NCBI RefSeq assembly: GCF_002211285.1
Contig: NZ_LOKX01000033.1
Coordinates: forward strand, 1-64,000
DNA: 64,000 nucleotides
Origin: Rhizobium sp. R635
GTDB lineage: Bacteria; Pseudomonadota; Alphaproteobacteria; Rhizobiales; Rhizobiaceae
Direction of reading: 5' to 3'
In this document: positions 1-64,000 of the stretch, one piece after another
Layout: each line of letters opens with the position of its first letter
How positions within the stretch are numbered: position 1 is the stretch's first letter
Notes under the pieces: generated by a model
What the model was told of the DNA's origin: nothing
Database searches by the model: none
Seen by the model: the letters and a program-made list of their open reading frames with translations, nothing else
Translations under genes and position numbers: made by a program

Positions 1-248
1 CATGCGGCGACCGTGTGTCGACCGCGCAGACAACCCTGCTCCCGGCGCTGGACAGCTTTGAAGACAACATCGCCCAAACATTCGAATCCCCCTCGCTACG
101 CCGTCCCCAAAAGCGGCGTCGATGCCTGATGACAAAACAGCCTTGACTAAGGCAATGCGATTAGACAACCGCCGCACACTTTTGCGCGACATGCTTCAGC
201 CGCACACGATTCGAAAAGGGACGGCGCTGCCGCCATCCCCGATCAGGT
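1..248. other. no gene recognised at left edge
   Basis: I see no convincing coding region, RNA gene or terminator here. Open frames overlapping this stretch are shadows of the neighbouring SH3b-protein gene. An ATG on the minus strand sits exactly at the left edge, so a gene leaving the window cannot be excluded. Confidence 0.4.
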
Positions 249-848
249 TCATTCGTCGCAGGAGGGATCGCCGGGGCGGCAGTCTTCGAACGACCGATCT
301 CCGCGATCCCGGTCTCTCCAATCGCCCCTCCGGGCGTCGTCGCCCCAGTTCCGATTGCGATCCTGGTCGCGCCAGTCCCGATCTCTGTCCCGGTTGTCTC
401 GGTCACGATCACGATCCCGATTGTCGCGGTCGCGATAATAATAATCCGGACCGCGGCTCCACCGGTCACGCTCGCGATAGAAATCGCGGTTGCGATAGTA
501 ACGGTTCCAGTAGTTGTCGACACTGAAGCGGATGACGGGGATGCCGAGCGGACGGTAATATTGCGGACCGACATAGATCCGGCGCTGCTGATAGAGGGCC
601 TGCACATATTGGCCGGAGACCCAGCCACGGCCGCCATAGAATTCGACGTCGCACCAGTTGACTTCAGAAAGGCACCCGCGGATTTCGACCGAGGAGCCGG
701 CGGGTATGACTGCGACGGCAGGATATCGGGTACTCGGACCCGCCCGCATGTTGACGTTCGCCGTCGAATAGCCCTCGGCCGCCTGCGCGATGACGGGAGC
801 CAGCACGAACAGGCCGGCCACGGCGATTTTAGCAAACAGATTTTTCAC
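249..848 (-). CDS. secreted SH3b-domain protein with Arg/Asp-rich tail
   Basis: The product is about 199 residues. It starts with a signal peptide (Lys followed by a hydrophobic stretch ending VIAQA-A). A bacterial SH3 (SH3b) domain covers roughly residues 25-85, with the typical NMRAGPSTRYP motif and a GRGWVSGQY motif. SH3b domains of exported proteins usually bind cell-wall or envelope ligands. The last ~70 residues are low-complexity Arg/Asp/Asn repeats (RDRDNRD-like) ending in a short acidic tail with two cysteines. I chose the GTG start at 848 because GAGGAG lies just upstream and the signal peptide begins there; an upstream in-frame ATG would add 13 residues without a better ribosome site. 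Envelope location is an inference from the signal peptide; the exact role is unknown. Confidence 0.8.
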   Translation of the reverse strand: MKNLFAKIAVAGLFVLAPVIAQAAEGYSTANVNMRAGPSTRYPAVAVIPAGSSVEIRGCLSEVNWCDVEFYGGRGWVSGQYVQALYQQRRIYVGPQYYRPLGIPVIRFSVDNYWNRYYRNRDFYRERDRWSRGPDYYYRDRDNRDRDRDRDNRDRDRDWRDQDRNRNWGDDARRGDWRDRDRGDRSFEDCRPGDPSCDE

Positions 849-1147
849 GCTTTTCTCACTCCTCGCAGAAAGGGCCACCGCCCGCACACGCTCGCGGCGT
901 CTTCATTCACCTTTTCTTTCAATGGCTTATACCTGGGGCATGATGAACGCAGCTTGAACGGCGGGCAATGCGGCGGGCGATCCCCGCGTCTGAGGGGGCG
1001 TTAACGGTTTGTTAACCTTTCGGGGGCAGTCTGGCTGCAAATACCCGCTTACTCCTTGACCACGGATGAACTGGCACTGAGACGGGCGGATGACGAAAGG
1101 CCGGGTCGAACCGGCCTTTTTGTTGTCTGCGATTTAGCTGGCCTCAC
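849..1147. other. intergenic region with a bidirectional-type terminator
   Basis: This stretch lies between the SH3b gene and the end of the dipeptidase gene and holds no protein-coding gene. Its right part contains a strong hairpin (listed separately). The left part should hold the promoter of the SH3b gene on the minus strand. The T-run after the hairpin is longer on the plus strand than on the minus strand, although no plus-strand gene precedes it, so a short plus-strand transcript is possible. Confidence 0.5.
1097..1122. terminator. GC-rich hairpin terminator, probably bidirectional
   Basis: A 7-bp stem AGGCCGG/CCGGCCT with a 6-base loop is followed by TTTTTG on the plus strand and by TTTCG on the minus strand. 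On the minus strand it is placed to end the dipeptidase transcript. On the plus strand it has the better T-run but no recognised gene upstream. Confidence 0.65.
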
Positions 1148-2536
1148 TTAGGCGGCAAGCGCCTCAAGGATCCGCACCCAGGAGCGGATGCCCTTGTGGT
1201 AGGAGACGAGCTCGTATTTTTCGTTCGGCGAGTGGATGCGGTCATCGCTGAGGCCGAAACCGACGAGCAGCGATTCCATGCCGAGCAGCTTCTGGAAATC
1301 CCCGACGATCGGGATCGAGCCACCCATGCCGATGACGATGGCGGGCTTCGGCCACTCGTCGGAGAGCGCGCTCTTCGCCTTGGTCAGGACAGGCGAATCA
1401 TAGGAAAGATGGATCGCCGGCGAGCCGCCGTGCGGATGGAATTCGACCGAGCAGTCGGCGGGGATCTTCGAGCTGATATAGGCGCGGAAGGCCTCGCGGA
1501 TGGCGGCTGGGTCCTGCGTGCCGACGAGGCGGAACGAAACCTTCGCCGAAGCCTTGGCGGCGATCACCGTCTTGAAGCCTTCGCCGGTATAGCCGCCCCA
1601 GATGCCGTTGACCTCCGCGGTCGGCCGCGCCCAGGTGAGTTCCAATACCGAGCGGCCCTTTTCACCGGATGGAATGGAAAGGCCGACTTCGCCGAGAAAG
1701 CTCTCCGCCGTCTTGCCGAGCGTCTCCCACGACGCCTTGATGTTGTCGGGCGTTTCTTCGACGCCGTCGTAGAAGCCGTCGAGCGTGATGCGGCCCGTCT
1801 CGTCATGCAGGCCGGCGAGGGCCTCGACGAGAATATGGATCGGATTTGCCGCAGCACCGCCGAAGAGGCCGGAATGCAGGTCGCGGTCGGCAGCCGTCAC
1901 GACCACTTCCTCGCCGACGAGGCCGCGCAGCGCGGCGGCGATCGCCGGCGTGTCGCGGTCCCACATGCCGGTATCGCAGACCAGCGCATAATCGGCCTTG
2001 AGTTCGGCGGCATTGGCTTCGAGGAAAGGCTTCAGCGACGGCGAGCCGGATTCTTCCTCGCCCTCGAAGAGAATGGTGATGCGGCAGGGAAGCGCGCCGT
2101 TGATCTCCTTGTAGGCGCGGCAGGCCTCGACGAAGGTCATCAGCTGGCCCTTGTCGTCCGATGTGCCGCGGCCGGTCAGGATCTTGCGGCCCTCGCCGAC
2201 ATCCTTGATCGACGGCTCGAAGGGATCGTTTTCCCAGAGTTCGATCGGATCGACCGGCTGAACGTCGTAATGGCCGTAGAAGAGGACGTGCGGCGCATCG
2301 GCGGAAGCGCCGGCATGGTGGGCGACGACCATCGGATGGCCGGGCGTGTCACGCACCGAAGCATCGAAGCCGAGCTCCTTGAGATAGGCGACCAGCCATT
2401 CGGCGGCTTTGCGGCATTCGGCCTTGAAGGCGGGATCGGTGGAAATCGACTGGATGCGCAGAAGCTCGAACAGCTTTTCAAGGCTCGATGGAAGATTCTG
2501 GTCGGCGCGTGCAAGCACCTGTTGTACATCGGTCAT
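1148..2536 (-). CDS. M20 family metallopeptidase (dipeptidase)
   Basis: The 462-residue product is a cytoplasmic M20/M28-type zinc dipeptidase or related amidohydrolase. Visible metal-site motifs are FYGHYDVQP (His and Asp), GRGTSDDKGQ (bridging Asp), LFEGEEESGSP (catalytic Glu) and a late HSPNEKY histidine motif. The lid or dimerisation domain lies between. The length fits the family of about 450-470 residues. The start at 2536 is preceded by AGGAG at good spacing; the longer frame adds a 38-residue extension without a ribosome site. It stands alone on the minus strand, with a terminator hairpin about 25 bases past its end. The exact peptide substrate cannot be read from the sequence. Confidence 0.9.
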   Translation of the reverse strand: MTDVQQVLARADQNLPSSLEKLFELLRIQSISTDPAFKAECRKAAEWLVAYLKELGFDASVRDTPGHPMVVAHHAGASADAPHVLFYGHYDVQPVDPIELWENDPFEPSIKDVGEGRKILTGRGTSDDKGQLMTFVEACRAYKEINGALPCRITILFEGEEESGSPSLKPFLEANAAELKADYALVCDTGMWDRDTPAIAAALRGLVGEEVVVTAADRDLHSGLFGGAAANPIHILVEALAGLHDETGRITLDGFYDGVEETPDNIKASWETLGKTAESFLGEVGLSIPSGEKGRSVLELTWARPTAEVNGIWGGYTGEGFKTVIAAKASAKVSFRLVGTQDPAAIREAFRAYISSKIPADCSVEFHPHGGSPAIHLSYDSPVLTKAKSALSDEWPKPAIVIGMGGSIPIVGDFQKLLGMESLLVGFGLSDDRIHSPNEKYELVSYHKGIRSWVRILEALAA

Positions 2537-2756
2537 TTTCGACTCCTTTTTGAAATTCCGCGGGACGATAGACCAAACCGGGAAGGCAGGCGAGGCGGAA
2601 AAAGCAAAAATGAGCGGTGCGAAAGGCGCCCGGATCTGGATCGGCGTCAAGAAGATTTGCCGGATAATATAGAAGAGACTTCTAATTCAATTTACAGTTA
2701 TTTAGAACAACCTAAATAACATGACCGAATTCAGCTGTTCGAGGGGAGGGGGACGG

Positions 2757-5144
2757 ATGTTTTCGGTCATTACCTGTATTCGGGACAATCACGACTGGCG
2801 GCTGGTGCTTGCGGCCGCTGCGGTCTGCCTGGTCGGCGCGCTGGCGGCGATGCTGCCGCTTTCCCGCGCTCAAGAATGCGATGCCGGGCGGCGCAAGCTC
2901 TGGATCGGCGCCTCGGCTTTCGCCTTCGGCACCGGCGTATGGGCAACACACTTCATCGCGATGCTGGCCTATGACGGCGGCATGCCGATCACCTACCAAG
3001 TGGGCCTGACGGCGCTTTCCTTTCTCCTGTCGGTCGCCGGTTCATGGGCGGCGATCCTCGTCGCTTCGCAAAGCCGCGGCAGGTTTTCGCACCTCAGCGG
3101 CGGCGTCGTGATGGCGCTCGGCATCGCCACAATGCACCTGACGGGCATGCAGGCGATCGAGACACAGGCGGTCATCCGTTACGATCCCACTATGACGCTG
3201 AGTGCGGTTCTCGCGGGAGCATTGCTGTCGAGCGCCGCCTTCCACGCCTTCTTCCAGTTGAAGGGACTGAGGAGGCTCCTCGCCTCGTCCGTCACCTTCG
3301 TGCTTGCGATCTGCGCCCTCCACTTCATTTCGATGGCCAGTATCACGCTGGTGCCGGATCCGGGCAAAGAGGTTCCGGCAACGGTGCTCGATACCAGCCT
3401 GCTCGCCGCGATCGTCGTGGTGGCGGCGATGGCTCTCATTCTGATCGCGCTCGCGGTGGTCTTTATCGAAAGCCGCCTGACGGATCTGAGAGGACTCGCA
3501 AACGCCTCGCAGGAAGGATTGCTGATCCTGCGGGAAGGCAGGATCATCGATGCCAACGAACGCTTCCAGGGACTTTCCGGCTGGAAGCTTGCCGATCTCT
3601 CGGGCAAGGCGCCCTCGGCTGTTTTGACCGCCGTCCAAGGGCAGAACAGATCCGGCGAGACGCTGCTCAACACCAGGAACGGCAAGGAGATCGCCGTCGA
3701 AGTGAATACGAGCAGGATCGTCTATCGCGGCCACAATTGCGACGTGCTGGCGGTGCGTGATCTCACAGAGCGCAGACAGGCCGAGGAGATGATCGAACAC
3801 CTCGCCCACCACGACGTTCTCACCGATCTTCCCAACCGGTCGCTGTTCGACACCCGCATCCGCCAGGCGCTGCAGATGGCCGAACGAACGAACGGCGAGG
3901 TTGCTCTCTTCTATATCGATCTCGATCGCTTCAAGACCGTCAACGATATTTTCGGCCACGCCGAGGGCGACCGAATTCTCTGCAAGGTCGCCTCGATCCT
4001 GCGTCGCGTGGCGGATGAAAGCGATACGATCGCCCGCCTCGGCGGCGATGAATTTGCCATCATCCAGCCCGCCGGGCAGCAACCGGCGGCGGCGCAGAAG
4101 CTCGCCGCCGCGATCCTCGACGAATTCGCCGCCGAGATGGATACGGCACGCGATCCCACAGCCGTCGGCGTCAGTCTCGGCATTGCCCTCTATCCTGCCG
4201 ATGGAAGCGATGCGGAAGAGATCTGCAACAATGCCGATGTCGCGCTCTATCGCGTCAAACACGGTGGTCGCGGCAAGGCCTGTTTCTTCGATGCGGAAAT
4301 GGACGAGGCCACGCGAGCCCGGCGCCAGATCGAAAGCGAACTGCGCTACGCCATCACCCGCAATCAGATCCACGTCAGCTATCAGCCGATTCTGAATGCC
4401 CATAGCGGCGAGATCAGCGGTTACGAGGCCCTGATGCGCTGGAACCGGCCGGGCCATGGCATGAGCGAGCCGGATATCTTCATTCCGATCGCCGAGGAAA
4501 GCGGATCGATCGTCCAACTCGGCGAATGGGTGCTGCGCGAGGCCTGCATGGAGGCCGCACGCTGGCCTCATCCGCTGACGATCGCCGTCAACGTTTCGCC
4601 CGTGCAATTCATGCTGCCGAACCTTTGCGACCGGATCGAGACAATCCTCAGGGAAACGGGGCTGGCGCCCGACAGGCTGGAAATCGAGATCACCGAGGCC
4701 ACCCTCATCCGCGACCGTGATCAGGTGATGGCCACGCTGCAGCGTCTTCGCAGTCTGGGTGTCCATATCGTCATGGATGACTTCGGAACCGGTTTTTCCT
4801 CGCTTTCCAACCTGCGAACCTTCCCTTTCGACAAGATCAAGGTCGACCGCAGTTTCACCGGCATGCTGGAGCACGACGCGGCCGCGCGTTCGATCGTACG
4901 CGCGATCATCGGCCTCGGTCACAGTCTCGGCATGCCTGTCGTGACGGAGGGCGTCGAAACCGAGACGCAGCGCCAGATCGTCGTCGAAGAAGGCTGCGCG
5001 CAGGTACAGGGCTTTTTGCTCGGCAAGCCGGATATCGAGCCGAGCATGAAGCTCGCCGCCAGCGAAAGTTACCTGTCCTCGACTGATGAAGCTGACGCGC
5101 TGCCGATACAGCGACGGCGACCTAAACGTCTTGCCGGTGAATGA
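2757..5144 (+). CDS. MHYT-PAS-GGDEF-EAL cyclic-di-GMP enzyme
   Basis: This 795-residue membrane protein combines several domains. The N-terminal ~230 residues are an MHYT sensor with about seven membrane helices and the typical THFIAM and MHLTGM motifs, which are thought to bind copper and sense gases. A short PAS domain follows. The diguanylate cyclase domain has an intact RLGGDEF motif at about residues 427-433. The phosphodiesterase domain has EAL at about 557-559 plus DDFGTGFSSL, KVDRSF and TEGVET motifs. Both catalytic sites look intact, so it may make and degrade cyclic-di-GMP. The RxxD inhibitory site expected five residues before GGDEF is replaced by DESD. The ATG at 2757 follows a strong purine-rich GGGGAGGGGGA site; an earlier ATG at 2721 lacks one. 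Confidence 0.92.
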   Translation: MFSVITCIRDNHDWRLVLAAAAVCLVGALAAMLPLSRAQECDAGRRKLWIGASAFAFGTGVWATHFIAMLAYDGGMPITYQVGLTALSFLLSVAGSWAAILVASQSRGRFSHLSGGVVMALGIATMHLTGMQAIETQAVIRYDPTMTLSAVLAGALLSSAAFHAFFQLKGLRRLLASSVTFVLAICALHFISMASITLVPDPGKEVPATVLDTSLLAAIVVVAAMALILIALAVVFIESRLTDLRGLANASQEGLLILREGRIIDANERFQGLSGWKLADLSGKAPSAVLTAVQGQNRSGETLLNTRNGKEIAVEVNTSRIVYRGHNCDVLAVRDLTERRQAEEMIEHLAHHDVLTDLPNRSLFDTRIRQALQMAERTNGEVALFYIDLDRFKTVNDIFGHAEGDRILCKVASILRRVADESDTIARLGGDEFAIIQPAGQQPAAAQKLAAAILDEFAAEMDTARDPTAVGVSLGIALYPADGSDAEEICNNADVALYRVKHGGRGKACFFDAEMDEATRARRQIESELRYAITRNQIHVSYQPILNAHSGEISGYEALMRWNRPGHGMSEPDIFIPIAEESGSIVQLGEWVLREACMEAARWPHPLTIAVNVSPVQFMLPNLCDRIETILRETGLAPDRLEIEITEATLIRDRDQVMATLQRLRSLGVHIVMDDFGTGFSSLSNLRTFPFDKIKVDRSFTGMLEHDAAARSIVRAIIGLGHSLGMPVVTEGVETETQRQIVVEEGCAQVQGFLLGKPDIEPSMKLAASESYLSSTDEADALPIQRRRPKRLAGE

Positions 5145-5150
5145 GATCGC

Positions 5151-5582
5151 TCAGAGCGCCTTGGCGTTTTCCAGAAGCCGGCGGATATATTCGAGCGTCA
5201 GCTCGCGCTCGAAAGCCCTGAAACCTTTGAACAGGGCAAGATCGGCCTCGCGCGCCGTCTCGATCGCCTCGGCCTCCATGGCGCGGGCTTTCGGCGTCAG
5301 GAAGATCAGTTGCGCCCGCTTGTCGGAGGGATGCGGCCGGCGTTCGATCAGCCCGTCGCGGACCATGCGCGAAAGCGTATTGGCCATGGTCGCCTGCTCG
5401 ATGTCGACCCGTTCGAGGAGCTGTTTCTGGGTCAGGCCGTCTTCGGCCCAGAGTTCCAGCAGAATGGGAAACTGGCCTGGTGAAAAACCGAGCCCGACCG
5501 CGCGCTGGTGCAGCGAGCGGGCGAAACCTTTCGCCAACTGGCTGGCAAGGTAGGCTCCCGAATCCATGCGGTTAAATCCCAT
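5151..5582 (-). CDS. MarR family transcriptional regulator
   Basis: The ~143-residue product has the winged-helix fold of MarR regulators. The recognition region (LTQKQLLERVDIEQATMANTLSRMVRDGLIERR) is followed by the wing DKRAQLIFLTPKAR, flanked by dimerisation helices. Such proteins bind palindromic DNA as dimers and often respond to small aromatic ligands. The longer open frame running upstream overlaps the small-RNA candidate and is probably not translated. Either Met at 5582 (MGFNRMDSG) or at 5567 could be the start, and neither has a clear ribosome site. It lies convergent to the cyclic-di-GMP gene, seven bases from its stop. Confidence 0.85.
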   Translation of the reverse strand: MGFNRMDSGAYLASQLAKGFARSLHQRAVGLGFSPGQFPILLELWAEDGLTQKQLLERVDIEQATMANTLSRMVRDGLIERRPHPSDKRAQLIFLTPKARAMEAEAIETAREADLALFKGFRAFERELTLEYIRRLLENAKAL

Positions 5583-6055
5583 GATTGCAAGTTGGCTCAA
5601 AAGCATGCCGGAGACAATCGGCATAACGAGATGCATGAAAACAAAGAGCTGAAGCGCGTTGCATGAATGAGGTTTGACGCGACGCTCTTTGAGGATGATC
5701 CAAAACATATGGGCCGGGATCATAATTTCGAGTGCCTGCAAATAAAGATAAAGCCGCCATGGCCTGGAGGTTGGCCATGGCGGCTTGATAGTGAGGACAA
5801 AGGCCCGGAGAGGGGGATAAGGCCTTTGTCCAAGCCTGATGCGGCGGGGGACAAGCCGGTAATCAGACCCGCGGCGCAATCAAGCACCGGTGATAAGAAT
5901 TTGTGGCTACGAATGTGGTTTTTCAAGGGACACGGAACGTTACAAATCGGTAACAGTTTGGTGAGCCGGAATCTCCGGTGTTCAGAGCGCCATAATCTCC
6001 TGGCATTCCGAACTTTATATGGACCTCGTCCTGTGCCCGCGCTATCCATGCACCC
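5583..6055. other. marR-polA intergenic region carrying an sRNA locus
   Basis: The 473-base gap holds the small-RNA candidate described separately, the control region of the marR gene on its left and the start region of polA on its right. I see no protein-coding gene in it. Near 5700 there is a short GATC-containing inverted repeat between the sRNA end and marR that could be an operator, but this is weak. Confidence 0.6.
5740..5892 (-). ncRNA. trans-acting small RNA candidate, alpha-r7 (Smr7C)-like
   Basis: Two strong hairpins lie in tandem on the minus strand. The first is a perfect 11-bp stem (GGACAAAGGCC and its complement, about 5795-5831) whose loop shows the pyrimidine run ATCCCCCTCTCC, an anti-Shine-Dalgarno-like sequence. 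The second is a perfect 14-bp stem (AAGCCGCCATGGCC, 5751-5786) with AACCTCCA in its loop, followed by TTTATCTTTATTT, a good intrinsic terminator. Upstream, TTGAAA and CAAATT spaced 17 bases apart would place the 5' end near 5892, giving about 150 nt. Rhizobial alpha-r7 RNA is, from memory, about 150 nt and encoded between a marR gene and polA. The ends and the family name are inferences. Confidence 0.65.
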
Positions 6056-9055
6056 ATGAAAAAAGGCGATCACCTCTTCCTAGTTGACGGTTCCGGATTC
6101 ATCTTTCGGGCGTTCCATGCATTGCCGCCGCTGACGCGCAAGACTGACGGCCTGCCGGTCGGCGCCGTTTCCGGTTTCTGCAACATGCTGTGGAAGCTCT
6201 TGAGGGACGCGCGCAATACCGATGTCGGCGTGACGCCGACCCATCTTGCCGTCATCTTCGACTATTCCGCCAAGACCTTTCGCAAGGATCTCTACGACGC
6301 CTACAAGGCGAACCGCTCGGCGCCCCCGGAAGAGCTCGTTCCGCAATTCGGCCTCATAAGAGAGGCGACCCGCGCCTTCAACCTGCCCTGCATCGAGACC
6401 GAAGGCTTCGAGGCCGACGACATCATCGCGACCTACGCGCGCCTCGCGGAAGCAGCCGGCGCCGATGTCACCATCGTCTCCTCCGACAAGGACCTGATGC
6501 AGCTCGTCACGCCTAATGTCCATATGTATGACAGCATGAAGGACAAGCAGATCGGCATTCCCGATGTCATCGAGAAATGGGGCGTGCCGCCGGAAAAGAT
6601 GATCGACCTGCAGGCGATGACCGGCGATTCCGTCGACAACGTTCCCGGCATTCCCGGCATCGGTCCGAAAACCGCTGCCCAGCTCCTTGAGGAATATGGC
6701 GATCTCGACACGCTGCTCGAACGCGCCACCGAGATCAAGCAGGTCAAGCGCCGCGAGACGATCCTCGCCAATATCGACATGGCCAGGCTCTCGCGCGAAC
6801 TCGTGCGCCTGCGGCTCGATGTGCCGCTCGACCTCGATCTCGACGCGCTGGTGCTGGAGCCGCAGGATGGCCCGAAACTGATCGGCTTCCTCAAGGCGAT
6901 GGAATTCACGACGCTGACGCGCCGCGTCGCCGAAGTCTGCGATTGTGATGCCAGCGCCATCGAGCCGGCGGTCATCCGCATCGAATGGGGTGAGGCGGCC
7001 CATGGCCCCGATCTCGATGCGGCGGAGCCCGAGCCCGTCGCCGGCGGCATCCCCGATGTCTCCGGTGAAGCCGTGCCGGTGCCGGCGCGTGCCAAGGCGA
7101 AGGCGGCCGTCGAAGGCGCCTTTTCACCTGCCGATCTCGCCAAGGCGCGCGCCGAGGCTTTCGCAACGCTGCCCTTCGATCATTCGGCCTATGTCACGAT
7201 CCGCGACCTCGCGACCCTCGATAGGTGGATTGCCGACGCGCGCGATACCGGCCTCGTCGCCTTCGATACCGAGACGACGTCGCTGGATGCGATGCAGGCC
7301 GAGCTTGTCGGCTTCTCGATGGCGATCGCCGATAATGTGGCCGATCCCACGGGTACGAAGATCCGTGCCGCCTATGTGCCGCTGACGCATAAGAACGGCG
7401 TCGGCGATCTGCTCGGCGGCGGCCTTGCCGAAAACCAGATCCCGATGCGCGATGCTCTTCCGCGGCTGAAGGCGCTTCTGGAGGACGAATCGGTTCTCAA
7501 GGTCGCCCAGAACCTGAAATACGATTACCTCCTGATGAAGCGTTACGGCATCGAGACGAAGAGTTTCGACGACACGATGCTGATTTCCTACGTGCTCGAC
7601 GCCGGCACCGGCGCCCATGGCATGGACCCGCTCTCGGAAAAATTCCTTGGCCATACGCCGATCCCCTACAAGGAGGTGGCGGGCAGCGGCAAGGCGAACG
7701 TCACCTTCGATCTGGTCGCTATCGACCGCGCCACCCACTATGCCGCCGAGGATGCCGACGTGACGCTGCGCCTCTGGCTGGTGCTGAAGCCGCGGCTCGC
7801 CGCGGCTGGGCTGACCGGCGTCTACGAACGGCTGGAGCGGCCGCTGCTGCCGGTGCTGGCGCGCATGGAAGCGCGCGGCATCACCGTCGACCGGCAGATC
7901 CTGTCGCGCCTTTCCGGCGAGCTCGCCCAGGGGGCGGCGGCTCTGGAAGACGAGATCTACGTGCTCGCCGGCGAGCGTTTCAACATCGGTTCGCCGAAGC
8001 AGCTGGGCGACATCCTGTTCGGCAAGATGGGCCTTGCCGGCGGCAGCAAGACGAAAACCGGGCAATGGTCGACCTCCGCCCAGGTGCTGGAGGATCTGGC
8101 GGCTGCCGGTTTCGAGCTGCCGCGCAAGATCGTCGACTGGCGCCAGCTCACCAAGCTGAAATCCACCTATACCGACGCTCTTCCCGGCTATGTCCACCCG
8201 GAGACCCGGCGCGTCCACACGTCCTATTCGCTGGCATCGACGACGACGGGGCGCCTGTCCTCTTCCGAGCCGAACCTGCAGAACATTCCGGTGCGCACCG
8301 CCGAAGGCCGCAAGATCCGCACCGCCTTCATCTCGACGCAGGGCCACAAGCTGATCTCGGCCGATTACAGCCAGATCGAACTGCGCGTGCTTGCCCATGT
8401 CGCCGAGATCCCGCAGCTGACCCGGGCCTTCGAGGACGGCGTCGACATTCATGCCATGACGGCGTCGGAAATGTTCGGCGTGCCGGTCGAAGGCATGCCG
8501 AGCGATGTGCGCCGCCGCGCCAAGGCTATCAATTTCGGCATCATCTACGGCATCTCCGCCTTCGGCCTTGCCAATCAGCTGTCGATCGAGCGTTCGGAAG
8601 CCGGCGACTACATCAAGAAATATTTCGAGCGTTTCCCCGGCATCCGCGACTATATGGAAAGCCGCAAGGCGATGGCGCGTGACAAGGGTTATGTCGAGAC
8701 GATCTTCGGCCGGCGAATCAACTATCCGGAAATCCGCTCCTCCAATCCGTCCGTGCGCGCCTTCAACGAGCGTGCGGCGATCAATGCCCCGATCCAGGGC
8801 TCGGCTGCCGACGTTATCCGCCGGGCGATGATCAAGATGGAGCCGGCCTTGGCCGAATCAGGCCTTGCCGAGCGCGTTCGCATGCTGCTGCAGGTGCATG
8901 ACGAACTCATCTTCGAAGTCGAGGACGAGGACGTCGAAAAGGCGATGCCGATCATCGTTTCGGTCATGGAAAACGCCACCATGCCGGCGCTCGAAATGCG
9001 CGTTCCTCTAAAGGTGGATGCGCGCGCCGCCACCAATTGGGACGAGGCGCATTAA
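6056..9055 (+). CDS. polA: DNA polymerase I
   Basis: The 999-residue product fills repair and Okazaki-fragment gaps and removes RNA primers. The N-terminal ~290 residues are the 5'-3' exonuclease (EGFEADDIIATYA, SSDKDLMQLV, and the helix-hairpin-helix GIPGIGPKTA). A linker rich in Ala and charged residues precedes the 3'-5' proofreading domain, whose FDTETTSLD (Asp404, Glu406), NLKYDYLLM and YAAEDADVT motifs are intact, so proofreading should be active. The polymerase domain shows motif A ADYSQIELR (Asp770), the O-helix RRRAKAINFGIIYG and motif C VHDELIFEV (Asp949). It is somewhat longer than the E. coli enzyme (928 residues), mainly in the linker. It is transcribed away from the sRNA locus. 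Confidence 0.98.
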   Translation: MKKGDHLFLVDGSGFIFRAFHALPPLTRKTDGLPVGAVSGFCNMLWKLLRDARNTDVGVTPTHLAVIFDYSAKTFRKDLYDAYKANRSAPPEELVPQFGLIREATRAFNLPCIETEGFEADDIIATYARLAEAAGADVTIVSSDKDLMQLVTPNVHMYDSMKDKQIGIPDVIEKWGVPPEKMIDLQAMTGDSVDNVPGIPGIGPKTAAQLLEEYGDLDTLLERATEIKQVKRRETILANIDMARLSRELVRLRLDVPLDLDLDALVLEPQDGPKLIGFLKAMEFTTLTRRVAEVCDCDASAIEPAVIRIEWGEAAHGPDLDAAEPEPVAGGIPDVSGEAVPVPARAKAKAAVEGAFSPADLAKARAEAFATLPFDHSAYVTIRDLATLDRWIADARDTGLVAFDTETTSLDAMQAELVGFSMAIADNVADPTGTKIRAAYVPLTHKNGVGDLLGGGLAENQIPMRDALPRLKALLEDESVLKVAQNLKYDYLLMKRYGIETKSFDDTMLISYVLDAGTGAHGMDPLSEKFLGHTPIPYKEVAGSGKANVTFDLVAIDRATHYAAEDADVTLRLWLVLKPRLAAAGLTGVYERLERPLLPVLARMEARGITVDRQILSRLSGELAQGAAALEDEIYVLAGERFNIGSPKQLGDILFGKMGLAGGSKTKTGQWSTSAQVLEDLAAAGFELPRKIVDWRQLTKLKSTYTDALPGYVHPETRRVHTSYSLASTTTGRLSSSEPNLQNIPVRTAEGRKIRTAFISTQGHKLISADYSQIELRVLAHVAEIPQLTRAFEDGVDIHAMTASEMFGVPVEGMPSDVRRRAKAINFGIIYGISAFGLANQLSIERSEAGDYIKKYFERFPGIRDYMESRKAMARDKGYVETIFGRRINYPEIRSSNPSVRAFNERAAINAPIQGSAADVIRRAMIKMEPALAESGLAERVRMLLQVHDELIFEVEDEDVEKAMPIIVSVMENATMPALEMRVPLKVDARAATNWDEAH

Positions 9056-9211
9056 GCGCCTCGTCAAAAAAAGCGAAGATTTTTCCGCTTTACACAAGTC
9101 ATTGAAATGCCAGTGAATTGTCCCTGGAGGGCGTATCGGAACGATACGGCTGGAAGGAACTTATTAACCTTCCTTTTCTATCCCGGTAGGGTCGTAATTT
9201 GCCAAGCATGA

Positions 9212-11566
9212 GTGAGTAGCGGACGCATGCGTTTTCCCAGAACCAATTTGACGGATGCCGCGGATTTTTCCAGCGGGCTTGAAACGGAAATTCAGGAGGA
9301 AATTGTAGGCGAAAAGCCGGCTGCGCCGATCTGGCAGAGCAACTTTTCCCTCGCGCCGAACGTTCGCTTCACCCGCACGCCGGAAACGCTGATCAGCAAG
9401 CGCCGCGCCCCGAACGAGCCTGCGCGCGACGATTCGCAGATTGCGCAGCAGGCGATACGGATAGAGCCGGTCGCCGTCGACGTGCCCTTCGATATCTACC
9501 TGCCTGAGGCCGACGAGATTCCCGCTGCCCCTGTCCAGATGGTCGAGCCGCAGCAGTCGCCGCTTACCGACCGGATCGTTGCGCCGAGCCTGCGCGCCGC
9601 GTCCGAGCTGTCTTCAATTTCGGATTTCGCCTTCTGGGAGGTCATGGCCTTCGAAGAAGCCGAGCCGGTCCGCGCGCCTGCGATCGTCCTGCCGAAGATC
9701 GAGACCACGCCCGAATCGATCACTTCGCTGTTCCGCGTCATGGAATGGCGTCCTGGCGCGCCGAGGCATGCCCCTGCCGCATCACGTCCGGTCCAGCCGC
9801 CCATCGCAGTGCCCGCCCGGCCTGCCGTTCGTCCGCCGGCCGCGATATCCAGGACAAGGCCCGAGGCTGTTCCGGAGGCGCCCGTCGCCCCAGCACCTCA
9901 GGCCGTAGTCATGCCCCAGGCCGCAGTCGTGCCGCAGGCGGCCATCGAGCCTCCGCCCCCACCTGCGCCGAGGCCGACACCGCCCGTCGCCGCCGTGCTG
10001 CCGTCGCCGCGCTTGGCGAGGCCCGAAAAGGTCGATCCATCTGGCTATGAATTCCCGCCGCGTGCTCTGTTGCAGGAGCCGCCGGAACGCCTCGGCGAGA
10101 TCATGTCGCAGGAGACGCTGGAGCAGAATGCCGGTCTTCTCGAAAGCGTGCTCGAGGATTTCGGCGTCAAGGGTGAGATCATCCATGTCCGCCCCGGTCC
10201 CGTCGTCACCCTCTATGAATTCGAGCCGGCGCCCGGCGTGAAGTCGTCGCGCGTCATCGGCCTTGCCGACGATATCGCCCGCTCGATGTCGGCGCTTTCG
10301 GCCCGTGTCGCCGTCGTTCCCGGCCGCAATGTCATCGGCATCGAATTGCCGAACGTGACGCGCGAAACCGTCTATTTCCGCGAGATGATCGAAAGCGACG
10401 ATTTCGAAAAGAGCGGCTACAAGCTGGCGCTCGGCCTCGGCAAGACGATCGGCGGCGAGCCCGTCATCGCCGAGCTTGCCAAGATGCCGCATCTGCTCGT
10501 CGCCGGCACCACCGGCTCGGGCAAATCGGTCGCCATCAACACGATGATCCTGTCGCTGCTTTACCGCATGACGCCGGAACAGTGCCGCCTGATCATGGTC
10601 GATCCGAAGATGCTCGAACTCTCCGTCTATGACGGCATTCCGCACCTGCTCACTCCCGTCGTCACCGATCCCAAGAAAGCCGTCATGGCGCTGAAATGGG
10701 CGGTGCGTGAAATGGAGGAGCGCTATCGCAAGATGTCGCGCCTCGGCGTGCGCAATATTGACGGTTACAACGGTCGCGTCTCCCAGGCCCGTGAAAAGGG
10801 CGAGACCATCCATATCATGGTCCAGGTCGGCTTCGACCGGCAGACCGGCGCGCCGGTCGAGGAGAGCCAGGAGCTGGATCTCGCGCCGATGCCCTATATC
10901 GTCGTCATCGTCGATGAGATGGCCGACCTGATGATGGTCGCCGGCAAGGATATCGAAGGCGCGATCCAGCGCCTCGCCCAGATGGCGCGTGCCGCCGGTA
11001 TCCATCTGATCATGGCGACGCAGCGTCCCTCCGTCGACGTCATCACCGGCACGATCAAGGCGAACTTCCCCACCCGCATCTCCTTCCAGGTGACTTCGAA
11101 GATCGACAGCCGCACCATCCTCGGCGAACAGGGCGCCGAACAGCTGCTCGGCCAGGGCGACATGCTGCACATGCAGGGCGGCGGGCGTATTGCCCGCGTC
11201 CACGGCCCCTTCGTCTCGGATCTCGAAGTCGAGAAGGTCGTCGCCCATCTGAAGACGCAGGGCCGTCCGGAATATCTCGACACCGTCACCGCCGATGAGG
11301 AAGAAGAGACCGACGAGGAAGAGGGCGGCGCCGTTTTCGACAAGAGCGCGATGGGCGCGGAGGATGGCGACGAACTCTATCAGCAGGCGGTGAAGGTCGT
11401 CATGCGCGACAAGAAATGCTCCACCTCCTATATCCAGCGCCGCCTCGGCATCGGCTATAACAGAGCCGCCTCCCTGGTGGAGCGCATGGAGAAGGAAGGT
11501 CTCGTCGGCCCGGCGAACCATGTCGGCAAGCGCGAGATCGTATCGGGACGAAGCGAGGGCGAATAG
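9212..11566 (+). CDS. ftsK: FtsK/SpoIIIE-type DNA translocase without membrane domain
   Basis: The product (784 residues from the GTG at 9212, or 779 from the ATG at 9227) carries the complete FtsK motor. It has an alpha domain, Walker A GTTGSGKS (432-439), Walker [12 protein letters not shown] and the sensor region [19 protein letters not shown]-terminal winged-helix gamma domain ([24 protein letters not shown]) reads polar KOPS-type sequences and contacts XerD. FtsK normally moves chromosome ends across the septum for dimer resolution. The first ~290 residues are acidic and then Pro/Ala-rich, and I see no hydrophobic segment long enough to cross a membrane. polA ends only 156 bases upstream, so there is no room for a missing membrane part. 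It may be a soluble paralogue of a membrane-bound FtsK elsewhere. Confidence 0.9.
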
Positions 11567-12051
11567 CCGCCGAGCCCATGGAGAAGGCGATGCATCGCCT
11601 ACTCCGATTGTCGAACTGAAAGATAGGCAATCTTTTGAGACGACTCATTCACGGCGCGGACGCGCCGTGGCTGGATCTCTGTGACAAGCACAGAGATGAG
11701 GGTGGGGTAAGCGCCTCCGCCAGGATTTTCTGCTGGCATGTGATGTGGTGTCAGAACACCGGTTACGGAACGCCAGAGGCAATCGCCATGCGACGCTGTG
11801 TATGCAGCGCGAAGCGAAAACCGTTTCTGTCCCTGCGACAGTGGATGAAGAAGCTCTGTCTCTCCTCCCTCATCTCTGTGCTTGTCACAGAGATCCAGCG
11901 CGCCCAAGTCGTTGGGCGCAGAAGACCGTTCTTCGCGATACATCAAGTCGCTTGCCGGACGTACAATTCATGCCTTGGCCTGATCTGTTACCTATCTATC
12001 CGGTTTGGACGGCGGAGGCCTGCGGCATCGCAAATTTCTGCTGTCGTTCGT
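11567..12051. other. non-coding block with inverted intergenic repeats
   Basis: No gene is recognised in this 485-base gap between ftsK and the end of phnN. It contains a perfect-arm palindrome just past ftsK (about 11580-11605, GGAG-A-AGGCGAT and its complement) and a pair of ~32-base repeats in opposite orientation, listed as a repeat. Several short open frames cross it on both strands, but they have no family signature and run through the repeats. Confidence 0.6.
11650..11915. repeat. Rhizobium-type palindromic intergenic repeat, two inverted copies
   Basis: The left unit contains a perfect GC hairpin (CACGGCGCG-GA-CGCGCCGTG, 11650-11669) followed by the repeat core at 11671-11702, itself a hairpin CTCTGTG-ACAAG-CACAGAG. 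The same 32-base core recurs in reverse complement at 11868-11899 and is followed by another GC hairpin (GCGCCCAA/TTGGGCGC). About 165 bases of unique-looking DNA separate the copies, giving a structure like a miniature inverted-repeat element. I recognise this core style as frequent in Rhizobium leguminosarum/etli intergenic DNA, but copy number cannot be counted here. Confidence 0.7.
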
Positions 12052-12648
12052 CTACTGAACGTCCGCCAGCAGTCCGTCGAGGATCTCGACCATCTTCTGT
12101 TCGGCCTCCTTGAGCGAGCCGCTATTGTCGAGCTCCGTCACGTCGTAATCGCCGCGCACCGTCAGCGGTCCGCGGGCGAGCCGCGCCATGATGTCCTCAT
12201 GCGTCTCGCGTCCGCGCGCTTCCAGCCGGCCGGCCAGCACCTCTGGGCGGGCGGTGACGTTGATGACCTTCAGCCGCGGGAAGGCGGCCTGGAAGCGGTG
12301 AAGTGCGGAGCGCGAGCCGTTGGCGACGACGACATGGCCGCGTGACAGCGCCACCGAGACTTCGGCCGGAATGCCGTATTTCAGGCCGTGCGCTTCCCAC
12401 CAGACGGCGAAGGAACCTGATTGCTCCATGGCGGCAAAGCCTTCGAGGGAGACGGAAAGATGGTCTTCGCCGCCGGCGTCACGGTGACGGGTGATCACGC
12501 GGCGGGTGAAATGGACGTTGGCGCGGCCGGAAAAATGCCGGGCGGCAAGGTTCATCAGCGTGTCCTTGCCGGCGCCGCTCGGCCCGACGACGACGACCAT
12601 GATGCCGCGTTCGGCTCCGGCTCCGGGATGGGGTTCGTGCGGCGTCAT
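12052..12648 (-). CDS. phnN: ribose 1,5-bisphosphate phosphokinase PhnN
   Basis: The 198-residue kinase phosphorylates ribose 1,5-bisphosphate to PRPP, the last step that returns the ribose carrier of the C-P lyase pathway to nucleotide metabolism. It has a guanylate-kinase-like fold with Walker A GPSGAGKDT near the N-terminus, FTRRVITR and the GLKYGIP segment. Its ATG overlaps the phnM stop by four bases (ATGA), so it is the last gene of the uptake/late phn arm on the minus strand. The length matches the family of about 185-200 residues. Confidence 0.93.
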   Translation of the reverse strand: MTPHEPHPGAGAERGIMVVVVGPSGAGKDTLMNLAARHFSGRANVHFTRRVITRHRDAGGEDHLSVSLEGFAAMEQSGSFAVWWEAHGLKYGIPAEVSVALSRGHVVVANGSRSALHRFQAAFPRLKVINVTARPEVLAGRLEARGRETHEDIMARLARGPLTVRGDYDVTELDNSGSLKEAEQKMVEILDGLLADVQ

Positions 12649-13784
12649 GCGACACGGCGTCCCTGACGCCAGACGGAGCGTGTCACCGGCACGCCATGCG
12701 AGCGGTGGACGCGGACGAGATCGGCGCGCAGCCCGGTTGCGATCCGGCCGCGATCGTCGAGGCTGACGGTGCGGGCGGGCGTCGACGTCACCATCGCGAT
12801 CGCTTTCGGCAGCGTGATGCTTTCCACCTCGTCGGCGAGGATGAAGGGCGCATGTAGCAGGCTGAGCGGCACGTAATCGGAGGAGAGCACGTCGAGCACG
12901 CCCATCTCGGCGAGATCGCGGGCGGCGATGTTGCCGGAGTGGGATTTGCCGCGCACGATGTTCGGTGCCCCCATCAGCACGCTCATGCCATGCTCGTGCG
13001 AGGCGCGGGCTGCGTCGAAGCTGGTCGGGAATTCGGCAAGGCGCACGCCGTTGTCGATCGCCTCGTCGACATGGGAAAGCGTCGCGTCGTCATGGCTTGC
13101 GACCGTGATGCCGCGCTCGGCGCAGACCTTGGCGATGGCGTTGCGGTGCGGCGTCGAATTGCGCGCCGATTCCGCCTGGCGCTTGGCGACGAAACGGGCG
13201 AAGACCTCGTCGCTCAGGCCCCGCTTCTTTTGGTAGTAGAAGATATATTGATCCATCGTCTGGAATTGCCGCTGGCCGGGCGCATGATCCATCAGCGAGA
13301 CGAGCCGCACATGCGGGTCTTTTTCGAAATCGGCGAAATGTTCGAGCACGTTGTCCGCCGAGACTTCGCAGCGCAGGTGGATGAGGTGCTCGGCACGCAG
13401 CCTTCCCTCCTTCTCCGCCGCCTGGATGGCGTCGGCCATCTCACGCATCTCGCCATGTTCGAAGCCGCCGTCCTCGTCTGCGCCCATGCGCAGGCAGTCG
13501 AAGACCGTGGTGATGCCCGATGTGACGATCTGGGCGTCATGCGCCTGGACCGCGGCCGTCTTGTTCCAGCGAATGCCGGGGCGCGGCTGGTAGTGGCCTT
13601 CGAGATGGTCGGTATGCAGTTCCACGAGGCCGGGAATGATGTAGTCGCCTTCAAAATCTTCGCCGGCTACCGAGTTGCCCTCGGAAATATCGGCGATCTT
13701 CCCGTCGCGAATGAGGATCGATCCCTTGAGAATATTGTCTTCGAGAACGATGCGGGCGTTGGAAAACACGGTCTCTTTGCTCAT
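12645..13784 (-). CDS. phnM: alkylphosphonate triphosphate diphosphatase PhnM
   Basis: The 379-residue amidohydrolase removes pyrophosphate from alpha-D-ribose 1-methylphosphonate 5-triphosphate, giving the 5-phosphate that PhnJ cleaves. Metal-site motifs are visible: ELHTDHLEGH near residues 56-65, a central lysine/histidine region, TVASHDDAT, and a late SSDYVP aspartate. Its length matches E. coli PhnM. It lies between the DUF1045 gene (13-base gap) and phnN (ATGA overlap), so all three are probably translated from one transcript. Confidence 0.95.
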   Translation of the reverse strand: MSKETVFSNARIVLEDNILKGSILIRDGKIADISEGNSVAGEDFEGDYIIPGLVELHTDHLEGHYQPRPGIRWNKTAAVQAHDAQIVTSGITTVFDCLRMGADEDGGFEHGEMREMADAIQAAEKEGRLRAEHLIHLRCEVSADNVLEHFADFEKDPHVRLVSLMDHAPGQRQFQTMDQYIFYYQKKRGLSDEVFARFVAKRQAESARNSTPHRNAIAKVCAERGITVASHDDATLSHVDEAIDNGVRLAEFPTSFDAARASHEHGMSVLMGAPNIVRGKSHSGNIAARDLAEMGVLDVLSSDYVPLSLLHAPFILADEVESITLPKAIAMVTSTPARTVSLDDRGRIATGLRADLVRVHRSHGVPVTRSVWRQGRRVA

Positions 13785-13797
13785 GGCGTCAGGTCTT

Positions 13798-14493
13798 TCA
13801 GCTTTTGGCGCCGGCCAGCGGCAGCCAGGAATGAACTTTGAACGGGGCGCCGCGCGTCTCCTCGGTGAAGACGGCGAGGCCGGAAATCAAGAGCGGCCGG
13901 CCGGTGAAACCGGCAAAACGCTCGGTCAGGATCGCTCTCATCACGTCGGCGCGCGTCTCCGGCACCTGGCCGCTCAGCGTCATGTGAAAGCCGAAGTCCT
14001 CCATGACGTAAGGATAACCCCAGCGCTGCAGGTTGGCGCGCTGGCTCTCGCTGAGCTTTTCCGGGTTGCGCCTGATGATATCGGCCTCGGAGAGCGCCGC
14101 GCGAAACGGCTCGAAGGACTTTACCACCTTCGCGGCGAAATCCTGAAGAGGTTGATGAAGAGAGCCGGGAACAAGGGCGAAAAAGCGGCCGAGCTGGCCA
14201 AGCACGAGTTCGGGAATCTCGAAGGCCGGCGTGCGCGCGGCAAATTCCTCGGCAACGGTCATGAGATCTTTTTCGGTGACGGAGGCGGCGAGCGAAAACG
14301 GCGCCTTGATCGTGGCGTGAAAGCCGTAGCGTCGCGGGTCGGCTGTCAACTCGAATTGCTCAGCCGCGCCGAGCGTCTCATGGTCCGGTGCAGGATAGGT
14401 CTCGCCCGTAAAGGCGTCGCGGCCAAGCCAGAGCGAGGCCGCGCCGGTCAGGGGATGATCCTTCGGCGGCGAGAAATAGAGTGCGTAGCGCAA
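13798..14493 (-). CDS. DUF1045 2H phosphoesterase of phosphonate metabolism
   Basis: The 231-residue product belongs to the DUF1045 family found in phn clusters. It contains two HxT motifs, YGFHATIKAPF at about residue 58 and FGFHMTLSGQV at about residue 168, the signature of 2H phosphoesterases that open cyclic phosphodiesters. PhnJ action leaves a 1,2-cyclic ribose phosphate that E. coli opens with PhnP, and I find no phnP here, so this enzyme is a good candidate for that step (inference). The start is the TTG at 14493, preceded by AGGA and giving MRYALYFSP, the usual N-terminus of the family. The open frame continues far upstream through phnE2 but is a shadow there. Confidence 0.85.
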   Translation of the reverse strand: MRYALYFSPPKDHPLTGAASLWLGRDAFTGETYPAPDHETLGAAEQFELTADPRRYGFHATIKAPFSLAASVTEKDLMTVAEEFAARTPAFEIPELVLGQLGRFFALVPGSLHQPLQDFAAKVVKSFEPFRAALSEADIIRRNPEKLSESQRANLQRWGYPYVMEDFGFHMTLSGQVPETRADVMRAILTERFAGFTGRPLLISGLAVFTEETRGAPFKVHSWLPLAGAKS

Positions 14494-14636
14494 GGCTTTT
14501 ATCCTGGGGATCGTCGAAACGGGGGAGCGCAATGTGCAGTGATTTGGCGGCGAACCGCAAGCAGGTTCCCGGCTAAAAGATTTCCGTGACAGAATGATGA
14601 TGACGGCAGTGCCGCCATCGCCTTTCGACCGATGGG

Positions 14637-15980
14637 TCAGTGCGCTTTCGTGCCCATCAGCCGGTGGCGCAGCGCGTTCGAAGCCGTGTCGAACAGGAAG
14701 ACGACGATCAGGATCAGAATGACCATATAGGCGACGTTTTCCCAGTTGGCGTTGGTGCGCATCGCCTCCCAGAGTTTCAGCCCGATGCCGCCCGCGCCGA
14801 CGGCGCCGATGATGGTCGCGCCGCGCACGTTGGATTCCCACTGGTAGAGCGTCTGACTGACGATGACGGGAACGATCTGCGGCATAATGCCGTAACGATG
14901 GACGAGCACGGTCCGGGCGCCGGTCGATTGGATGCCTTCCCGTGGCTTGTTGTCGATATTCTCCAGCCCCTCGGAATAGAGCTTGCCGAGCGTGCCGGTC
15001 TCGGTGAGGAAGATCGCGCCGGAGCCGGCAAGCGGGCCGGGGCCGAAGGCCCGCGTCAGGAACAGCGCCCAGATCAGCATGTCGACCGAGCGCAGGAAAT
15101 CGAAGAAGCGCTTGAGAATCTGGTTCAGGAAGCGGTTCGGCGTGATGTTGCGCGCCGCCATGAAGGCGAGCGGGAAGGCGGCGAGCGAGCCGAGCAGCGT
15201 TCCGAGGAAGGCCATGACGATCGTCTGGAAAAGCTTGGTCCAGACGTCGCCATGCTGCCATTCGGCGTTGTTCCAGATGTCGTCGAAGGCGAGCGACAGG
15301 TTGGACTGGTCGGGTTTGATGCGCGGGCCGGAGACGATGAGGCTGACGACCTCGCCGGCCGGCCTGTCGAAGAAGGACGATTGCGGGTCGAAGAGGAAAT
15401 TCGCCCAGCCGATGAAACGCTTGCGGATCTTCACGCGGTCGGCGGAAATGCTGACGTCGCCGGCAAAGCCGAGATTTGCGAGCACGTTGTCGTCATAAAC
15501 GGTCATCCAGCTCGGCGCCGGTCCGACGACCTTAGGCGCGCCGCTCGAAACGTCGACGGGAACGCTGATCCCGTGGGCGGTCACGATCGTCTGGCTTTTC
15601 GAAACGGTGATGCTCCGGCTCGTGCCGCTGATGGAAACGGTGATGCTGCCGTCCGGGTTGTTGACCAGCCAATCGGGATGCGGATTGTCGCCGAGCGGCG
15701 AGAAACGGGGATAACGCACCTCGATCGAGCCGTCGTCCTGGATACGGAATTCCGGCTGGACGTCATAGCTTATCCATTGGCTGAGATAGATGCCGACGCG
15801 CTCCCAATGGGCCTCGGCGAAGAGCTTGGGCAGGTCGAAGAACCAGACGGCGTAGAGGCCGTAGAGCAGCGTCGCTATCAGGATCGTCAGCCCGCCGAAA
15901 CGCTGGCGGAACGAGCGTTGGAAGTATTCCGGATAGCGCGCTTCTATCTCGTTCATGCGGTTGGCGTCGATCACCGTCAT
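14637..15980 (-). CDS. phnE: phosphonate ABC transporter permease PhnE (second copy, long form)
   Basis: This 447-residue inner-membrane permease pairs with the shorter PhnE upstream to form the channel of the phosphonate importer. One membrane helix at about residues 29-48 is followed by a ~190-residue soluble stretch, rich in Ser/Val/Asp, that should lie in the periplasm. The conserved permease core with about five helices comes after that. The EAA-type coupling loop (EGIQSTGARTVLVHRYGIMPQIVP) and GAVGAGGIG motif are present. Ordinary PhnE proteins are about 260-320 residues, so the insertion is the main oddity. GAGG precedes the ATG, and the gene starts seven bases after the stop of phnE1. 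Confidence 0.92.
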   Translation of the reverse strand: MTVIDANRMNEIEARYPEYFQRSFRQRFGGLTILIATLLYGLYAVWFFDLPKLFAEAHWERVGIYLSQWISYDVQPEFRIQDDGSIEVRYPRFSPLGDNPHPDWLVNNPDGSITVSISGTSRSITVSKSQTIVTAHGISVPVDVSSGAPKVVGPAPSWMTVYDDNVLANLGFAGDVSISADRVKIRKRFIGWANFLFDPQSSFFDRPAGEVVSLIVSGPRIKPDQSNLSLAFDDIWNNAEWQHGDVWTKLFQTIVMAFLGTLLGSLAAFPLAFMAARNITPNRFLNQILKRFFDFLRSVDMLIWALFLTRAFGPGPLAGSGAIFLTETGTLGKLYSEGLENIDNKPREGIQSTGARTVLVHRYGIMPQIVPVIVSQTLYQWESNVRGATIIGAVGAGGIGLKLWEAMRTNANWENVAYMVILILIVVFLFDTASNALRHRLMGTKAH

Positions 15981-15987
15981 GGCGGCC

Positions 15988-16947
15988 TCAATGTTGCAGG
16001 AGGAAGGCGTGATCGCCGACGAGCCGGCGGCGCAGCCACGCGGAGAACTGGTCGACGGCGACGATCGTCACGAAGAGCAGGAGAACGAGCGCCATCGTCT
16101 TGGCGCCGAAGCCGCGCGAGATCGAAAGCTTCAGCTCCTCGCCGATGCCGCCGCCGCCGACGGCGCCGATGATGGTCGAGGCGCGCACGTTGATCTCAAG
16201 GCGCAGCAGCGCATAGGAGGTGAAATTCGGCAGCACCTGCGGCAGGGCGGCGAAGCGCACGCGCTCCCACCAGTTGGCGCCGACGGCTTTCATGCCCTCA
16301 TGCGGCTTCATGTCGATATTCTCCGCCACCTCGTAGAAGAGTTTGCCGAGCGCGCCGATCGTGTGCAGGGTGATGGCGATGATGGCCGCGACCGGCCCGA
16401 TCGACAGGATCGCCGAAAACAGCCCGGCGATGACGATCTCGGGGAAGGCGCGCAGGAATTCCATCAGGCGCTTGGTGAAGACGCGCAGCGGCAATGAAGC
16501 CGTCAGGTTGCGCGCGGCAAAGAAGCTCAAGGGGACGGCAAAGACGAAGGCGATGATGGTCGAGATCAGCGCCACGTTGATCGTGACGATCATCAGCTCG
16601 AAATATTCGGGAATGTAGAAAGCGCCCCAGACGTAGACGCGGCCCTTGTCGAAATTGAATTCCTCGCCGCCCTTGTCGTTGACGCTCGCTATGTCGAACA
16701 GCGCGCGCCAGACATCGTTCCAATCCTTGGGGATGAGCCAGCTCAGGAAGTCGAAGAGATGCGGCAGGCGGTCGAAGAAATGGCCGGCATTGCTCTCGTC
16801 GGCAAAACGGACGGAGCTTACGAAAGCCGCAATGAGGATGACGAGGCCGAGTACGGTGTAGAAGCGGCGCCTGGCGACCATCCGGCCCCAGGCGGTGCCG
16901 ATCTCCTGCGTGCTCTGCATGTGCGGCTGTGTATCGGCAATAGTCAT
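15988..16947 (-). CDS. phnE: phosphonate ABC transporter permease PhnE (first copy)
   Basis: The 319-residue inner-membrane protein has an N-terminal helix (VLGLVILIAAFVSSV), a short periplasmic segment and the binding-protein-dependent permease core. The coupling loop (HEGMKAVGANWWERVRFAALPQVLPNF) contacts the PhnC ATPase, and GAVGGGGIGEEL follows. With PhnC, PhnD and the second PhnE it should import phosphonates or phosphate esters. It lies between phnD and the long phnE in the same operon. Confidence 0.94.
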   Translation of the reverse strand: MTIADTQPHMQSTQEIGTAWGRMVARRRFYTVLGLVILIAAFVSSVRFADESNAGHFFDRLPHLFDFLSWLIPKDWNDVWRALFDIASVNDKGGEEFNFDKGRVYVWGAFYIPEYFELMIVTINVALISTIIAFVFAVPLSFFAARNLTASLPLRVFTKRLMEFLRAFPEIVIAGLFSAILSIGPVAAIIAITLHTIGALGKLFYEVAENIDMKPHEGMKAVGANWWERVRFAALPQVLPNFTSYALLRLEINVRASTIIGAVGGGGIGEELKLSISRGFGAKTMALVLLLFVTIVAVDQFSAWLRRRLVGDHAFLLQH

Positions 16948-17013
16948 GGACGCCCCGACCGGTAATAAAGATAAAGGGCGGCCGTTGCCGGCCGCCCCGT
17001 ATTCGAAAGGCGA

Positions 17014-17919
17014 TCAGCCGCCGATGGCAGCTTTGCGGACGTCGACGACGGCATTGTAGAAGTCGTGCTTGACCGGGGCGTAGCCCTGGTAGTCGCCGCC
17101 TTCGACAGCCGTGAAGCACTTGTGATCCTTTGCCGGCAGGGCCGTGAAGAAGGCCGCGAGCTTCGTCTGCCATTCTTCGCCGAGGGCGTTGCGAACGACG
17201 AGCGGGCCGTTCGGGATCAGCGGCGAACGCCAGACTTCGACGAGCTTGTTCGGATCGACGGCGCCCTTGTCGACTTCCTTGCGGAAGGTGCCGGAGGTGT
17301 AGCCGTCCTTGAAATCGCCGAGGCCAGACGAATCGTCGACGGCGATGTCGACCTTGCCGTCATAAGCGGCGAGCAGGTTGTTCTCGTGGCCGCCGTTGAA
17401 CTGCGTCGAAGCGAAGAACTTGTCGTTCGGCATGCCCGTGTCCTTCGGGATCTGCGTCAGCGGAACGAGGTAGCCCGAGGTGGAGTCCGGATCGGCGTAG
17501 CCGAGCTTTTTGCCCTTGGCGTCCTTGATGGACTTGATGCCGGAGGACTTCAGAGCGAGACCGATCGAGTAGTAGCCGGTCGAACCGTCCTTCTGCTGCG
17601 TCGTCAGGATCGGCGTAACGGCCTTCGGGTCCTTGATGTAGACGGCCGCATAGCCGGAAGCGCCGAGTTCGGCGAAGTCGAGCGTGCCGCCGAGCAGGCC
17701 CTGGATGACGCCGTCATAATCGGCGGCCGGGAAGAGTGAAACCTTCTCGAAGCCGAATTCCTGCTTCAGGTGGTCGGCGAGGCAGGCATAGTTGCGCAGG
17801 CGGTCGGTTTCGTTTTCGCCGCCGAGGATGCCGATGCGGAATTCCTTGAGGTCCGCAGCGTTGGCGCCGCCGGCGAGCGCAAAGAGCGCCGTTGCCGCAA
17901 AGAGTGCTTTCTTCAACAT
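17014..17919 (-). CDS. phnD: phosphonate-binding periplasmic protein PhnD
   Basis: The 301-residue product has a clear signal peptide (MLKKALFAATALFALAGGANA-A) and the two-lobe fold of phosphate/phosphite/phosphonate-binding proteins, with FRIGILGGENETDRLRNYA near the start, ELGASGYAAVYI and DPDSTSGYLVP in the ligand region. It delivers phosphonate to the PhnC-PhnE transporter. A GGAGAG site precedes the ATG. phnC lies 88 bases upstream on the same strand. Confidence 0.95.
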   Translation of the reverse strand: MLKKALFAATALFALAGGANAADLKEFRIGILGGENETDRLRNYACLADHLKQEFGFEKVSLFPAADYDGVIQGLLGGTLDFAELGASGYAAVYIKDPKAVTPILTTQQKDGSTGYYSIGLALKSSGIKSIKDAKGKKLGYADPDSTSGYLVPLTQIPKDTGMPNDKFFASTQFNGGHENNLLAAYDGKVDIAVDDSSGLGDFKDGYTSGTFRKEVDKGAVDPNKLVEVWRSPLIPNGPLVVRNALGEEWQTKLAAFFTALPAKDHKCFTAVEGGDYQGYAPVKHDFYNAVVDVRKAAIGG

Positions 17920-18007
17920 GAGTTCTCTCCTATTGACCGGTATCTCCGGCCTTCCCGTTACGAAGAAGTGTGCCCTTGACGCGGGCGCTCGATCGCGGCC
18001 GCCTCGC

Positions 18008-18856
18008 TCAGAGGCCGGCCAGCGCCAGCGGCTGGACGCCGGCGGATGGATTGTCTGCCCGCTCGGGAGCGATATTGATCGACGTTGACGTCATCGTTTC
18101 GTCGATGCCGGCGCCGTCCTTGTCCGTCCCGTAGATTTCCTTCACCGCTTCGCCCGTCAGATCCGAGGGCCTGCCGTCGAAGACCACGCGGCCGTGGGCC
18201 ATGCCGACGATGCGCTCACAATAGCTGCGGGCGGTATCGAGCGTGTGGAGGTTGGTGATGACGGTGATGCCCTCGCGCTCGTTGATATCGCGCAGCGCAT
18301 CCATGACGATCTTGGCGTTCAGCGGATCGAGCGAGGCGATCGGCTCGTCGGCGAGCACCATCTTCGGGTTCTGCATCAGGGCGCGAGCGATCGCCACACG
18401 CTGCTGCTGGCCGCCGGAAAGCGTGCCGGCCGGCTGCAGGGCGGTCTGTTCGATGCCGAGGCGTTCGAGCGCTGCGATCGCATGCACGCGCTCTTCGCGG
18501 GTGAAGATGTTGAGCAGGCTGAGAAGCGTCGAGCGGTGATTGAGGCGGCCGAGCATGACATTTGTGAGAACGTCGAGACGCGGCACCAGATTGAACTGCT
18601 GGAAGATCATCGCGCAGTCGCGCTGCCAGTTCCGCAACGCTCCGCCGCGAAGCCTGGAGACCTCGATGCCGGCGAAATGAATGGAGCCGGAACTCGGTTC
18701 CTGCAGGCGGTTGATCATGCGCAGGAGCGTCGACTTGCCGGCGCCGGAGCGGCCGATGATGCCGACCATTTGGCCCTGGGGAATGGTGAGGGTCACGGAG
18801 TCGACAGCGAGCTTGTTTCCGAAACGACGTGTGACATCTTTCAGCTCGAACATCAT
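18008..18856 (-). CDS. phnC: phosphonate ABC transporter ATP-binding protein PhnC
   Basis: The 282-residue cytoplasmic ATPase powers phosphonate import. Walker [11 protein letters not shown]-loop FQQFNL, signature [14 protein letters not shown] and Walker B MVLADEP are intact. I chose the ATG at 18856, with AAGGGA upstream, because PhnC proteins begin near [11 protein letters not shown]; the open frame extends 23 codons further without need. It is the first gene of the phnC-D-E-E-DUF1045-M-N arm, and a PHO-box-like sequence lies about 60-80 bases upstream. Confidence 0.94.
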
Positions 18857-18918
18857 GCTGGTCCCTTGCATTCCAAGCCTTGGTCCGCATCGCATTAGTC
18901 CCGCTTCATGAACCTCCA

Positions 18919-18936
18919 ATGTCATATTTGTGTAAG
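18919..18936. promoter_or_regulatory. weak PHO-box-like site upstream of phnC
   Basis: ATGTCAT-ATTT-GTGTAAG resembles the PhoB recognition pattern of two 7-base CTGTCAT-like units at 11-base spacing. The first unit matches 6 of 7 positions and the second only 4 of 7, and it reads on the strand opposite to phnC. It lies in the 115-base gap before phnC. Confidence 0.4.
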
Positions 18937-18971
18937 TCGCGTCACAAATCCCGGCGCCGTGACGGGAGCAT

Positions 18972-19589
18972 CTAGCCCTCGTAGCGCGCCAGAAAATCTT
19001 CCGCGCTCAGGTTGCGGAAATCCTGCAAAGCCAGGCGCAGACGATCATGCTCCCAGTCCCACCAGGCAAGCCTGTCCATGCGTTCACCGATCTCTTTCGG
19101 GAAGCGCTCTCGGATCAGCTTCGCCGGCACACCGCCGACGATCGTGTAGGGTGCGACGTCTTTCGACACCACGGCGCCGGCACCGATGACGGCGCCGTTG
19201 CCGACGCTGACGCCCGGCAGGATGGTCGCCCCGTGCCCGATCCAGACGTCGTGGCCGATCGTCACGCGGTTTGCGCGCCGCCAGGCGAAGAAGTCCGTCT
19301 CCATGTCGCCGTCCGGCCAGTAGTCGGCGGCGCGATAGGTGAAATGATGCAGTGTCGCGCGCCATGTCGGATGGTTGGTGGCGTTGATGCGCACGGCGGC
19401 GGCGATATTGACGAACTTGCCGATCGTCGCGCACCAGACGGCGCCATCCTGCATGATGTAGGAGTAGTCGCCGAACTCGGCCTCGCTGATGCGGCAGCGC
19501 TCGGAGACCTCCGTATAGCGCCCGAAGGTGGAGTGGCTGACATCAGCCGTTTCGTGGAAATAGGGCTCGGTGCCCAGCTTGCGGCTCAT
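18972..19589 (-). CDS. hexapeptide-repeat transferase of phosphonate metabolism
   Basis: The 205-residue product is a left-handed beta-helix acyltransferase of the chloramphenicol-acetyltransferase (XAT) type. It shows repeated [LIV]-G-x4 hexapeptides ([33 protein letters not shown]) and the active-site region NATNHPTW. This family recurs in phn clusters downstream of phnL and is unrelated to the GNAT-type PhnO of E. coli. It may acetylate aminophosphonates (inference). Its ATG overlaps the phnL stop by four bases, which ties it to the core C-P lyase operon. It is the last gene of that arm. Confidence 0.85.
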
Positions 19590-20293
19590 GCGGCGATCTT
19601 CCTTGGTGAGAACTGCTGGACGTCGAGGATGCGGTCGGCGACCGCCTCGCGAACTTCCTCGTCGTGGAAGATGCCGAGAAGGGCGACACCCGCGCTCTTC
19701 TTCTCCGCGATCATGTCGACGACGACGGCGCGGTTTTTCGCGTCGAGTGAGGCTGTGGGTTCGTCGAGAAGCAAGATCCTATGCTCGGTGATGAAGCCGC
19801 GCGCAATGTTGACGCGCTGCTGCTCGCCGCCGGAGAAGGTGGCGGGCGGAAGCTGCCAGAGCGCTTCCGGCAGGTTGAGCCTGGCGAGCAGGGCGCCTGC
19901 CTTTTCCCGAGCGGCGGCCATTTCTTCGCCGCGCGCCACGAGCGGCTCGGCCACCACGTCGATCGCCGCCACGCGCGGCACGGTGCGCAGGAACTGGCTG
20001 ACATAGCCGAGCGTATTGCGGCGGACATTGAGCACGGTGCGCGGATCGGCGGAAGCGAGGTCGACGATGCGCCCGTCGTGGCGAATGAGGATCTGGCCGG
20101 TGTCGACGGCATAATTGCCGTAGATCATCTTGAGCAGCGAACTCTTGCCGATGCCCGAGGGGCCGCCGAGCACGACGCATTCGCCAGCCGCGACCGAGAA
20201 GGCGACATCGGAGACGACGGGCAGCCTGATGCCGTCGCGCAGATGCATGGTGAAGCTCTTCGAGACTTCGGAAACGACGAGGGGTGTGGGCAT
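19586..20293 (-). CDS. phnL: C-P lyase accessory ABC-type ATPase PhnL
   Basis: The 235-residue ATPase resembles LolD-type ABC proteins, with Walker A GGPSGIGKSS, signature FSGGEQQRVNIARG and Walker B ILLLDEPTAS. In E. coli PhnL forms a dimer with PhnK that docks on the PhnGHIJ core complex and is not a transporter subunit. It follows phnK on the same strand with a 31-base gap. Confidence 0.94.
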   Translation of the reverse strand: MPTPLVVSEVSKSFTMHLRDGIRLPVVSDVAFSVAAGECVVLGGPSGIGKSSLLKMIYGNYAVDTGQILIRHDGRIVDLASADPRTVLNVRRNTLGYVSQFLRTVPRVAAIDVVAEPLVARGEEMAAAREKAGALLARLNLPEALWQLPPATFSGGEQQRVNIARGFITEHRILLLDEPTASLDAKNRAVVVDMIAEKKSAGVALLGIFHDEEVREAVADRILDVQQFSPRKIAA

Positions 20294-20324
20294 GACTTCT
20301 TCTTTCCTGGCTTTTTAACGAGGC

Positions 20325-21101
20325 TCAGACCTGCAGGATCGAGGAGACGAGCAGCTGCGTGTAGGGTTCGTGCGGATCGTCGAGCACGCGGTCGGTGAGA
20401 CCCTGTTCGATGACGTAGCCGTCCTTCATCACCATCATCCGGTGGGAGAGCAGGCGGGCGACGGCAAGATCATGGGTGACGATGATCGCCGAGAGGCCGA
20501 GATCGTTGACGAGGCCGCGCACGAGATCGAGCAGGCGCGCCTGCACCGAGACGTCGAGGCCGCCCGTGGGTTCGTCCATGAAAACGAGGCGCGGGCCGGT
20601 GACGAGATTGCGGGCGATCTGCAGCCGCTGGCGCATGCCGCCGGAAAAGGCGCGCGGCTGGTCGTCGATGCGGTCGGCGTCGATCTCGACGCGTTCGAGC
20701 CAGTCGATGGCGGTCGAGCGGATCTTGCCGTAGTGCCGATCGCCGATCGCCATCAGCCGTTCACCGACATTGGCGCCCGCAGAGACGGTCATGCGCAGCC
20801 CGTCGGCCGGGTTCTGGTGCACGAAACCCCAGTCGGTGCGCATCAGGAAGCGGCGCTCTGCCTCGTTCATGTGGTAGAGGTCGCGGTAGCTGCCGTCGCG
20901 CATGTGATATTCGACGCTGCCGGTCGATGGCATCAGCCGGGTGGAGATGCAGTTGAGCAGCGTCGTCTTGCCCGAACCGGATTCGCCGACGATGGCGAGC
21001 ACTTCGCCCGGCCAGAGCTCGAAAGAGACGTTCCGGCAGCCGATGCGATTGCCGTAGAATTTCGAGAGGTCGTTGACTTTGAGAAGCGGTGTGTCGGTCA
21101 T
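20325..21101 (-). CDS. phnK: C-P lyase accessory ABC-type ATPase PhnK
   Basis: The 258-residue protein resembles oligopeptide-transport ATPases, with Walker [10 protein letters not shown], signature FSGGMRQRLQIARN and Walker B LVFMDEPTGG. PhnK binds the PhnJ subunits of the C-P lyase core and, together with PhnL, is thought to drive conformational change. Its ATG overlaps the phnJ stop (ATGA). Confidence 0.95.
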   Translation of the reverse strand: MTDTPLLKVNDLSKFYGNRIGCRNVSFELWPGEVLAIVGESGSGKTTLLNCISTRLMPSTGSVEYHMRDGSYRDLYHMNEAERRFLMRTDWGFVHQNPADGLRMTVSAGANVGERLMAIGDRHYGKIRSTAIDWLERVEIDADRIDDQPRAFSGGMRQRLQIARNLVTGPRLVFMDEPTGGLDVSVQARLLDLVRGLVNDLGLSAIIVTHDLAVARLLSHRMMVMKDGYVIEQGLTDRVLDDPHEPYTQLLVSSILQV

Positions 21102-21973
21102 TCTGCAGCCTCCCGGGCCAGCATTTCGCCGGCATGTCCCTGTGCGCGGCGATCTTCGCAGTGGTCGGTATCGGAGCAGACGAACATGCGCCCGCCCTTG
21201 TCGTCGAGGATGACCTCATCGAGGTAGACCTCCTCCGCGCCGCAAAGCGCGCAAGGCTTGCCGAAACGCTGGATCTCGAAGGGATGGTCTTCGAAGTCCA
21301 GGCTGACGACATCGGTATAGGGCGGCACGGCATAGATACGCTTTTCGCGGCCGGCGCCGAAAAGCTGCAGCGCTTCCGACCTGTGCATCTTCGGATTATC
21401 GAATTTCGGCGTCGGCGAGGGGTCCATGACGTAGCGGCCATGCACCTTGACCGGATAGGCGTAGGTCGTGGCGATGCGGCCGTTGCGGGCGATATCCTCG
21501 TAGAGCTTCACATGCATGAGGCCATATTCCTCAAGCGCATGCATCTTGCGCGTCTCGGTCTCGCGCGGTTCGAGGAAGCGCAGCGGTTCCGGAATCGGCA
21601 CCTGGTAGACGAGCACCTGGCCTTCACCGAGTTTTTCCTCCGGGATGCGGTGGCGCGTCTGGATGATCGTCGCCTCGCTGGTGCGCGTCGTCACCGCGAC
21701 ATTGGCGACCTTCTGGAAGAAGGCGCGGATCGAAACGGCGTTGGTCGTGTCGTCGGCGCCCTGGTCTATCACCTTCAGCACGTCGTCAGGCCCGATGATC
21801 GAGGCCGTCACCTGCACGCCGCCGGTGCCCCAGCCATAGGGCATCGGCATTTCTCTGCTGGCGAAGGGCACCTGATAGCCCGGAATGGCGATCGCCTTCA
21901 GGATGGCGCGGCGGATCATCCGCTTGGTCTGTTCGTCGAGATAAGCGAAGTTGTAGCTGGCGAGATCACTCAT
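21098..21973 (-). CDS. phnJ: C-P lyase radical SAM subunit PhnJ
   Basis: The 291-residue enzyme cleaves the carbon-phosphorus bond by S-adenosylmethionine radical chemistry, releasing the alkane and a 1,2-cyclic ribose phosphate. The required cysteines fall at residues 241, 244, 266 and 272 with the spacing C-x2-C-x21-C-x5-C, identical in number and spacing to E. coli PhnJ. The first three bind the iron-sulfur cluster and the fourth is the thiyl radical residue. GYNFAYLDEQTKR-type N-terminal sequence is present. It overlaps phnI and phnK by four bases on either side, as expected for stoichiometric complex subunits. Confidence 0.97.
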   Translation of the reverse strand: MSDLASYNFAYLDEQTKRMIRRAILKAIAIPGYQVPFASREMPMPYGWGTGGVQVTASIIGPDDVLKVIDQGADDTTNAVSIRAFFQKVANVAVTTRTSEATIIQTRHRIPEEKLGEGQVLVYQVPIPEPLRFLEPRETETRKMHALEEYGLMHVKLYEDIARNGRIATTYAYPVKVHGRYVMDPSPTPKFDNPKMHRSEALQLFGAGREKRIYAVPPYTDVVSLDFEDHPFEIQRFGKPCALCGAEEVYLDEVILDDKGGRMFVCSDTDHCEDRRAQGHAGEMLAREAAE

Positions 21974-23076
21974 TCGGCGGCTTCCTTCATGTCTTCGCCG
22001 CTGCTGCGGGCGGCTTCGAATTCGCGGCGCATGCGGCGGACGAGATCGAGTTCGGCCTGGAAGTCCACATAATGCGGAAGTTTCAGGTGCTCGACGAAGC
22101 CCGTCGCCTGGACGTTGTCGGAATGGGAGATGACGAATTCCTCGTCCTGTGCCGGCGCGGTAATGTCCTCGCCGAGCTCTTCGGCGCGAAGCGCGCGATC
22201 GACCAGCGACATCGCCATCGCCTTGCGCTCGCTCTGGCCGAAGACCAGGCCGTAGCCGCGGGTAAACTGCGGCGGCGCCTTAGCGGAGCCTTTGAACTGG
22301 TTGACCATCTGGCATTCGGTGATCTGGATCGTGCCGAGCGAGACGGCGAAACCGAGCTCCGGCACGTCGAATTCCACTTCGACCTCGCCGATGCGGATTT
22401 CGCCGGTGAAGGGATGGTTGCGGCCGTAGCCGCGCTGGGTGGAATAACCGAGCGCCAGCAGGAAGCCCTCGTCGCCGCGGGACAGCGCCTGCAGGCGCAG
22501 GTCGCGGGTCATCGGGAATTCCATCGGCTCGCGTGTGAGATCGCCGATCTCGTGATCTTCGGGCATGTCGCCGTCGGCCTCGATCAGGCCCTCTTCGCCG
22601 AGGATTTCGGAGACGCGCATGATACGGCCGGTATCGGCCGGACGCTGGGCCGGCGCCTCGACCGCTTCGTCCTCAAGCAGCGAGGGATCGAGCAGCCGGT
22701 GGGTATAATCGAAGGTGGGGCCAAGCAGCTGGCCGCCCGGCAGGTCCTTGTAGGTTGCCGAGATGCGGCGCTCGATCGTCATATCAGCCGTGTCGAGCGG
22801 CTTGGAATAGCCGAAGCGCGGCAGCGTCGTGCGGTAAGCGCGCAGCAGGAAGATCGCCTCGATCATGTCGCCGCGCGATTGACGGACGGCGAGTGCGGCG
22901 AGCGTGCGGTCGAAAAGCGAGGCCTCGGCCATGACGCGGTCGACGGCGAGGGCGAGCTGTTCGACGATCTGCTCGATGCCGATCGCGGGCACGGAGCGGT
23001 CGCCGCGCCGGCGGTCGGCAAGCAGCCGGTGGGCATTGGCGATGGCGGTCTCGCCACCTTTGACGGCAACATACAT
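21970..23076 (-). CDS. phnI: C-P lyase core subunit PhnI
   Basis: The 368-residue protein is the nucleosidase-like subunit that, with PhnG, PhnH and PhnL, couples phosphonate to the ribose of ATP, releasing adenine. MYVAVKGGETAIANAH at the start and RGYGRNHPFTGEIRIGEV later are characteristic of the family. It sits four bases after phnH and overlaps the phnJ start. Confidence 0.95.
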   Translation of the reverse strand: MYVAVKGGETAIANAHRLLADRRRGDRSVPAIGIEQIVEQLALAVDRVMAEASLFDRTLAALAVRQSRGDMIEAIFLLRAYRTTLPRFGYSKPLDTADMTIERRISATYKDLPGGQLLGPTFDYTHRLLDPSLLEDEAVEAPAQRPADTGRIMRVSEILGEEGLIEADGDMPEDHEIGDLTREPMEFPMTRDLRLQALSRGDEGFLLALGYSTQRGYGRNHPFTGEIRIGEVEVEFDVPELGFAVSLGTIQITECQMVNQFKGSAKAPPQFTRGYGLVFGQSERKAMAMSLVDRALRAEELGEDITAPAQDEEFVISHSDNVQATGFVEHLKLPHYVDFQAELDLVRRMRREFEAARSSGEDMKEAAE

Positions 23077-23080
23077 GAGC

Positions 23081-23692
23081 TCAGATCTCCGTTGCTGTGA
23101 TCTTGGTGGTGCGCGGCAGGCAGACGAAGCGCTTGCCCGATGTCAGCACGATGTCGATGCCGCGCGGAAAGAGCACGCGGTTCTCGGTCCAGAGCCTGAG
23201 AAAGGTCTCCGGCAGGCCGGACGGCGCGATCTCCGTGACGCTCTGGATACCCGGACCCATCAGCGCCAGCCTGCGTCCGCCTTCGAGTTCGGGAAGTTCG
23301 ATGACGACAGTCGTCGAGCGGTCTGGATATTCCTGCGTGCCCGATGCGAAGAGGCCGAAGGAACAAAGCGCGGTGCCCGCCTCGATGAAGGCAAAGCGCG
23401 CATCCGCCTTTTCCTGGATCACCGGAGCGCCGGTGTGGAAGCCGAGCCATTCCGGCACCGCGGATTTCGCCAGTCCCGAGGTAAGCCAGACAGGCGTGTC
23501 GTGGTCGCAAAGGGTGAGTGCGATCGTGCCGGCGGCAATGCCGAGCGGCGCCGGCGGATCGATATCGGGCTCGACGCTCCGAATGGTGCCGGGGCGGGCC
23601 ATGCCGTCCATCAGCATCTTGAAGACGCTCTGCGCATGGAAAACCGGGTCGGCAAAACCGCCGGTCAAGGCTTCCGTCGTGAGGCCCATCAA
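23081..23692 (-). CDS. phnH: C-P lyase core subunit PhnH
   Basis: The 203-residue protein is the PhnH subunit of the core complex and has a fold related to PLP-dependent transferases but without the cofactor lysine. The N-terminal GGFADPVFHAQSVFKMLMDGMARPG segment is diagnostic. The gene overlaps phnG by four bases. Confidence 0.94.
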   Translation of the reverse strand: MMGLTTEALTGGFADPVFHAQSVFKMLMDGMARPGTIRSVEPDIDPPAPLGIAAGTIALTLCDHDTPVWLTSGLAKSAVPEWLGFHTGAPVIQEKADARFAFIEAGTALCSFGLFASGTQEYPDRSTTVVIELPELEGGRRLALMGPGIQSVTEIAPSGLPETFLRLWTENRVLFPRGIDIVLTSGKRFVCLPRTTKITATEI

Positions 23693-24165
23693 TTGTCTCC
23701 CCGTACCATGGTGAAGAAATCGACGCGGGTCGCGGCCGTCTCGTCCGCCTTGCGGCGCTCGGTTGCGGCGATCCGCTCAGTGATCGGCGAAAGCAGCGCC
23801 TGTTCGACGAAGTGCCTTGTCGCATCCTCCTGCCAGAGCGCGTCGAGGATCGCCGCAAGACGGGCCTTCTCTCGGTCGGCGCCGAGCGCCTGCGCATGGC
23901 CGATGCAGCCGGACTCGAGCCGCACCGTCGCGCGCGTCACCGTCACCTCGCCGAGATTGAAGGGGGCTCCGCCGCCGCCGATGCGGCCGCGCACCATCAC
24001 GAGCCCGGTTTCCGGCCCGCGCACCGGAAACGCCACGGGCTTTTGCGGCAACGCATCCCAAGCCGCCTGGAGTTCGCTGGGTTCCGCGCGCGCCAGCAGA
24101 TCGGCGGCGCGTTTGCGCCCCGAGACCGTCTGTGACGCAGCGTCTTTCCTGTCCGCTGATATCAT
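23689..24165 (-). CDS. phnG: C-P lyase core subunit PhnG
   Basis: The 158-residue protein begins the core C-P lyase operon. It shows the family's conserved GGGGAPFNLGEVTVTRA, GYAQALG-like (GHAQALGADR) and DALWQ motifs. The ATG at 24165 is preceded by GAGGAA at good spacing. An upstream in-frame TTG at 24201 overlaps the inverted repeat proposed as PhnF operator, so it is unlikely to be the start. Confidence 0.93.
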   Translation of the reverse strand: MISADRKDAASQTVSGRKRAADLLARAEPSELQAAWDALPQKPVAFPVRGPETGLVMVRGRIGGGGAPFNLGEVTVTRATVRLESGCIGHAQALGADREKARLAAILDALWQEDATRHFVEQALLSPITERIAATERRKADETAATRVDFFTMVRGDN

Positions 24166-24182
24166 CGCCGCTTTCCTCAAAA

Positions 24183-24200
24183 TGTCTATTGATATAGACA
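24183..24200. promoter_or_regulatory. inverted repeat, likely PhnF operator
   Basis: TGTCTAT-TGAT-ATAGACA is a perfect 7-bp inverted repeat in the phnG-phnF divergent region, just upstream of the phnG ribosome site. GntR/HutC regulators such as PhnF bind AT-rich palindromes of this type. Its position would block phnG transcription when occupied. Confidence 0.6.
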
Positions 24201-24235
24201 ACCATACAAGCTATACCTAGCCTTAAATCGGTGTC

Positions 24236-24253
24236 GTGACAAGCGTGTGACAT
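24236..24253 (-). promoter_or_regulatory. PHO box upstream of phnG
   Basis: Reading on the minus strand towards phnG, ATGTCAC-ACGC-TTGTCAC forms two 7-base units at 11-base spacing, close to the CTGTCAT-N4-CTGTCAT pattern bound by PhoB in alphaproteobacteria (about 5 of 7 positions in each). It lies 71 bases upstream of the phnG start. Confidence 0.55.
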
Positions 24254-24314
24254 CCAGCGCATCGTGCGTCCCTCGGACGCGATGCGCAAAGCGTGAAAAG
24301 ACAGGGCAGGCTGA

Positions 24315-25052
24315 ATGGCAGGGCTGAAGCAGGTGCAGAGGCAAACGGGCGTGGCGCTCTGGCGTCAGATCGCCGATCGCATTCGCGAGGCGATCGGCAA
24401 CGGAGCCTATGACGAAACGGGAATGGTGCCGCCGGAAACGGTGCTGGCGCTGCAATTCGGCGTCAACCGGCATACGGTGCGCAGTGCGCTGGCGGCGCTG
24501 GCGCAGGAGGGAATCGTGCGCGCGGTACAGGGTCGCGGCACGCTGATCGAGCGCAAGGAGCGGCTGAATTTCCCAATCACGCGGCGCACGCGCTTCACCG
24601 CCGGCATCGGCGATCAGGCGCGCGAAATGCGCGGTCTTCTGCTGGATGAGGCGCAGGAAGAGGCGAGCGCCGACGTCGCCCGCTGGCTGGGCCTGAAACA
24701 GGGCGAGCAGGTAATCCGGCTGGAAACCTTGCGCCATGCCGACAGGCGGCCGGTTTCAAAGGCGACGAGCTGGTTTCCCGCCGAACGCTTCGCCGGGATC
24801 GGGCAAGCCTACCGAAAGCATGAATCGATCACCAAGGCTTTCGCCGAACTCGGCCTGTCGGATTATGTCCGCGCCACGACCGAGGTGACGGCCGCCCATG
24901 CGGGCACGGCGGATCTCGCCGATCTGGAACTCACCCCCGGCGCGATCCTGTTGATCGCCAAGGCGATGAATACCGATCTCGAAGGTGTACCGGTGCAATA
25001 TTCCATCAGCCGCTTTGCGGCCGACCGTGTGCAATTCACCATCGAGAATTGA
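24315..25052 (+). CDS. phnF: GntR/HutC family regulator PhnF
   Basis: The 245-residue protein has an N-terminal winged helix (LWRQIADRIREAIGNGAYDETGMVPPETVLALQFGVNRHTVRSALAALAQEGIVR split over residues 15-70) and a C-terminal UTRA ligand-binding domain. PhnF usually represses phosphonate genes. It is divergent from phnG and separated by about 150 bases that contain an inverted repeat and a PHO-box-like site, so it probably controls the core operon and perhaps itself. Confidence 0.9.
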   Translation: MAGLKQVQRQTGVALWRQIADRIREAIGNGAYDETGMVPPETVLALQFGVNRHTVRSALAALAQEGIVRAVQGRGTLIERKERLNFPITRRTRFTAGIGDQAREMRGLLLDEAQEEASADVARWLGLKQGEQVIRLETLRHADRRPVSKATSWFPAERFAGIGQAYRKHESITKAFAELGLSDYVRATTEVTAAHAGTADLADLELTPGAILLIAKAMNTDLEGVPVQYSISRFAADRVQFTIEN

Positions 25053-25091
25053 AGGCAGCCTTCCCCGTCGGGACAGGGAAGGCCACTGGAT

Positions 25092-25727
25092 TCAATGTGC
25101 GCCGGACATGTCGCCGAGCACTTCCTTGGAAGCGACGATGGAATCGGCCTTCAGCTTGTAAACCATCGGGACGCCGGTCGCGAGGTTGAGGGCGAGGATG
25201 CCTTCCTTGCTCAGCTTGTCGAGCACCATGACCAGCGAGCGCAGCGAATTGCCGTGCGCTGCGACCAGCACCTTCTCACCGCGCAGCACGCGCGGCAGGA
25301 TCTCGGTGAGGTAGTAAGGCCAGACGCGGGCGCCGGTGTCGCGCAGGCTTTCCCCACCCGGAGGCGGCACGTCGTAGGAACGGCGCCAGATATGCACCTG
25401 TTCCTCGCCCCATTTGGCGCGCGCATCGTCCTTGTTGAGGCCGGAGAGGTCGCCGTAGTCACGCTCGTTCAGCGCCTGGTCGCGGATCGTCTCGAGATCG
25501 GGCTGGCCGACCTTGTCGAGGATGAGCTTCAGCGTGTGCTGGGCGCGCACGAGTGCGGAGGTATAGGCGACGTCGAATTTGATCCCGTATTCGGCAAGTG
25601 CGGCGCCGCCGGCCTTGGCTTCCTGGATGCCGAGCTCCGTCAGATCCGGGTCCTTCCAGCCGGTGAAGAGATTCTTCAGGTTCCAGTCGCTCTGGCCGTG
25701 GCGAACGAGGACGAGGGTACCGCTCAT
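25092..25727 (-). CDS. gpmA: 2,3-bisphosphoglycerate-dependent phosphoglycerate mutase
   Basis: The 211-residue cytoplasmic enzyme interconverts 3- and 2-phosphoglycerate in glycolysis and gluconeogenesis. The phosphohistidine motif [10 protein letters not shown], the second substrate motif [11 protein letters not shown] and the second active-site histidine in AAHGNSLRS are all intact. At 211 residues it is the short form usual in Rhizobiales (E. coli 250). It follows dapB on the same strand with a 21-base gap. Confidence 0.95.
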
Positions 25728-25748
25728 GAATATGCCTCCGATATGTCG

Positions 25749-26573
25749 TTATTGGGAAGAAAGCCCGAGCACGTCGAGCATGGAATAGAAACCCGGCTTC
25801 TTGTCGCGCGCCCAGAGTGCGGCCTTGATGGCGCCGCGCGCGAAGATCGAGCGGTCGGCGGCGCTGTGCGACAGTGTGACGATTTCGCCTTCTCCGGCGA
25901 AAAGCACGGAATGTTCGCCGATGACGGAGCCGCCGCGCAGCGTCGCAAAGCCGATCGTGCCCGCCTCGCGGGCGCCGGTATGGCCGTCGCGGACCCTCAC
26001 CGATTTCGAGGCGAGATCGATATTGCGGCCTTTGGCCGCCGCCTCGCCCAGGAGAAGGGCGGTGCCGGACGGCGCATCCACTTTATGTTTGTGGTGCATT
26101 TCCAGGATTTCGATGTCCCAATCAACAGGATCGAGCGCCCGCGCCGCCTGCTCGGCCAGCACGCTGAGCAGATTGACGCCGAGGCTCATATTGCCCGACT
26201 TGACGACGCGGGCATGGCGGGCCGCCGCGGCGATCCTGGCCTCGTCGTCTGCAGAGCAGCCGGTCGTCCCGATGACATGGACGATGCGGGCCTGTGCGGC
26301 AAGGCCGGAGAATTCCACTGTTGCGACGGGCGAGGTGAAGTCGAGCACGCCCTCGGCATGCAGGAAGGCCTGGAGCGGATCGTCACCGATGATGATGCCG
26401 TTCGGCCCGAGACCGGCGATCTCGCCGGCATCCTTGCCCAGGAAGGGCGAGCCGGGACGCTCGACCGCGGCATGAAGTGTGGCGCCCTCGATGGAATGGA
26501 TCAGCCGGATCAGCGTCTGCCCCATGCGCCCTGCTGCGCCGACCACCACCAGTTTCATCGCAGCATCGCTCAT
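25749..26573 (-). CDS. dapB: 4-hydroxy-tetrahydrodipicolinate reductase
   Basis: The 274-residue enzyme reduces 4-hydroxy-tetrahydrodipicolinate with NAD(P)H in lysine and diaminopimelate synthesis. The N-terminal [10 protein letters not shown] nucleotide-binding motif and the catalytic [16 protein letters not shown] stretch (His and Lys) are clear. It precedes gpmA in a probable two-gene unit and follows the ABC exporter gene at 18 bases, so all three may be co-transcribed. Confidence 0.96.
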
Positions 26574-26591
26574 ATCGGTCTCTTTATCCGC

Positions 26592-28379
26592 TCAGTTTGA
26601 ATCGGAGGCCGAAGGCCTCTGCAGGTTGTTGAGGCGAGCGTAAAGACCGTCGCTCACCTTCGCAAGCGTCTCGTGATTGCCTTCCTCGACGACCCGGCCC
26701 TGCTGCATGACGACGATCTTGTCGGCGCGCACCACGGTCGAAAGCCGGTGGGCGATGACGACGACGGTGCGCCCGGTCATCGCCTCGTCGAGCGCTTTCT
26801 GCACGGCGGCCTCGGATTCGGTGTCGAGGGCCGACGTCGCCTCGTCGAGAAGCAGGATCGGCGCGTTGCGCACCAGCGCGCGCGCGATCGAGAGCCGCTG
26901 GCGCTGGCCGCCCGAAAGCGTCACGCCGTTTTCGCCGACCGGCGTATCGTAACCCTGCGGCTGAGCCGAGATGAAATCATGCGCATAGGCGAGCCGGGCC
27001 GCCGCCTCCACCTCGGCATCGGTCGCTTCCGGCCGGCCGTAGCGGATATTGTCGCGGATCGTGCCCTCGAACAGGTAGGGCTGCTGCGAGACGTAGGCGA
27101 GCTGCTGGCGCAGTGACTTCTTGGTGATGTGGGCGATATCCTGTCCGTCGATCAGGATCTCGCCTTCGCGCGGATCGTAGAAACGCGGAATGAGGCTGAT
27201 GACGGTGGATTTGCCAGCGCCCGAGGGGCCGACGAGCGCCGTGGTCGCTCCGCCCTCGGCGACGAAGCTGACGCCGCTGAGCACGCTTTCATTGCCATAG
27301 GCGAAGGAAACATTGCGGAATTCGATGCGCGCCTGCGTCACCGTCAGCGGCTGGGCGTCCGGCAGGTCGCGCTGGCGCGGCTCCATGTCGAGCAATTCGT
27401 AGATCATGCGAGCATTGACGACGGCGCGTTCCATCTGCACCTGCAGGCGGGCGAGACGCCGGGCCGGATCATAGGCAAGCAGCAGCGCCGTCACGAAGGA
27501 GAAGAAGGCGCCCGGGGCCACATTGTAATAGATCGAGCGATAGGCGGCATAGGCAAGCACGCTGGCGACGGCAAAACCCGCGAAGCTCTCCGTCAGCGGC
27601 GAGGTGCGCTCGGAAAGCCGGGCAATCCGGTTCGCCCGGTTTTCGGCCGCCGTGATGAGCTTGTTGACCTTGTTCTCCAGCTCATCTTCCATCGTGAAGG
27701 CCTTGACGATGGCAATGCCCTGGATCGTCTCCTGCATGGCCCCGAGCACGTGGCTGTTCAGATGCACGGCCTCGCGGGTCGCCGAGCGCAGCCGCTTGGA
27801 AACGTAACGCAGCGCATAGAGCAGCGGCGGCGCCATGACGAACACGGCAAGGCTCAGCAGCGGGTCCTGGAGGACCATCACGCCGATCAGCGAAACGAAG
27901 GTCAGGAGATCGCGCACCGTCGAGGTGATCGTCAGGTTGAGCACGTCGCGGATGCCGCTGACGTTCTGGCTCACCTGCGCCGCGATATGGGCCGAGCGCG
28001 CCTCGCTGAAGAAGCCGACCGAAAGCGTCATGAGATGCGCATAGAGCCGGCGCTGGTAACGCGCGACGATATTGTTGCCGACCTTGGAAAGCGCCACGGC
28101 CTGGCCGTAGCTGGCAAAGCCGCGCAGCACGAAGGCGACGAAGATCGAAAGACAGATGATCCAGACGACGTCGGCGCGCCGGTTGGCGAAGGCCTCGTCG
28201 ATGATCGCCCGCATGATCCAGGCGGTAAACGCCGTCGAAAGCGCCACCACAATGAGGCAGGCGATCGCGAAGACATAGCCCCAGAGATGGTCGCGGCCGT
28301 TTTCAGCGATGATGCGTTTCAGGATACCGGTCACGGTATCGCTGCTGACGCTCTGCGTTCTGCTTTCCCCGGCTTCCAA
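26592..28379 (-). CDS. MsbA-like ABC exporter (membrane plus ATPase)
   Basis: The 595-residue half-transporter has an N-terminal six-helix exporter domain (first helix near residue 36, LWGYVFAIACLIVVALSTAFTAW) and a C-terminal ATPase with Walker A GPSGAGKST, Q-loop YVSQQPYLFEG, signature [14 protein letters not shown], Walker B ILLLDEATSALD and an H-loop histidine. It works as a dimer in the inner membrane. The architecture matches MsbA-type lipid flippases, but the substrate is not readable. The start is a TTG at 28379 with AGGAAG about seven bases upstream. Confidence 0.88.
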   Translation of the reverse strand: MEAGESRTQSVSSDTVTGILKRIIAENGRDHLWGYVFAIACLIVVALSTAFTAWIMRAIIDEAFANRRADVVWIICLSIFVAFVLRGFASYGQAVALSKVGNNIVARYQRRLYAHLMTLSVGFFSEARSAHIAAQVSQNVSGIRDVLNLTITSTVRDLLTFVSLIGVMVLQDPLLSLAVFVMAPPLLYALRYVSKRLRSATREAVHLNSHVLGAMQETIQGIAIVKAFTMEDELENKVNKLITAAENRANRIARLSERTSPLTESFAGFAVASVLAYAAYRSIYYNVAPGAFFSFVTALLLAYDPARRLARLQVQMERAVVNARMIYELLDMEPRQRDLPDAQPLTVTQARIEFRNVSFAYGNESVLSGVSFVAEGGATTALVGPSGAGKSTVISLIPRFYDPREGEILIDGQDIAHITKKSLRQQLAYVSQQPYLFEGTIRDNIRYGRPEATDAEVEAAARLAYAHDFISAQPQGYDTPVGENGVTLSGGQRQRLSIARALVRNAPILLLDEATSALDTESEAAVQKALDEAMTGRTVVVIAHRLSTVVRADKIVVMQQGRVVEEGNHETLAKVSDGLYARLNNLQRPSASDSN

Positions 28380-28465
28380 ATATCAAGCTTCCTGTCCGAG
28401 ACTGAGCGCGTCGTGAACGTGGCGCGCACTTTCGCCGGCTCTATAAAGAGTTGGGACTGGTTTGG

Positions 28466-29491
28466 CTAGCGCCGCCAGCGGCGGCCTTCCGTCGATACGC
28501 CGAAATTGGCGGGCATGCGCGCATAGGAGGAAAGCCCGGCGAGCGCTGCCAGCGGATGCGTCACCACATAGGTCGGGATGGTGCGAAGCAGCGCGCTGTG
28601 CGGCGCCTTGTCCTCGAAGGCCTGCCGGAATTCCGGCTTCTTCAGCGCCGGGAGGATCTTCTGCGAAATGCCGCCGGACAGATAGACGCCGCCGCGCGCC
28701 ATGAACACCATCGCCATGTCGCCGGCCACGCGGCCGAGATAGGTGGCAAACAACGAAACGGTCTCGACGGCGGCCTTGTCGCTGCCGGCAAGCGCGTGCG
28801 AGGTGATGTCGGCCGGATCTTTCATCGTCGGCTGGATACCGTCGACCACGCAGATGGCGTTGTAGAGGTTGACGAGGCCGCGCCCGCACAGGATCTGCTC
28901 GGCCGAGACGCGGCCTTCGATCGTCTCGATATGCGGGAAGAGTTCATAGTCGCGTTTGCTGCGCGGCCCGAGATCGATATGGCCGCCTTCGCCGGGAACC
29001 GGAATCCAGCTGTGCTGGGCGTGCACGAGCCCGCCGACGCCGAGGCCGGTGCCAGGCCCAAGCACGACGCGCGAGGCGATCATGTCGCCGGTGGCGCTGC
29101 CGATGCGTTCGCGGTTTTCATCCGAAAGGGCGGCGATCGCCAGCGCCTGCGCCTCGAAATCATTGACGACGAGCACGTCCTCCATGCCGAGGCCTTCGAT
29201 CATCGTTTTCGGCCGTACCACCCAGTCGCAGTTGGTGAGCGGAATCTCGTCGTCGTTGATCGGGCCGGCGACGGCGAGGATCGCCGAGCGCGGCTGGACC
29301 GCCGTTTTGTCGAGCACGCCCTTTTGGATCGCTTCGTCGATCGTGGCAAAATCCGCCGTGCGCACGTTCGGAAACTGCTTCGGCTCGGCATAGGCATCCG
29401 TCAGGATGGAGAAGCGGGCATTCGTGCCGCCGATGTCGCCGATGAGGATCGGAAAGGGAAGCGGAGCGGTGCTGTGGTTCGGTTTTGGCAT
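28466..29491 (-). CDS. glk: glucokinase
   Basis: The 341-residue ROK-unrelated (Glk group) glucokinase phosphorylates glucose with ATP to give glucose 6-phosphate for the Entner-Doudoroff pathway. [12 protein letters not shown] near the N-terminus is the phosphate-binding loop, [21 protein letters not shown] and [10 protein letters not shown] mark the glucose site. Length fits the family of about 320-345. mgsA lies 17 bases upstream on the same strand. Confidence 0.95.
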
Positions 29492-29508
29492 GGCCGGTTC
29501 CGTGCTGA

Positions 29509-29889
29509 TCAGGCTTCGAGTGTGGGAAGGAGCTTTATAGCGGTCGCGTGGTTGAGCGCCATCGGAATGTCGTAGACGATGGCTAGCCGCATCAGCGCCT
29601 TCACGTCGACATCATGCGGCATCGGCGTCAGCGGGTCGACGAAGAAAATCAGGGCGTCGACCTCGCCGGTCGAGATCAGCGCGCCGATCTGCTGGTCGCC
29701 GCCGAGCGGCCCGCTTTTCAGTCTGGTGACGCTGAGGTCGGGAGCGGCATCGAGCACGCGTCCGCCTGTTGTGCCGGTAGCGACGATCTTCCAGCGGGAA
29801 AGGACGTCTCTGTTGGCGCGGGCGAATTCCGCCATATCGTCCTTCTTCTGGTCATGCGCAATCAATGCAAGGCATTTGCCGCCGGCCAT
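29509..29889 (-). CDS. mgsA: methylglyoxal synthase
   Basis: The 126-residue enzyme converts dihydroxyacetone phosphate to methylglyoxal and phosphate, a phosphate-releasing bypass of lower glycolysis. [13 protein letters not shown]-like sequence at the start, the [13 protein letters not shown] loop with the catalytic aspartate, and the [10 protein letters not shown] histidine motif are present. GGAG lies upstream of the ATG. It is short compared with the E. coli enzyme (152 residues) but has all core motifs. It probably forms a unit with glk. Confidence 0.94.
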
Positions 29890-29975
29890 GAAGCCAATCT
29901 CCGCCCGAACAATTCAATCGATTTGAACGCTTCTATACCAAGAATTTGCGATTTGAAAGACAGCCAGCCGGCGCC

Positions 29976-31055
29976 TCATTGGATCGTCGGCTTGTCGTTC
30001 GGAAGCGGCCCGACATCCGGCAGCATATCCTCCTCCGCGTCGGCGGCCGGTGCCGTGGCAGGGGATGCGACGAGCGCGCTCGCGGCGGAAGGCGCGCCAT
30101 AGGTGGCGGCCTGCATCGAGGCGACGGAAGCGGCATCGAGCACGGCGGCGCAGGCCTTCGGCAGGTCGGAGACCATCACCTCGCGCGGTGGCTTTGGCGG
30201 CTTGGCGCCGGGCTTGGGCGGTTTCGCCGGCGCCCAGGGGGCCGGCGTAAACCAGTAGGCGAGCGACTTGTCGCAGCCGTCTCCCGAGGCGACCGGCGCT
30301 TGCGGCGTGCAGCCGGCAGCACCGGGCGGGCACTTCATGCGGATGTGGAAGTGCGAGTCGTGGCCGTATATCGGCCGAAGCTTGCCGAGGTTGGTGCGAT
30401 CGCCCGTCCAGGTGTCGCACATCTTCTTCTTGATCGCCGGGTTGACGAAAATGCGCTCAACTTCGGGGTAGCTTGCCGCCAGCATCAAAAGCCGGGCGCG
30501 CGATTCCGTCCATACTTTGGGATTGACCGTGAGGAACTTGTTCTTCTGCAGCATGCTGGTGAAGGGCAGATCCTCGCGCTCCTTCGCCGTCATGCTGCGC
30601 GCGGGCATCGGGGTGAACCAGATATCGGCATCGAGGCCGATCTGGTGCGAGGAGTGACCGTTGAGCATCGGCCCGCCGCGCGGCTGCGCGATATCGCCGA
30701 CCAGGATGCCCGGCCAGCCGGCATATCTGACGGCATCCTGAGAAAACCGTTCCAAGAGCGCGATCATCGCCGGGTTGCCCCAGCGGCGGTTGCGCGAAAG
30801 CCGCATCGCCTGCCAGGTCGGCCCATCCGTCGGCAGCGCCATCGCGCCGGTCATGCAGCCTTTCGCATAGAAGCCGATCGGCTGCGCCGGCCCTTGCGTC
30901 GGCAGGCTGGCGCCGCCGAAAAGCGCCTTGGCGCTGCCCGGGCTCGGCGTCTTCTGCTCCGCGCCGACGTCGCCGGCCGCAAGGCTTGCGCCGATCGCGC
31001 CGGCGAGCGCCAGTTTGCCGAATGTCCTGAAAGCCTGAGCGAAGCCGAAAGCCAT
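29976..31055 (-). CDS. mepA: penicillin-insensitive murein endopeptidase
   Basis: The 359-residue periplasmic protein cuts D-Ala-meso-DAP cross-links in peptidoglycan. It has a signal peptide (about residues 1-30), the zinc-site motifs HSSHQIGLDADIWF and DSHFHIRMKCP of the LAS (MepA) family, and conserved cysteine pairs. A Pro/Ala/Lys-rich linker and ~60-residue Ala-rich C-terminal extension are longer than in E. coli MepA (274 residues). AAGGGA precedes the start. It is divergent from yejA; the 204-base gap should hold both promoters. Confidence 0.93.
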   Translation of the reverse strand: MAFGFAQAFRTFGKLALAGAIGASLAAGDVGAEQKTPSPGSAKALFGGASLPTQGPAQPIGFYAKGCMTGAMALPTDGPTWQAMRLSRNRRWGNPAMIALLERFSQDAVRYAGWPGILVGDIAQPRGGPMLNGHSSHQIGLDADIWFTPMPARSMTAKEREDLPFTSMLQKNKFLTVNPKVWTESRARLLMLAASYPEVERIFVNPAIKKKMCDTWTGDRTNLGKLRPIYGHDSHFHIRMKCPPGAAGCTPQAPVASGDGCDKSLAYWFTPAPWAPAKPPKPGAKPPKPPREVMVSDLPKACAAVLDAASVASMQAATYGAPSAASALVASPATAPAADAEEDMLPDVGPLPNDKPTIQ

Positions 31056-31259
31056 ACTGTTCCCTTGAGAAGTGATTTGGTCCGAATCTATCGTGAAAAG
31101 TGATTTTGGTGAATCGATGTTTTGAGGGGCGTGGGATCACCACGTTGATGCGAGCCGAAAGGTCAAAATTCCGCGAGCCCGGTAAAAACCAAACTCTCTC
31201 CTGTTTTTCGCCGGTATTTTCCGTATTGTCGAATCCATCAATATTAAGGGGAAGTGTGA

Positions 31260-33089
31260 ATGGCATTGTGGTCGAAGATCGGTCTGTTTCTGTCACTTGG
31301 CTGTGCTCTGGCGCCGTTGACGGCAACGGCTGAGGAGCAGCCGTTCCAGATCGGAAGCTCGGTCATCACGGAGATGAAGTACAAGCCGGGCTTTGCGCAT
31401 TTCGATTATGTCAATCCCAATGCCCCGAAGGGCGGAGACCTGCGCCTTTCCGCAAGCGGCGCCTTCGACACCTTCAACCCGCTGCTTGCCAAGGGCCAGA
31501 TCGCGGTTGGCCTGGCGCTCGTATACGACACCCTGATGAAGGCGGCCGATGACGAGCTGCTTGTCTCCTACGGCCTGCTTGCCGAGGGGCTGTCCTTTCC
31601 CGCCGACGTCTCGAGCGCGACCTTTCGCCTGCGCAAGGAAGCGAAATGGGCGGATGGTCAGCCGGTAACGCCCGAGGACGTCATCTTCAGCCTTGATAAG
31701 AGCAAGGAACTCAATCCCGTCAACGCGAACTATTATCGCCACGTGGTAAAGGCCGAAAAGACCGGCGACCGCGATGTCACCTTCACCTTCGACGAGAAGA
31801 ACAATCGGGAGCTCCCGAATATTCTCGGCCAGTTGGTGGTCGTGCCGAAACATTGGTGGGAGGGGCAGGGACCGGACGGCAAGCCGCGCGACATCTCAAA
31901 GACGACGCTCGAGCCGGTCATGGGTTCGGGGCCTTATAAGATCGCATCCTTTTCGCCCGGCGCGACGATCCGTTATGAACTGCGTGACGACTATTGGGGC
32001 AAAGACCTCAACGTGAATGTCGGCCAGAATAATTTCCGCAACGTCCTCTATACCTATTTCGGGGACCGGGACGTCGAGTTCGAAGCGTTTCGCGCCGGCA
32101 ATAGCGACTACTGGCAGGAGACGACGGCTGCCCGCTGGGCGACGGGATATGATTTCCCCGCCATGAAGGAAGGACGCATCAAGAAGGAAGAGATTGCAAA
32201 TCCGCTGCGATCCACCGGCATCATGCAGGCTCTCGTGCCGAATATGCGGCGCGACCTCTTTAAGGACGAGCGGGTCCGCGAGGCGCTGAACTACGGTTTC
32301 GACTTCGAGGAGCTGAACCGCACGGTTGCCTTCAACAGCTACAAGCGCATCGACAGCTACTTCTGGAACACCGAACTCGCCTCCTCCGGCCTGCCGCAGG
32401 GGCGTGAGCTGGAAATACTGCAGGGCATGAAGGACAAGGTTCCGCCCGAGGTCTTCACGACGCCGTACACCAATCCCGTCGGCGGCGACCCTCAGAAAAG
32501 CCGCGACAACCTCCGCAAGGCGATTGCGCTGCTGAAAGAAGCCGGCTGGGAGATCAAGAACAATCGCATGGTCAATACCAAGACCGGCCAGCCGATGAGC
32601 TTCGAGATCCTGTTGTCGAGCCCGATGCTGGAGCGCTGGGCGGTGCCCTATGCCAATAATCTCAGGAAAATCGGCATAGATGCGCGGGTGCGCACGGTCG
32701 ATGCATCGCAAGCTGTCAATCGCGAACGCAGCTTCGACTATGACATGATCTGGAATGTCTGGGCGCAGAGCATGAACCCCGGCAACGAACAGGGCGATTA
32801 TTGGGGATCCGGCTCCGTCAACCAGCAGGGGTCCCACAATTATGCCGGCATTGCCAATCCGGCCGTCGACGAACTCATCCGCATGATCATCTTCGCGCCG
32901 AACCGCGATGAACAGGTCGCGGCGATCAAGGCGATGGACCGGGTATTGCTTGCAAACCACTACGTCATCCCGCTGTTCTATCGCGGTACCTACAACATCG
33001 TCTATTGGAACACGGTCACGCATCAACCCGAATTCCCCGCCTATAGCCTCGGATTTCCGGAAACCTGGTGGTCGACCTCGGTGAAATGA
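31260..33089 (+). CDS. yejA: peptide ABC transporter substrate-binding protein YejA
   Basis: The 609-residue periplasmic binding protein has a signal peptide ending TATAEEQ and the large three-domain fold of SBP family 5. The YejA-type segment FAHFDYVNPNAPKGGDLRL near the N-terminus is typical. It delivers peptides (in E. coli, microcin C) to the YejBEF transporter. AGGGGAAG precedes the ATG. A 150-base gap to yejB contains only a short GC hairpin. Confidence 0.94.
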   Translation: MALWSKIGLFLSLGCALAPLTATAEEQPFQIGSSVITEMKYKPGFAHFDYVNPNAPKGGDLRLSASGAFDTFNPLLAKGQIAVGLALVYDTLMKAADDELLVSYGLLAEGLSFPADVSSATFRLRKEAKWADGQPVTPEDVIFSLDKSKELNPVNANYYRHVVKAEKTGDRDVTFTFDEKNNRELPNILGQLVVVPKHWWEGQGPDGKPRDISKTTLEPVMGSGPYKIASFSPGATIRYELRDDYWGKDLNVNVGQNNFRNVLYTYFGDRDVEFEAFRAGNSDYWQETTAARWATGYDFPAMKEGRIKKEEIANPLRSTGIMQALVPNMRRDLFKDERVREALNYGFDFEELNRTVAFNSYKRIDSYFWNTELASSGLPQGRELEILQGMKDKVPPEVFTTPYTNPVGGDPQKSRDNLRKAIALLKEAGWEIKNNRMVNTKTGQPMSFEILLSSPMLERWAVPYANNLRKIGIDARVRTVDASQAVNRERSFDYDMIWNVWAQSMNPGNEQGDYWGSGSVNQQGSHNYAGIANPAVDELIRMIIFAPNRDEQVAAIKAMDRVLLANHYVIPLFYRGTYNIVYWNTVTHQPEFPAYSLGFPETWWSTSVK

Positions 33090-33239
33090 GCGGGCTTGCA
33101 TTGCAGGGGGCCTCGGCTCCAAATGGCACAAGCGAATCACGACAAGCCGGCAAGGCCGGCAAGGGAAGGCTGACGGATTGAGCGGCATTGGACTGGACGG
33201 CAGGCAGACGAGAAGAAGATTTCCGGAGGCTGAAGGCTG

Positions 33240-34328
33240 ATGGGCGCCTATGTTATTCGCCGCCTGCTTCTGATGATCCCGACCATCGTCGGCATCATGG
33301 CGATTTCCTTCATCGTCATTCAATTCGCGCCGGGTGGTCCCGTCGAGCAGGTGATCGCCCAATTGACCGGCCAGGCCGATGGCGCTGACCAGCGCCTGTC
33401 CGGCGGCGGCGACCTGCTGGGTGACGGAGGCGGGGATGAAGGCTCCAGATATCGTGGCGCCCAGGGCCTTGATCCGGAGCTGATCGCCAAGCTCGAAAAG
33501 CAGTTCGGCTTCGACAAGCCGCCACTGACGCGTTTCGGCGAGATGATGTGGAATTACATCCGCTTCGATTTCGGCGAGAGCTTCTTCCGCAATACCTCCG
33601 TGCTCGACCTCATCAAGGAAAAACTACCGGTCTCGATCTCGCTCGGCATCTGGATCCTGATCTTCTCCTACGCCATCTCCATTCCGCTCGGCATCCGCAA
33701 GGCGGTGAAGGACGGATCGACCTTCGACGTCTGGACATCAGGCGTCATCATCGTCGGTTACGCCGTCCCGAGCTTCCTCTTCGGCATTCTGCTGATCGTG
33801 CTGTTCGCCGGCGGCTCCTTTTACGACTGGTTTCCGCTGCGCGGCCTCGTCTCCGATAATTTCGACCAACTCGCCTGGTGGCAGAAGCCGCTCGATTATT
33901 TCTGGCATCTCACTTTGCCGCTGATCTCGCTTTCTCTCGCCGCCTTCGCGACGACGACGCTGCTGACCAAGAATTCCTTCATCGAGGAGATCAAGAAGCA
34001 ATATGTCGTCACTGCGCGCGCCAAGGGCCTGAACGAGCGGCAGGTGCTCTACGGCCATGTCTTCCGCAACGCCATGCTGATCATCATCGCCGGTTTTCCC
34101 GGCGCGTTCATCTCCGCTTTCTTCACCGGCTCGCTGCTGATCGAGAACATCTTCTCGCTCGATGGCCTCGGCCGCCTCGGCTATCTCTCGGTCGTCAACC
34201 GGGATTACCCGATCGTCTTTGCGACCCTCTACATCTTCTCGCTGCTCGGCCTCGTCGTCAGCCTGGTCTCCGACCTGATCTACACCTGGATCGATCCGCG
34301 CATCGATTTCGAGCGGAGGGATGTCTGA
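33240..34328 (+). CDS. yejB: peptide ABC transporter permease YejB
   Basis: The 362-residue inner-membrane permease of the DppB family has a first helix at residues 10-30, a periplasmic Gly/Asp-rich insert at about 42-78 ([16 protein letters not shown]), and about five further helices. The cytoplasmic coupling loop is [29 protein letters not shown] lies upstream of the ATG. Its TGA overlaps the yejE ATG by one base. Confidence 0.95.
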
Positions 34329-35476
34329 TGGACACCGCCGCAAATCCCGTCACCGCAACCCCCGTCAAGCCGCCGCGCAAGGGACTGCTGTCACCGACCA
34401 ACATCCGCCGCTGGAAGAATTTCCGGGCGAACGGCCGTGGTTACTGGTCCTTGTGGCTGTTCCTGCTGCTCTTCGTGCTCAGCCTGTTTGCCGAGTTCCT
34501 CGCCAATGACCGGCCGATCATCGCCTCCTACAAGGGCGAGATCCTGTTTCCCGTGCTGATCGATTATCCCGAGGAAAAGTTCGGCGGCTTTCTCGCCGAA
34601 ACCGACTACCGCTCCTCGGTGATATCGGATGAGATCAATGCCAATGGCTGGATGGTCTGGCCGCCGATCCGCTATTCCTACCGCTCGGTCAACTCCAACA
34701 TCCCGCATTCGGCGCCGACCGCCCCCTTCTGGCTGATGACGAAGGAGGAGCGCTGCTCCGGTTATCCGCAAGGGGCGAACGATCCCGCCTGTACGCTCGG
34801 CAATCTCAACTGGCTCGGCACCGACGACCAGGCCCGCGACGTGCTGGCGCGCGTCATCTACGGCTTCCGCATATCGGTGCTCTTCGGCCTGGCGCTCACC
34901 ATCTGCTCGGCGATCATCGGCGTCACGGCAGGCGCCGTGCAGGGCTATTTCGGCGGCTGGACCGATCTGCTGCTGCAGCGCTTCATCGAGATCTGGTCGT
35001 CGATGCCGGTGCTTTACATCCTGCTGATCATCGCCGCGATCCTGCCGCCGGGCTTCTTCGTGCTGCTCGGCATCATGCTGCTCTTTTCCTGGGTCGGCTT
35101 CGTCGGCGTCGTGCGCGCCGAGTTCCTGCGCGCCCGCAATTTCGAATATGTCCGGGCCGCCCGCGCGCTCGGCGTCAACAACCGTACCATCATGTGGCGC
35201 CACCTGCTGCCGAACGCCATGGTGGCGACATTGACCTTCCTGCCCTTCATCCTTTCGGGCTCGATCACCACGCTGACTTCACTCGATTTCCTCGGCTTCG
35301 GCATGCCGCCGGGCTCCCCCTCGCTCGGCGAGATGATCGCCCAGGGCAAGTCCAACCTGCAGGCGCCGTGGCTCGGGCTGACGGCCTTCTTCGCCATGTC
35401 GATCATGCTGTCCCTTTTGATCTTCATCGGCGAAGCGGTGCGCGACGCCTTCGATCCGAGGAAGACGTTTCAATGA
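34328..35476 (+). CDS. yejE: peptide ABC transporter permease YejE
   Basis: The 382-residue permease of the DppC family begins with a cytoplasmic leader, a helix at about 45-62 and a long periplasmic loop of ~150 residues containing a cysteine pair (RCSGYPQGANDPAC), typical of YejE. The coupling loop is YVRAARALGVNNRTIMWRHLLPNA. The start at 34328 (MDTAANPV) overlaps the yejB stop; the larger open frame upstream is a shadow within yejB. Confidence 0.95.
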   Translation: MDTAANPVTATPVKPPRKGLLSPTNIRRWKNFRANGRGYWSLWLFLLLFVLSLFAEFLANDRPIIASYKGEILFPVLIDYPEEKFGGFLAETDYRSSVISDEINANGWMVWPPIRYSYRSVNSNIPHSAPTAPFWLMTKEERCSGYPQGANDPACTLGNLNWLGTDDQARDVLARVIYGFRISVLFGLALTICSAIIGVTAGAVQGYFGGWTDLLLQRFIEIWSSMPVLYILLIIAAILPPGFFVLLGIMLLFSWVGFVGVVRAEFLRARNFEYVRAARALGVNNRTIMWRHLLPNAMVATLTFLPFILSGSITTLTSLDFLGFGMPPGSPSLGEMIAQGKSNLQAPWLGLTAFFAMSIMLSLLIFIGEAVRDAFDPRKTFQ

Positions 35477-37110
35477 GTGATATGACAGAACCGCTCCTTT
35501 CCGTCCGCGATCTCTCGGTTGCCTTTCATCAGGGCGGCGAAACCTCGCTTGCCGTCGATCGCATCTCCTTCGATATCGCCAAGGGCGAGGTCGTGGCGCT
35601 CGTCGGTGAATCCGGTTCCGGCAAGTCCGTTTCGGCGAACTCGATCCTGCGGCTTCTGCCCTATCCCTCCGCGAGCCATCCCTCCGGCGAAATCCTGTTC
35701 AAGGGCAAGGATCTTCTGAAGGCGTCGGAGCGGGCGTTGCGGGAAGTGCGCGGCAACGACGTCACCATGATCTTCCAGGAGCCGATGACTTCGCTCAATC
35801 CGCTCCATACGATCGAAAAGCAGATTGCCGAGATTCTCGCCCTGCACCAGGGCATCTCCGGCCAGGCAGCGCGTGAGCGCGTACTGGAATTGTTGAACCA
35901 GGTCGGCATCCGCGAGCCGGAGAAGCGGTTGAAAGCCTATCCGCACGAACTGTCAGGCGGCCAGCGCCAGCGTGTCATGATCGCCATGGCGCTCGCCAAC
36001 CGCCCGGAACTGCTGATCGCCGACGAGCCGACCACGGCGCTCGACGTCACCGTGCAGGCGCAGATCCTCGAACTGCTGCGGCAGTTGAAGACGGCGCACG
36101 GCATGTCGCTGCTGTTCATCACCCATGATCTCGGCATCGTGCGCAAATTCGCCGATCGTGTCTGCGTCATGACCAAGGGGAAGATCGTCGAAACGGGCAC
36201 CGTCACGGACGTCTTTGCCAACCCGAAGCACGAATATACCCGACACCTCCTCGCCTCCGAGCCGCGCGGCGAGCCGCCGCTTGCCGATCCCTCGAAACCG
36301 GTGGTGATGGAAGGCTCCGATATCCGCGTCTGGTTCCCGATCAAGGCGGGGCTGATGCGCCGCGTCGTCGATCACGTGAAGGCGGTGGACGGCATCGATC
36401 TTTCGCTGCGCGCCGGGCAGACGCTCGGCGTCGTCGGCGAATCCGGTTCCGGCAAGACCACGCTGGGTCTTGCGCTCACCCGGCTGATCTCCTCGCAAGG
36501 CAAGATCGCTTTTGTCGGCAAAGATATAGCAGGCTATTCGTTCAGCGAAATGCGGCCGTTGCGCAACCAACTGCAGATCGTCTTCCAGGACCCCTACGGT
36601 TCGCTCAGCCCGCGCATGTCGGTCGGCGATATCATCGCCGAAGGGCTGAAGGTGCACGAGCGATCCCTGACGGCAGAGGAGCGCGATCAGCGCGTCTGCT
36701 GGGCGCTGGAGGAAGTCGGCCTCGATCCGCTGACCCGCTGGCGTTATCCGCACGAATTTTCCGGCGGCCAGCGTCAGCGCATCGCCATTGCCCGCGCCAT
36801 GGTGCTGAAACCGCGCTTCGTCATGCTCGACGAGCCGACCTCCGCGCTCGACATGAGCGTCCAGGCCCAGGTGGTCGATCTGCTGCGCGACCTGCAGAAG
36901 AAGCACGACCTCGCCTATCTCTTCATCAGCCATGACCTGAAGGTGGTGAAGGCGCTCGCCAACGACGTCATCGTCATGCGTTTCGGCAAGGTGGTCGAGC
37001 AGGGCCCGTCCTCTGAAATCTTCCGCGCGCCGAAGGACGATTACACCAAGGCGCTCATGGCCGCCGCGTTCAACATCGAGGCGGTGCCGACGCCCGCCGT
37101 GAAGCAGTAA
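35473..37110 (+). CDS. yejF: peptide ABC transporter double ATPase YejF
   Basis: The 545-residue protein fuses two ABC ATPase domains. The first has [24 protein letters not shown] and [12 protein letters not shown]. The second, starting at about residue 290, has [25 protein letters not shown] and [12 protein letters not shown]. Both sets are complete. It energises YejBE. Its ATG overlaps the yejE stop by four bases. Confidence 0.96.
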
Positions 37111-37118
37111 AGAAGATC

Positions 37119-38078
37119 ATGTCCGCACGTCCTCCCGTTCTCGTCGATATCAAGTTCAACCCCGAAGGCGTCGCCCGCATCCTGAAGACGGCCTTTGCCG
37201 ATCGCGGCAGCATCAATCTTGCCGATCCCGCCAATCGCGGGCGTGATCTCGGCGAAATGGAATACGCGCTTCTCTGGAAGCCGGACGCCGATCTTTTCCA
37301 GCGGGCGCCGAACCTCAAGGTGATCTTTTCGGGCGGCGCCGGCGTCGACCACATCATCGGCATGGACGGTCTGCCCGAAATCCCGATCGTCCGCTTCGTC
37401 GATCGCAGCCTGACGACCCGCATGAGCGAATGGGTCGTCATGCAGTGCCTGATGCATCTGCGCGGGCAATACGCCCATGACATCCACCAGCGCCGGCGCA
37501 AATGGGGGAAATCGATCGCGCCTGAGGCGGCGGAAGTCACGGTCGGCGTCATGGGCCTCGGCATTCTCGGCCAGGATGCGGTCGCCAAGCTGAAGATGAT
37601 GGGTTTCAACGTCATCGGCTGGTCGCGCACCCGCAAGGAGATCGACGGCGTCGAAACCTTCGACGCCGGCGAACTGGACGGCTTCCTCGCCAGAACAGAT
37701 ATCCTCGTCGGCCTTCTGCCGCTGACGCCGGAGACGACAGGCTTTTATGATAGTGGGCTATTTAAAAAGCTCCGCCGCGACGGCGCGCTGGGCCGGCCAG
37801 TCTTCATCAATGCCGGCCGCGGCAAGAGCCAGGTCGAGGCCGATATTGTCTCAGCCGTCCGCGACGGCACCCTCGGCGGCGCTTCCCTCGATGTCTTCGA
37901 GGTGGAGCCGCTTGCTTCGGACAGCCCGTTGTGGGAGCTGGAGAACGTCTTCATCACGCCGCACGATGCGGCCGTTTCCGAAGAGAACGCGCTGTTCCGT
38001 CATGTCGAGGCGCAGATTGCCCGTTTCGAGCGCGGCGAGCCGCTGCAATTCGTGGTCGACCGCGCCGTCGGCTACTGA
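37119..38078 (+). CDS. D-isomer 2-hydroxyacid dehydrogenase (GhrA-like)
   Basis: The 319-residue NAD(P)H-dependent enzyme probably reduces glyoxylate or hydroxypyruvate. The Rossmann motif GVMGLGILGQDAV (about residue 143) is followed by the catalytic triad: Arg in NAGRGKSQVE, Glu in DVFEVEPL and His in FITPHDAAVS. GhrA-type proteins share this length and the short N-terminal lobe. It starts eight bases after yejF and may be transcribed with the transporter. The true substrate is not proven by sequence. Confidence 0.88.
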   Translation: MSARPPVLVDIKFNPEGVARILKTAFADRGSINLADPANRGRDLGEMEYALLWKPDADLFQRAPNLKVIFSGGAGVDHIIGMDGLPEIPIVRFVDRSLTTRMSEWVVMQCLMHLRGQYAHDIHQRRRKWGKSIAPEAAEVTVGVMGLGILGQDAVAKLKMMGFNVIGWSRTRKEIDGVETFDAGELDGFLARTDILVGLLPLTPETTGFYDSGLFKKLRRDGALGRPVFINAGRGKSQVEADIVSAVRDGTLGGASLDVFEVEPLASDSPLWELENVFITPHDAAVSEENALFRHVEAQIARFERGEPLQFVVDRAVGY

Positions 38079-38167
38079 TCCTCCGGAACCTTCCAGACGG
38101 CCACCCGTTTCCTTTGCGGAATTCTTCGCGGCAGGAATTGTCGCCAGAACAGCGGAAGGAGACGATG

Positions 38168-38527
38168 ATGGCGCATCAGACGGAAACACGCTGGGAAAAG
38201 TCCGATGGCAAGTTTCACAAGGAAGAACAGATCGCGCCGGTGAAGGCAAGGCAGGGGCGGATGGGTTATCGCATCCTGATGGTGCTGCTCGCCGCTTTGG
38301 TACTTGCTTTCGTGGTCTGGATTCCCGTCGAGATCTGGGGCAACCGCGAGGCGGAGGAAGTGGCGCCGCAACAGCCCGGTCAGCAACTCCAGTCGCAGCA
38401 GCCTGAGGCAGCGCCCGCGCCGAGCCTGCAGAACGGCAATGCGATTCCGACCGAGACGCAGAACACGACGCCAGCCGCTCCGAATGTCGCGCCGGCGCCT
38501 GCCCAACCTGCCGCGCCGGCTCAATGA
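38168..38527 (+). CDS. small single-pass membrane protein, function unknown
   Basis: The 119-residue product has a charged N-terminus of ~32 residues, one membrane helix (YRILMVLLAALVLAFVVWIPV) and a Gln/Pro/Ala-rich tail that would lie in the periplasm. AAGGAG precedes two adjacent ATG codons (38165 and 38168). No family is recognised. It follows the dehydrogenase gene by ~90 bases and ends just before a terminator. Confidence 0.7.
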   Translation: MAHQTETRWEKSDGKFHKEEQIAPVKARQGRMGYRILMVLLAALVLAFVVWIPVEIWGNREAEEVAPQQPGQQLQSQQPEAAPAPSLQNGNAIPTETQNTTPAAPNVAPAPAQPAAPAQ

Positions 38528-38548
38528 GCGTTCGGCCGATGACCTCTC

Positions 38549-38588
38549 GCATCCCGCCGCCGTGCCGCGGCGGGATGCCTATTGTTTT
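38549..38588 (+). terminator. intrinsic terminator after the yej-region operon
   Basis: A 12-bp stem GCATCCCGCCGC with its complement and a 6-base loop is followed by CTATTGTTTTG. It lies 21 bases after the small membrane-protein gene and before pncB. Confidence 0.75.
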
Positions 38589-38713
38589 GTCTGGACTTTC
38601 TCTGCCGATTTTTCGATAAGAAGGCGCACGAGCCGGTTTCGTGCGCCCGGCCGGAGCTTAAGCACCTCGGAACTTGGCAGCGCCTGACCGGAGTGGACAG
38701 GGGCAGGAATCTC

Positions 38714-40018
38714 ATGGCCAAGACGGATATCGCAAGACGCGTCTACAATCACGCTTGGAAACTCGATCCGATCATCCGCAGCCTGATCGATACCGACTTC
38801 TACAAGCTCCTGATGCTGCAGATGATCTGGAAGCTCTATCCCGATGTGAACGCTTCCTTCACGCTGATCAACCGCACCAAGCGCGTGCGCCTGGCCGAGG
38901 AGATCGACGAAGGAGAGTTGCGCGAACAGCTCGATCATGCCCGCACGCTCAGGCTCTCCAAGAAGGAGATGATCTGGCTTGCGGGTAACAGCTTTTATGG
39001 CCGCGCGCAGATCTTCGAGCCGGAATTCCTGGCCTGGCTTTCCAACTTCCAGCTCCCGGAATACGAGCTGTCGAAGAAAGACGGGCAATATGTCCTGGAT
39101 TTCCATGGGTCCTGGAAGGAAACTACCATGTGGGAAATCCCGGCGCTCGCCATCGTCAACGAGCTGCGTTCGCGCTCGGCGATGAAGGCGCTCGGCCCCT
39201 TCACTCTCGATGTGCTCTATGCCCGCGCCAAGGCGAAGATGTGGTCCAAGGTCGAGCGGCTGAAGGAGTTGCCGGGCTTGCGCATCTCCGATTTCGGCAC
39301 CCGTCGCCGCCACAGCTTCCTCTGGCAGCGCTGGTGCGTCGAGGCGCTGAAGGAAGGCATCGGCCCGGCCTTCACCGGCACCAGCAACGTATTGCTGGCG
39401 ATGGATTCCGATCTCGAGGCCGTCGGCACCAATGCCCACGAGCTGCCGATGGTGGCGGCCGCGCTGGCGGAAACCGACGAGCAACTGCGTAATGCGCCCT
39501 ACAAGATCCTGCGCGACTGGAACAAACTCTATGGCGGCAATCTTCTGATCGTCCTGCCGGATGCCTTCGGCACCGCCGCCTTCCTGCGCGACGCGCCGGA
39601 ATGGGTGGCCGACTGGACCGGCTTCCGCCCGGACAGCGCGCCGCCGATCGAAGGCGGCGAGAAGATCATCGACTGGTGGAAGAAGATGGGCCGCGATCCG
39701 CGCCAGAAGCTCTTGATCTTTTCCGATGGCCTCGATGTCGACGCCATCATCGACACCTACCGGCATTTCGAAGGCCGCGTTCGCATGAGCTTCGGCTGGG
39801 GCACGAACCTGACGAATGATTTTGCCGGCTGCGCGCCGACCGAAATATCGGGCCTCAATCCGATTTCCGTCGTCTGCAAGGTCAGCGACGCCAACGGCCG
39901 CCCGGCGGTAAAACTCTCCGACAACCCGCAGAAGGCGACCGGTGAGCCGGCCGAAGTCGAACGCTACCTGAAATTCTTCGGCGCCGAAGATAGGGTCGAT
40001 CAGACCGTCCTGGTATAG
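38714..40018 (+). CDS. pncB: nicotinate phosphoribosyltransferase
   Basis: The 434-residue enzyme joins nicotinate and PRPP to give nicotinate mononucleotide in NAD salvage. N-terminal [20 protein letters not shown], the central [13 protein letters not shown] motif with the phosphorylated histidine, [10 protein letters not shown] and [10 protein letters not shown] are all present. Length matches E. coli PncB (400) and the rhizobial forms (434). The start at 38714 has GGAAT upstream; the earlier frame crosses the terminator region. Confidence 0.96.
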
Positions 40019-40242
40019 GCTCGAGGTGAGGTGCGGCCATCCCGGGGTACGTCGATATGCCCTGCCATGGCATCCTCGATCGACCAGCCGAAGCGCCAGG
40101 CGTCGAACATCGAATACCATTCCTGGAAGTCGGTTATCGGCAGCACATCCGGTTTCGACATCGGATTGTCGGCCAGGCTGCGGCCACGAGCACGGTCGCG
40201 CACGCCGCGCTCCTGCATCTCAAGCAGATTCTCGAACATCAT
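40000..40242 (-). CDS. small hypothetical protein (80 residues)
   Basis: The product has two adjacent Met codons after a GGGAGG site, then [23 protein letters not shown] and a Trp-rich C-terminal half ([19 protein letters not shown]). The pattern of basic helix, Gly-Arg-Ser, Asn-Pro and W-x-x-W-x-x-GW faintly recalls small ribosome-associated RMF/CrpP-type proteins, but I would not assign it. Its 3' end overlaps the pncB 3' end by 19 bases in convergent orientation. Confidence 0.6.
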
Positions 40243-40612
40243 GACCCCGGCCTCCCGTTCCATGGGTTTATGCAATCATGCTAATGAAGCATTGTCGAGT
40301 CCGGATGTGAGCAATCCGGTTTTTCACAGGATTAGCCCCAATTCGCTATTTCGAGACGATTGCGGCTCCGCCTGGGATCGATTTGACGAAACGGATTGAG
40401 CGTGACGGGGAGGCCCGGCTTCCTGGCTGGGGTTCGCCCCCGAGCCTCCCGGCTGGCCGAATCTTCTGAAGGCCGGCAGCGCCGGCAAAGTGCCGCTTTC
40501 CGGCCGTGTCGATCCAATTGTGATGGCCGCGATAGTTAACCAACGGTCAATATCCACCGGCTTCGTCTCAATCCGACGCAATTCACAGCGCGGCTGGCGG
40601 CTATCCCCTGGC
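40243..40612. other. intergenic region with GC-rich inverted repeats
   Basis: This gap holds no clear gene. A CCGGAT/ATCCGG hairpin with TTTTTC after it on the plus strand lies at 40301-40325, although no plus-strand gene directly precedes it. A GGGAGGC/GCCTCCC inverted repeat spans 40408-40450 with a pyrimidine/purine-rich interior. These could belong to a small RNA or an old repeat, but neither can be assigned. Confidence 0.4.
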
Positions 40613-40822
40613 TCAGGCCGCCAGTCTGCGAAACCGCGTCCTGATCCGGTCGAGATAATAATGGCCCGGGGACGGCGCCGCCGTCATCGCATGGGCTTCC
40701 GAGGAGGGAACGCCCTCGAACAGACGCTCCTCGCCGTTCTTGAAACAAATCCTGAGCCGCCCGTCGCCCTGGCTGAAATAGACGGATTTGATGATCTTCG
40801 ACTTCACCGAAAGTTCTTCCAC
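40613..40822 (-). CDS. KTSC domain-containing protein
   Basis: The 69-residue protein is almost entirely a KTSC domain: IIKSVYFSQGDGRLRICFKNGEERLFEGVP, then SSEAHAMTAAPSPGHYYLDRIRTRFR. The family is named for a Lys-Thr-Ser-Cys motif that this copy lacks; its function is poorly known, possibly RNA or DNA related. GTG at 40822 is preceded by GAGGTAAA. It stands alone on the minus strand. Confidence 0.75.
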   Translation of the reverse strand: MEELSVKSKIIKSVYFSQGDGRLRICFKNGEERLFEGVPSSEAHAMTAAPSPGHYYLDRIRTRFRRLAA

Positions 40823-40998
40823 CTGTTTTACCTCTGTTTTTTTGTTTGACAGAACCTAAACCCAAACGTGCAAAGACGCGGTGAAGCGGCATGGTAAAAA
40901 TTCAGGAATTTTCGATGTGTTATGGTGTCGACATGATCTCTGCCTTGTTCACCACGCTCCGATGCTCTCGCTTCGCCTTCGGATAGCGTGTGCGGAAA

Positions 40999-41033
40999 TT
41001 GACAAACCTTGCCAAATTCTGCCATGCTGGCAG
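40999..41033 (+). promoter_or_regulatory. parD promoter with overlapping palindrome
   Basis: TTGACA at 40999-41004 is followed after 17 bases by a weak -10 (CCATGC), which lies inside the palindrome CTGCCA-TGC-TGGCAG (41019-41033). Antitoxins of the ParD type repress their own operon by binding such a site, so this is a likely autoregulatory operator. Confidence 0.5.
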
Positions 41034-41046
41034 CCCGGAGGTCGAT

Positions 41047-41298
41047 ATGGCGACTATGAACGTGTCATTACCCGATCCCATGAAAGACTGGGTAGAAGCG
41101 CAAACCCGGACAGGCCGCTACGCCAATGCAAGCGATTATGTCCGTGACCTGATCCGCAGGGATCAAGAGCGGAACGACAAGATCGCCGCTATGCAACGCT
41201 TTGTCGATGAAGGCTTGAAGAGCGGCGTCGGGTCGCGGTCGAAAGACGATCTGTTTGAGGCGGCGCGTGCGCGCGTGGAAACTTCTCGCGGCAAGTGA
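41047..41298 (+). CDS. parD: ParD-type antitoxin
   Basis: The 83-residue protein has the ribbon-helix-helix DNA-binding N-terminus (MATMNVSLPDPMKDWVEAQ, then GRYANASDYVRDLIRRDQER) and an acidic/basic C-terminal tail that would wrap around a ParE toxin. GGAGGTCGAT precedes the ATG. The gene is intact although its partner is broken. The parE start lies directly at its stop codon. Confidence 0.88.
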   Translation: MATMNVSLPDPMKDWVEAQTRTGRYANASDYVRDLIRRDQERNDKIAAMQRFVDEGLKSGVGSRSKDDLFEAARARVETSRGK

Positions 41299-41300
41299 CG

Positions 41301-41550
41301 ATGGGCTTTCGCCTTACGGAAGAAGACTTGGTCGGCATTGCCGAAACAGGCATGCGTCTGTTTGGCTCAGTGCAGGCACGGCGCTATCACAACGAACTTT
41401 ATGCCATTTTCGATCTGATTGCCGCCAACCCCGTATGGCGGCATTCATCCGTTCAAGGCCCATCTCGTCGTCTATATGATCGAAGACGACGGGGGCATCC
41501 TGATTGTTCGTATTCGCCATGGGCACGAGGATTGGGCCGGCGAGTCCTAA
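41301..41550 (+). pseudogene. parE: ParE-type toxin, internally deleted and frameshifted
   Basis: Frame 1 from the ATG at 41301 reads MGFRLTEEDLVGIAETGM and continues to DLIAANP, a normal ParE first half. The second half (IHPFKAHLVVYMIEDDG, then IRHGHEDWAGES and a TAA at 41548-41550) is in the next frame, beginning near 41440. The segment that in ParE proteins joins them, roughly MAREREEISPPVR, is missing, so a deletion of about 10-12 codons that also shifts the frame has inactivated the toxin. The residual frame reads on into the tRNA region and is not meaningful. Confidence 0.85.
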
Positions 41551-41582
41551 GCTTCACGGGGAGAAGGAAATTTTGCACGAAA

Positions 41583-41672
41583 TGGCGGACAGGGTGGGAT
41601 TCGAACCCACGGTACGCTTTCACGTACACACGCGTTCCAGGCGTGCGCCTTAAACCACTCGGCCACCTGTCC
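41583..41672 (-). tRNA. tRNA-Ser (anticodon GGA)
   Basis: A 90-base tRNA with encoded CCA reads on the minus strand. The acceptor GGACAGG pairs with CCTGTCC, the anticodon loop is CTGGAAC (anticodon at 41636-41638), a long variable arm typical of serine tRNA follows, and the T-loop is TTCGAAT. Its 3' end faces the parE remnant 32 bases away. Confidence 0.97.
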
Positions 41673-41902
41673 TTTTTTGGCGTTCGCGCCCGGAGAGGAG
41701 CAAATCGTCGGAACGGCGCGATATATACCGATGAATTTTTCCTGATCAACCCAAATCTAACAGTTTTTTGACTTCTTCAGATAAAACTCCGCTCGGCCCA
41801 TCCCATTGTGCTTCACCTCATCGACGACTATGTAATTCTCAAGGTGGAGAATGGCGCGGGTTTGCCGGAATTGTCCGGCATGTCGAAGCGTCGGAGGGAT
41901 TG

Positions 41903-42220
41903 ATGCGTTTCCTGTTGCGTCTGGCGAGTCTTGTCGCGCTTGCGGCAGCCGTTATTGCCGGGACCATTGATTCGATACAGTCGGTTGCCGCTTCCGCCGT
42001 GGTGATGACGCCGATCTCCGATGCCTGGCAGGATGTGAGCCCGGCGACGCTGACCTCGCTGCAATCCTCTCTTTCCTACTACGTCCACCCGCGTTTCTAT
42101 GCTTTCATCTTCCAATGGCTGATGCTGCAGCCGGCCTTTGCCGTTTTCCTGGTGATCGCGCTGCTTCTCTGGATGGTCGGCTATAAGAAGCCGCAGGTCT
42201 CCGGTCGCTTCATCGCATAG
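41903..42220 (+). CDS. two-helix membrane protein, function unknown
   Basis: The 105-residue product has an N-terminal hydrophobic helix (FLLRLASLVALAAAVIAGTI) and a second helix (AFAVFLVIALLLWMVGY) with ~45 residues between, which probably lie in the periplasm. CGGAGGG precedes the ATG at 41903. The frame starting further upstream at 41768 has no ribosome site. Such small proteins are common in Rhizobiales; no function is known to me. Confidence 0.75.
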   Translation: MRFLLRLASLVALAAAVIAGTIDSIQSVAASAVVMTPISDAWQDVSPATLTSLQSSLSYYVHPRFYAFIFQWLMLQPAFAVFLVIALLLWMVGYKKPQVSGRFIA

Positions 42221-42536
42221 AAGGGCGTTTTGCCGGGACGATCCGATGAAAAAATCGGAGCATCGTCAGCGCCTTTCCAGCCTCGACATCGACCGCCGGA
42301 TTGGCTAGAAAATCTGCATTCCGCCGGACAAGATGTCCAAAAATCGGTCTCGAAGAACCGATTTTCGGCAATCGCCGCAAATCTTTACCAACCGAAAAAT
42401 TTCTGGTGAATTTTTCCGTGAGCCATGCAAGGATGCGCGCAGCCAGGCCTCCGGGGGGAGGTCGGTGGTTCCGCAGACATGTCCGAAAAGGGCTTGCGGG
42501 AGGACCCCTAACAAATAGCAACAACAGGGCTGCACA
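42221..42536. other. leader/control region of the nucleoside operon
   Basis: This 316-base gap contains several AT-rich inverted repeats: CCGAT/ATCGG near 42250, AAAATCGG/CCGATTTT at about 42343-42365, and a GC-rich GGCCTCC/GGAGGTC hairpin near 42450. The long untranslated stretch before the binding-protein gene suggests transcriptional or leader control. It does not match a purine riboswitch pattern that I can recognise. Confidence 0.4.
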
Positions 42537-43529
42537 ATGAAAAAATCCCTTCTCACCCTCCTTGCCGTGGCTGCCATGTCGACGACGGCGCTTGCCGCCG
42601 ATGTCAAGCCGGCGCTGGTTTACGGCACCGGCGGGAAGTTCGATAAGTCTTTCAACGAAGCGGCCTATAACGGCGCCGAGAAGTTCAAGGCCGAGACGGG
42701 CATCGCCTATCGTGACTTCGAGCCGACCGGCGACACCCAGGGCGAACAGGCCATCCGCAACTTCGCAAGCCGCGGTTTCAATCCTGTGGTTGCCGTTTCC
42801 TTCGCCTGGACCTCGGCGATCGAGAAGGTCGCGGCCGAATTCCCTGACACCAAGTTCATCATCGTCGACTCCGTCGTCGACAAGCCGAACGTCCGCTCCG
42901 TCGTCTACAAGGAAGAAGAAGGCTCCTATCTCGTCGGCATTCTCGCCGGCATGGCCTCCAAGACCGGCAAGGTCGGCTTCGTCGGCGGCATGGACATTCC
43001 GCTGATCCGCAAGTTCGAATGCGGTTATGAGCAGGGCGCGCGCGCCGCCAAGGCCGATATCGAAGTGTTCCAGAACATGACCGGTACCACGGGTGCCGCC
43101 TGGAACGACCCGGTTCGCGGCGGTGAACTCACCAAGAACCAGATCGACCAGGGCGCCGACGTGATTTACGCGGCAGCCGGCGCTACCGGCCTCGGCGTTC
43201 TGCAGACTGCCGCCGACAACAAGAAGCTTTCGATCGGCGTCGATTCCAACCAGAACCACCTGCACCCGGGCTCGGTCCTGACCTCGATGGTCAAGCGCGT
43301 CGATCTCGCCGTCTACAACGCCTATACCGACACCAAGAACGACAAGTTCACCGGTGGCGTCCAGGCGCTCGGCGTCAAGGAAGACGGCGTCGGCGCCGCG
43401 ATCGACGACAACAACAAGTCGCTGATCACGCCGGAAATGCAGGCTGCCGTCGACAAGGCCAAGGCCGACATCATTGCGGGAACCGTCAAGGTTCACGATT
43501 ATACCTCGGACAACGCGTGCCCGAAGTGA
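42537..43529 (+). CDS. BMP family nucleoside-binding protein of ABC importer
   Basis: The 330-residue periplasmic protein has a signal peptide (KKSLLTLLAVAAMSTTALA-A) without a lipobox cysteine, so it should be soluble and not a lipoprotein like PnrA/TmpC. The BMP fold is shown by ALVYGTGGKFDKSFNEAAYNGAEKF, VDSVVDKPNVRSVVYKEEEGSYLVG and GADVIYAAAGATGLGVLQ. It heads an importer operon with nucleoside catabolic genes, so nucleosides are the likely ligand (context inference). Confidence 0.9.
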   Translation: MKKSLLTLLAVAAMSTTALAADVKPALVYGTGGKFDKSFNEAAYNGAEKFKAETGIAYRDFEPTGDTQGEQAIRNFASRGFNPVVAVSFAWTSAIEKVAAEFPDTKFIIVDSVVDKPNVRSVVYKEEEGSYLVGILAGMASKTGKVGFVGGMDIPLIRKFECGYEQGARAAKADIEVFQNMTGTTGAAWNDPVRGGELTKNQIDQGADVIYAAAGATGLGVLQTAADNKKLSIGVDSNQNHLHPGSVLTSMVKRVDLAVYNAYTDTKNDKFTGGVQALGVKEDGVGAAIDDNNKSLITPEMQAAVDKAKADIIAGTVKVHDYTSDNACPK

Positions 43530-43561
43530 TCCGCGCCCTGATGTAATCGACGATTGAGATC

Positions 43562-43603
43562 GGGCGTATGGCGGAGGGGATTTTCGCCATACGCCCTTTT
43601 CTT
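43562..43603 (+). terminator. terminator/attenuator between binding protein and ATPase genes
   Basis: A perfect 12-bp stem GGGCGTATGGCG with its complement, an 11-base loop and TTTTCTT follow the binding-protein gene by 32 bases. It should stop most transcripts there and give more binding protein than ATPase and permeases. Confidence 0.85.
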
Positions 43604-43617
43604 ATTTGGAGCCTGCA

Positions 43618-45129
43618 GTGACAGATAAGCCCGCTATCGAGCTTGTCGGCATCGATAAGAAATTCGGTGCCGTCCACGCCAACAAGGACATCAACCTCAC
43701 CGTTGCCAAGGGGACGATCCACGGCATCATCGGTGAAAACGGCGCCGGCAAATCGACGCTGATGTCGATCATTTACGGTTTTTACCACGCCGACAGCGGT
43801 GAAATCCGCGTCAACGGCAATCCGGTCGCCATCCGCGACAGCCAGGCGGCGATCGCCGCCGGCATCGGCATGGTGCACCAGCATTTCATGCTGGTCGATA
43901 ATTTCACGGTGCTCGAGAACATCATGCTCGGCGCCGAAGGCGGTATGCTGCTTGCCCGAGGCGTCGCATCGGCCCGCGCCGAGCTCAAGCGGCTCGAGAC
44001 CGAATACGGCCTGGAGGTCGATCCCGATGCGCTCATCGAAGAGCTTCCGGTCGGCCTGCAGCAGCGCGTCGAAATCCTGAAAGCCATGTATCGCGGCGCC
44101 GAGATCCTGATCCTCGACGAGCCCACGGGCGTGCTGACGCCGGCTGAAGCCGATCACCTTTTCCGCATCCTCAAGGTGCTGCGCGACCAGGGCAAGACGA
44201 TCATTCTCATCACCCACAAGCTGCGCGAGATCATGGCGATCACCGATACGGTGTCGGTCATGCGCCGCGGCGAGATGGTCGCGACCCGCAAGACGGCGGA
44301 AACGACGGTGGAAGAGCTTGCCGAGCTGATGGTCGGCCGCCGCGTGCTGCTGCGCGTTCAGAAAGGTGAGGCGAACCCGGGGGCTGCGGTGCTTACGGTC
44401 CGCAACCTCACGGTCAAGGACAATCGCGGCGTCACCATGGTCGATAACGTCTCCTTCGACGTGCGCGCCGGTGAGATCGTCGGCATCGCCGGTGTCGCCG
44501 GCAATGGCCAGTCCGAATTGCTGGAAGCGATCGCCGGCATCCGCAAGCCCACCTCCGGCGAGATCCTTCTCGACGGCCAGACAATCGACAAGGCCGATCC
44601 CGCCCGCCTGCGCGAACTCGGCCTTGCTCATATCCCCGAGGACCGCCACCACATGGGACTGGTGCTGAAGTTCGAGGAATACGAAAATTCCGTCCTCGGC
44701 TATCACCGCCGCCCGGGCTACAGCAAAGGCCCGCTGCTCGATCTCGAAGCCATCCGCAAGGATGCGATGGAGAAGATCGAAAAATACGACATCCGCCCGC
44801 CGAACCCGCGGCTGAAGACGGCGAATTTCTCCGGCGGCAATCAGCAGAAGATCGTCGTCGCCCGCGAAATCGAACGCGATCCGAAGATGCTGATCATCGG
44901 CCAGCCGACACGCGGCGTCGATATCGGCGCCATCGAATTCATTCACCGCCGGATCATCGAGATGCGCGACGCGGGCAAGGCGATCCTGCTCGTCTCCGTC
45001 GAACTCGATGAGATCCGCGCCCTTTCAGACCGTATCCTTGTCATGTTCGCCGGCCATGTCGTCGGCGAGAAGACGCCCGATGCCGGTGAACAGACCCTCG
45101 GCCTGATGATGGCCGGCATTGCCGCGTGA
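43618..45129 (+). CDS. nucleoside ABC transporter double ATPase
   Basis: The 503-residue cytoplasmic ATPase has two ABC domains as in sugar/nucleoside (RbsA/NupO-like) importers. The first has [11 protein letters not shown] and [12 protein letters not shown] with a degenerate signature ([14 protein letters not shown]). The second, from about residue 255, has a modified Walker A ([12 protein letters not shown]), [14 protein letters not shown] and [15 protein letters not shown] at 43618 with GGAG six bases upstream is the likely start. It follows the attenuator by 14 bases. Confidence 0.9.
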
Positions 45130-45136
45130 GGCCTTT

Positions 45137-46240
45137 ATGAGCACTGCTTCCGTTCCGTTGCCCAATTGGATCAGTTACGGCCTGATCCCGCTGTTGAACC
45201 TCCTCGTCGCTTTCCTGATATCGGGCTTCGTCGTCTGGCTGATCGGCGAGAGCCCGCTTGCCGCTCTTTCGCTGCTGATCGAAGGCGCCTTCGGCAGCGG
45301 CGAAGGCATTGGCTTCACGCTCTATTATGCGACGAGTTTCATCTTCACCGGCCTTTCCGTGGCGGTCGCCATCCATGCCGGCCTCTTTAACATCGGCTCC
45401 GAAGGGCAGGCCTACATCGGTGGTCTCGGCTGTGCACTCGTAGCGCTGGCGCTCGACAAATACGTGCCCTGGTATGTGACGATGCCGATCGCGGTCATCG
45501 GGGCCGGTATCTTTGGTGCTGCCTGGGCTTTCATTCCCGCGTTCCTTCAGGCCAAGCGCGGCAGCCATATCGTCATCACGACGATCATGTTCAACTACAT
45601 CGCCGCAGCCCTCATGGTGTACTTGCTGGTCCACGTGCTGATCGTGCCGGGCAAGATGGCGCCGGAAACCCGCACCTTCCTCGAGGGCGGGCAGTTGCCG
45701 AAGCTTGGCTGGGTCATGAGCATCTTCGGCAGTAAGCTGGGTGCCGCACCCTTCAACGTCTCCTTCATCATCGCCCTTTTTGCCGCCTGGTTTGTCTGGA
45801 TCCTCATCTGGCGCACCAAGCTTGGCTTCGAGATGCGAACGCTGGGCGTGAGTTCGACGGCTGCCGCCTATGCCGGCATTCCCTATGCGCGCATCGTCAT
45901 CATCGCCATGCTGCTTTCCGGCGCGCTCGCCGGCATGATGGCGCTCAATCCGGTCATGGGTTCTTCCGCCCGTCTGCAGGTGGAGTTCGTCGGCGGCGCC
46001 GGCTTCGTCGGCATCGCGGTATCCCTCATGGGCCGCAATCATCCGCTGGGTATCATCTTCGCCGCGATCCTCTTCGGCGTCCTTTATCAGGGCGGCGACT
46101 GGATCTCCTTCGAAATGCCGAACATCACCCGCGAGATGATCCTCGTCATCCAGGGTCTGGTCATCCTGTTCGCCGGCGCGCTCGAATACATGTTCCGGCC
46201 AGCGATGGTCCGCGCCTATCAACAGTTCAAGCGAGCCTGA
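45137..46240 (+). CDS. nucleoside ABC transporter permease 1
   Basis: The 367-residue inner-membrane protein has about nine hydrophobic segments and the branched-chain-amino-acid/ribose-type permease motifs: AIHAGLFNIGSEGQAYIGGL and the late GAGFVGIAVSLMGRNHPLG. It pairs with the next gene product to form the nucleoside channel. GAGG precedes the ATG at 45137, eight bases after the ATPase gene. Confidence 0.9.
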   Translation: MSTASVPLPNWISYGLIPLLNLLVAFLISGFVVWLIGESPLAALSLLIEGAFGSGEGIGFTLYYATSFIFTGLSVAVAIHAGLFNIGSEGQAYIGGLGCALVALALDKYVPWYVTMPIAVIGAGIFGAAWAFIPAFLQAKRGSHIVITTIMFNYIAAALMVYLLVHVLIVPGKMAPETRTFLEGGQLPKLGWVMSIFGSKLGAAPFNVSFIIALFAAWFVWILIWRTKLGFEMRTLGVSSTAAAYAGIPYARIVIIAMLLSGALAGMMALNPVMGSSARLQVEFVGGAGFVGIAVSLMGRNHPLGIIFAAILFGVLYQGGDWISFEMPNITREMILVIQGLVILFAGALEYMFRPAMVRAYQQFKRA

Positions 46241-46250
46241 GGAGCGGACG

Positions 46251-47222
46251 ATGGATTATTATGACATCTTCATCAGCGTTCTGAGCTCGACGATCCGGCT
46301 GTCGATCCCGCTGATCTTCACCGCGCTCGCCGGCCTGTTTTCGGAACGCGCCGGCATCTTCGATATCGGTCTCGAAGGAAAGATGCTGGGCTCGGCCTTC
46401 GCCGCCGCCTGTATCGCCTATCTCACCGGTTCGGCCTGGCTGGGCCTCGGCGCCGGCATCGTCTGCTCGGTGGCGCTCAGCCTGGTGCACGGTTTTGCCT
46501 CGATCACCAATCGCGGCAACCAGATCGTCTCAGGTGTGGCCATCAACTTCTTCATTGCCGGTATCACCATCGTGCTCGGCCAGGCCTGGTTCGGCCAGGG
46601 CGGCCGCACGCCGCAGCTGTCGGCGGATGCGCGCTTTGCGCCGATCATCCTGCCGGGTGCCGATGCCGCCCGCGATATCCCGATCCTCGGGCCGCTCTAC
46701 GCCAACGTCATTTCAGGCAACAATATCCTCACCTATCTCGCTTTCCTCGCCGTGCCCTTCTCCTGGTGGGTGCTTTACCGCACGCGCTTCGGCTTGCGGA
46801 TGCGCGCGGTTGGCGAAAATCCGGGCGCGGTCGATACGGCAGGCATTTCGGTCGCCTGGCTGCGCTATCGCGCCGTCATGTGTGCCGGCATTCTCTGCGG
46901 CTTTTCCGGCACTTACCTCGCGATCGCCCAATCCGCCGCCTTCATAAAGGACATGTCGGCCGGCAAGGGCTATATCGCGCTTGCCGCCCTCGTCTTCGCC
47001 AAGTGGAAGCCGGTGCCGGTGATGTTTGCCTGCCTGCTTTTCGGCTTCCTCGATGCGCTGGCGAACTTCATGCAGGGCAAGCAGGTGCCGCTGGTCGGTG
47101 AAGTGCCGGTCCAGGTCTTCCAGGCGCTGCCCTATATCCTGACCTGCGTCCTGCTTGCCGGATTCATCGGTGTCGCAATCCCGCCGAAGGCCGGCGGCGT
47201 ACCTTATACGAAGGAGCGTTGA
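46251..47222 (+). CDS. nucleoside ABC transporter permease 2
   Basis: The 323-residue permease carries FSERAGIFDIGLEGKMLGSAF and GYIALAALVFAKWKPV, motifs of the second permease of BMP-type nucleoside importers. About eight membrane segments are visible. GAGGAGCGG precedes the ATG, ten bases after permease 1. Confidence 0.9.
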   Translation: MDYYDIFISVLSSTIRLSIPLIFTALAGLFSERAGIFDIGLEGKMLGSAFAAACIAYLTGSAWLGLGAGIVCSVALSLVHGFASITNRGNQIVSGVAINFFIAGITIVLGQAWFGQGGRTPQLSADARFAPIILPGADAARDIPILGPLYANVISGNNILTYLAFLAVPFSWWVLYRTRFGLRMRAVGENPGAVDTAGISVAWLRYRAVMCAGILCGFSGTYLAIAQSAAFIKDMSAGKGYIALAALVFAKWKPVPVMFACLLFGFLDALANFMQGKQVPLVGEVPVQVFQALPYILTCVLLAGFIGVAIPPKAGGVPYTKER

Positions 47223-47224
47223 TC

Positions 47225-47614
47225 ATGTCTCACGACCTGTTCGAAGCCGCCCGCGGCGCCATGGCCTTTGCCCATGCGCCCTATTCGAAATTCCCGGTCG
47301 GCGCGGCGATCCGCGCCGAAGATGGCAAGGTTTATACCGGCGCCAACATCGAGAACCTCTCCTTTCCGCAAGGCTGGTGCGCCGAACCGACAGCGATCGG
47401 CGCCATGATCATGGGCGGGGCGAAGAAGATCGTGGAAATGGCCGTCATCGCGGAGAAGCTGCCGCTCTGCCCGCCCTGCGGCGGCTGCCGGCAAAAGATC
47501 TCCGAATTCGCCTCCAAGGACACCAAGATCTATCTCTGTGACGAAGCCGGCGTGAAGAAGACGATGACGATGGAAGAGCTTCTTCCCTTCAGCTTCGAGA
47601 CGGAACTCGGATGA
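47225..47614 (+). CDS. cdd: cytidine deaminase
   Basis: The 129-residue enzyme deaminates cytidine and deoxycytidine to uridine forms. The zinc site is TGANIENLSFPQGWCAEPTAIG (Cys and catalytic Glu) and PPCGGCRQ (two Cys), the all-cysteine tetrameric type. The residue after CAE is Pro where most tetrameric enzymes have Arg. AGGAG lies eight bases before the ATG. The gene follows the importer permease by two bases and overlaps the next gene by four. Confidence 0.92.
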   Translation: MSHDLFEAARGAMAFAHAPYSKFPVGAAIRAEDGKVYTGANIENLSFPQGWCAEPTAIGAMIMGGAKKIVEMAVIAEKLPLCPPCGGCRQKISEFASKDTKIYLCDEAGVKKTMTMEELLPFSFETELG

Positions 47615-48450
47615 AGGCGACGGTCAGCCTGCTCGCCGCATTGCTTGGTGGCATCAAGCCGCGCCACGGTATCGTGCTCGGCTCCGGCCTCGGCTCGCTC
47701 GTCGGGGAGCTGGAGGGCGCCGTCCACGTCCCCTACAAGGATCTGCCGGGCTTTCCCGTCAGCGCCGTCTCTGGCCATGCCGGTGAAGTCGTCGCCGGCC
47801 GGCTTGGCGGCGTGCCTGTCATCATGCTCTCCGGCCGCGTTCACTATTACGAAAAGGGCGATGCCGGCGCCATGCGCCTGCCGATAGAGGTGCTGAAGGC
47901 GCTCGGTGTCGAGGTGCTGATCCTGACCAATTCGGCCGGGTCGCTGCGTGACGACATGCCGCCCGGTTCGGTGATGCAGATTACCGACCACATCAACTAT
48001 TCCGGCATGAACCCGCTGATCGGCGAGGAAAGCGACCGCCGTTTCGTCGGCATGACCAATGCCTATGATGCCGGCCTTGCAGCGGCGATGCAGAAGGCTG
48101 CGGCAAAGCTCGAGATCGAGCTGGCGCAGGGTGTCTACATGTGGCTCTCCGGCCCGAGCTTCGAAACGCCGGCCGAAATCCGCATGGCGCGCATTCTCGG
48201 CGCCGATGCCGTCGGCATGTCGACGGTGCCCGAGGTCATCATTGCAAGAATGCTGGGTCTGAGGGTTGCAGCCGCTTCCGTTATCACCAACTATGGGGCA
48301 GGCATGACCGGCAATGAGCTCAGCCATGAGGAAACCAAGGACATGGCGCCCATCGGCGGCGCCCGTCTTGCCGCCATATTGAAAGACATGATTGCGGCTG
48401 GAGCAATTCCAGGAAAAGTGCGAAGCGGTTTTCCGTCCGGAATTGCGTAA
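47611..48450 (+). CDS. purine nucleoside phosphorylase (trimeric type)
   Basis: The 279-residue enzyme splits purine (deoxy)nucleosides with phosphate. GIVLGSGLGSLV (phosphate site), SGRVHYYEKGD, LTNSAGSL, WLSGPSFETPAEIR, VGMSTVPEVI and SVITNYGAGM mark the trimeric PNP family (PunA/XapA group). The last 16 residues (from GAIPGKV) and the stop codon lie inside a mosaic intergenic repeat that occurs again near 61.9 kb, so the natural C-terminus may have been replaced by repeat-encoded residues. Confidence 0.93.
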   Translation: MKATVSLLAALLGGIKPRHGIVLGSGLGSLVGELEGAVHVPYKDLPGFPVSAVSGHAGEVVAGRLGGVPVIMLSGRVHYYEKGDAGAMRLPIEVLKALGVEVLILTNSAGSLRDDMPPGSVMQITDHINYSGMNPLIGEESDRRFVGMTNAYDAGLAAAMQKAAAKLEIELAQGVYMWLSGPSFETPAEIRMARILGADAVGMSTVPEVIIARMLGLRVAAASVITNYGAGMTGNELSHEETKDMAPIGGARLAAILKDMIAAGAIPGKVRSGFPSGIA

Positions 48451-48616
48451 AAACAAAAAGTTAGAGCGGTTCTGCGTTTCCGTGAAAACCTGAACCGCTC
48501 TAGAACAGGATGATTTTAGGCCGGGTAGGCCTAAAATCTGAATCTTGTTCTACATTAAATAGTGAGAGCATGATGTTGTCCGAAAACCGCTCACACTTTT
48601 CGGCATCATGCTCTAG
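48401..48616 (+). repeat. Rhizobium intergenic mosaic element (RIME-like), long copy
   Basis: The element starts at GAGCAATTCCAG inside the 3' end of the phosphorylase gene. Its first module (48401-48467) recurs with a 12-base deletion at 61897-61951. Three consecutive hairpins follow: AGAGCGGTTC/GAACCGCTCT (about 48464-48503), a long GATTTTAGGCC/GGCCTAAAATC hairpin (about 48505-48552), and GAGCATGATG/CATCATGCTC with TCCGAAAA/TTTTCGG inside (about 48567-48613). I recognise this style as the mosaic elements of Rhizobium and Agrobacterium. The right edge lies next to the AGAGGAAG ribosome site of deoC. Confidence 0.8.
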
Positions 48617-48627
48617 AGGAAGTGAAA

Positions 48628-49404
48628 ATGAATAGCCATTCCATCCGGGAAACGGCGGCTGTTGCCCTTTCCCTGCTCGATCTCACCAATCTGAAGGACG
48701 ATTGCACGGAAGCCCAGATCGATGCGCTTTGTGCCCGCGCGCAGACGCCCTACGGCAACAGCGCCGCGATCTGCATCTGGCCGCGTTTCGTCGCCCATGC
48801 CCGCAATATTCTCGGCACCGCCCATGCCGTGCGCATCGCGACCGTTGTCAACTTCCCCTCCGGCGATATGGAGGTTGCCGATGTCGCCGCTGAAACACGC
48901 GAAGCCATCGCCGACGGCGCCGATGAAATCGATCTGGTCATTCCCTACCGCAAGCTGCTTGCCGGCAATGAAAAGGCAGTGACCGACATGGTGAGGGCCG
49001 TTCGCGCCGAGTGCGCCGGTCCCGTTCTCCTCAAGGTCATCATCGAGACAGGCGAGCTCAAGGATGCGGCCCTGATCCGCCGCGCCTCGGAACTCGCCAT
49101 CGAAGCCGGCGCCGATTTCATCAAGACTTCCACAGGCAAGGTCGCCGTTAACGCGACGCTCGAAGCCGCCGACATCATGATCCGCTCCATTCGCGAAAGT
49201 GGACGCAAGGTGGGCTTCAAGCCGGCAGGCGGCATCGGCTCGGTCGCCGATGCGGCGCTCTACCTGAGCCTTGCCGAGACCATCATGGCGCCGGACTGGG
49301 CGATGCCGTCGACCTTCCGCTTCGGCGCCTCCAGCCTGCTCGACGATATACTGGCGGTTCTCGGCGGAGCACAGTCGGTATCGGCTGCGGCATCGAGCTA
49401 TTGA
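48628..49404 (+). CDS. deoC: deoxyribose-phosphate aldolase
   Basis: The 258-residue class I aldolase cleaves 2-deoxyribose 5-phosphate to glyceraldehyde 3-phosphate and acetaldehyde. The Schiff-base lysine is in GADFIKTSTGK, and LLKVIIETGEL plus KPAGGIGSVADA are conserved. AGGAAG lies five bases before the ATG at 48628 and adjoins the mosaic repeat. deoA begins two bases after its stop. Confidence 0.95.
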   Translation: MNSHSIRETAAVALSLLDLTNLKDDCTEAQIDALCARAQTPYGNSAAICIWPRFVAHARNILGTAHAVRIATVVNFPSGDMEVADVAAETREAIADGADEIDLVIPYRKLLAGNEKAVTDMVRAVRAECAGPVLLKVIIETGELKDAALIRRASELAIEAGADFIKTSTGKVAVNATLEAADIMIRSIRESGRKVGFKPAGGIGSVADAALYLSLAETIMAPDWAMPSTFRFGASSLLDDILAVLGGAQSVSAAASSY

Positions 49405-49405
49405 A

Positions 49406-50713
49406 ATGATCCCGCAGGAGATCATCCGGCGCAAGCGCAATGGCGAGGAGCTTAGCTCCGTCGATATCAGCTCCTTCATCGGCGCGCTCGCCGCCGGGCA
49501 GCTATCGGAAGGCCAAATCGGCGCCTTCGCCATGGCCGTTTGGTTCAAGGGCATGTCACGAGAGGAAATCGTGGCCCTGACGCTGGCGATGGCCGATTCC
49601 GGCGACCGGCTGGAATGGACCGATATCGATCGTCCGATCGCCGATAAACATTCGACCGGAGGCGTCGGCGACAATGTTTCGCTGATGCTGGCGCCGATCG
49701 CGGCCGCCTGCGGCCTCGCCGTTCCGATGATATCGGGGCGCGGTCTCGGCCATACCGGCGGCACGCTGGATAAGCTCGAATCCATTCCAGGCTATACGAT
49801 CACCCCGGATGCCGGCCTGTTCCGCAGGGTGGTGAAGGAGGCGGGGTGCGCCATCATCGGCCAGACCGGAGCCTTGGCGCCCGCCGATGGCAGGCTCTAT
49901 GCCGTGCGTGATGTGACCGCCACAGTCGATTCCATTCCGCTCATCACGGCTTCCATCCTGTCGAAGAAACTCGCGGCCGGGCTTCAGACGCTGGTGCTCG
50001 ACGTCAAGGTCGGCAACGGCGCTTTCATGGCCGATCGCCATCAGGCGGAGATCCTGGCGCGTTCCCTGGTCGAAGTGGCCAATGGTGCAGGGGTGAAGAC
50101 CTCGGCGCTGATCACCGACATGAATGAGCCCCTTGCCGATAGCGCCGGCAATGCCGTCGAAATGCGCAACTGCCTGGATTTCCTGGCGGGCAGGAAAGAG
50201 AATACGCGGCTCGATACCGTCGTTCTCGCCTTCGCCGCCGAAATGCTGGTGAAATCGGGAACTGCCGCTTCGCCCGACGAAGGTGAGCGGGTGGCGCGTC
50301 AGGCCCTGTCGTCGGGAAAGGCGGCTGAGGTTTTTGCGCGCATGGTCTCCATGCTCGGCGGCCCCGGCGATCTCATCGAGAACCCCGATAACTACCTGGC
50401 CAGGGCCCCAATCGAAAAGCCCGTCACGGCCGTCCGATCCGGCTGGCTTGCCGCCTGCGACGCCCGCGGTATCGGCGTCAGCGTCATCGATCTCGGCGGC
50501 GGAAGACGCCATCCGGCAGACCGCATCGATCACCGTGTCGGCTTCTCCGAACTCCTGCCGCTCGGCACCCGCGTGAATGCCGGCGAGCCGATCGCCCTCG
50601 TTCATGCCGCCGACGAAGACGCAGCCGAGCGGGCAGCCGCAGCACTCGCCGCGCATTACCGCATTAGTGAGGACGAGCCGGCGCTCGGCCCTGTCATTGC
50701 GGGCCTTGTCTGA
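49406..50713 (+). CDS. deoA: thymidine phosphorylase
   Basis: The 435-residue enzyme phosphorolyses thymidine and deoxyuridine to the base and deoxyribose 1-phosphate. The family signature region with DKHSTGGVGDNVSLML, SGRGLGHTGGTLDKLESIPG and LVLDVKVGNGAFM is intact, and the C-terminal PYNP domain is present. No good ribosome site is visible, so translation is probably coupled to deoC, whose stop is one base before this ATG. It is the last gene of the plus-strand salvage operon. Confidence 0.95.
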   Translation: MIPQEIIRRKRNGEELSSVDISSFIGALAAGQLSEGQIGAFAMAVWFKGMSREEIVALTLAMADSGDRLEWTDIDRPIADKHSTGGVGDNVSLMLAPIAAACGLAVPMISGRGLGHTGGTLDKLESIPGYTITPDAGLFRRVVKEAGCAIIGQTGALAPADGRLYAVRDVTATVDSIPLITASILSKKLAAGLQTLVLDVKVGNGAFMADRHQAEILARSLVEVANGAGVKTSALITDMNEPLADSAGNAVEMRNCLDFLAGRKENTRLDTVVLAFAAEMLVKSGTAASPDEGERVARQALSSGKAAEVFARMVSMLGGPGDLIENPDNYLARAPIEKPVTAVRSGWLAACDARGIGVSVIDLGGGRRHPADRIDHRVGFSELLPLGTRVNAGEPIALVHAADEDAAERAAAALAAHYRISEDEPALGPVIAGLV

Positions 50714-50719
50714 CGCGGA

Positions 50720-51253
50720 TTATTGCTTGAGGCTGAGCGAGCCGTCGGCGACGGAATAGGAGGCGAGCTTCTGCAGGAAGCTCATGCCGACCAGCGTCGT
50801 CGTCAGGGCTTCATCCCTGAGGACGAAGGCCTCGACGTCGCGGACGCGAATGCCGCCGATTTCGATCCGGTCGAGCGTCACATGCGCGGCCTTCGTCTGG
50901 CCGTTTGCGGTGTTCACGCCGTAGCGGAAATCGAGCCGGTTGGCCGTGAAACCGAGCCGGCGGGCAAGCGTCTCGTTGAGTGCGACATAGGTGGCGCCGG
51001 TGTCGATCAGACCCTGCACCAGCTTGCCGTTCATTTTGAAGCTGCCGATATAGTGGCCCTGCGCATCTGCCTGCAGGCGGATCATATTGCTGCCGGAGAC
51101 GGGCGCGGCTGCTGCGGGCTTGTCGCTGTCGGTCGAGACATAGTTGGCGGAGAGGGCTTCGGCAGGCTGCTGGCCGGCGCCGCCGAAGAAGGAAGGCACC
51201 TGTGTGGCGAGCACCGCGGCGATGCTGGCGAATATGACGGTACGCACGAGCAT
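50720..51253 (-). CDS. membrane-anchored retropepsin-like aspartic protease
   Basis: The 177-residue product begins with a membrane anchor (VRTVIFASIAAVLATQVPSFF) and has one clan AA aspartic protease domain: LIDTGATYVALNETLARRLGF with the DTGA active site, and VGMSFLQKL near the end. Single-domain retropepsin-like proteins act as dimers, here in the periplasm. AAGGA precedes the ATG at 51253. It lies convergent to deoA and seems unrelated to the salvage pathway. Confidence 0.85.
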   Translation of the reverse strand: MLVRTVIFASIAAVLATQVPSFFGGAGQQPAEALSANYVSTDSDKPAAAAPVSGSNMIRLQADAQGHYIGSFKMNGKLVQGLIDTGATYVALNETLARRLGFTANRLDFRYGVNTANGQTKAAHVTLDRIEIGGIRVRDVEAFVLRDEALTTTLVGMSFLQKLASYSVADGSLSLKQ

Positions 51254-51352
51254 GAAACAGAAATCCTTCCTGTATAAACCCCGCTTCATGCGGGGCTTCA
51301 TGCTTCAAGCTTGCTACGCCTCAAGTGCTGACAAGTTGCTAATATCGGCAGC

Positions 51353-51382
51353 AAAAAAGGCCCGGAGTGAACCGCCGGGCCT
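51353..51382 (-). terminator. intrinsic terminator after upp
   Basis: On the minus strand GGCCCGG and its complement CCGGGCC flank a 9-base loop and are followed by TTTTTT. It lies about 35 bases after the upp stop. Confidence 0.85.
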
Positions 51383-51415
51383 CGAAGTCTTTCGATTTGG
51401 TAAAGAAAACTGAAA

Positions 51416-52045
51416 TTACTTGGTGCCGTACATGCGGTCGCCGGCATCGCCGAGGCCGGGCACGATATAGCCCTTCTCGTTGAGATGGCTGTCGATCGCC
51501 GCGGTGAAGACGGGAACGTCGGGATGCGCCGCGCGGAAATTGCGGATGCCTTCCGGGGCGGCAAGCAGGCAGAGGAAACGGATATTGTGAGCGCCGCGCT
51601 CCTTGAGCTTGTCGATTGCCGCGATCGATGAGTTGCCGGTTGCCAGCATCGGGTCGACGACGATGATCAGACGCTCGGCCACATCTTCCGGCGCCTTGAA
51701 ATAATATTCGACCGGCTGCAGTGTTTCGTGATCGCGGTAGACGCCGATATGCGACACGCGGGCGGAAGGCACGAGATCGAGCATGCCTTCGAGCAGCCCG
51801 TTGCCGGCGCGCAGGATCGAGGCGAAGACCAGCTTCTTGCCTTCCAGGATCGGCGACTCGATCGTCTGCAGCGGCGTCTCGATCGTTTCCATCGTCAGTT
51901 CGAGATCGCGGGTCACTTCGTAACAGAGCAGGGTGGAAATTTCGCGCAGCAGGCGCCGGAAACTTCCCGTCGATGTCTCCTTGCGCCGCATGATGGTGAG
52001 CTTGTGCTGCACAAGCGGATGATCGATGACCGTGACGCCGTCCAT
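51416..52045 (-). CDS. upp: uracil phosphoribosyltransferase
   Basis: The 209-residue enzyme makes UMP from uracil and PRPP. The N-terminal [21 protein letters not shown] matches the family, and the PRPP loop is [16 protein letters not shown]-terminal [14 protein letters not shown] is conserved. I prefer the Met at 52045 because alignment with known Upp proteins begins there; another Met lies five codons earlier. Confidence 0.96.
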
Positions 52046-52147
52046 GGGGAAGCCTTTCATTCTTTCTATCGAATGTTTCTTTCACGGAAATCGGCCCGAC
52101 CGCAAGAGTGAAGCCGAATTTGCGCCGATCTTCCCCAGCCTCTCGCC

Positions 52148-53116
52148 TTACAGGCGGGCGAGCAGCGCCTTCCGCGTCTCGTCGTCGACGAAGGCCGCTT
52201 CGATTGCGGTGCGCGTCATGGCGTTGATCTCCGCATCGTCGAAGCCGAAAACGTCGGCGGCAAGCTCGTATTCCCGCTTCAGCGACGTATGGAAGAAAGG
52301 CGGATCGTCCGAGCTGATCGTCACCTGCACGCCGGCCTCCTTCAGCCGGCGCAGCGGATGCGAAACAAAGTCGGGAAAGACTTTGAGCGCGATATTGGAG
52401 CCTGGGCAGACTTCGAGCACGGTGCCGAGATCGGCAAGACGCTTCACCAGATCGAGATCCTCGATGGCGCGCACCCCATGGCCGATGCGCGAGGGGCGCA
52501 CGGCATCGAGCGCATCGGCGACACTGAAGGCGCCGCACACCTCGCCGGCATGGATGGTGAGCCCCAGGCCGGCATCGCGGGCGATATCGAAAGCTCTGAC
52601 ATAATCGGCGACGCGGCCCATGCGTTCCTCGCCGGCAAGGTTGAAGCCGGTGATCAACGGATTGTCGGCCTTTGCCGCATATTCGGCGGCACCGATCACG
52701 CTTTCCGGGCCGAAATGCCGCTCGCCGGTCACGATCAGCCGGGCCTCGATGCCGCTCTTTCCCCGAGCGCGCCGGATGCCTTCGCAGACGCCTGCAATAT
52801 AGGCATCGGCGCCGAGCCCGATCCGCTTGCCATGATCGGGTGACACGATGAGTTCGCTGTAGATCGTGTTGATGCCGGCGAGTTCGTCGAGATAGGTTTC
52901 GGTCAGAAGCGCATAGTCTTCCTCGGTCTTGTAGACCTCGGAAACCTTGTCGTAGCATTTGAGGAAGCTTGCGAAATCATGCCAGACATAGGTGCCGTCG
53001 CGAAGCTCTCCGCTGATGTCGACGCCGTATTTCCGCGCCTGCGCCTCGGTCAATGCAGGCGGCGCCGCACCCTCCAGATGGCAGTGCAGTTCGACCTTCT
53101 TCAAATGCGATGTCAC
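52148..53116 (-). CDS. add: adenosine deaminase
   Basis: The 322-residue zinc enzyme deaminates adenosine to inosine (or a related purine substrate). [11 protein letters not shown] (two His ligands), LTIHAGE (His and neighbouring residues), IGHG and SSDDPPFF (Asp pair) are all conserved. Its ATG overlaps the deoB stop by four bases, and upp follows after ~100 bases. Confidence 0.94.
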
Positions 53117-54333
53117 AGAAAACTCCTTCCGTGCGGTCCGGCCGGAATGCCGAGATGCCGCGCAATGCTTTCGCCGATGTCGGCATAGGTGCGGCGCACG
53201 CCGATCGAACGCGATCGTATGCCGGGGCCGTAGGCAATGATCGGCACGCGTTCGCGCGTATGGTCCGTGCCGCGCCAGGTCGGATCGCAGCCATGGTCGG
53301 CGGTGAGCACGACGAGATCGCCTGACTTCAGCTTCTTGTGGACTTCCGGCAGGCGCGCGTCGAAGGCTTCGAGGGCGGCGGCATAACCCGGAACATCGCG
53401 GCGATGGCCGTAATTCATGTCGAAATCGACGAAATTGGTGAAGACGAGATCGCCGTCCTCAGCATCGTCGATTGCCGAAAGCGAGGCATCCATCAGCGCT
53501 GCGTTGCCGTTCGCCTTGATGACCCTCGAAATGCCCTGATGGGCGAAGATATCGCCGATCTTTCCCACGGCATGCACATGTCGTCCATGCTGGACAAGCC
53601 GGTCGAGCAACGTCGGCTCCGGCGGCAGCACGGAGAAGTCGCGCCGGTTTCCGGTGCGCTCAAACGTCGAAGCCGATTGGCCAATGAAGGGCCGGGCGAT
53701 GACGCGGCCGATATTGTAGGGATCGAGCAGTCCGCGGGCGACCCGGCAAAAGGTGAGCAGGCGTTCGAGGCCGAAATGCGCCTCATGCGCCGCAACCTGG
53801 AAGACCGAATCTGAGGATGTGTAGCAGATCGGCTTGCCGGTACGGATATGCTCCTCACCGAGCCGGGCGATGATATCCGTTCCCGAGGCATGGCAATTGC
53901 CGAGAATGCCGGGCACATCCCCTTCTCTGCACAACGTTTCTATGAGCTCCGGCGCAAAGGCGTCGCCCTCTGTCGGGAAATAGCCCCAATCGAAGTTGAC
54001 GGGCGTTCCGGCGATCTCCCAATGGCCCGATGGCGTATCCTTGCCGCGGGAGATTTCGCTGGCGGCCCCATAGACGCCGTAGACCTTCTCCGGGAGAGGC
54101 ATGCCGGCCGGAAACTGGCCGGACGCGGCCCGTGCGATATGCATCAGCCCGAGCTCGGACATATTCGGCAGGGAAAGCGGCCCGCTGCGCAGACCAGCAC
54201 GATCTCCGGCTCCGGCTGCGCAGAATTCGGCGATATGGCCGAGCGTATCGGCGCCCTCGTCGCCATAGGCCGCAGCATCCGGCGCGCCGCCGACGCCGAA
54301 GGAATCCAGAACGAAAAGAAAGGCACGCGCCAT
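53113..54333 (-). CDS. deoB: phosphopentomutase
   Basis: The 406-residue enzyme of the alkaline phosphatase superfamily moves phosphate between C1 and C5 of ribose and deoxyribose. The metal sites [16 protein letters not shown], the phosphorylated-Thr region [12 protein letters not shown] and [19 protein letters not shown] are complete. It links the phosphorylases to DeoC. The start at 54333 has only a weak GGGTG site; the longer frame upstream is not needed. It is the first gene of the deoB-add-upp unit. Confidence 0.96.
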
Positions 54334-54446
54334 TTTACACCCGAAAGAACCGATCGCCGACCCCTGAGAGATCGGGAGACGGCACAGGCTCAGCCATATA
54401 ATGCTGCGGTCGGCTTGGCAAATTCGGGAAGAGGGGAAAAGGCTGC

Positions 54447-55031
54447 TCAGCAGTCGCCGCAGGGGATGGAGTCGCCTTGCCGCTGGCGATAGAAATAGCT
54501 CCGGCTGATGGTGATCGTCCGGACGCCATCCGGCATGAAGTTCGGCGCGAACAGGAACATCGTGTAGGGAATGCTGAGCTCGGTGCGGACCAGGAAGCTG
54601 TTTGCCGTCTTCATGTCCGACGGCACGTCGGCCACGGTGGTGTTCTTGGCGTAGGGCACCGTCCCGTCCTGCGCCCACGACCACAGCACTTTCGCGTTGG
54701 CGCCGGCGTCGATGGTAATCCCTGTGATCTTCAGCTTCAGCGACGTCGTGTTGTAGGGTACGAACATCGCGGTGGCGACCGACGGCATCTGCGCAAGCGC
54801 GCTCTTCGTGACCGATTGCTGCTGGGTGACGATATCGGCGATCGTTCCTGCGGCGCGGGTCACGCGCTTGCTGACGCTGAGGCCGATCGTAATCTCGAAA
54901 GCGCCGATATAGAGCATGACGAGCACGGGAAAGAGGATTGCGAATTCGATCGCGCCGGCGCCCTTGCGCTCTCGTGCCAGCCGTCGCGCCGTCAATACAA
55001 CTCTGGTGAACGGATTGCGCAAGGCCATCAT
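54447..55031 (-). CDS. TadE-family pilus assembly protein (second)
   Basis: The 194-residue protein has the TadE-type N-terminal segment [30 protein letters not shown], where the pseudopilin-like Glu follows the Ile, then a periplasmic domain ending [18 protein letters not shown]. TadE and TadF minor pilins are processed by the prepilin peptidase and needed for Flp pilus assembly. Its ATG overlaps the stop of the neighbouring TadE-like gene. Confidence 0.85.
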
Positions 55032-55663
55032 GGATACTGCTCGTTCTGGAAAGCCGTGGTCGCGACGATCAGATATTGCGTCGGCATCGAACCGTCCGAC
55101 GGCCTTATCGTCGTAATGTAAGGCCGGACCAGATCCGTGATGATTTCCCAGCGATAATAGGCGCGCAGCATGTTGATGGTGCCGGCGCCGCCCGGCGTAT
55201 ATTTGAAGGCTGCGGTGTTGATGTCGGCATATTTGTCGGTGGAGAGCTTGGGGATCGTCGTCGGGATGGCCGAAAAACTGCTGAAGGTCTGTACATCCAG
55301 GTAGAGTTTGCTGGGTGTGGCGACCTCGGTCGCCGAGCAGCTGATCAGGATTGAGATCTCGTTGCAGAAAGCCTGGCGGAACTGTGCCTGGTTCATATCG
55401 GTCGTGCGGCCGAGATTGTAGGTGATCTGCCCGGTTCGCATCCGTCGGCCCATCGTATCGACGGCGTTGGAGACGAGTTCCTCGGCCGCGAAGGCGACGA
55501 AGGTTTCGAGGATCGCGAAGATCACCATGAAATACGGAATGGCGAGCAGCGCGAATTCGATTGCCGCCGCGCCGTCGCGCGAACGGGCAAGCGAGCGCAA
55601 TCGTGAGAAACGGAACGGCGCGAAGGCGCGCGGCTTATCCGTCTTCTGATCAATGACCGTCAT
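55028..55663 (-). CDS. TadE-family pilus assembly protein (first)
   Basis: The 211-residue protein shows [28 protein letters not shown], the TadE-like processing and membrane segment, followed by a ~150-residue extracytoplasmic domain with a cysteine pair ([12 protein letters not shown]). It is co-directional with the second TadE-type gene and overlaps it by four bases. It is presumably a minor pilin of the pilus encoded to the right. Confidence 0.86.
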
Positions 55664-55780
55664 TGCCTGGACCCGTGCGACATTTTACAGCCGTCACACT
55701 AAGGTCCGTTCGTTGATTTTCCGTTTCAGCCTGATACGACGATTTTAACGAATGGCCGAAGAAGCCCGAAGGCGAGCCAA

Positions 55781-56188
55781 TCAGGGAGAGGCGGCGGCGG
55801 TAGCTTCCTGAGCATGCTGCTCGCAGTTCGGCGTGCAGGAAAGCACCGAGCGCTCCGTCTGCCGGTAGACGCGCACCGTATTGCCCTCGTCGATCGACAC
55901 CAGGATGCGTTCGTCGAGGATCGCATTGCCGTCGGCATCGAGCAGGACGAGATTGGTGGTGCCGAAGCTGCGTCCCGTGAGCACGATGGTCTTGGCATCG
56001 GCCACGGTCGCATCGGCGACCTTGGCGTTGCCGACGATCACCTTGCTGACCGGGCGGTCGAGCTTCAGGACGCGCGCGTGATCCATATAGACCCGCAGCA
56101 TGTCATCGTCTTCGGCCGAGGAAACGCCCGAAATACCGAAAACGGCGATCATGCCGGCAAAGAAAATGATTTTGCCGCTCGATGACAT
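55781..56188 (-). CDS. stand-alone secretin N-domain-like pilus protein
   Basis: The 135-residue product has a signal peptide (KIIFFAGMIAVFGISGVSSA) and one domain resembling the N-terminal region of CpaC/RcpA: LKLDRPVSKVIVGNAKVADATVADAKTIVLTGRSFGTTNLVLLDADGN in segments of the family. It lacks the secretin pore domain. GAGGACC precedes the ATG at 56188. Two cysteines (CTPNC) lie near the C-terminus. It could be a pilot or partner of the CpaC secretin ring (inference). Confidence 0.82.
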   Translation of the reverse strand: MSSSGKIIFFAGMIAVFGISGVSSAEDDDMLRVYMDHARVLKLDRPVSKVIVGNAKVADATVADAKTIVLTGRSFGTTNLVLLDADGNAILDERILVSIDEGNTVRVYRQTERSVLSCTPNCEQHAQEATAAASP

Positions 56189-56579
56189 CTGGTCCTCTTT
56201 CACGATCACAGCGCAATAGGCGTATAGAATGGAAAAAAATGGTGAACGAAGCCTTAAGCCCGATAGCCTATGTTCTGGAATGAAGCGAAGCGGTTCGGTT
56301 TGAGACGGTCACAATCGGTAGCTGTCACAAGAAGGTACGGCGATCGCTCCATTCCAGGACGATGGCACGGGCGTCGGTGCGGCATGGTCTGGGATATTCG
56401 TAGACATTTAGGGAATCGGGTAAGAAAATGCTTACCTTACAAGGGCCTGTTGTCTCATTCGCATATTGTTAACTCTTTTCTTTAAGCGGATGGAAACGCC
56501 CATTCGCTAGGTTGCAGTCATCCGATCAACGGCAACAGTTGGCGGACGTGCTGAACATCAACTGGAGTTAGGAGTAACC
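56189..56579. other. divergent control region before the Flp pilin gene
   Basis: This 391-base gap separates the leftward minor pilin group from the rightward tad operon and must hold promoters for both. A GGTAAG/CTTACC hairpin lies near 56419-56437 and an AT-rich stretch near 56460-56485. The GTTAGGAG ribosome site of the pilin gene is at the right end. No gene is recognised. Confidence 0.5.
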
Positions 56580-56768
56580 ATGACCAAGCTTTTTAGCCGT
56601 TTTCTGAAGGACGAATCCGGCGCGACCGCAATCGAATACGGCCTGATCGCTGCCCTCATTTCCGTAGCGCTCATTGCTGGCGCAACGACCCTCGGCGGCA
56701 AGATCGGTAACACGTTCAACGGCCTGAGCAACAAGATGACGACTGCTCAGACGGCAAGCGGCGGCTGA
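56580..56768 (+). CDS. Flp/Fap-type major pilin
   Basis: The 62-residue pre-pilin has a short basic leader, a cleavage region SGATAIEYGLIAALISVALIAGA with the conserved Glu-Tyr pair of Flp pilins, and a small polar C-terminus. It is cleaved by CpaA and polymerises into adhesive Tad pili. TAGGAG precedes the ATG. A terminator directly after it should make it the most abundant product of the locus. Confidence 0.95.
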   Translation: MTKLFSRFLKDESGATAIEYGLIAALISVALIAGATTLGGKIGNTFNGLSNKMTTAQTASGG

Positions 56769-56834
56769 GCTAGATACCGCCAGACGGCGTCGGGATAGTG
56801 TCGGCCGGATTTGTTTCGGCCGAACATTCGAGTG

Positions 56835-56866
56835 GGCTCACAGGCTGAACGGCCGTGAGCCTTTTC
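56835..56866 (+). terminator. terminator after the pilin gene
   Basis: GGCTCAC and GTGAGCC pair around a 13-base loop (which itself can pair further) and are followed by TTTTCG. A second hairpin (TCGGCCG/TCGGCCGA-like) lies just upstream at about 56800-56824. Confidence 0.75.
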
Positions 56867-56893
56867 GTGTCTTAACTATGATCGGGTATACGC

Positions 56894-57406
56894 ATGATCG
56901 CAGCCGCAGTCTTCCTGATCCTGCCACTCTGCCTCGCCATGGCGGCGTTTTCGGATCTGTTCACCATGACGATTCCGAATCGCGTTTCCTTGATTCTCAT
57001 CGCCTCCTTCTTCATTCTCGCACCGCTCTCCGGCCTTGGCCTGCAAGCGATCGGCATGCATCTTGCCGCGGGCACCATCGTCTTTACCGCCTGTTTTGCC
57101 CTTTTCGCCTTCAATGTGATGGGCGGCGGAGACGCCAAGTTGCTGAGTGCCACAGCGCTCTGGTTCGGTCTGAACGAATCTCTTCTTTTCCTCATGACCG
57201 ATGTCGCCCTCATCGGCGGTCTCGTCACCTTGTTCATCCTGCTGGTGAGAGCGCAATCGGACACCATCCTCGCGATCGGCCTGCCGGTGCCGGACTCGGT
57301 CCTGCTCGCCAAGAAGATCCCCTATGGCATCGCCATCGCTATCGGTGGCTTCATGGCCTTCCCATACTCGCCACTCTTCCTCACTGCGCTGGAAAGCCTG
57401 AAATGA
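56894..57406 (+). CDS. cpaA: prepilin peptidase CpaA (TadV type)
   Basis: The 170-residue inner-membrane aspartic peptidase cleaves Flp pre-pilin and TadE-type leaders. Its two catalytic aspartates are in AFSDLFTMTIPNR and in MGGGDAKLL. It is the short A24 form without a methyltransferase domain. About five to six hydrophobic helices are visible. Confidence 0.92.
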   Translation: MIAAAVFLILPLCLAMAAFSDLFTMTIPNRVSLILIASFFILAPLSGLGLQAIGMHLAAGTIVFTACFALFAFNVMGGGDAKLLSATALWFGLNESLLFLMTDVALIGGLVTLFILLVRAQSDTILAIGLPVPDSVLLAKKIPYGIAIAIGGFMAFPYSPLFLTALESLK

Positions 57407-57516
57407 CGGCATTTTAAATGCCCGTTAACTTAAAATGTAAGCGTTCCATTAACCATAATTATACCAATTCCTGAGCATTCTGCGGGGCGAACATATCGTG
57501 CCCTGAGGAATGATCG

Positions 57517-58332
57517 ATGAAACCGGCCCGCGTTATAATCCTAGGTGTCGCCGTGGTGGCAGCCGGCCTCGCCGGCTTGCTGGCGATGCACATGGCGGGC
57601 AATCCCGATGTCGTCACCCAGGTCCAGTCGGTCGTCGAGAAGGAACCGACCGTCAACATCCTCGTATCGAGCGGCAACCTGCCGGTCGGCGCAAGGCTGG
57701 ACGAGAAGTCGGTTCACTGGATGGCTTGGCCGCAGGACGGTGTCGTCCAGGGCTTGATCACCGAAGCCGACAAGCCGGATGCGATCAAGGATCTGCAGGG
57801 CGCCGTCGTTCGTCTTCCGATCTTCGAAGGCGAGCCGATCCGGCCAGAAAAGGTCGCCGATTCCAACAGCCGCATCCTGTCTTCGCTGTTGCCGGCCGGC
57901 AAGCGCGCGGTGGCGACCGAGATCTCGGTGGCAACGGGCGCCGGCGGTTTCATTCTGCCGAACGACCGCGTCGACGTCATCATGGTCCGCAAGGGCACGG
58001 AAGCCAACAAGCTCATTACCGAAACCGTGCTGAGCAATGTCCGTGTTCTCGCCATCGACCAGCAGATCCAGGAAAACGAGGACGGCTCGAAGGCGGTGGT
58101 CGGCACGACCGCGACGCTCGAGCTGACCCCGGACCAGACCAAGGTTCTCGCCGTCGCCCAGCAGATGGCGGACCGGTTGTCCCTGGCGCTGCGCTCCGTC
58201 GCCGATGCGCAGGAGCAGGATACCAGCGCGGCGGACTATCTCCTGAGCGGCGATAACGGCAGTGCGATCATTCAGGTCATCAAATCAGGCGCCATCGTCA
58301 CGGATGCCAGCGGCGCGGCGAAGGCGGAGTAA
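57517..58332 (+). CDS. cpaB: Flp pilus assembly protein CpaB (RcpC)
   Basis: The 271-residue protein has an N-terminal membrane anchor (VIILGVAVVAAGLAGLLAMHM), an SAF domain (NILVSSGNLPVGARLDEKSVHWMAWP) and a conserved ISVATGAGGFILPNDRVDVIM motif. It sits in the periplasm with the secretin. GAGGAAT precedes the ATG. A 110-base AT-rich gap separates it from cpaA and may hold a promoter. Confidence 0.93.
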   Translation: MKPARVIILGVAVVAAGLAGLLAMHMAGNPDVVTQVQSVVEKEPTVNILVSSGNLPVGARLDEKSVHWMAWPQDGVVQGLITEADKPDAIKDLQGAVVRLPIFEGEPIRPEKVADSNSRILSSLLPAGKRAVATEISVATGAGGFILPNDRVDVIMVRKGTEANKLITETVLSNVRVLAIDQQIQENEDGSKAVVGTTATLELTPDQTKVLAVAQQMADRLSLALRSVADAQEQDTSAADYLLSGDNGSAIIQVIKSGAIVTDASGAAKAE

Positions 58333-58344
58333 AAGGACGTGCAA

Positions 58345-59844
58345 ATGGGCAATTCAACGCGGCGCGCCAGGCTTCTGCTGACAGGCGGTCTCTCGCTGGC
58401 AATCGGCGCCTCCGGCATGGCGCCGGCCCCCCTCGCGCCGCTTTTCGGTGCAGGCGAGGCGCGTGCCGATTCCGACAGCTTGGTGCGTATCTCGCAGACC
58501 GGCCCCAATGCCCACCGCCGGCTGAAGCTCGGGCTCAACAAGGCCGTCGTCGTCGACCTGCCGGAGGATGCGCATGATATCCTCGTCTCCGATCCGACCA
58601 TGGCCGATGCCGTGACCCGCACCTCGCGGCGCATCTACCTGTTCGGCAAGAAGGTCGGCCAGACGAATATCTTCGTCTTCGGCGGCGATGGGCAGGAGAT
58701 CGTCAATCTCGATATCGAGATCGAGCGCGATGTTTCCGGTCTCGAAGTCAATCTCCGCCGCTTCATTCCCGATTCCAACATCAACGTCGAAATCGTCTCA
58801 GACAATATCGTGCTGACCGGCACCGTGCGCACCCCGCAGGATGCCACGCAGGCTGCCGATCTGGCGCAGGTCTTCCTGAAGGGCGGCGAGGCGACGACGA
58901 GAACCGAGACGGCATCCGGCACCGGCGGCGACAGCTCGGTGGCGCTGTTTGCCGAAGGCCGTCAGGCCTCGCAGGTCGTCAACCTGCTGCAGATCCAGGG
59001 CGAGGACCAGGTCACTCTCAAGGTGACCATCGCCGAGGTCCGTCGCGAGGTCCTGAAGCAGCTCGGCTTCGACAATCTCGTCTCCAATTCCTCCGGCATG
59101 ACGGTCGCTCAACTCGGCACTCCCAACGCTGACGGTGCGACGGCGACGGTCGGCGGCGGCCTGGCGGCGCTCTTCAAGAGCTCGATCGGCAAATACGACA
59201 TCTCCACCTATCTGAACGCGCTGGAGCAGGCAAAGGTCGTCAAGACGCTCGCCGAACCGACGCTGACGGCGATATCGGGCCAGGCCGCGACCTTTAATTC
59301 CGGTGGTCAGCAGCTATATTCGACGACCGATAGCGACGGTAACGTCACCGTCGTACCGTTCAACTACGGTATCAACCTCGCTTTCAAGCCGGTCGTGCTG
59401 TCATCGGGCCGCATCAGCCTGCAGATCAAGACGAACGTCTCCGAACCGGTATCCGGCAGCGGCAACGCCACTTATCAGCGCCGTTCGGCGGAAACCTCGG
59501 TGGAGCTGCCCTCGGGCGGTTCGATCGCGCTGGCCGGTCTCATCCGCGACAACGTTTCCCAGACGATGGGCGGCACGCCCGGCGTCTCGAAAATCCCGCT
59601 GCTCGGCACGCTCTTCCGCCAGAAGGGTTTCGAGCGTCAGGAAACCGAACTCGTCATCATCGCGACACCCTATCTGGTGCGCCCGGTGGCGCGTAACCAG
59701 CTCAACCGGCCGGACGACAATTTCAGCCCTGAGAATGACGGTGCAACCTTCTTCCTCAACCGTGTGAACAAGGTCTATGGCCGCCGCGAGGCGCCCGTCG
59801 CCGATGCGCAGTTCCACGGCTCGATCGGGTTCATCTACAAATGA
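58345..59844 (+). CDS. cpaC: Tad pilus outer-membrane secretin CpaC (RcpA)
   Basis: The 499-residue secretin has a signal peptide, an N-domain (LKLGLNKAVVVDLPEDAHDILVSDPTMADAV), a BON-like segment and the secretin pore domain ending GGTPGVSKIPLLGTLFRQKGFERQETELVIIATPYLVRPV. It forms the outer-membrane channel for the pilus. AAGGA lies seven bases before the ATG at 58345. It overlaps cpaD by four bases. Confidence 0.95.
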   Translation: MGNSTRRARLLLTGGLSLAIGASGMAPAPLAPLFGAGEARADSDSLVRISQTGPNAHRRLKLGLNKAVVVDLPEDAHDILVSDPTMADAVTRTSRRIYLFGKKVGQTNIFVFGGDGQEIVNLDIEIERDVSGLEVNLRRFIPDSNINVEIVSDNIVLTGTVRTPQDATQAADLAQVFLKGGEATTRTETASGTGGDSSVALFAEGRQASQVVNLLQIQGEDQVTLKVTIAEVRREVLKQLGFDNLVSNSSGMTVAQLGTPNADGATATVGGGLAALFKSSIGKYDISTYLNALEQAKVVKTLAEPTLTAISGQAATFNSGGQQLYSTTDSDGNVTVVPFNYGINLAFKPVVLSSGRISLQIKTNVSEPVSGSGNATYQRRSAETSVELPSGGSIALAGLIRDNVSQTMGGTPGVSKIPLLGTLFRQKGFERQETELVIIATPYLVRPVARNQLNRPDDNFSPENDGATFFLNRVNKVYGRREAPVADAQFHGSIGFIYK

Positions 59845-60599
59845 GCGGGGCGCGATCGGCAGCAATGGACGAGAACAGAGATCAGGCGATGGCCCATATG
59901 AATGCGACGACACCCCGCCTCGGAATCTCCAGGGCGCTTTTTGCCACCGCCGTCATTTCGGTGGCGGTCCTTTCCGGATGCGCCGGTCCGCACGACCAGC
60001 TGACGACGGGCGGCATTCCCGACGATTACCGCGCCCGCCATCCGATCATCGTGACGGAGGCGGAGCAGACGGTGGATATACCCGTCGCCTCGACCGACCG
60101 CCGCCTGACCATCGCCCAACGCGATCTCATCCGGGGCTTTGCCGCAAACTACATCTCACGCGCGTCGGGCCCCGTTTACGTCCTGTCGCCGGAAGGCTCG
60201 CCCAATTCGGCGGCGGCTCATCAGCTGCGCAACCAGGTCCGCGCCGAACTGGCGGCGAGGGGGATCGCAAGCTCGAAGATCGTCAACACCTCCTATGCCG
60301 CCGCCGGTGCCGGCGATGCGGCGCCGATCCGGCTGAGCTTTACCGGAACGACCGCGGTCACTACGCAGTGCGGCCAATGGCCGAAGGATATCTCGAACGA
60401 TTTCACCAACCAGAATTATTATAATTTCGGCTGCGCCTCTCAGAACAACCTTGCCGCCCAGATTGCCAATCCGGAGGACCTGGTTGCACCTCGCGGCATG
60501 ACGCCGATCGATGCGCAGCGACGCAACAATGCCATCCAGGAGTACCGGACGACGACGTCGACGATCGAAGAGATCGGCGACAGCAGCAGCGGATTCTGA
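59841..60599 (+). CDS. cpaD: Tad pilus lipoprotein CpaD
   Basis: The product of up to 252 residues has a lipoprotein signal with lipobox VLSGCAG at about residue 48 and the CpaD domain (RHPIIVTEAEQTVDIPV, then YNFGCASQNNLAAQIANPEDLVAPR). It is predicted to act with the CpaC secretin in the outer membrane. The ATG at 59841 overlaps the cpaC stop, but internal Met codons at residues 9, 17 or 20 would give a more usual leader length. Confidence 0.92.
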   Translation: MSGARSAAMDENRDQAMAHMNATTPRLGISRALFATAVISVAVLSGCAGPHDQLTTGGIPDDYRARHPIIVTEAEQTVDIPVASTDRRLTIAQRDLIRGFAANYISRASGPVYVLSPEGSPNSAAAHQLRNQVRAELAARGIASSKIVNTSYAAAGAGDAAPIRLSFTGTTAVTTQCGQWPKDISNDFTNQNYYNFGCASQNNLAAQIANPEDLVAPRGMTPIDAQRRNNAIQEYRTTTSTIEEIGDSSSGF

Positions 60600-60613
60600 G
60601 GCGGAACGGAACG

Positions 60614-61891
60614 ATGAGCGCGATCGAATACGAAATCAGGAACCCCAGCGAGCTTCGCCACGCCGAAGAGGCGGTGCGCATGGCGGATCTGGAAAACATG
60701 CGGCCGCTGCCGCGCATCTCCGTTCACGCCTTCTGCGAGAGCGAGGCCCTGCAGCATGTCATGGAGCGCTGCGCCAACGATCGGCGCATGGCGAAGGTCA
60801 GCATGCGCATCACCAGCGGCGGCATAGCTGCCGCGGCCAATATGTTTTCCGGCGCTCCGACGCCGAACCTCATCATCCTGGAGACCAAAGCCAATTCCGG
60901 CAGCCTGCTTGGAGAACTCGCTCCGCTCGCCGCCGTCTGCGACCCGACGACGAAGGTCGTGATCGTCGGCTACTACAATGATATCGGTCTCTATCGCGAA
61001 CTCATCCGCAACGGCATTTCCGAATATATGGTCCAGCCGGTCGCCATGCCCGATATCCTGACGGCGATGGCTTCGATCTTCGTCGATCCGGAGGCCGAGC
61101 CGCTCGGCCGCAGCATCGCCTTCATCGGCTCGAAAGGCGGCACCGGCGCCTCGACCGTTGCGCATAATTGCGCCTTCGGCATTTCCAATCTCTTCTCCAC
61201 AGAGACGATCCTCGCTGATCTCGACCTGCCCTACGGCACGGCGAATATCGACTTCGACCAGGATCCGGCTCAGGGGATCGCCGAGGCGGTCTTCGCGCCG
61301 GATCGTCTCGACGAAGTCTTCCTCGACCGCCTGCTGACGAAATGCTCCGAGCATCTTTCCCTGCTTGCAGCACCCTCGCTGCTCGACCGCGCTTATGATT
61401 TCGACGGCCAGGCCTTCCAGCCGGTACTCGACGTCCTGCAGCGCAGCGCGCCGGTCACGGTGCTCGATGTTCCGCATGCCTGGTCGGAATGGACGCGCTC
61501 GGTGCTGTCGAGCGTCGACGAGGTGGTTTTGTGCGCGGTTCCCGATCTCGCCAATCTGCGCAATGCGAAGAACATGCTGGACGCGCTGCGCAAGATGCGG
61601 CCGAACGACAAGCCGCCGCATCTCGTCCTCAATCAGGTCGGCATGCCGAAGCGTCCGGAGATCTCGCCCTCGGACTTCTGCGAACCGCTGGAAATCGATC
61701 CGATCGCCATCATTCCCTTTGACATCAATCTTTTCGGCAACGCCGCCAACAGCGGCCGGATGATCTCGGAAGTCGATCCGAAATCGCCGACGGCGGAAAC
61801 CTTTTCGCAGATATCGCACATCGTTACCGGCCGTGTCGCGATCAAGAAGGCGAAGAAGGGCGGCCTGATGGGCCTCCTGAAGCGTAAGTAG
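60614..61891 (+). CDS. cpaE: pilus localisation ATPase-like protein CpaE (TadZ)
   Basis: The 425-residue protein has a receiver-like N-terminal domain and a ParA/MinD-like C-terminal domain. Its P-loop is FIGSKGGTGASTVAHN, in which Ala replaces the usual second Lys of the Walker A motif; this is common in TadZ/CpaE proteins. It marks the site of pilus assembly at the cell pole in related bacteria. It follows cpaD by 14 bases. Confidence 0.93.
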   Translation: MSAIEYEIRNPSELRHAEEAVRMADLENMRPLPRISVHAFCESEALQHVMERCANDRRMAKVSMRITSGGIAAAANMFSGAPTPNLIILETKANSGSLLGELAPLAAVCDPTTKVVIVGYYNDIGLYRELIRNGISEYMVQPVAMPDILTAMASIFVDPEAEPLGRSIAFIGSKGGTGASTVAHNCAFGISNLFSTETILADLDLPYGTANIDFDQDPAQGIAEAVFAPDRLDEVFLDRLLTKCSEHLSLLAAPSLLDRAYDFDGQAFQPVLDVLQRSAPVTVLDVPHAWSEWTRSVLSSVDEVVLCAVPDLANLRNAKNMLDALRKMRPNDKPPHLVLNQVGMPKRPEISPSDFCEPLEIDPIAIIPFDINLFGNAANSGRMISEVDPKSPTAETFSQISHIVTGRVAIKKAKKGGLMGLLKRK

Positions 61892-61896
61892 ACGAT

Positions 61897-61951
61897 GAGC
61901 AATTCCAGCAAAACTGCGCAGCGGAATTGCGTGAAAACAAAAAGATAGAGC
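61897..61951 (+). repeat. mosaic repeat, short copy between cpaE and cpaF
   Basis: The 55-base sequence from GAGCAATTCCAG to TAGAGC matches the first module of the element at 48401-48467, with a few substitutions and lacking a 12-base internal block. It starts five bases after the cpaE stop and ends 17 bases before the cpaF ATG. The three hairpins that follow the other copy are absent here. Confidence 0.8.
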
Positions 61952-61968
61952 AGATTGGATTAAGCGGC

Positions 61969-63444
61969 ATGTTTGGAAAACGCGGAAACGAAGGTTTCGG
62001 AAAGGCCGGAGGCGCGATTGCTCCCCCGCCGCCGGCTCCGGCCGCCGCCCCCGCGGCCTCCTCTCCTGCCGTCCTGGTCGAACCTTCGCGCGAATCCGCG
62101 CGCCAGCAGGTGACGCCCCCGCCGATGCACGCGCCGCAGCGCAAGCGTCCTGTCCGCACCGACGAATATTACGACACCAAGGCGCAGGTCTTTTCCGCGC
62201 TGATCGATACGATCGATCTCTCGCAGCTTTCCAAGCTCGACGGCGAAAGCGCGCGCGAGGAAATCCGCGACATCGTCAACGACATCATCACCATCAAGAA
62301 TTTCGCGATGTCGATCTCCGAGCAGGAAGAGCTGCTTGAGGATATCTGTAACGACGTCCTGGGCTATGGCCCGCTGGAGCCGTTGCTGGCGCGCGACGAT
62401 ATCGCCGATATCATGGTCAACGGCGCTGGGCAGACCTTCATCGAAGTCGGCGGCAAGACGATCGAATCGGAGATCCGCTTCCGTGACAATGCGCAGCTTC
62501 TTTCCATCTGCCAGCGCATCGTCAGCCAGGTCGGCCGCCGTGTCGACGAGTCGAGCCCGATCTGCGACGCCCGCCTTCCGGACGGTTCGCGCGTCAACGT
62601 CATCGCGCCGCCGCTGTCGATCGACGGGCCGGCGCTCACCATCCGCAAATTCAAGAAGGACAAGCTGACGCTCGATCAGCTCGTCCGTTTCGGCGCGATC
62701 ACGCCGGAAGGCGCCACCGTCCTGCAGGTCATCGGGCGCGTGCGCTGCAATGTCGTCATCTCCGGCGGCACGGGCTCGGGCAAGACGACGCTCCTGAACT
62801 GCCTCACCAATTACATCGACAGGGACGAACGCGTCATCACCTGCGAGGATACGGCCGAACTGCAGCTGCAGCAGCCGCATGTCGTGCGTTTGGAAACGCG
62901 CCCGCCGAATATCGAAGGCGAGGGCGAAATCACCATGCGCGACCTCGTCAAGAACTGTCTGCGTATGCGTCCCGAGCGCATCATCGTCGGCGAAGTGCGC
63001 GGACCTGAGGTCTTCGACCTCCTGCAGGCGATGAACACCGGTCACGACGGCTCGATGGGCACGATCCACGCCAACACGCCGCGCGAATGCCTGAGCCGTA
63101 TCGAATCGATGATCGCCATGGGCGGCTTCACGCTGCCGGCAAAGACGGTACGCGAGATCATCTCCAGCTCCGTCGACGTCATCATCCAGGCCGCGCGCCT
63201 CCGCGACGGTTCACGCCGCATCACCCAGATCACCGAGGTGATCGGCATGGAAGGCGACGTCATCATCACCCAGGACCTGATGCGCTACGAGATCGAAGGC
63301 GAGGATGCGGGCGGCCGTCTGATCGGCCGGCACATGTCGACCGGTGTGGGCAAGCCGCATTTCTGGGATCGGGCCCGTTATTTCAACGAGGAAAAGCGTC
63401 TTGCCGCCGCCCTCGATGCGATGGAAGCGAAATCGAAGGAATAG
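61969..63444 (+). CDS. cpaF: Tad pilus secretion ATPase CpaF (TadA)
   Basis: The 491-residue hexameric ATPase of the type II/IV secretion family drives pilus extension and possibly retraction. A Pro/Ala-rich leader precedes the N-terminal domain. The ATPase core has Walker [14 protein letters not shown] (Lys about 272), the Asp box [10 protein letters not shown], Walker [17 protein letters not shown] and the His box [15 protein letters not shown] chose the ATG at 61969 (MFGKRGNEG); an in-frame TTG at 61927 lies in the mosaic repeat. The ribosome site is weak. Confidence 0.95.
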
Positions 63445-63448
63445 GGTG

Positions 63449-64000
63449 ATGTTCGGGTTCGATCCGGTAGTCCTGGCAATCGTCGTGCTCGCCGCCGTCT
63501 CGGCGGCGGCGGTCGCCTATGCCCTGATGTTTTCCCGGATCGAGGCCGATAAGAAATCGGCAAGCCGCATCAACCGCGTCAAATCGGCCGAAGTCGACAG
63601 GGCCAAGGTCAAGGCTGCCCGCGACCGGGTGCAGGAATTGTCGAAGCGCCGCAAGTCGGTGCAGGACAATCTGAAGGATCTGGAAAAGCGCCAGAACGAA
63701 AAGACCAAGAAGAACCTGTCGATGAAGTCTAGGCTGGTACAGGCCGGCCTGACGGTCACGGTGACGCAGTTCTATCTCTTCAGCGCCATCTTCGCCTCCG
63801 TGCTGCTGCTCATGGCTTTCGTCATCGGTGCGTCGTGGATGGTCATGGTCGGCATCGCCGTCGTGGCCGGGCTCGGCCTGCCGCGTTGGATCCTCGGCTT
63901 CCTCATCAAGCGCCGCCAGAACAAGTTCCTCAACGAGCTTCCGAATGCGCTCGACGTCATCACACGCTCGATCAAATCGGGCCTGCCGCTAAACGATGCG
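63449..64000 (+). CDS. tadB: Tad pilus inner-membrane protein TadB (partial, runs off the window)
   Basis: The first ~184 codons are present. A short N-terminal helix (VVLAIVVLAAVSAAAVAYALMF) is followed by a basic, probably coiled-coil segment rich in Lys and Arg, then two helices around FYLFSAIFASVLLLMAFVIG, and the start of the type II secretion F domain (NKFLNELPNALDVITRSIKSGLPLNDA). TadB forms the inner-membrane platform with TadC. GAAGGA precedes the ATG, four bases after the cpaF stop. Confidence 0.93.
   Translation, partial: MFGFDPVVLAIVVLAAVSAAAVAYALMFSRIEADKKSASRINRVKSAEVDRAKVKAARDRVQELSKRRKSVQDNLKDLEKRQNEKTKKNLSMKSRLVQAGLTVTVTQFYLFSAIFASVLLLMAFVIGASWMVMVGIAVVAGLGLPRWILGFLIKRRQNKFLNELPNALDVITRSIKSGLPLNDA

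Follow-up and report, generated by a model that had tools for sequence, protein, structure and literature searches.

A 2H-fold DUF1045 protein as the probable replacement for PhnP in the C-P lyase gene cluster of Rhizobium sp. R635

The gene at 13798-14493 (minus strand) of the window, i.e. the whole 64,000-nucleotide stretch of Rhizobium sp. R635 DNA analysed here, very probably codes for a phosphoribosyl cyclic phosphodiesterase of the 2H fold, which takes the place of PhnP in the C-P lyase pathway. In E. coli, PhnJ frees the alkane and leaves 5-phosphoribosyl 1,2-cyclic phosphate; PhnP is a metallo-beta-lactamase-type enzyme. The grounds for the replacement are the family of the protein (DUF1045), its fold, the conservation of its motifs, its genomic linkage and the mutual exclusion with PhnP. 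The substitution is already known as a proposal (a PhnP-like role for DUF1045 was put forward in a 2013 paper, a 2021 paper and a 2023 review), and the open-licence literature searched yielded no report of a DUF1045 protein being assayed directly.

The initial annotation described a C-P lyase gene set that was complete save for phnP, and open reading frames combined with family-model searches of the window, from which the gene identities were taken, bear out its completeness across 12052-25052:

12052-12648, minus strand: phnN, ribose 1,5-bisphosphokinase, acts on the predicted product (TIGR02322, 220.1 bits, cut-off 156)
12645-13784, minus strand: phnM, triphosphate diphosphatase (NF011983, 690.6 bits)
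13798-14493, minus strand: DUF1045/TIGR03223 2H phosphoesterase, proposed phosphoribosyl cyclic phosphodiesterase (TIGR03223, PF06299, AlphaFold2)
14637-15980, minus strand: phnE permease, second (TIGR01097, 247.2 bits)
15988-16947, minus strand: phnE permease, first (TIGR01097, 241.6 bits)
17014-17919, minus strand: phnD binding protein (TIGR03431, 292.6 bits)
18008-18859, minus strand: phnC ATPase (TIGR02315, 315.5 bits)
18972-19589, minus strand: hexapeptide-repeat transferase of phosphonate clusters (TIGR03308, 331.9 bits)
19586-20293, minus strand: phnL (TIGR02324, 334.7 bits)
20325-21101, minus strand: phnK (TIGR02323, 414.2 bits)
21098-21973, minus strand: phnJ, C-P lyase, source of the cyclic phosphate (PF06007, 497 bits)
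21970-23076, minus strand: phnI (PF05861, 551.3 bits)
23081-23692, minus strand: phnH (TIGR03292, 199.9 bits)
23689-24201, minus strand: phnG (TIGR03293, 157.8 bits)
24315-25052, plus strand: phnF regulator, divergent (TIGR02325, 320.6 bits)

The phnF gene falls just beyond the range originally annotated (12052-24253). The gap between phnF and phnG holds a candidate Pho box (24253-24236, minus strand) that matches 10 of 14 positions of the consensus; the candidate is weak, since 26 sites in the window score 10 or more. A second C-P lyase was ruled out, as the family search found a single phnJ in the whole genome.

The DUF1045 protein, which starts at a TTG codon, scores 275.7 bits against TIGR03223 (cut-off 248.95, E-value 2.9e-82, residues 1-227) and 193.6 bits against PF06299, and the family assignment is far above chance. 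The score above the curated cut-off and the phn neighbours (the gene lies between phnM and phnE) make it a member of TIGR03223, and two HxT motifs together with the 2H fold place it in the 2H phosphoesterase superfamily. Its Pfam matches at E <= 0.001 comprise DUF1045 and, weakly, 2_5_RNA_ligase2 and no others; there is no metallo-beta-lactamase-type match that would assign it to the PhnP family (TIGR03307), nor, for this protein, any PHP family match that would make it a PhnPP. The two motifs, already noted in the initial annotation in this gene next to phnM, were found in the sequence as follows:

14311-14319, minus strand: first HxT motif, H59-A60-T61 (HAT, residues 59-61)
13978-13986, minus strand: second HxT motif, H170-M171-T172 (HMT, residues 170-172)

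Among 73 full-length copies, a set that excludes the four purine-linked paralogues from the window's genus, H59, T61 and H170 are invariant, while T172 is kept in 72 and replaced by Ser in one. The 61 full-length phn-linked copies in the genome survey described below all keep both motifs, one of them with HxS in place of HxT, and all four His/Thr(Ser) positions are intact in the alignment of 13/13 further phn-linked copies (motifs in loci L259-L288 were read from the alignment). The second motif also takes the form HxS in three of 80 named loci, which were left out as evidence because the search pattern had pre-selected them on the first motif.

Sequence searches for solved relatives gave no hit with a single protein as the query (best E-value 0.39, unrelated) and only YjcG (2d4g, E-value 0.098) with a profile, so that the case is carried by the comparison of folds. 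The AlphaFold2 model (pLDDT 95) displays the 2H fold, with YjcG, a protein of putative function, as the best match (Z 15.2), followed by the Arabidopsis cyclic phosphodiesterase (1jh6, Z 13.9 over 167 residues, Foldseek E-value 2.0e-6), LigT (Z 13.3) and the central domain of AKAP18 (Z 12.3). The Arabidopsis enzyme (1JH6/1FSI) belongs to the 2H family, shares the fold of the DUF1045 protein and is described as active on ribose 1'',2''-cyclic phosphate (ADP-ribose 1'',2''-cyclic phosphate, Appr>p) (PMC5283653). However, the two proteins are only 11% identical and differ in length (181 residues in the plant enzyme, 231 in the DUF1045 protein), and the substrate of the plant enzyme bears ADP where that proposed for DUF1045 bears a 5-phosphate. 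The 2H fold is common to enzymes of other specificities, which counts against the proposed role.

The survey covered 398 genomes of the phylum, 83 of them with phnJ, plus 14 control genomes. DUF1045 was found in 62 of the 83 phnJ genomes, PhnP in 19, both in none and neither in two; DUF1045 is thus present in 62/64 phnJ genomes devoid of PhnP. Among genomes without phnJ it occurs in 7/315, two weak partial matches not being counted. One genome with a phnJ fragment below the cut-off (G040) was treated as lacking phnJ; G371 was dropped from the counts for a DUF1045 match below the cut-off, and G210 and G288 for matches above it yet partial (37.8 and 30.1 bits). The only control genome with phnJ (1/14), that of E. 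coli, encodes PhnP and no DUF1045. In the two phnJ genomes with neither gene (G374 and G377), reading of the phn loci led us to name no replacement candidate. The suggestion of the initial annotation that DUF1045 is the likely replacement for PhnP is supported by these counts, and the genome comparisons make the substitution much more likely. The exclusion runs partly along phylogenetic lines: none of the 19 PhnP genomes belongs to the class of the window, and genomes of both kinds occur together in just one family (f43).

As to genomic context, 63/79 DUF1045 places adjoin phn genes (one, L159, counted by its phnCDE neighbours), and DUF1045 stays next to phnM/phnN even where phnJ lies elsewhere (L095-L101). 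Another 11 of the 79 places are away from both phn and purine genes, and in five phnJ genomes (G299, G319, G321, G325 and G392) the sole DUF1045 is away from phn genes. PhnN is encoded in 60/62 genomes with phnJ and DUF1045 (in 59 above its cut-off); it uses ribose 1,5-bisphosphate and therefore points to the product of the preceding step. PhnN is also missing from 6 of the 7 genomes with DUF1045 but without phnJ, which indicates that use of the family is not confined to C-P lyase. A search of viral contigs returned 8 stretches matching a pattern, none of which encodes a relative.

We infer that, once PhnJ has released the alkane, the remaining 5-phosphoribosyl 1,2-cyclic phosphate would be held by both HxT motifs of the DUF1045 protein, where one histidine would activate water and the other would protonate the leaving 2-oxygen. 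The ring would open with the phosphate left on carbon 1, and the resulting ribose 1,5-bisphosphate could be converted by PhnN to PRPP.

Could a metallo-beta-lactamase protein encoded elsewhere perform the PhnP step, with DUF1045 doing another job? The initial annotation reported no phnP in the window and called for a search of the rest of the genome; no true phnP came to light, as TIGR03307 has no match above its cut-off in either the window or the 5.82 Mb genome. The sole match at E <= 0.001, on another contig, is a Lactamase_B_2 protein with 23.4 bits (cut-off 272.25), and proteins scoring 76.7-85.9 bits with the PhnP model are encoded in four genomes with phnJ and DUF1045 (G247, G280, G357 and G361). 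True PhnP proteins of the survey, however, score at least 296 bits, the next best reaching 108.3. Moreover, the Lactamase_B_2 protein, whose gene presumably follows metG and tatD (as we read the open reading frames), is present in 28/28 examined genomes of the window's order, 14 of them without phnJ, hence it does not track phosphonate use and looks like a housekeeping protein. Experimental data point the same way: fosmid B3_TF_MPn_2, described as lacking phnP and carrying a 2H gene, rcsF, restored growth on methylphosphonate to E. coli deleted for phnHIJKLMNOP, a host that had itself lost phnP (PMC3840354). The gene rcsF is probably DUF1045, judging from its description and the gene order rather than from its sequence. 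We thus regard a PhnP role of the metallo-beta-lactamase protein as highly improbable.

An activity of DUF1045 on substrates of the 2',3'-cyclic nucleotide type would agree with the action of 2H enzymes on such compounds and with the seven DUF1045 genomes that lack phnJ, but it would leave unexplained the absence of the family from 19/19 PhnP genomes, its presence in 62 of the 64 others with phnJ and its siting beside phnM/phnN at L095-L101; we consider it very unlikely. It is more improbable still that DUF1045 is a non-catalytic 2H domain that binds a ligand and regulates the pathway, in the manner of the AMP-binding central domain of AKAP18: that domain is among the fold matches, and catalytic residues are lost in purine-linked relatives, yet the phn-linked copies (61/61 and 13/13) retain the four His/Thr(Ser) positions, as catalysis predicts.

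Replacement of PhnP by DUF1045 would assign to the latter the same reaction and the same place in the pathway as those of E. coli PhnP, albeit with an unrelated fold (2H, with no metallo-beta-lactamase-type domain match). Another replacement of PhnP is PhnPP, a PHP-type enzyme known from Eggerthella. The PhnPP pathway yields ribose 5-phosphate (PMC8774927), so that PhnN would not be needed there, whereas it is kept in the window. Our protein is a further member of TIGR03223/DUF1045 ("putative phosphonate metabolism protein") that differs in nothing essential and shares the family's place beside phnM and phnN; the order phnC-D-E-E-DUF1045-phnM-phnN is the same on S. meliloti pSymB. E. coli mutants in phnP are reported to be unable to make from phosphonate a phosphorus compound that the cell can use (PMC3463581); the same source gives 18.6 ppm for the signal of ribosyl 1,2-cyclic phosphate. 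In Phaeobacter, the proteins listed for the response to phosphate starvation include one of DUF1045 alongside other phn proteins (PMC10132767).

Every surveyed phnJ genome of the window's class is devoid of PhnP above the cut-off, hence the enzyme closing the pathway in this class rests on a putative assignment. The step concerns a large share of soil and marine bacteria, and with them methane release from methylphosphonate and glyphosate breakdown. If true, the substitution would clearly exemplify non-orthologous replacement inside a single pathway, and the labelling of any metallo-beta-lactamase as "PhnP" in annotation could mask it.

The genome encodes a second DUF1045, on another contig (G000:C34:43531-44238) and within a urate/allantoin cluster, and this side finding is newer than the idea of PhnP replacement. 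In the tree (long-branched rows L162 and L152 and truncated copies left out), 21 purine-linked copies form one clade, 20 of which lack at least one catalytic His/Thr. Five closely compared copies are nevertheless under purifying selection, so that the purine-linked copies, with catalytic residues lost, look like maintained non-catalytic proteins. We find it reasonably likely that phn-type DUF1045 was duplicated once in Rhizobiaceae and recruited to the urate/allantoin-degradation cluster, with loss of the 2H site and maintenance of the protein. The site may have been lost by different substitutions in different lineages while the protein stayed intact, kept by purifying selection in the window's genus, and the protein could be a maintained pseudo-phosphoesterase, perhaps a sensor of ribose phosphate or a purine ligand, or could have acquired a new activity. 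With one intact phn-linked and one purine-linked copy, the genome provides a natural control for the hypothesis of PhnP replacement.

The C-P lyase gene set of the window is complete, and each gene (phnN, phnM, two phnE, phnD, phnC, phnL, phnK, phnG, phnH, phnF, phnJ and phnI) was named by a family model over its curated cut-off. The phnJ gene is the single one in the 5.82 Mb genome (99.97% complete). Between phnF and phnG, the stretch 24236-24253 is Pho-box-like, agreeing with the consensus at 10/14 positions, a match that is weak by itself. Two further features are:

13798-14493, complement strand, DUF1045 gene (TIGR03223, 275.7 bits with the cut-off at 248.95; PF06299)
18972-19589, hexapeptide-repeat transferase gene (TIGR03308)

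The DUF1045 product very probably replaces PhnP, an idea that was already in print before this analysis. The arrangement is common, and the window is a further instance of it. The TIGR03308 transferase is common in phn clusters; four other loci (L115-L117 and L119) have it close to DUF1045 together with a phnM-like gene.

The initial annotation saw no PhnP in the window, and in the genome-wide search (5.82 Mb) no protein scored over the PhnP cut-off. At E <= 0.001 the PhnP model matches a single protein of the genome, a metallo-beta-lactamase (MBL) protein, whose gene comes after two ORFs read by eye as metG and tatD, and which could be a rival candidate for the PhnP step. However, its presence does not follow phosphonate use, because it was found in 28/28 same-order genomes examined, 14 of which are without phnJ; in the same search it was absent from one genome of another class.

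The phylogenetic profile argues for DUF1045. Among 398 genomes drawn from the phylum, 83 have phnJ over the cut-off, and these comprise 62 with DUF1045, 19 with PhnP, none with both and two with neither (Fisher p 8e-17 for mutual exclusion, a statistic that ignores shared ancestry). The split is clean for PhnP, since true members score at least 296 bits and the next best protein 108.3. All 19 PhnP genomes possess phnJ, and DUF1045 was found in 7/315 genomes without phnJ, leaving out two weak partial matches. Among 14 named control genomes phnJ is confined to E. coli, which has PhnP and is without DUF1045. The exclusion partly follows taxonomy: PhnP spans eight families, none of them in the window's class, DUF1045 together with phnJ spans thirteen, and one family alone (f43) has both kinds, in different genomes. 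Marivita is a member of the window's class, and no surveyed genome of that class had PhnP over the cut-off. One paper reports phnP for all seven Marivita genomes, with genes assigned by KEGG K number (PMC8774927); given our result for the class, calls of this type may have picked up other MBL proteins instead.

Among the 79 DUF1045 places examined in these genomes, the stretch fetched includes a phn core gene for 62; one more lies beside phnCDE, five are in a purine cluster and 11 are elsewhere. Seven loci from the window's family (L095-L101) do not include phnJ, which lies elsewhere, and still have phnM and phnN directly after DUF1045. Five phnJ genomes (G299, G319, G321, G325, G392) have their only DUF1045 away from phn genes, with both HxT motifs kept. 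PhnN was found in 60/62 genomes with phnJ and DUF1045 (59 over the cut-off; absent from G016 and G032), in 9/9 PhnP genomes examined (of 19), in the two phnJ genomes with neither PhnP nor DUF1045 (G374 and G377, loci L164 and L165), and in 1/7 DUF1045 genomes without phnJ. The substrate of PhnN is ribose 1,5-bisphosphate, so the cyclic phosphate ring should open with the phosphate left on carbon 1. In two genomes without phnJ, DUF1045 adjoins a phnM-like gene (L113 in G095; L161 in G322, also with phnN), which hints that these enzymes are also used outside the C-P lyase pathway. In L115-L117, L119, L125, L127, L131, L157, L169 and L170, DUF1045 adjoins a divergent PhnM-like gene that shares 29-32% identity with phnM of the window; a closer phnM is also present in L116 (51%) and L131 (49%). 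One locus (L163, G194:C103) contains two further phn clusters with the DUF1045 frame broken or shortened in each, and the same genome has an intact DUF1045 on another contig.

The strongest published evidence for a PhnP-like role is genetic. Martinez et al. 2013 named a 2H (two-histidine) gene of such a cluster RcsF, probably in the role of PhnP, and a fosmid with rcsF and without phnP allowed methylphosphonate growth of E. coli deleted for phnHIJKLMNOP (PMC3840354); E. coli phnP mutants are described as not converting phosphonate to a usable phosphorus compound (PMC3463581). A 2023 review, citing the 2009 PhnP structure paper, mentions a survey of 54 operons, 27 of them co-occurring with PhnP and 16 having rcsF without phnP (PMC10574752). 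We infer that rcsF is DUF1045, because it is labelled 2H and because the gene order reported for a Roseovarius is phnM, rcsF, phnNL (PMC5649143), which matches the order phnM-DUF1045-phnN-phnL in L118, L121 and L139. A 2021 Aminobacter paper describes DUF1045 as a putative phosphoribosyl cyclic phosphodiesterase, a proposal that it credits to an earlier source (PMC8235418). Searches of the open-licence literature brought up no paper in which a DUF1045 protein was assayed directly.

The window gene starts with TTG, with AGGA upstream, and its product, 94% identical to its best match among the 80 loci listed (Rhizobium sp. R634, which suggests a Rhizobium origin for the window), has two HxT motifs, HAT (residues 59-61) and HMT (170-172). 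Besides H59, T61, H170 and T172, the residues R2, Y6, Y56, R131, R142 and Y160 are fully or almost fully conserved, and the 5-phosphate may be bound by some of these. For the AlphaFold2 model (53 sequences; pLDDT 95.0, pTM 0.89) Foldseek reported YjcG as the top match (E 2.1e-7), with an archaeal 2'-5' ligase-like protein next and then the Arabidopsis Appr>p phosphodiesterase (E 2.0e-6). The predicted structure resembles the fold of the latter (1jh6, VIA-align Z 13.9), as well as YjcG (15.2) and E. coli LigT (13.3), with most of the model covered.

Less expected is a paralogue in the same genome, linked to purine degradation:

G000:C34:43531-44238 (L004:7532-8239), minus strand, second DUF1045 gene, in a urate/allantoin cluster

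It is 43% identical to the window protein, has HGV and HMP where the window protein has its HxT motifs, and neighbours a puuE-type gene (Pfam polysaccharide deacetylase) and a ureidoglycolate lyase gene. The same gene order occurs in a Sinorhizobium meliloti record and a Rhizobium leguminosarum plasmid, with annotated puuE, uraD and ureidoglycolate lyase. At least one of the catalytic residues H59, T61, H170 and T172 (Ser allowed for Thr) is lost in 20 of 21 distinct purine-linked Rhizobiaceae copies (L273 included by its neighbouring FAD oxidoreductase alone), which otherwise stay intact; the replacing residues vary (V, M, A, P, N, Q, R, Y, K, among others). The lone exception, L105, keeps all four and has Y56, R142 and Y160 changed. 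In contrast, all four are kept in 61/61 full-length and 13/13 further phn-linked copies, which makes a catalytic role of the phn-linked protein more likely. Judged by dN/dS, the purine-linked gene is not decaying in the window's genus, as the values for five such copies (0.09-0.15) are like those for four phn-linked ones (0.13-0.18). The 21 purine-linked copies form one clade (support 99.9), and in a smaller midpoint-rooted tree with seven of them this clade falls among phn-linked copies.
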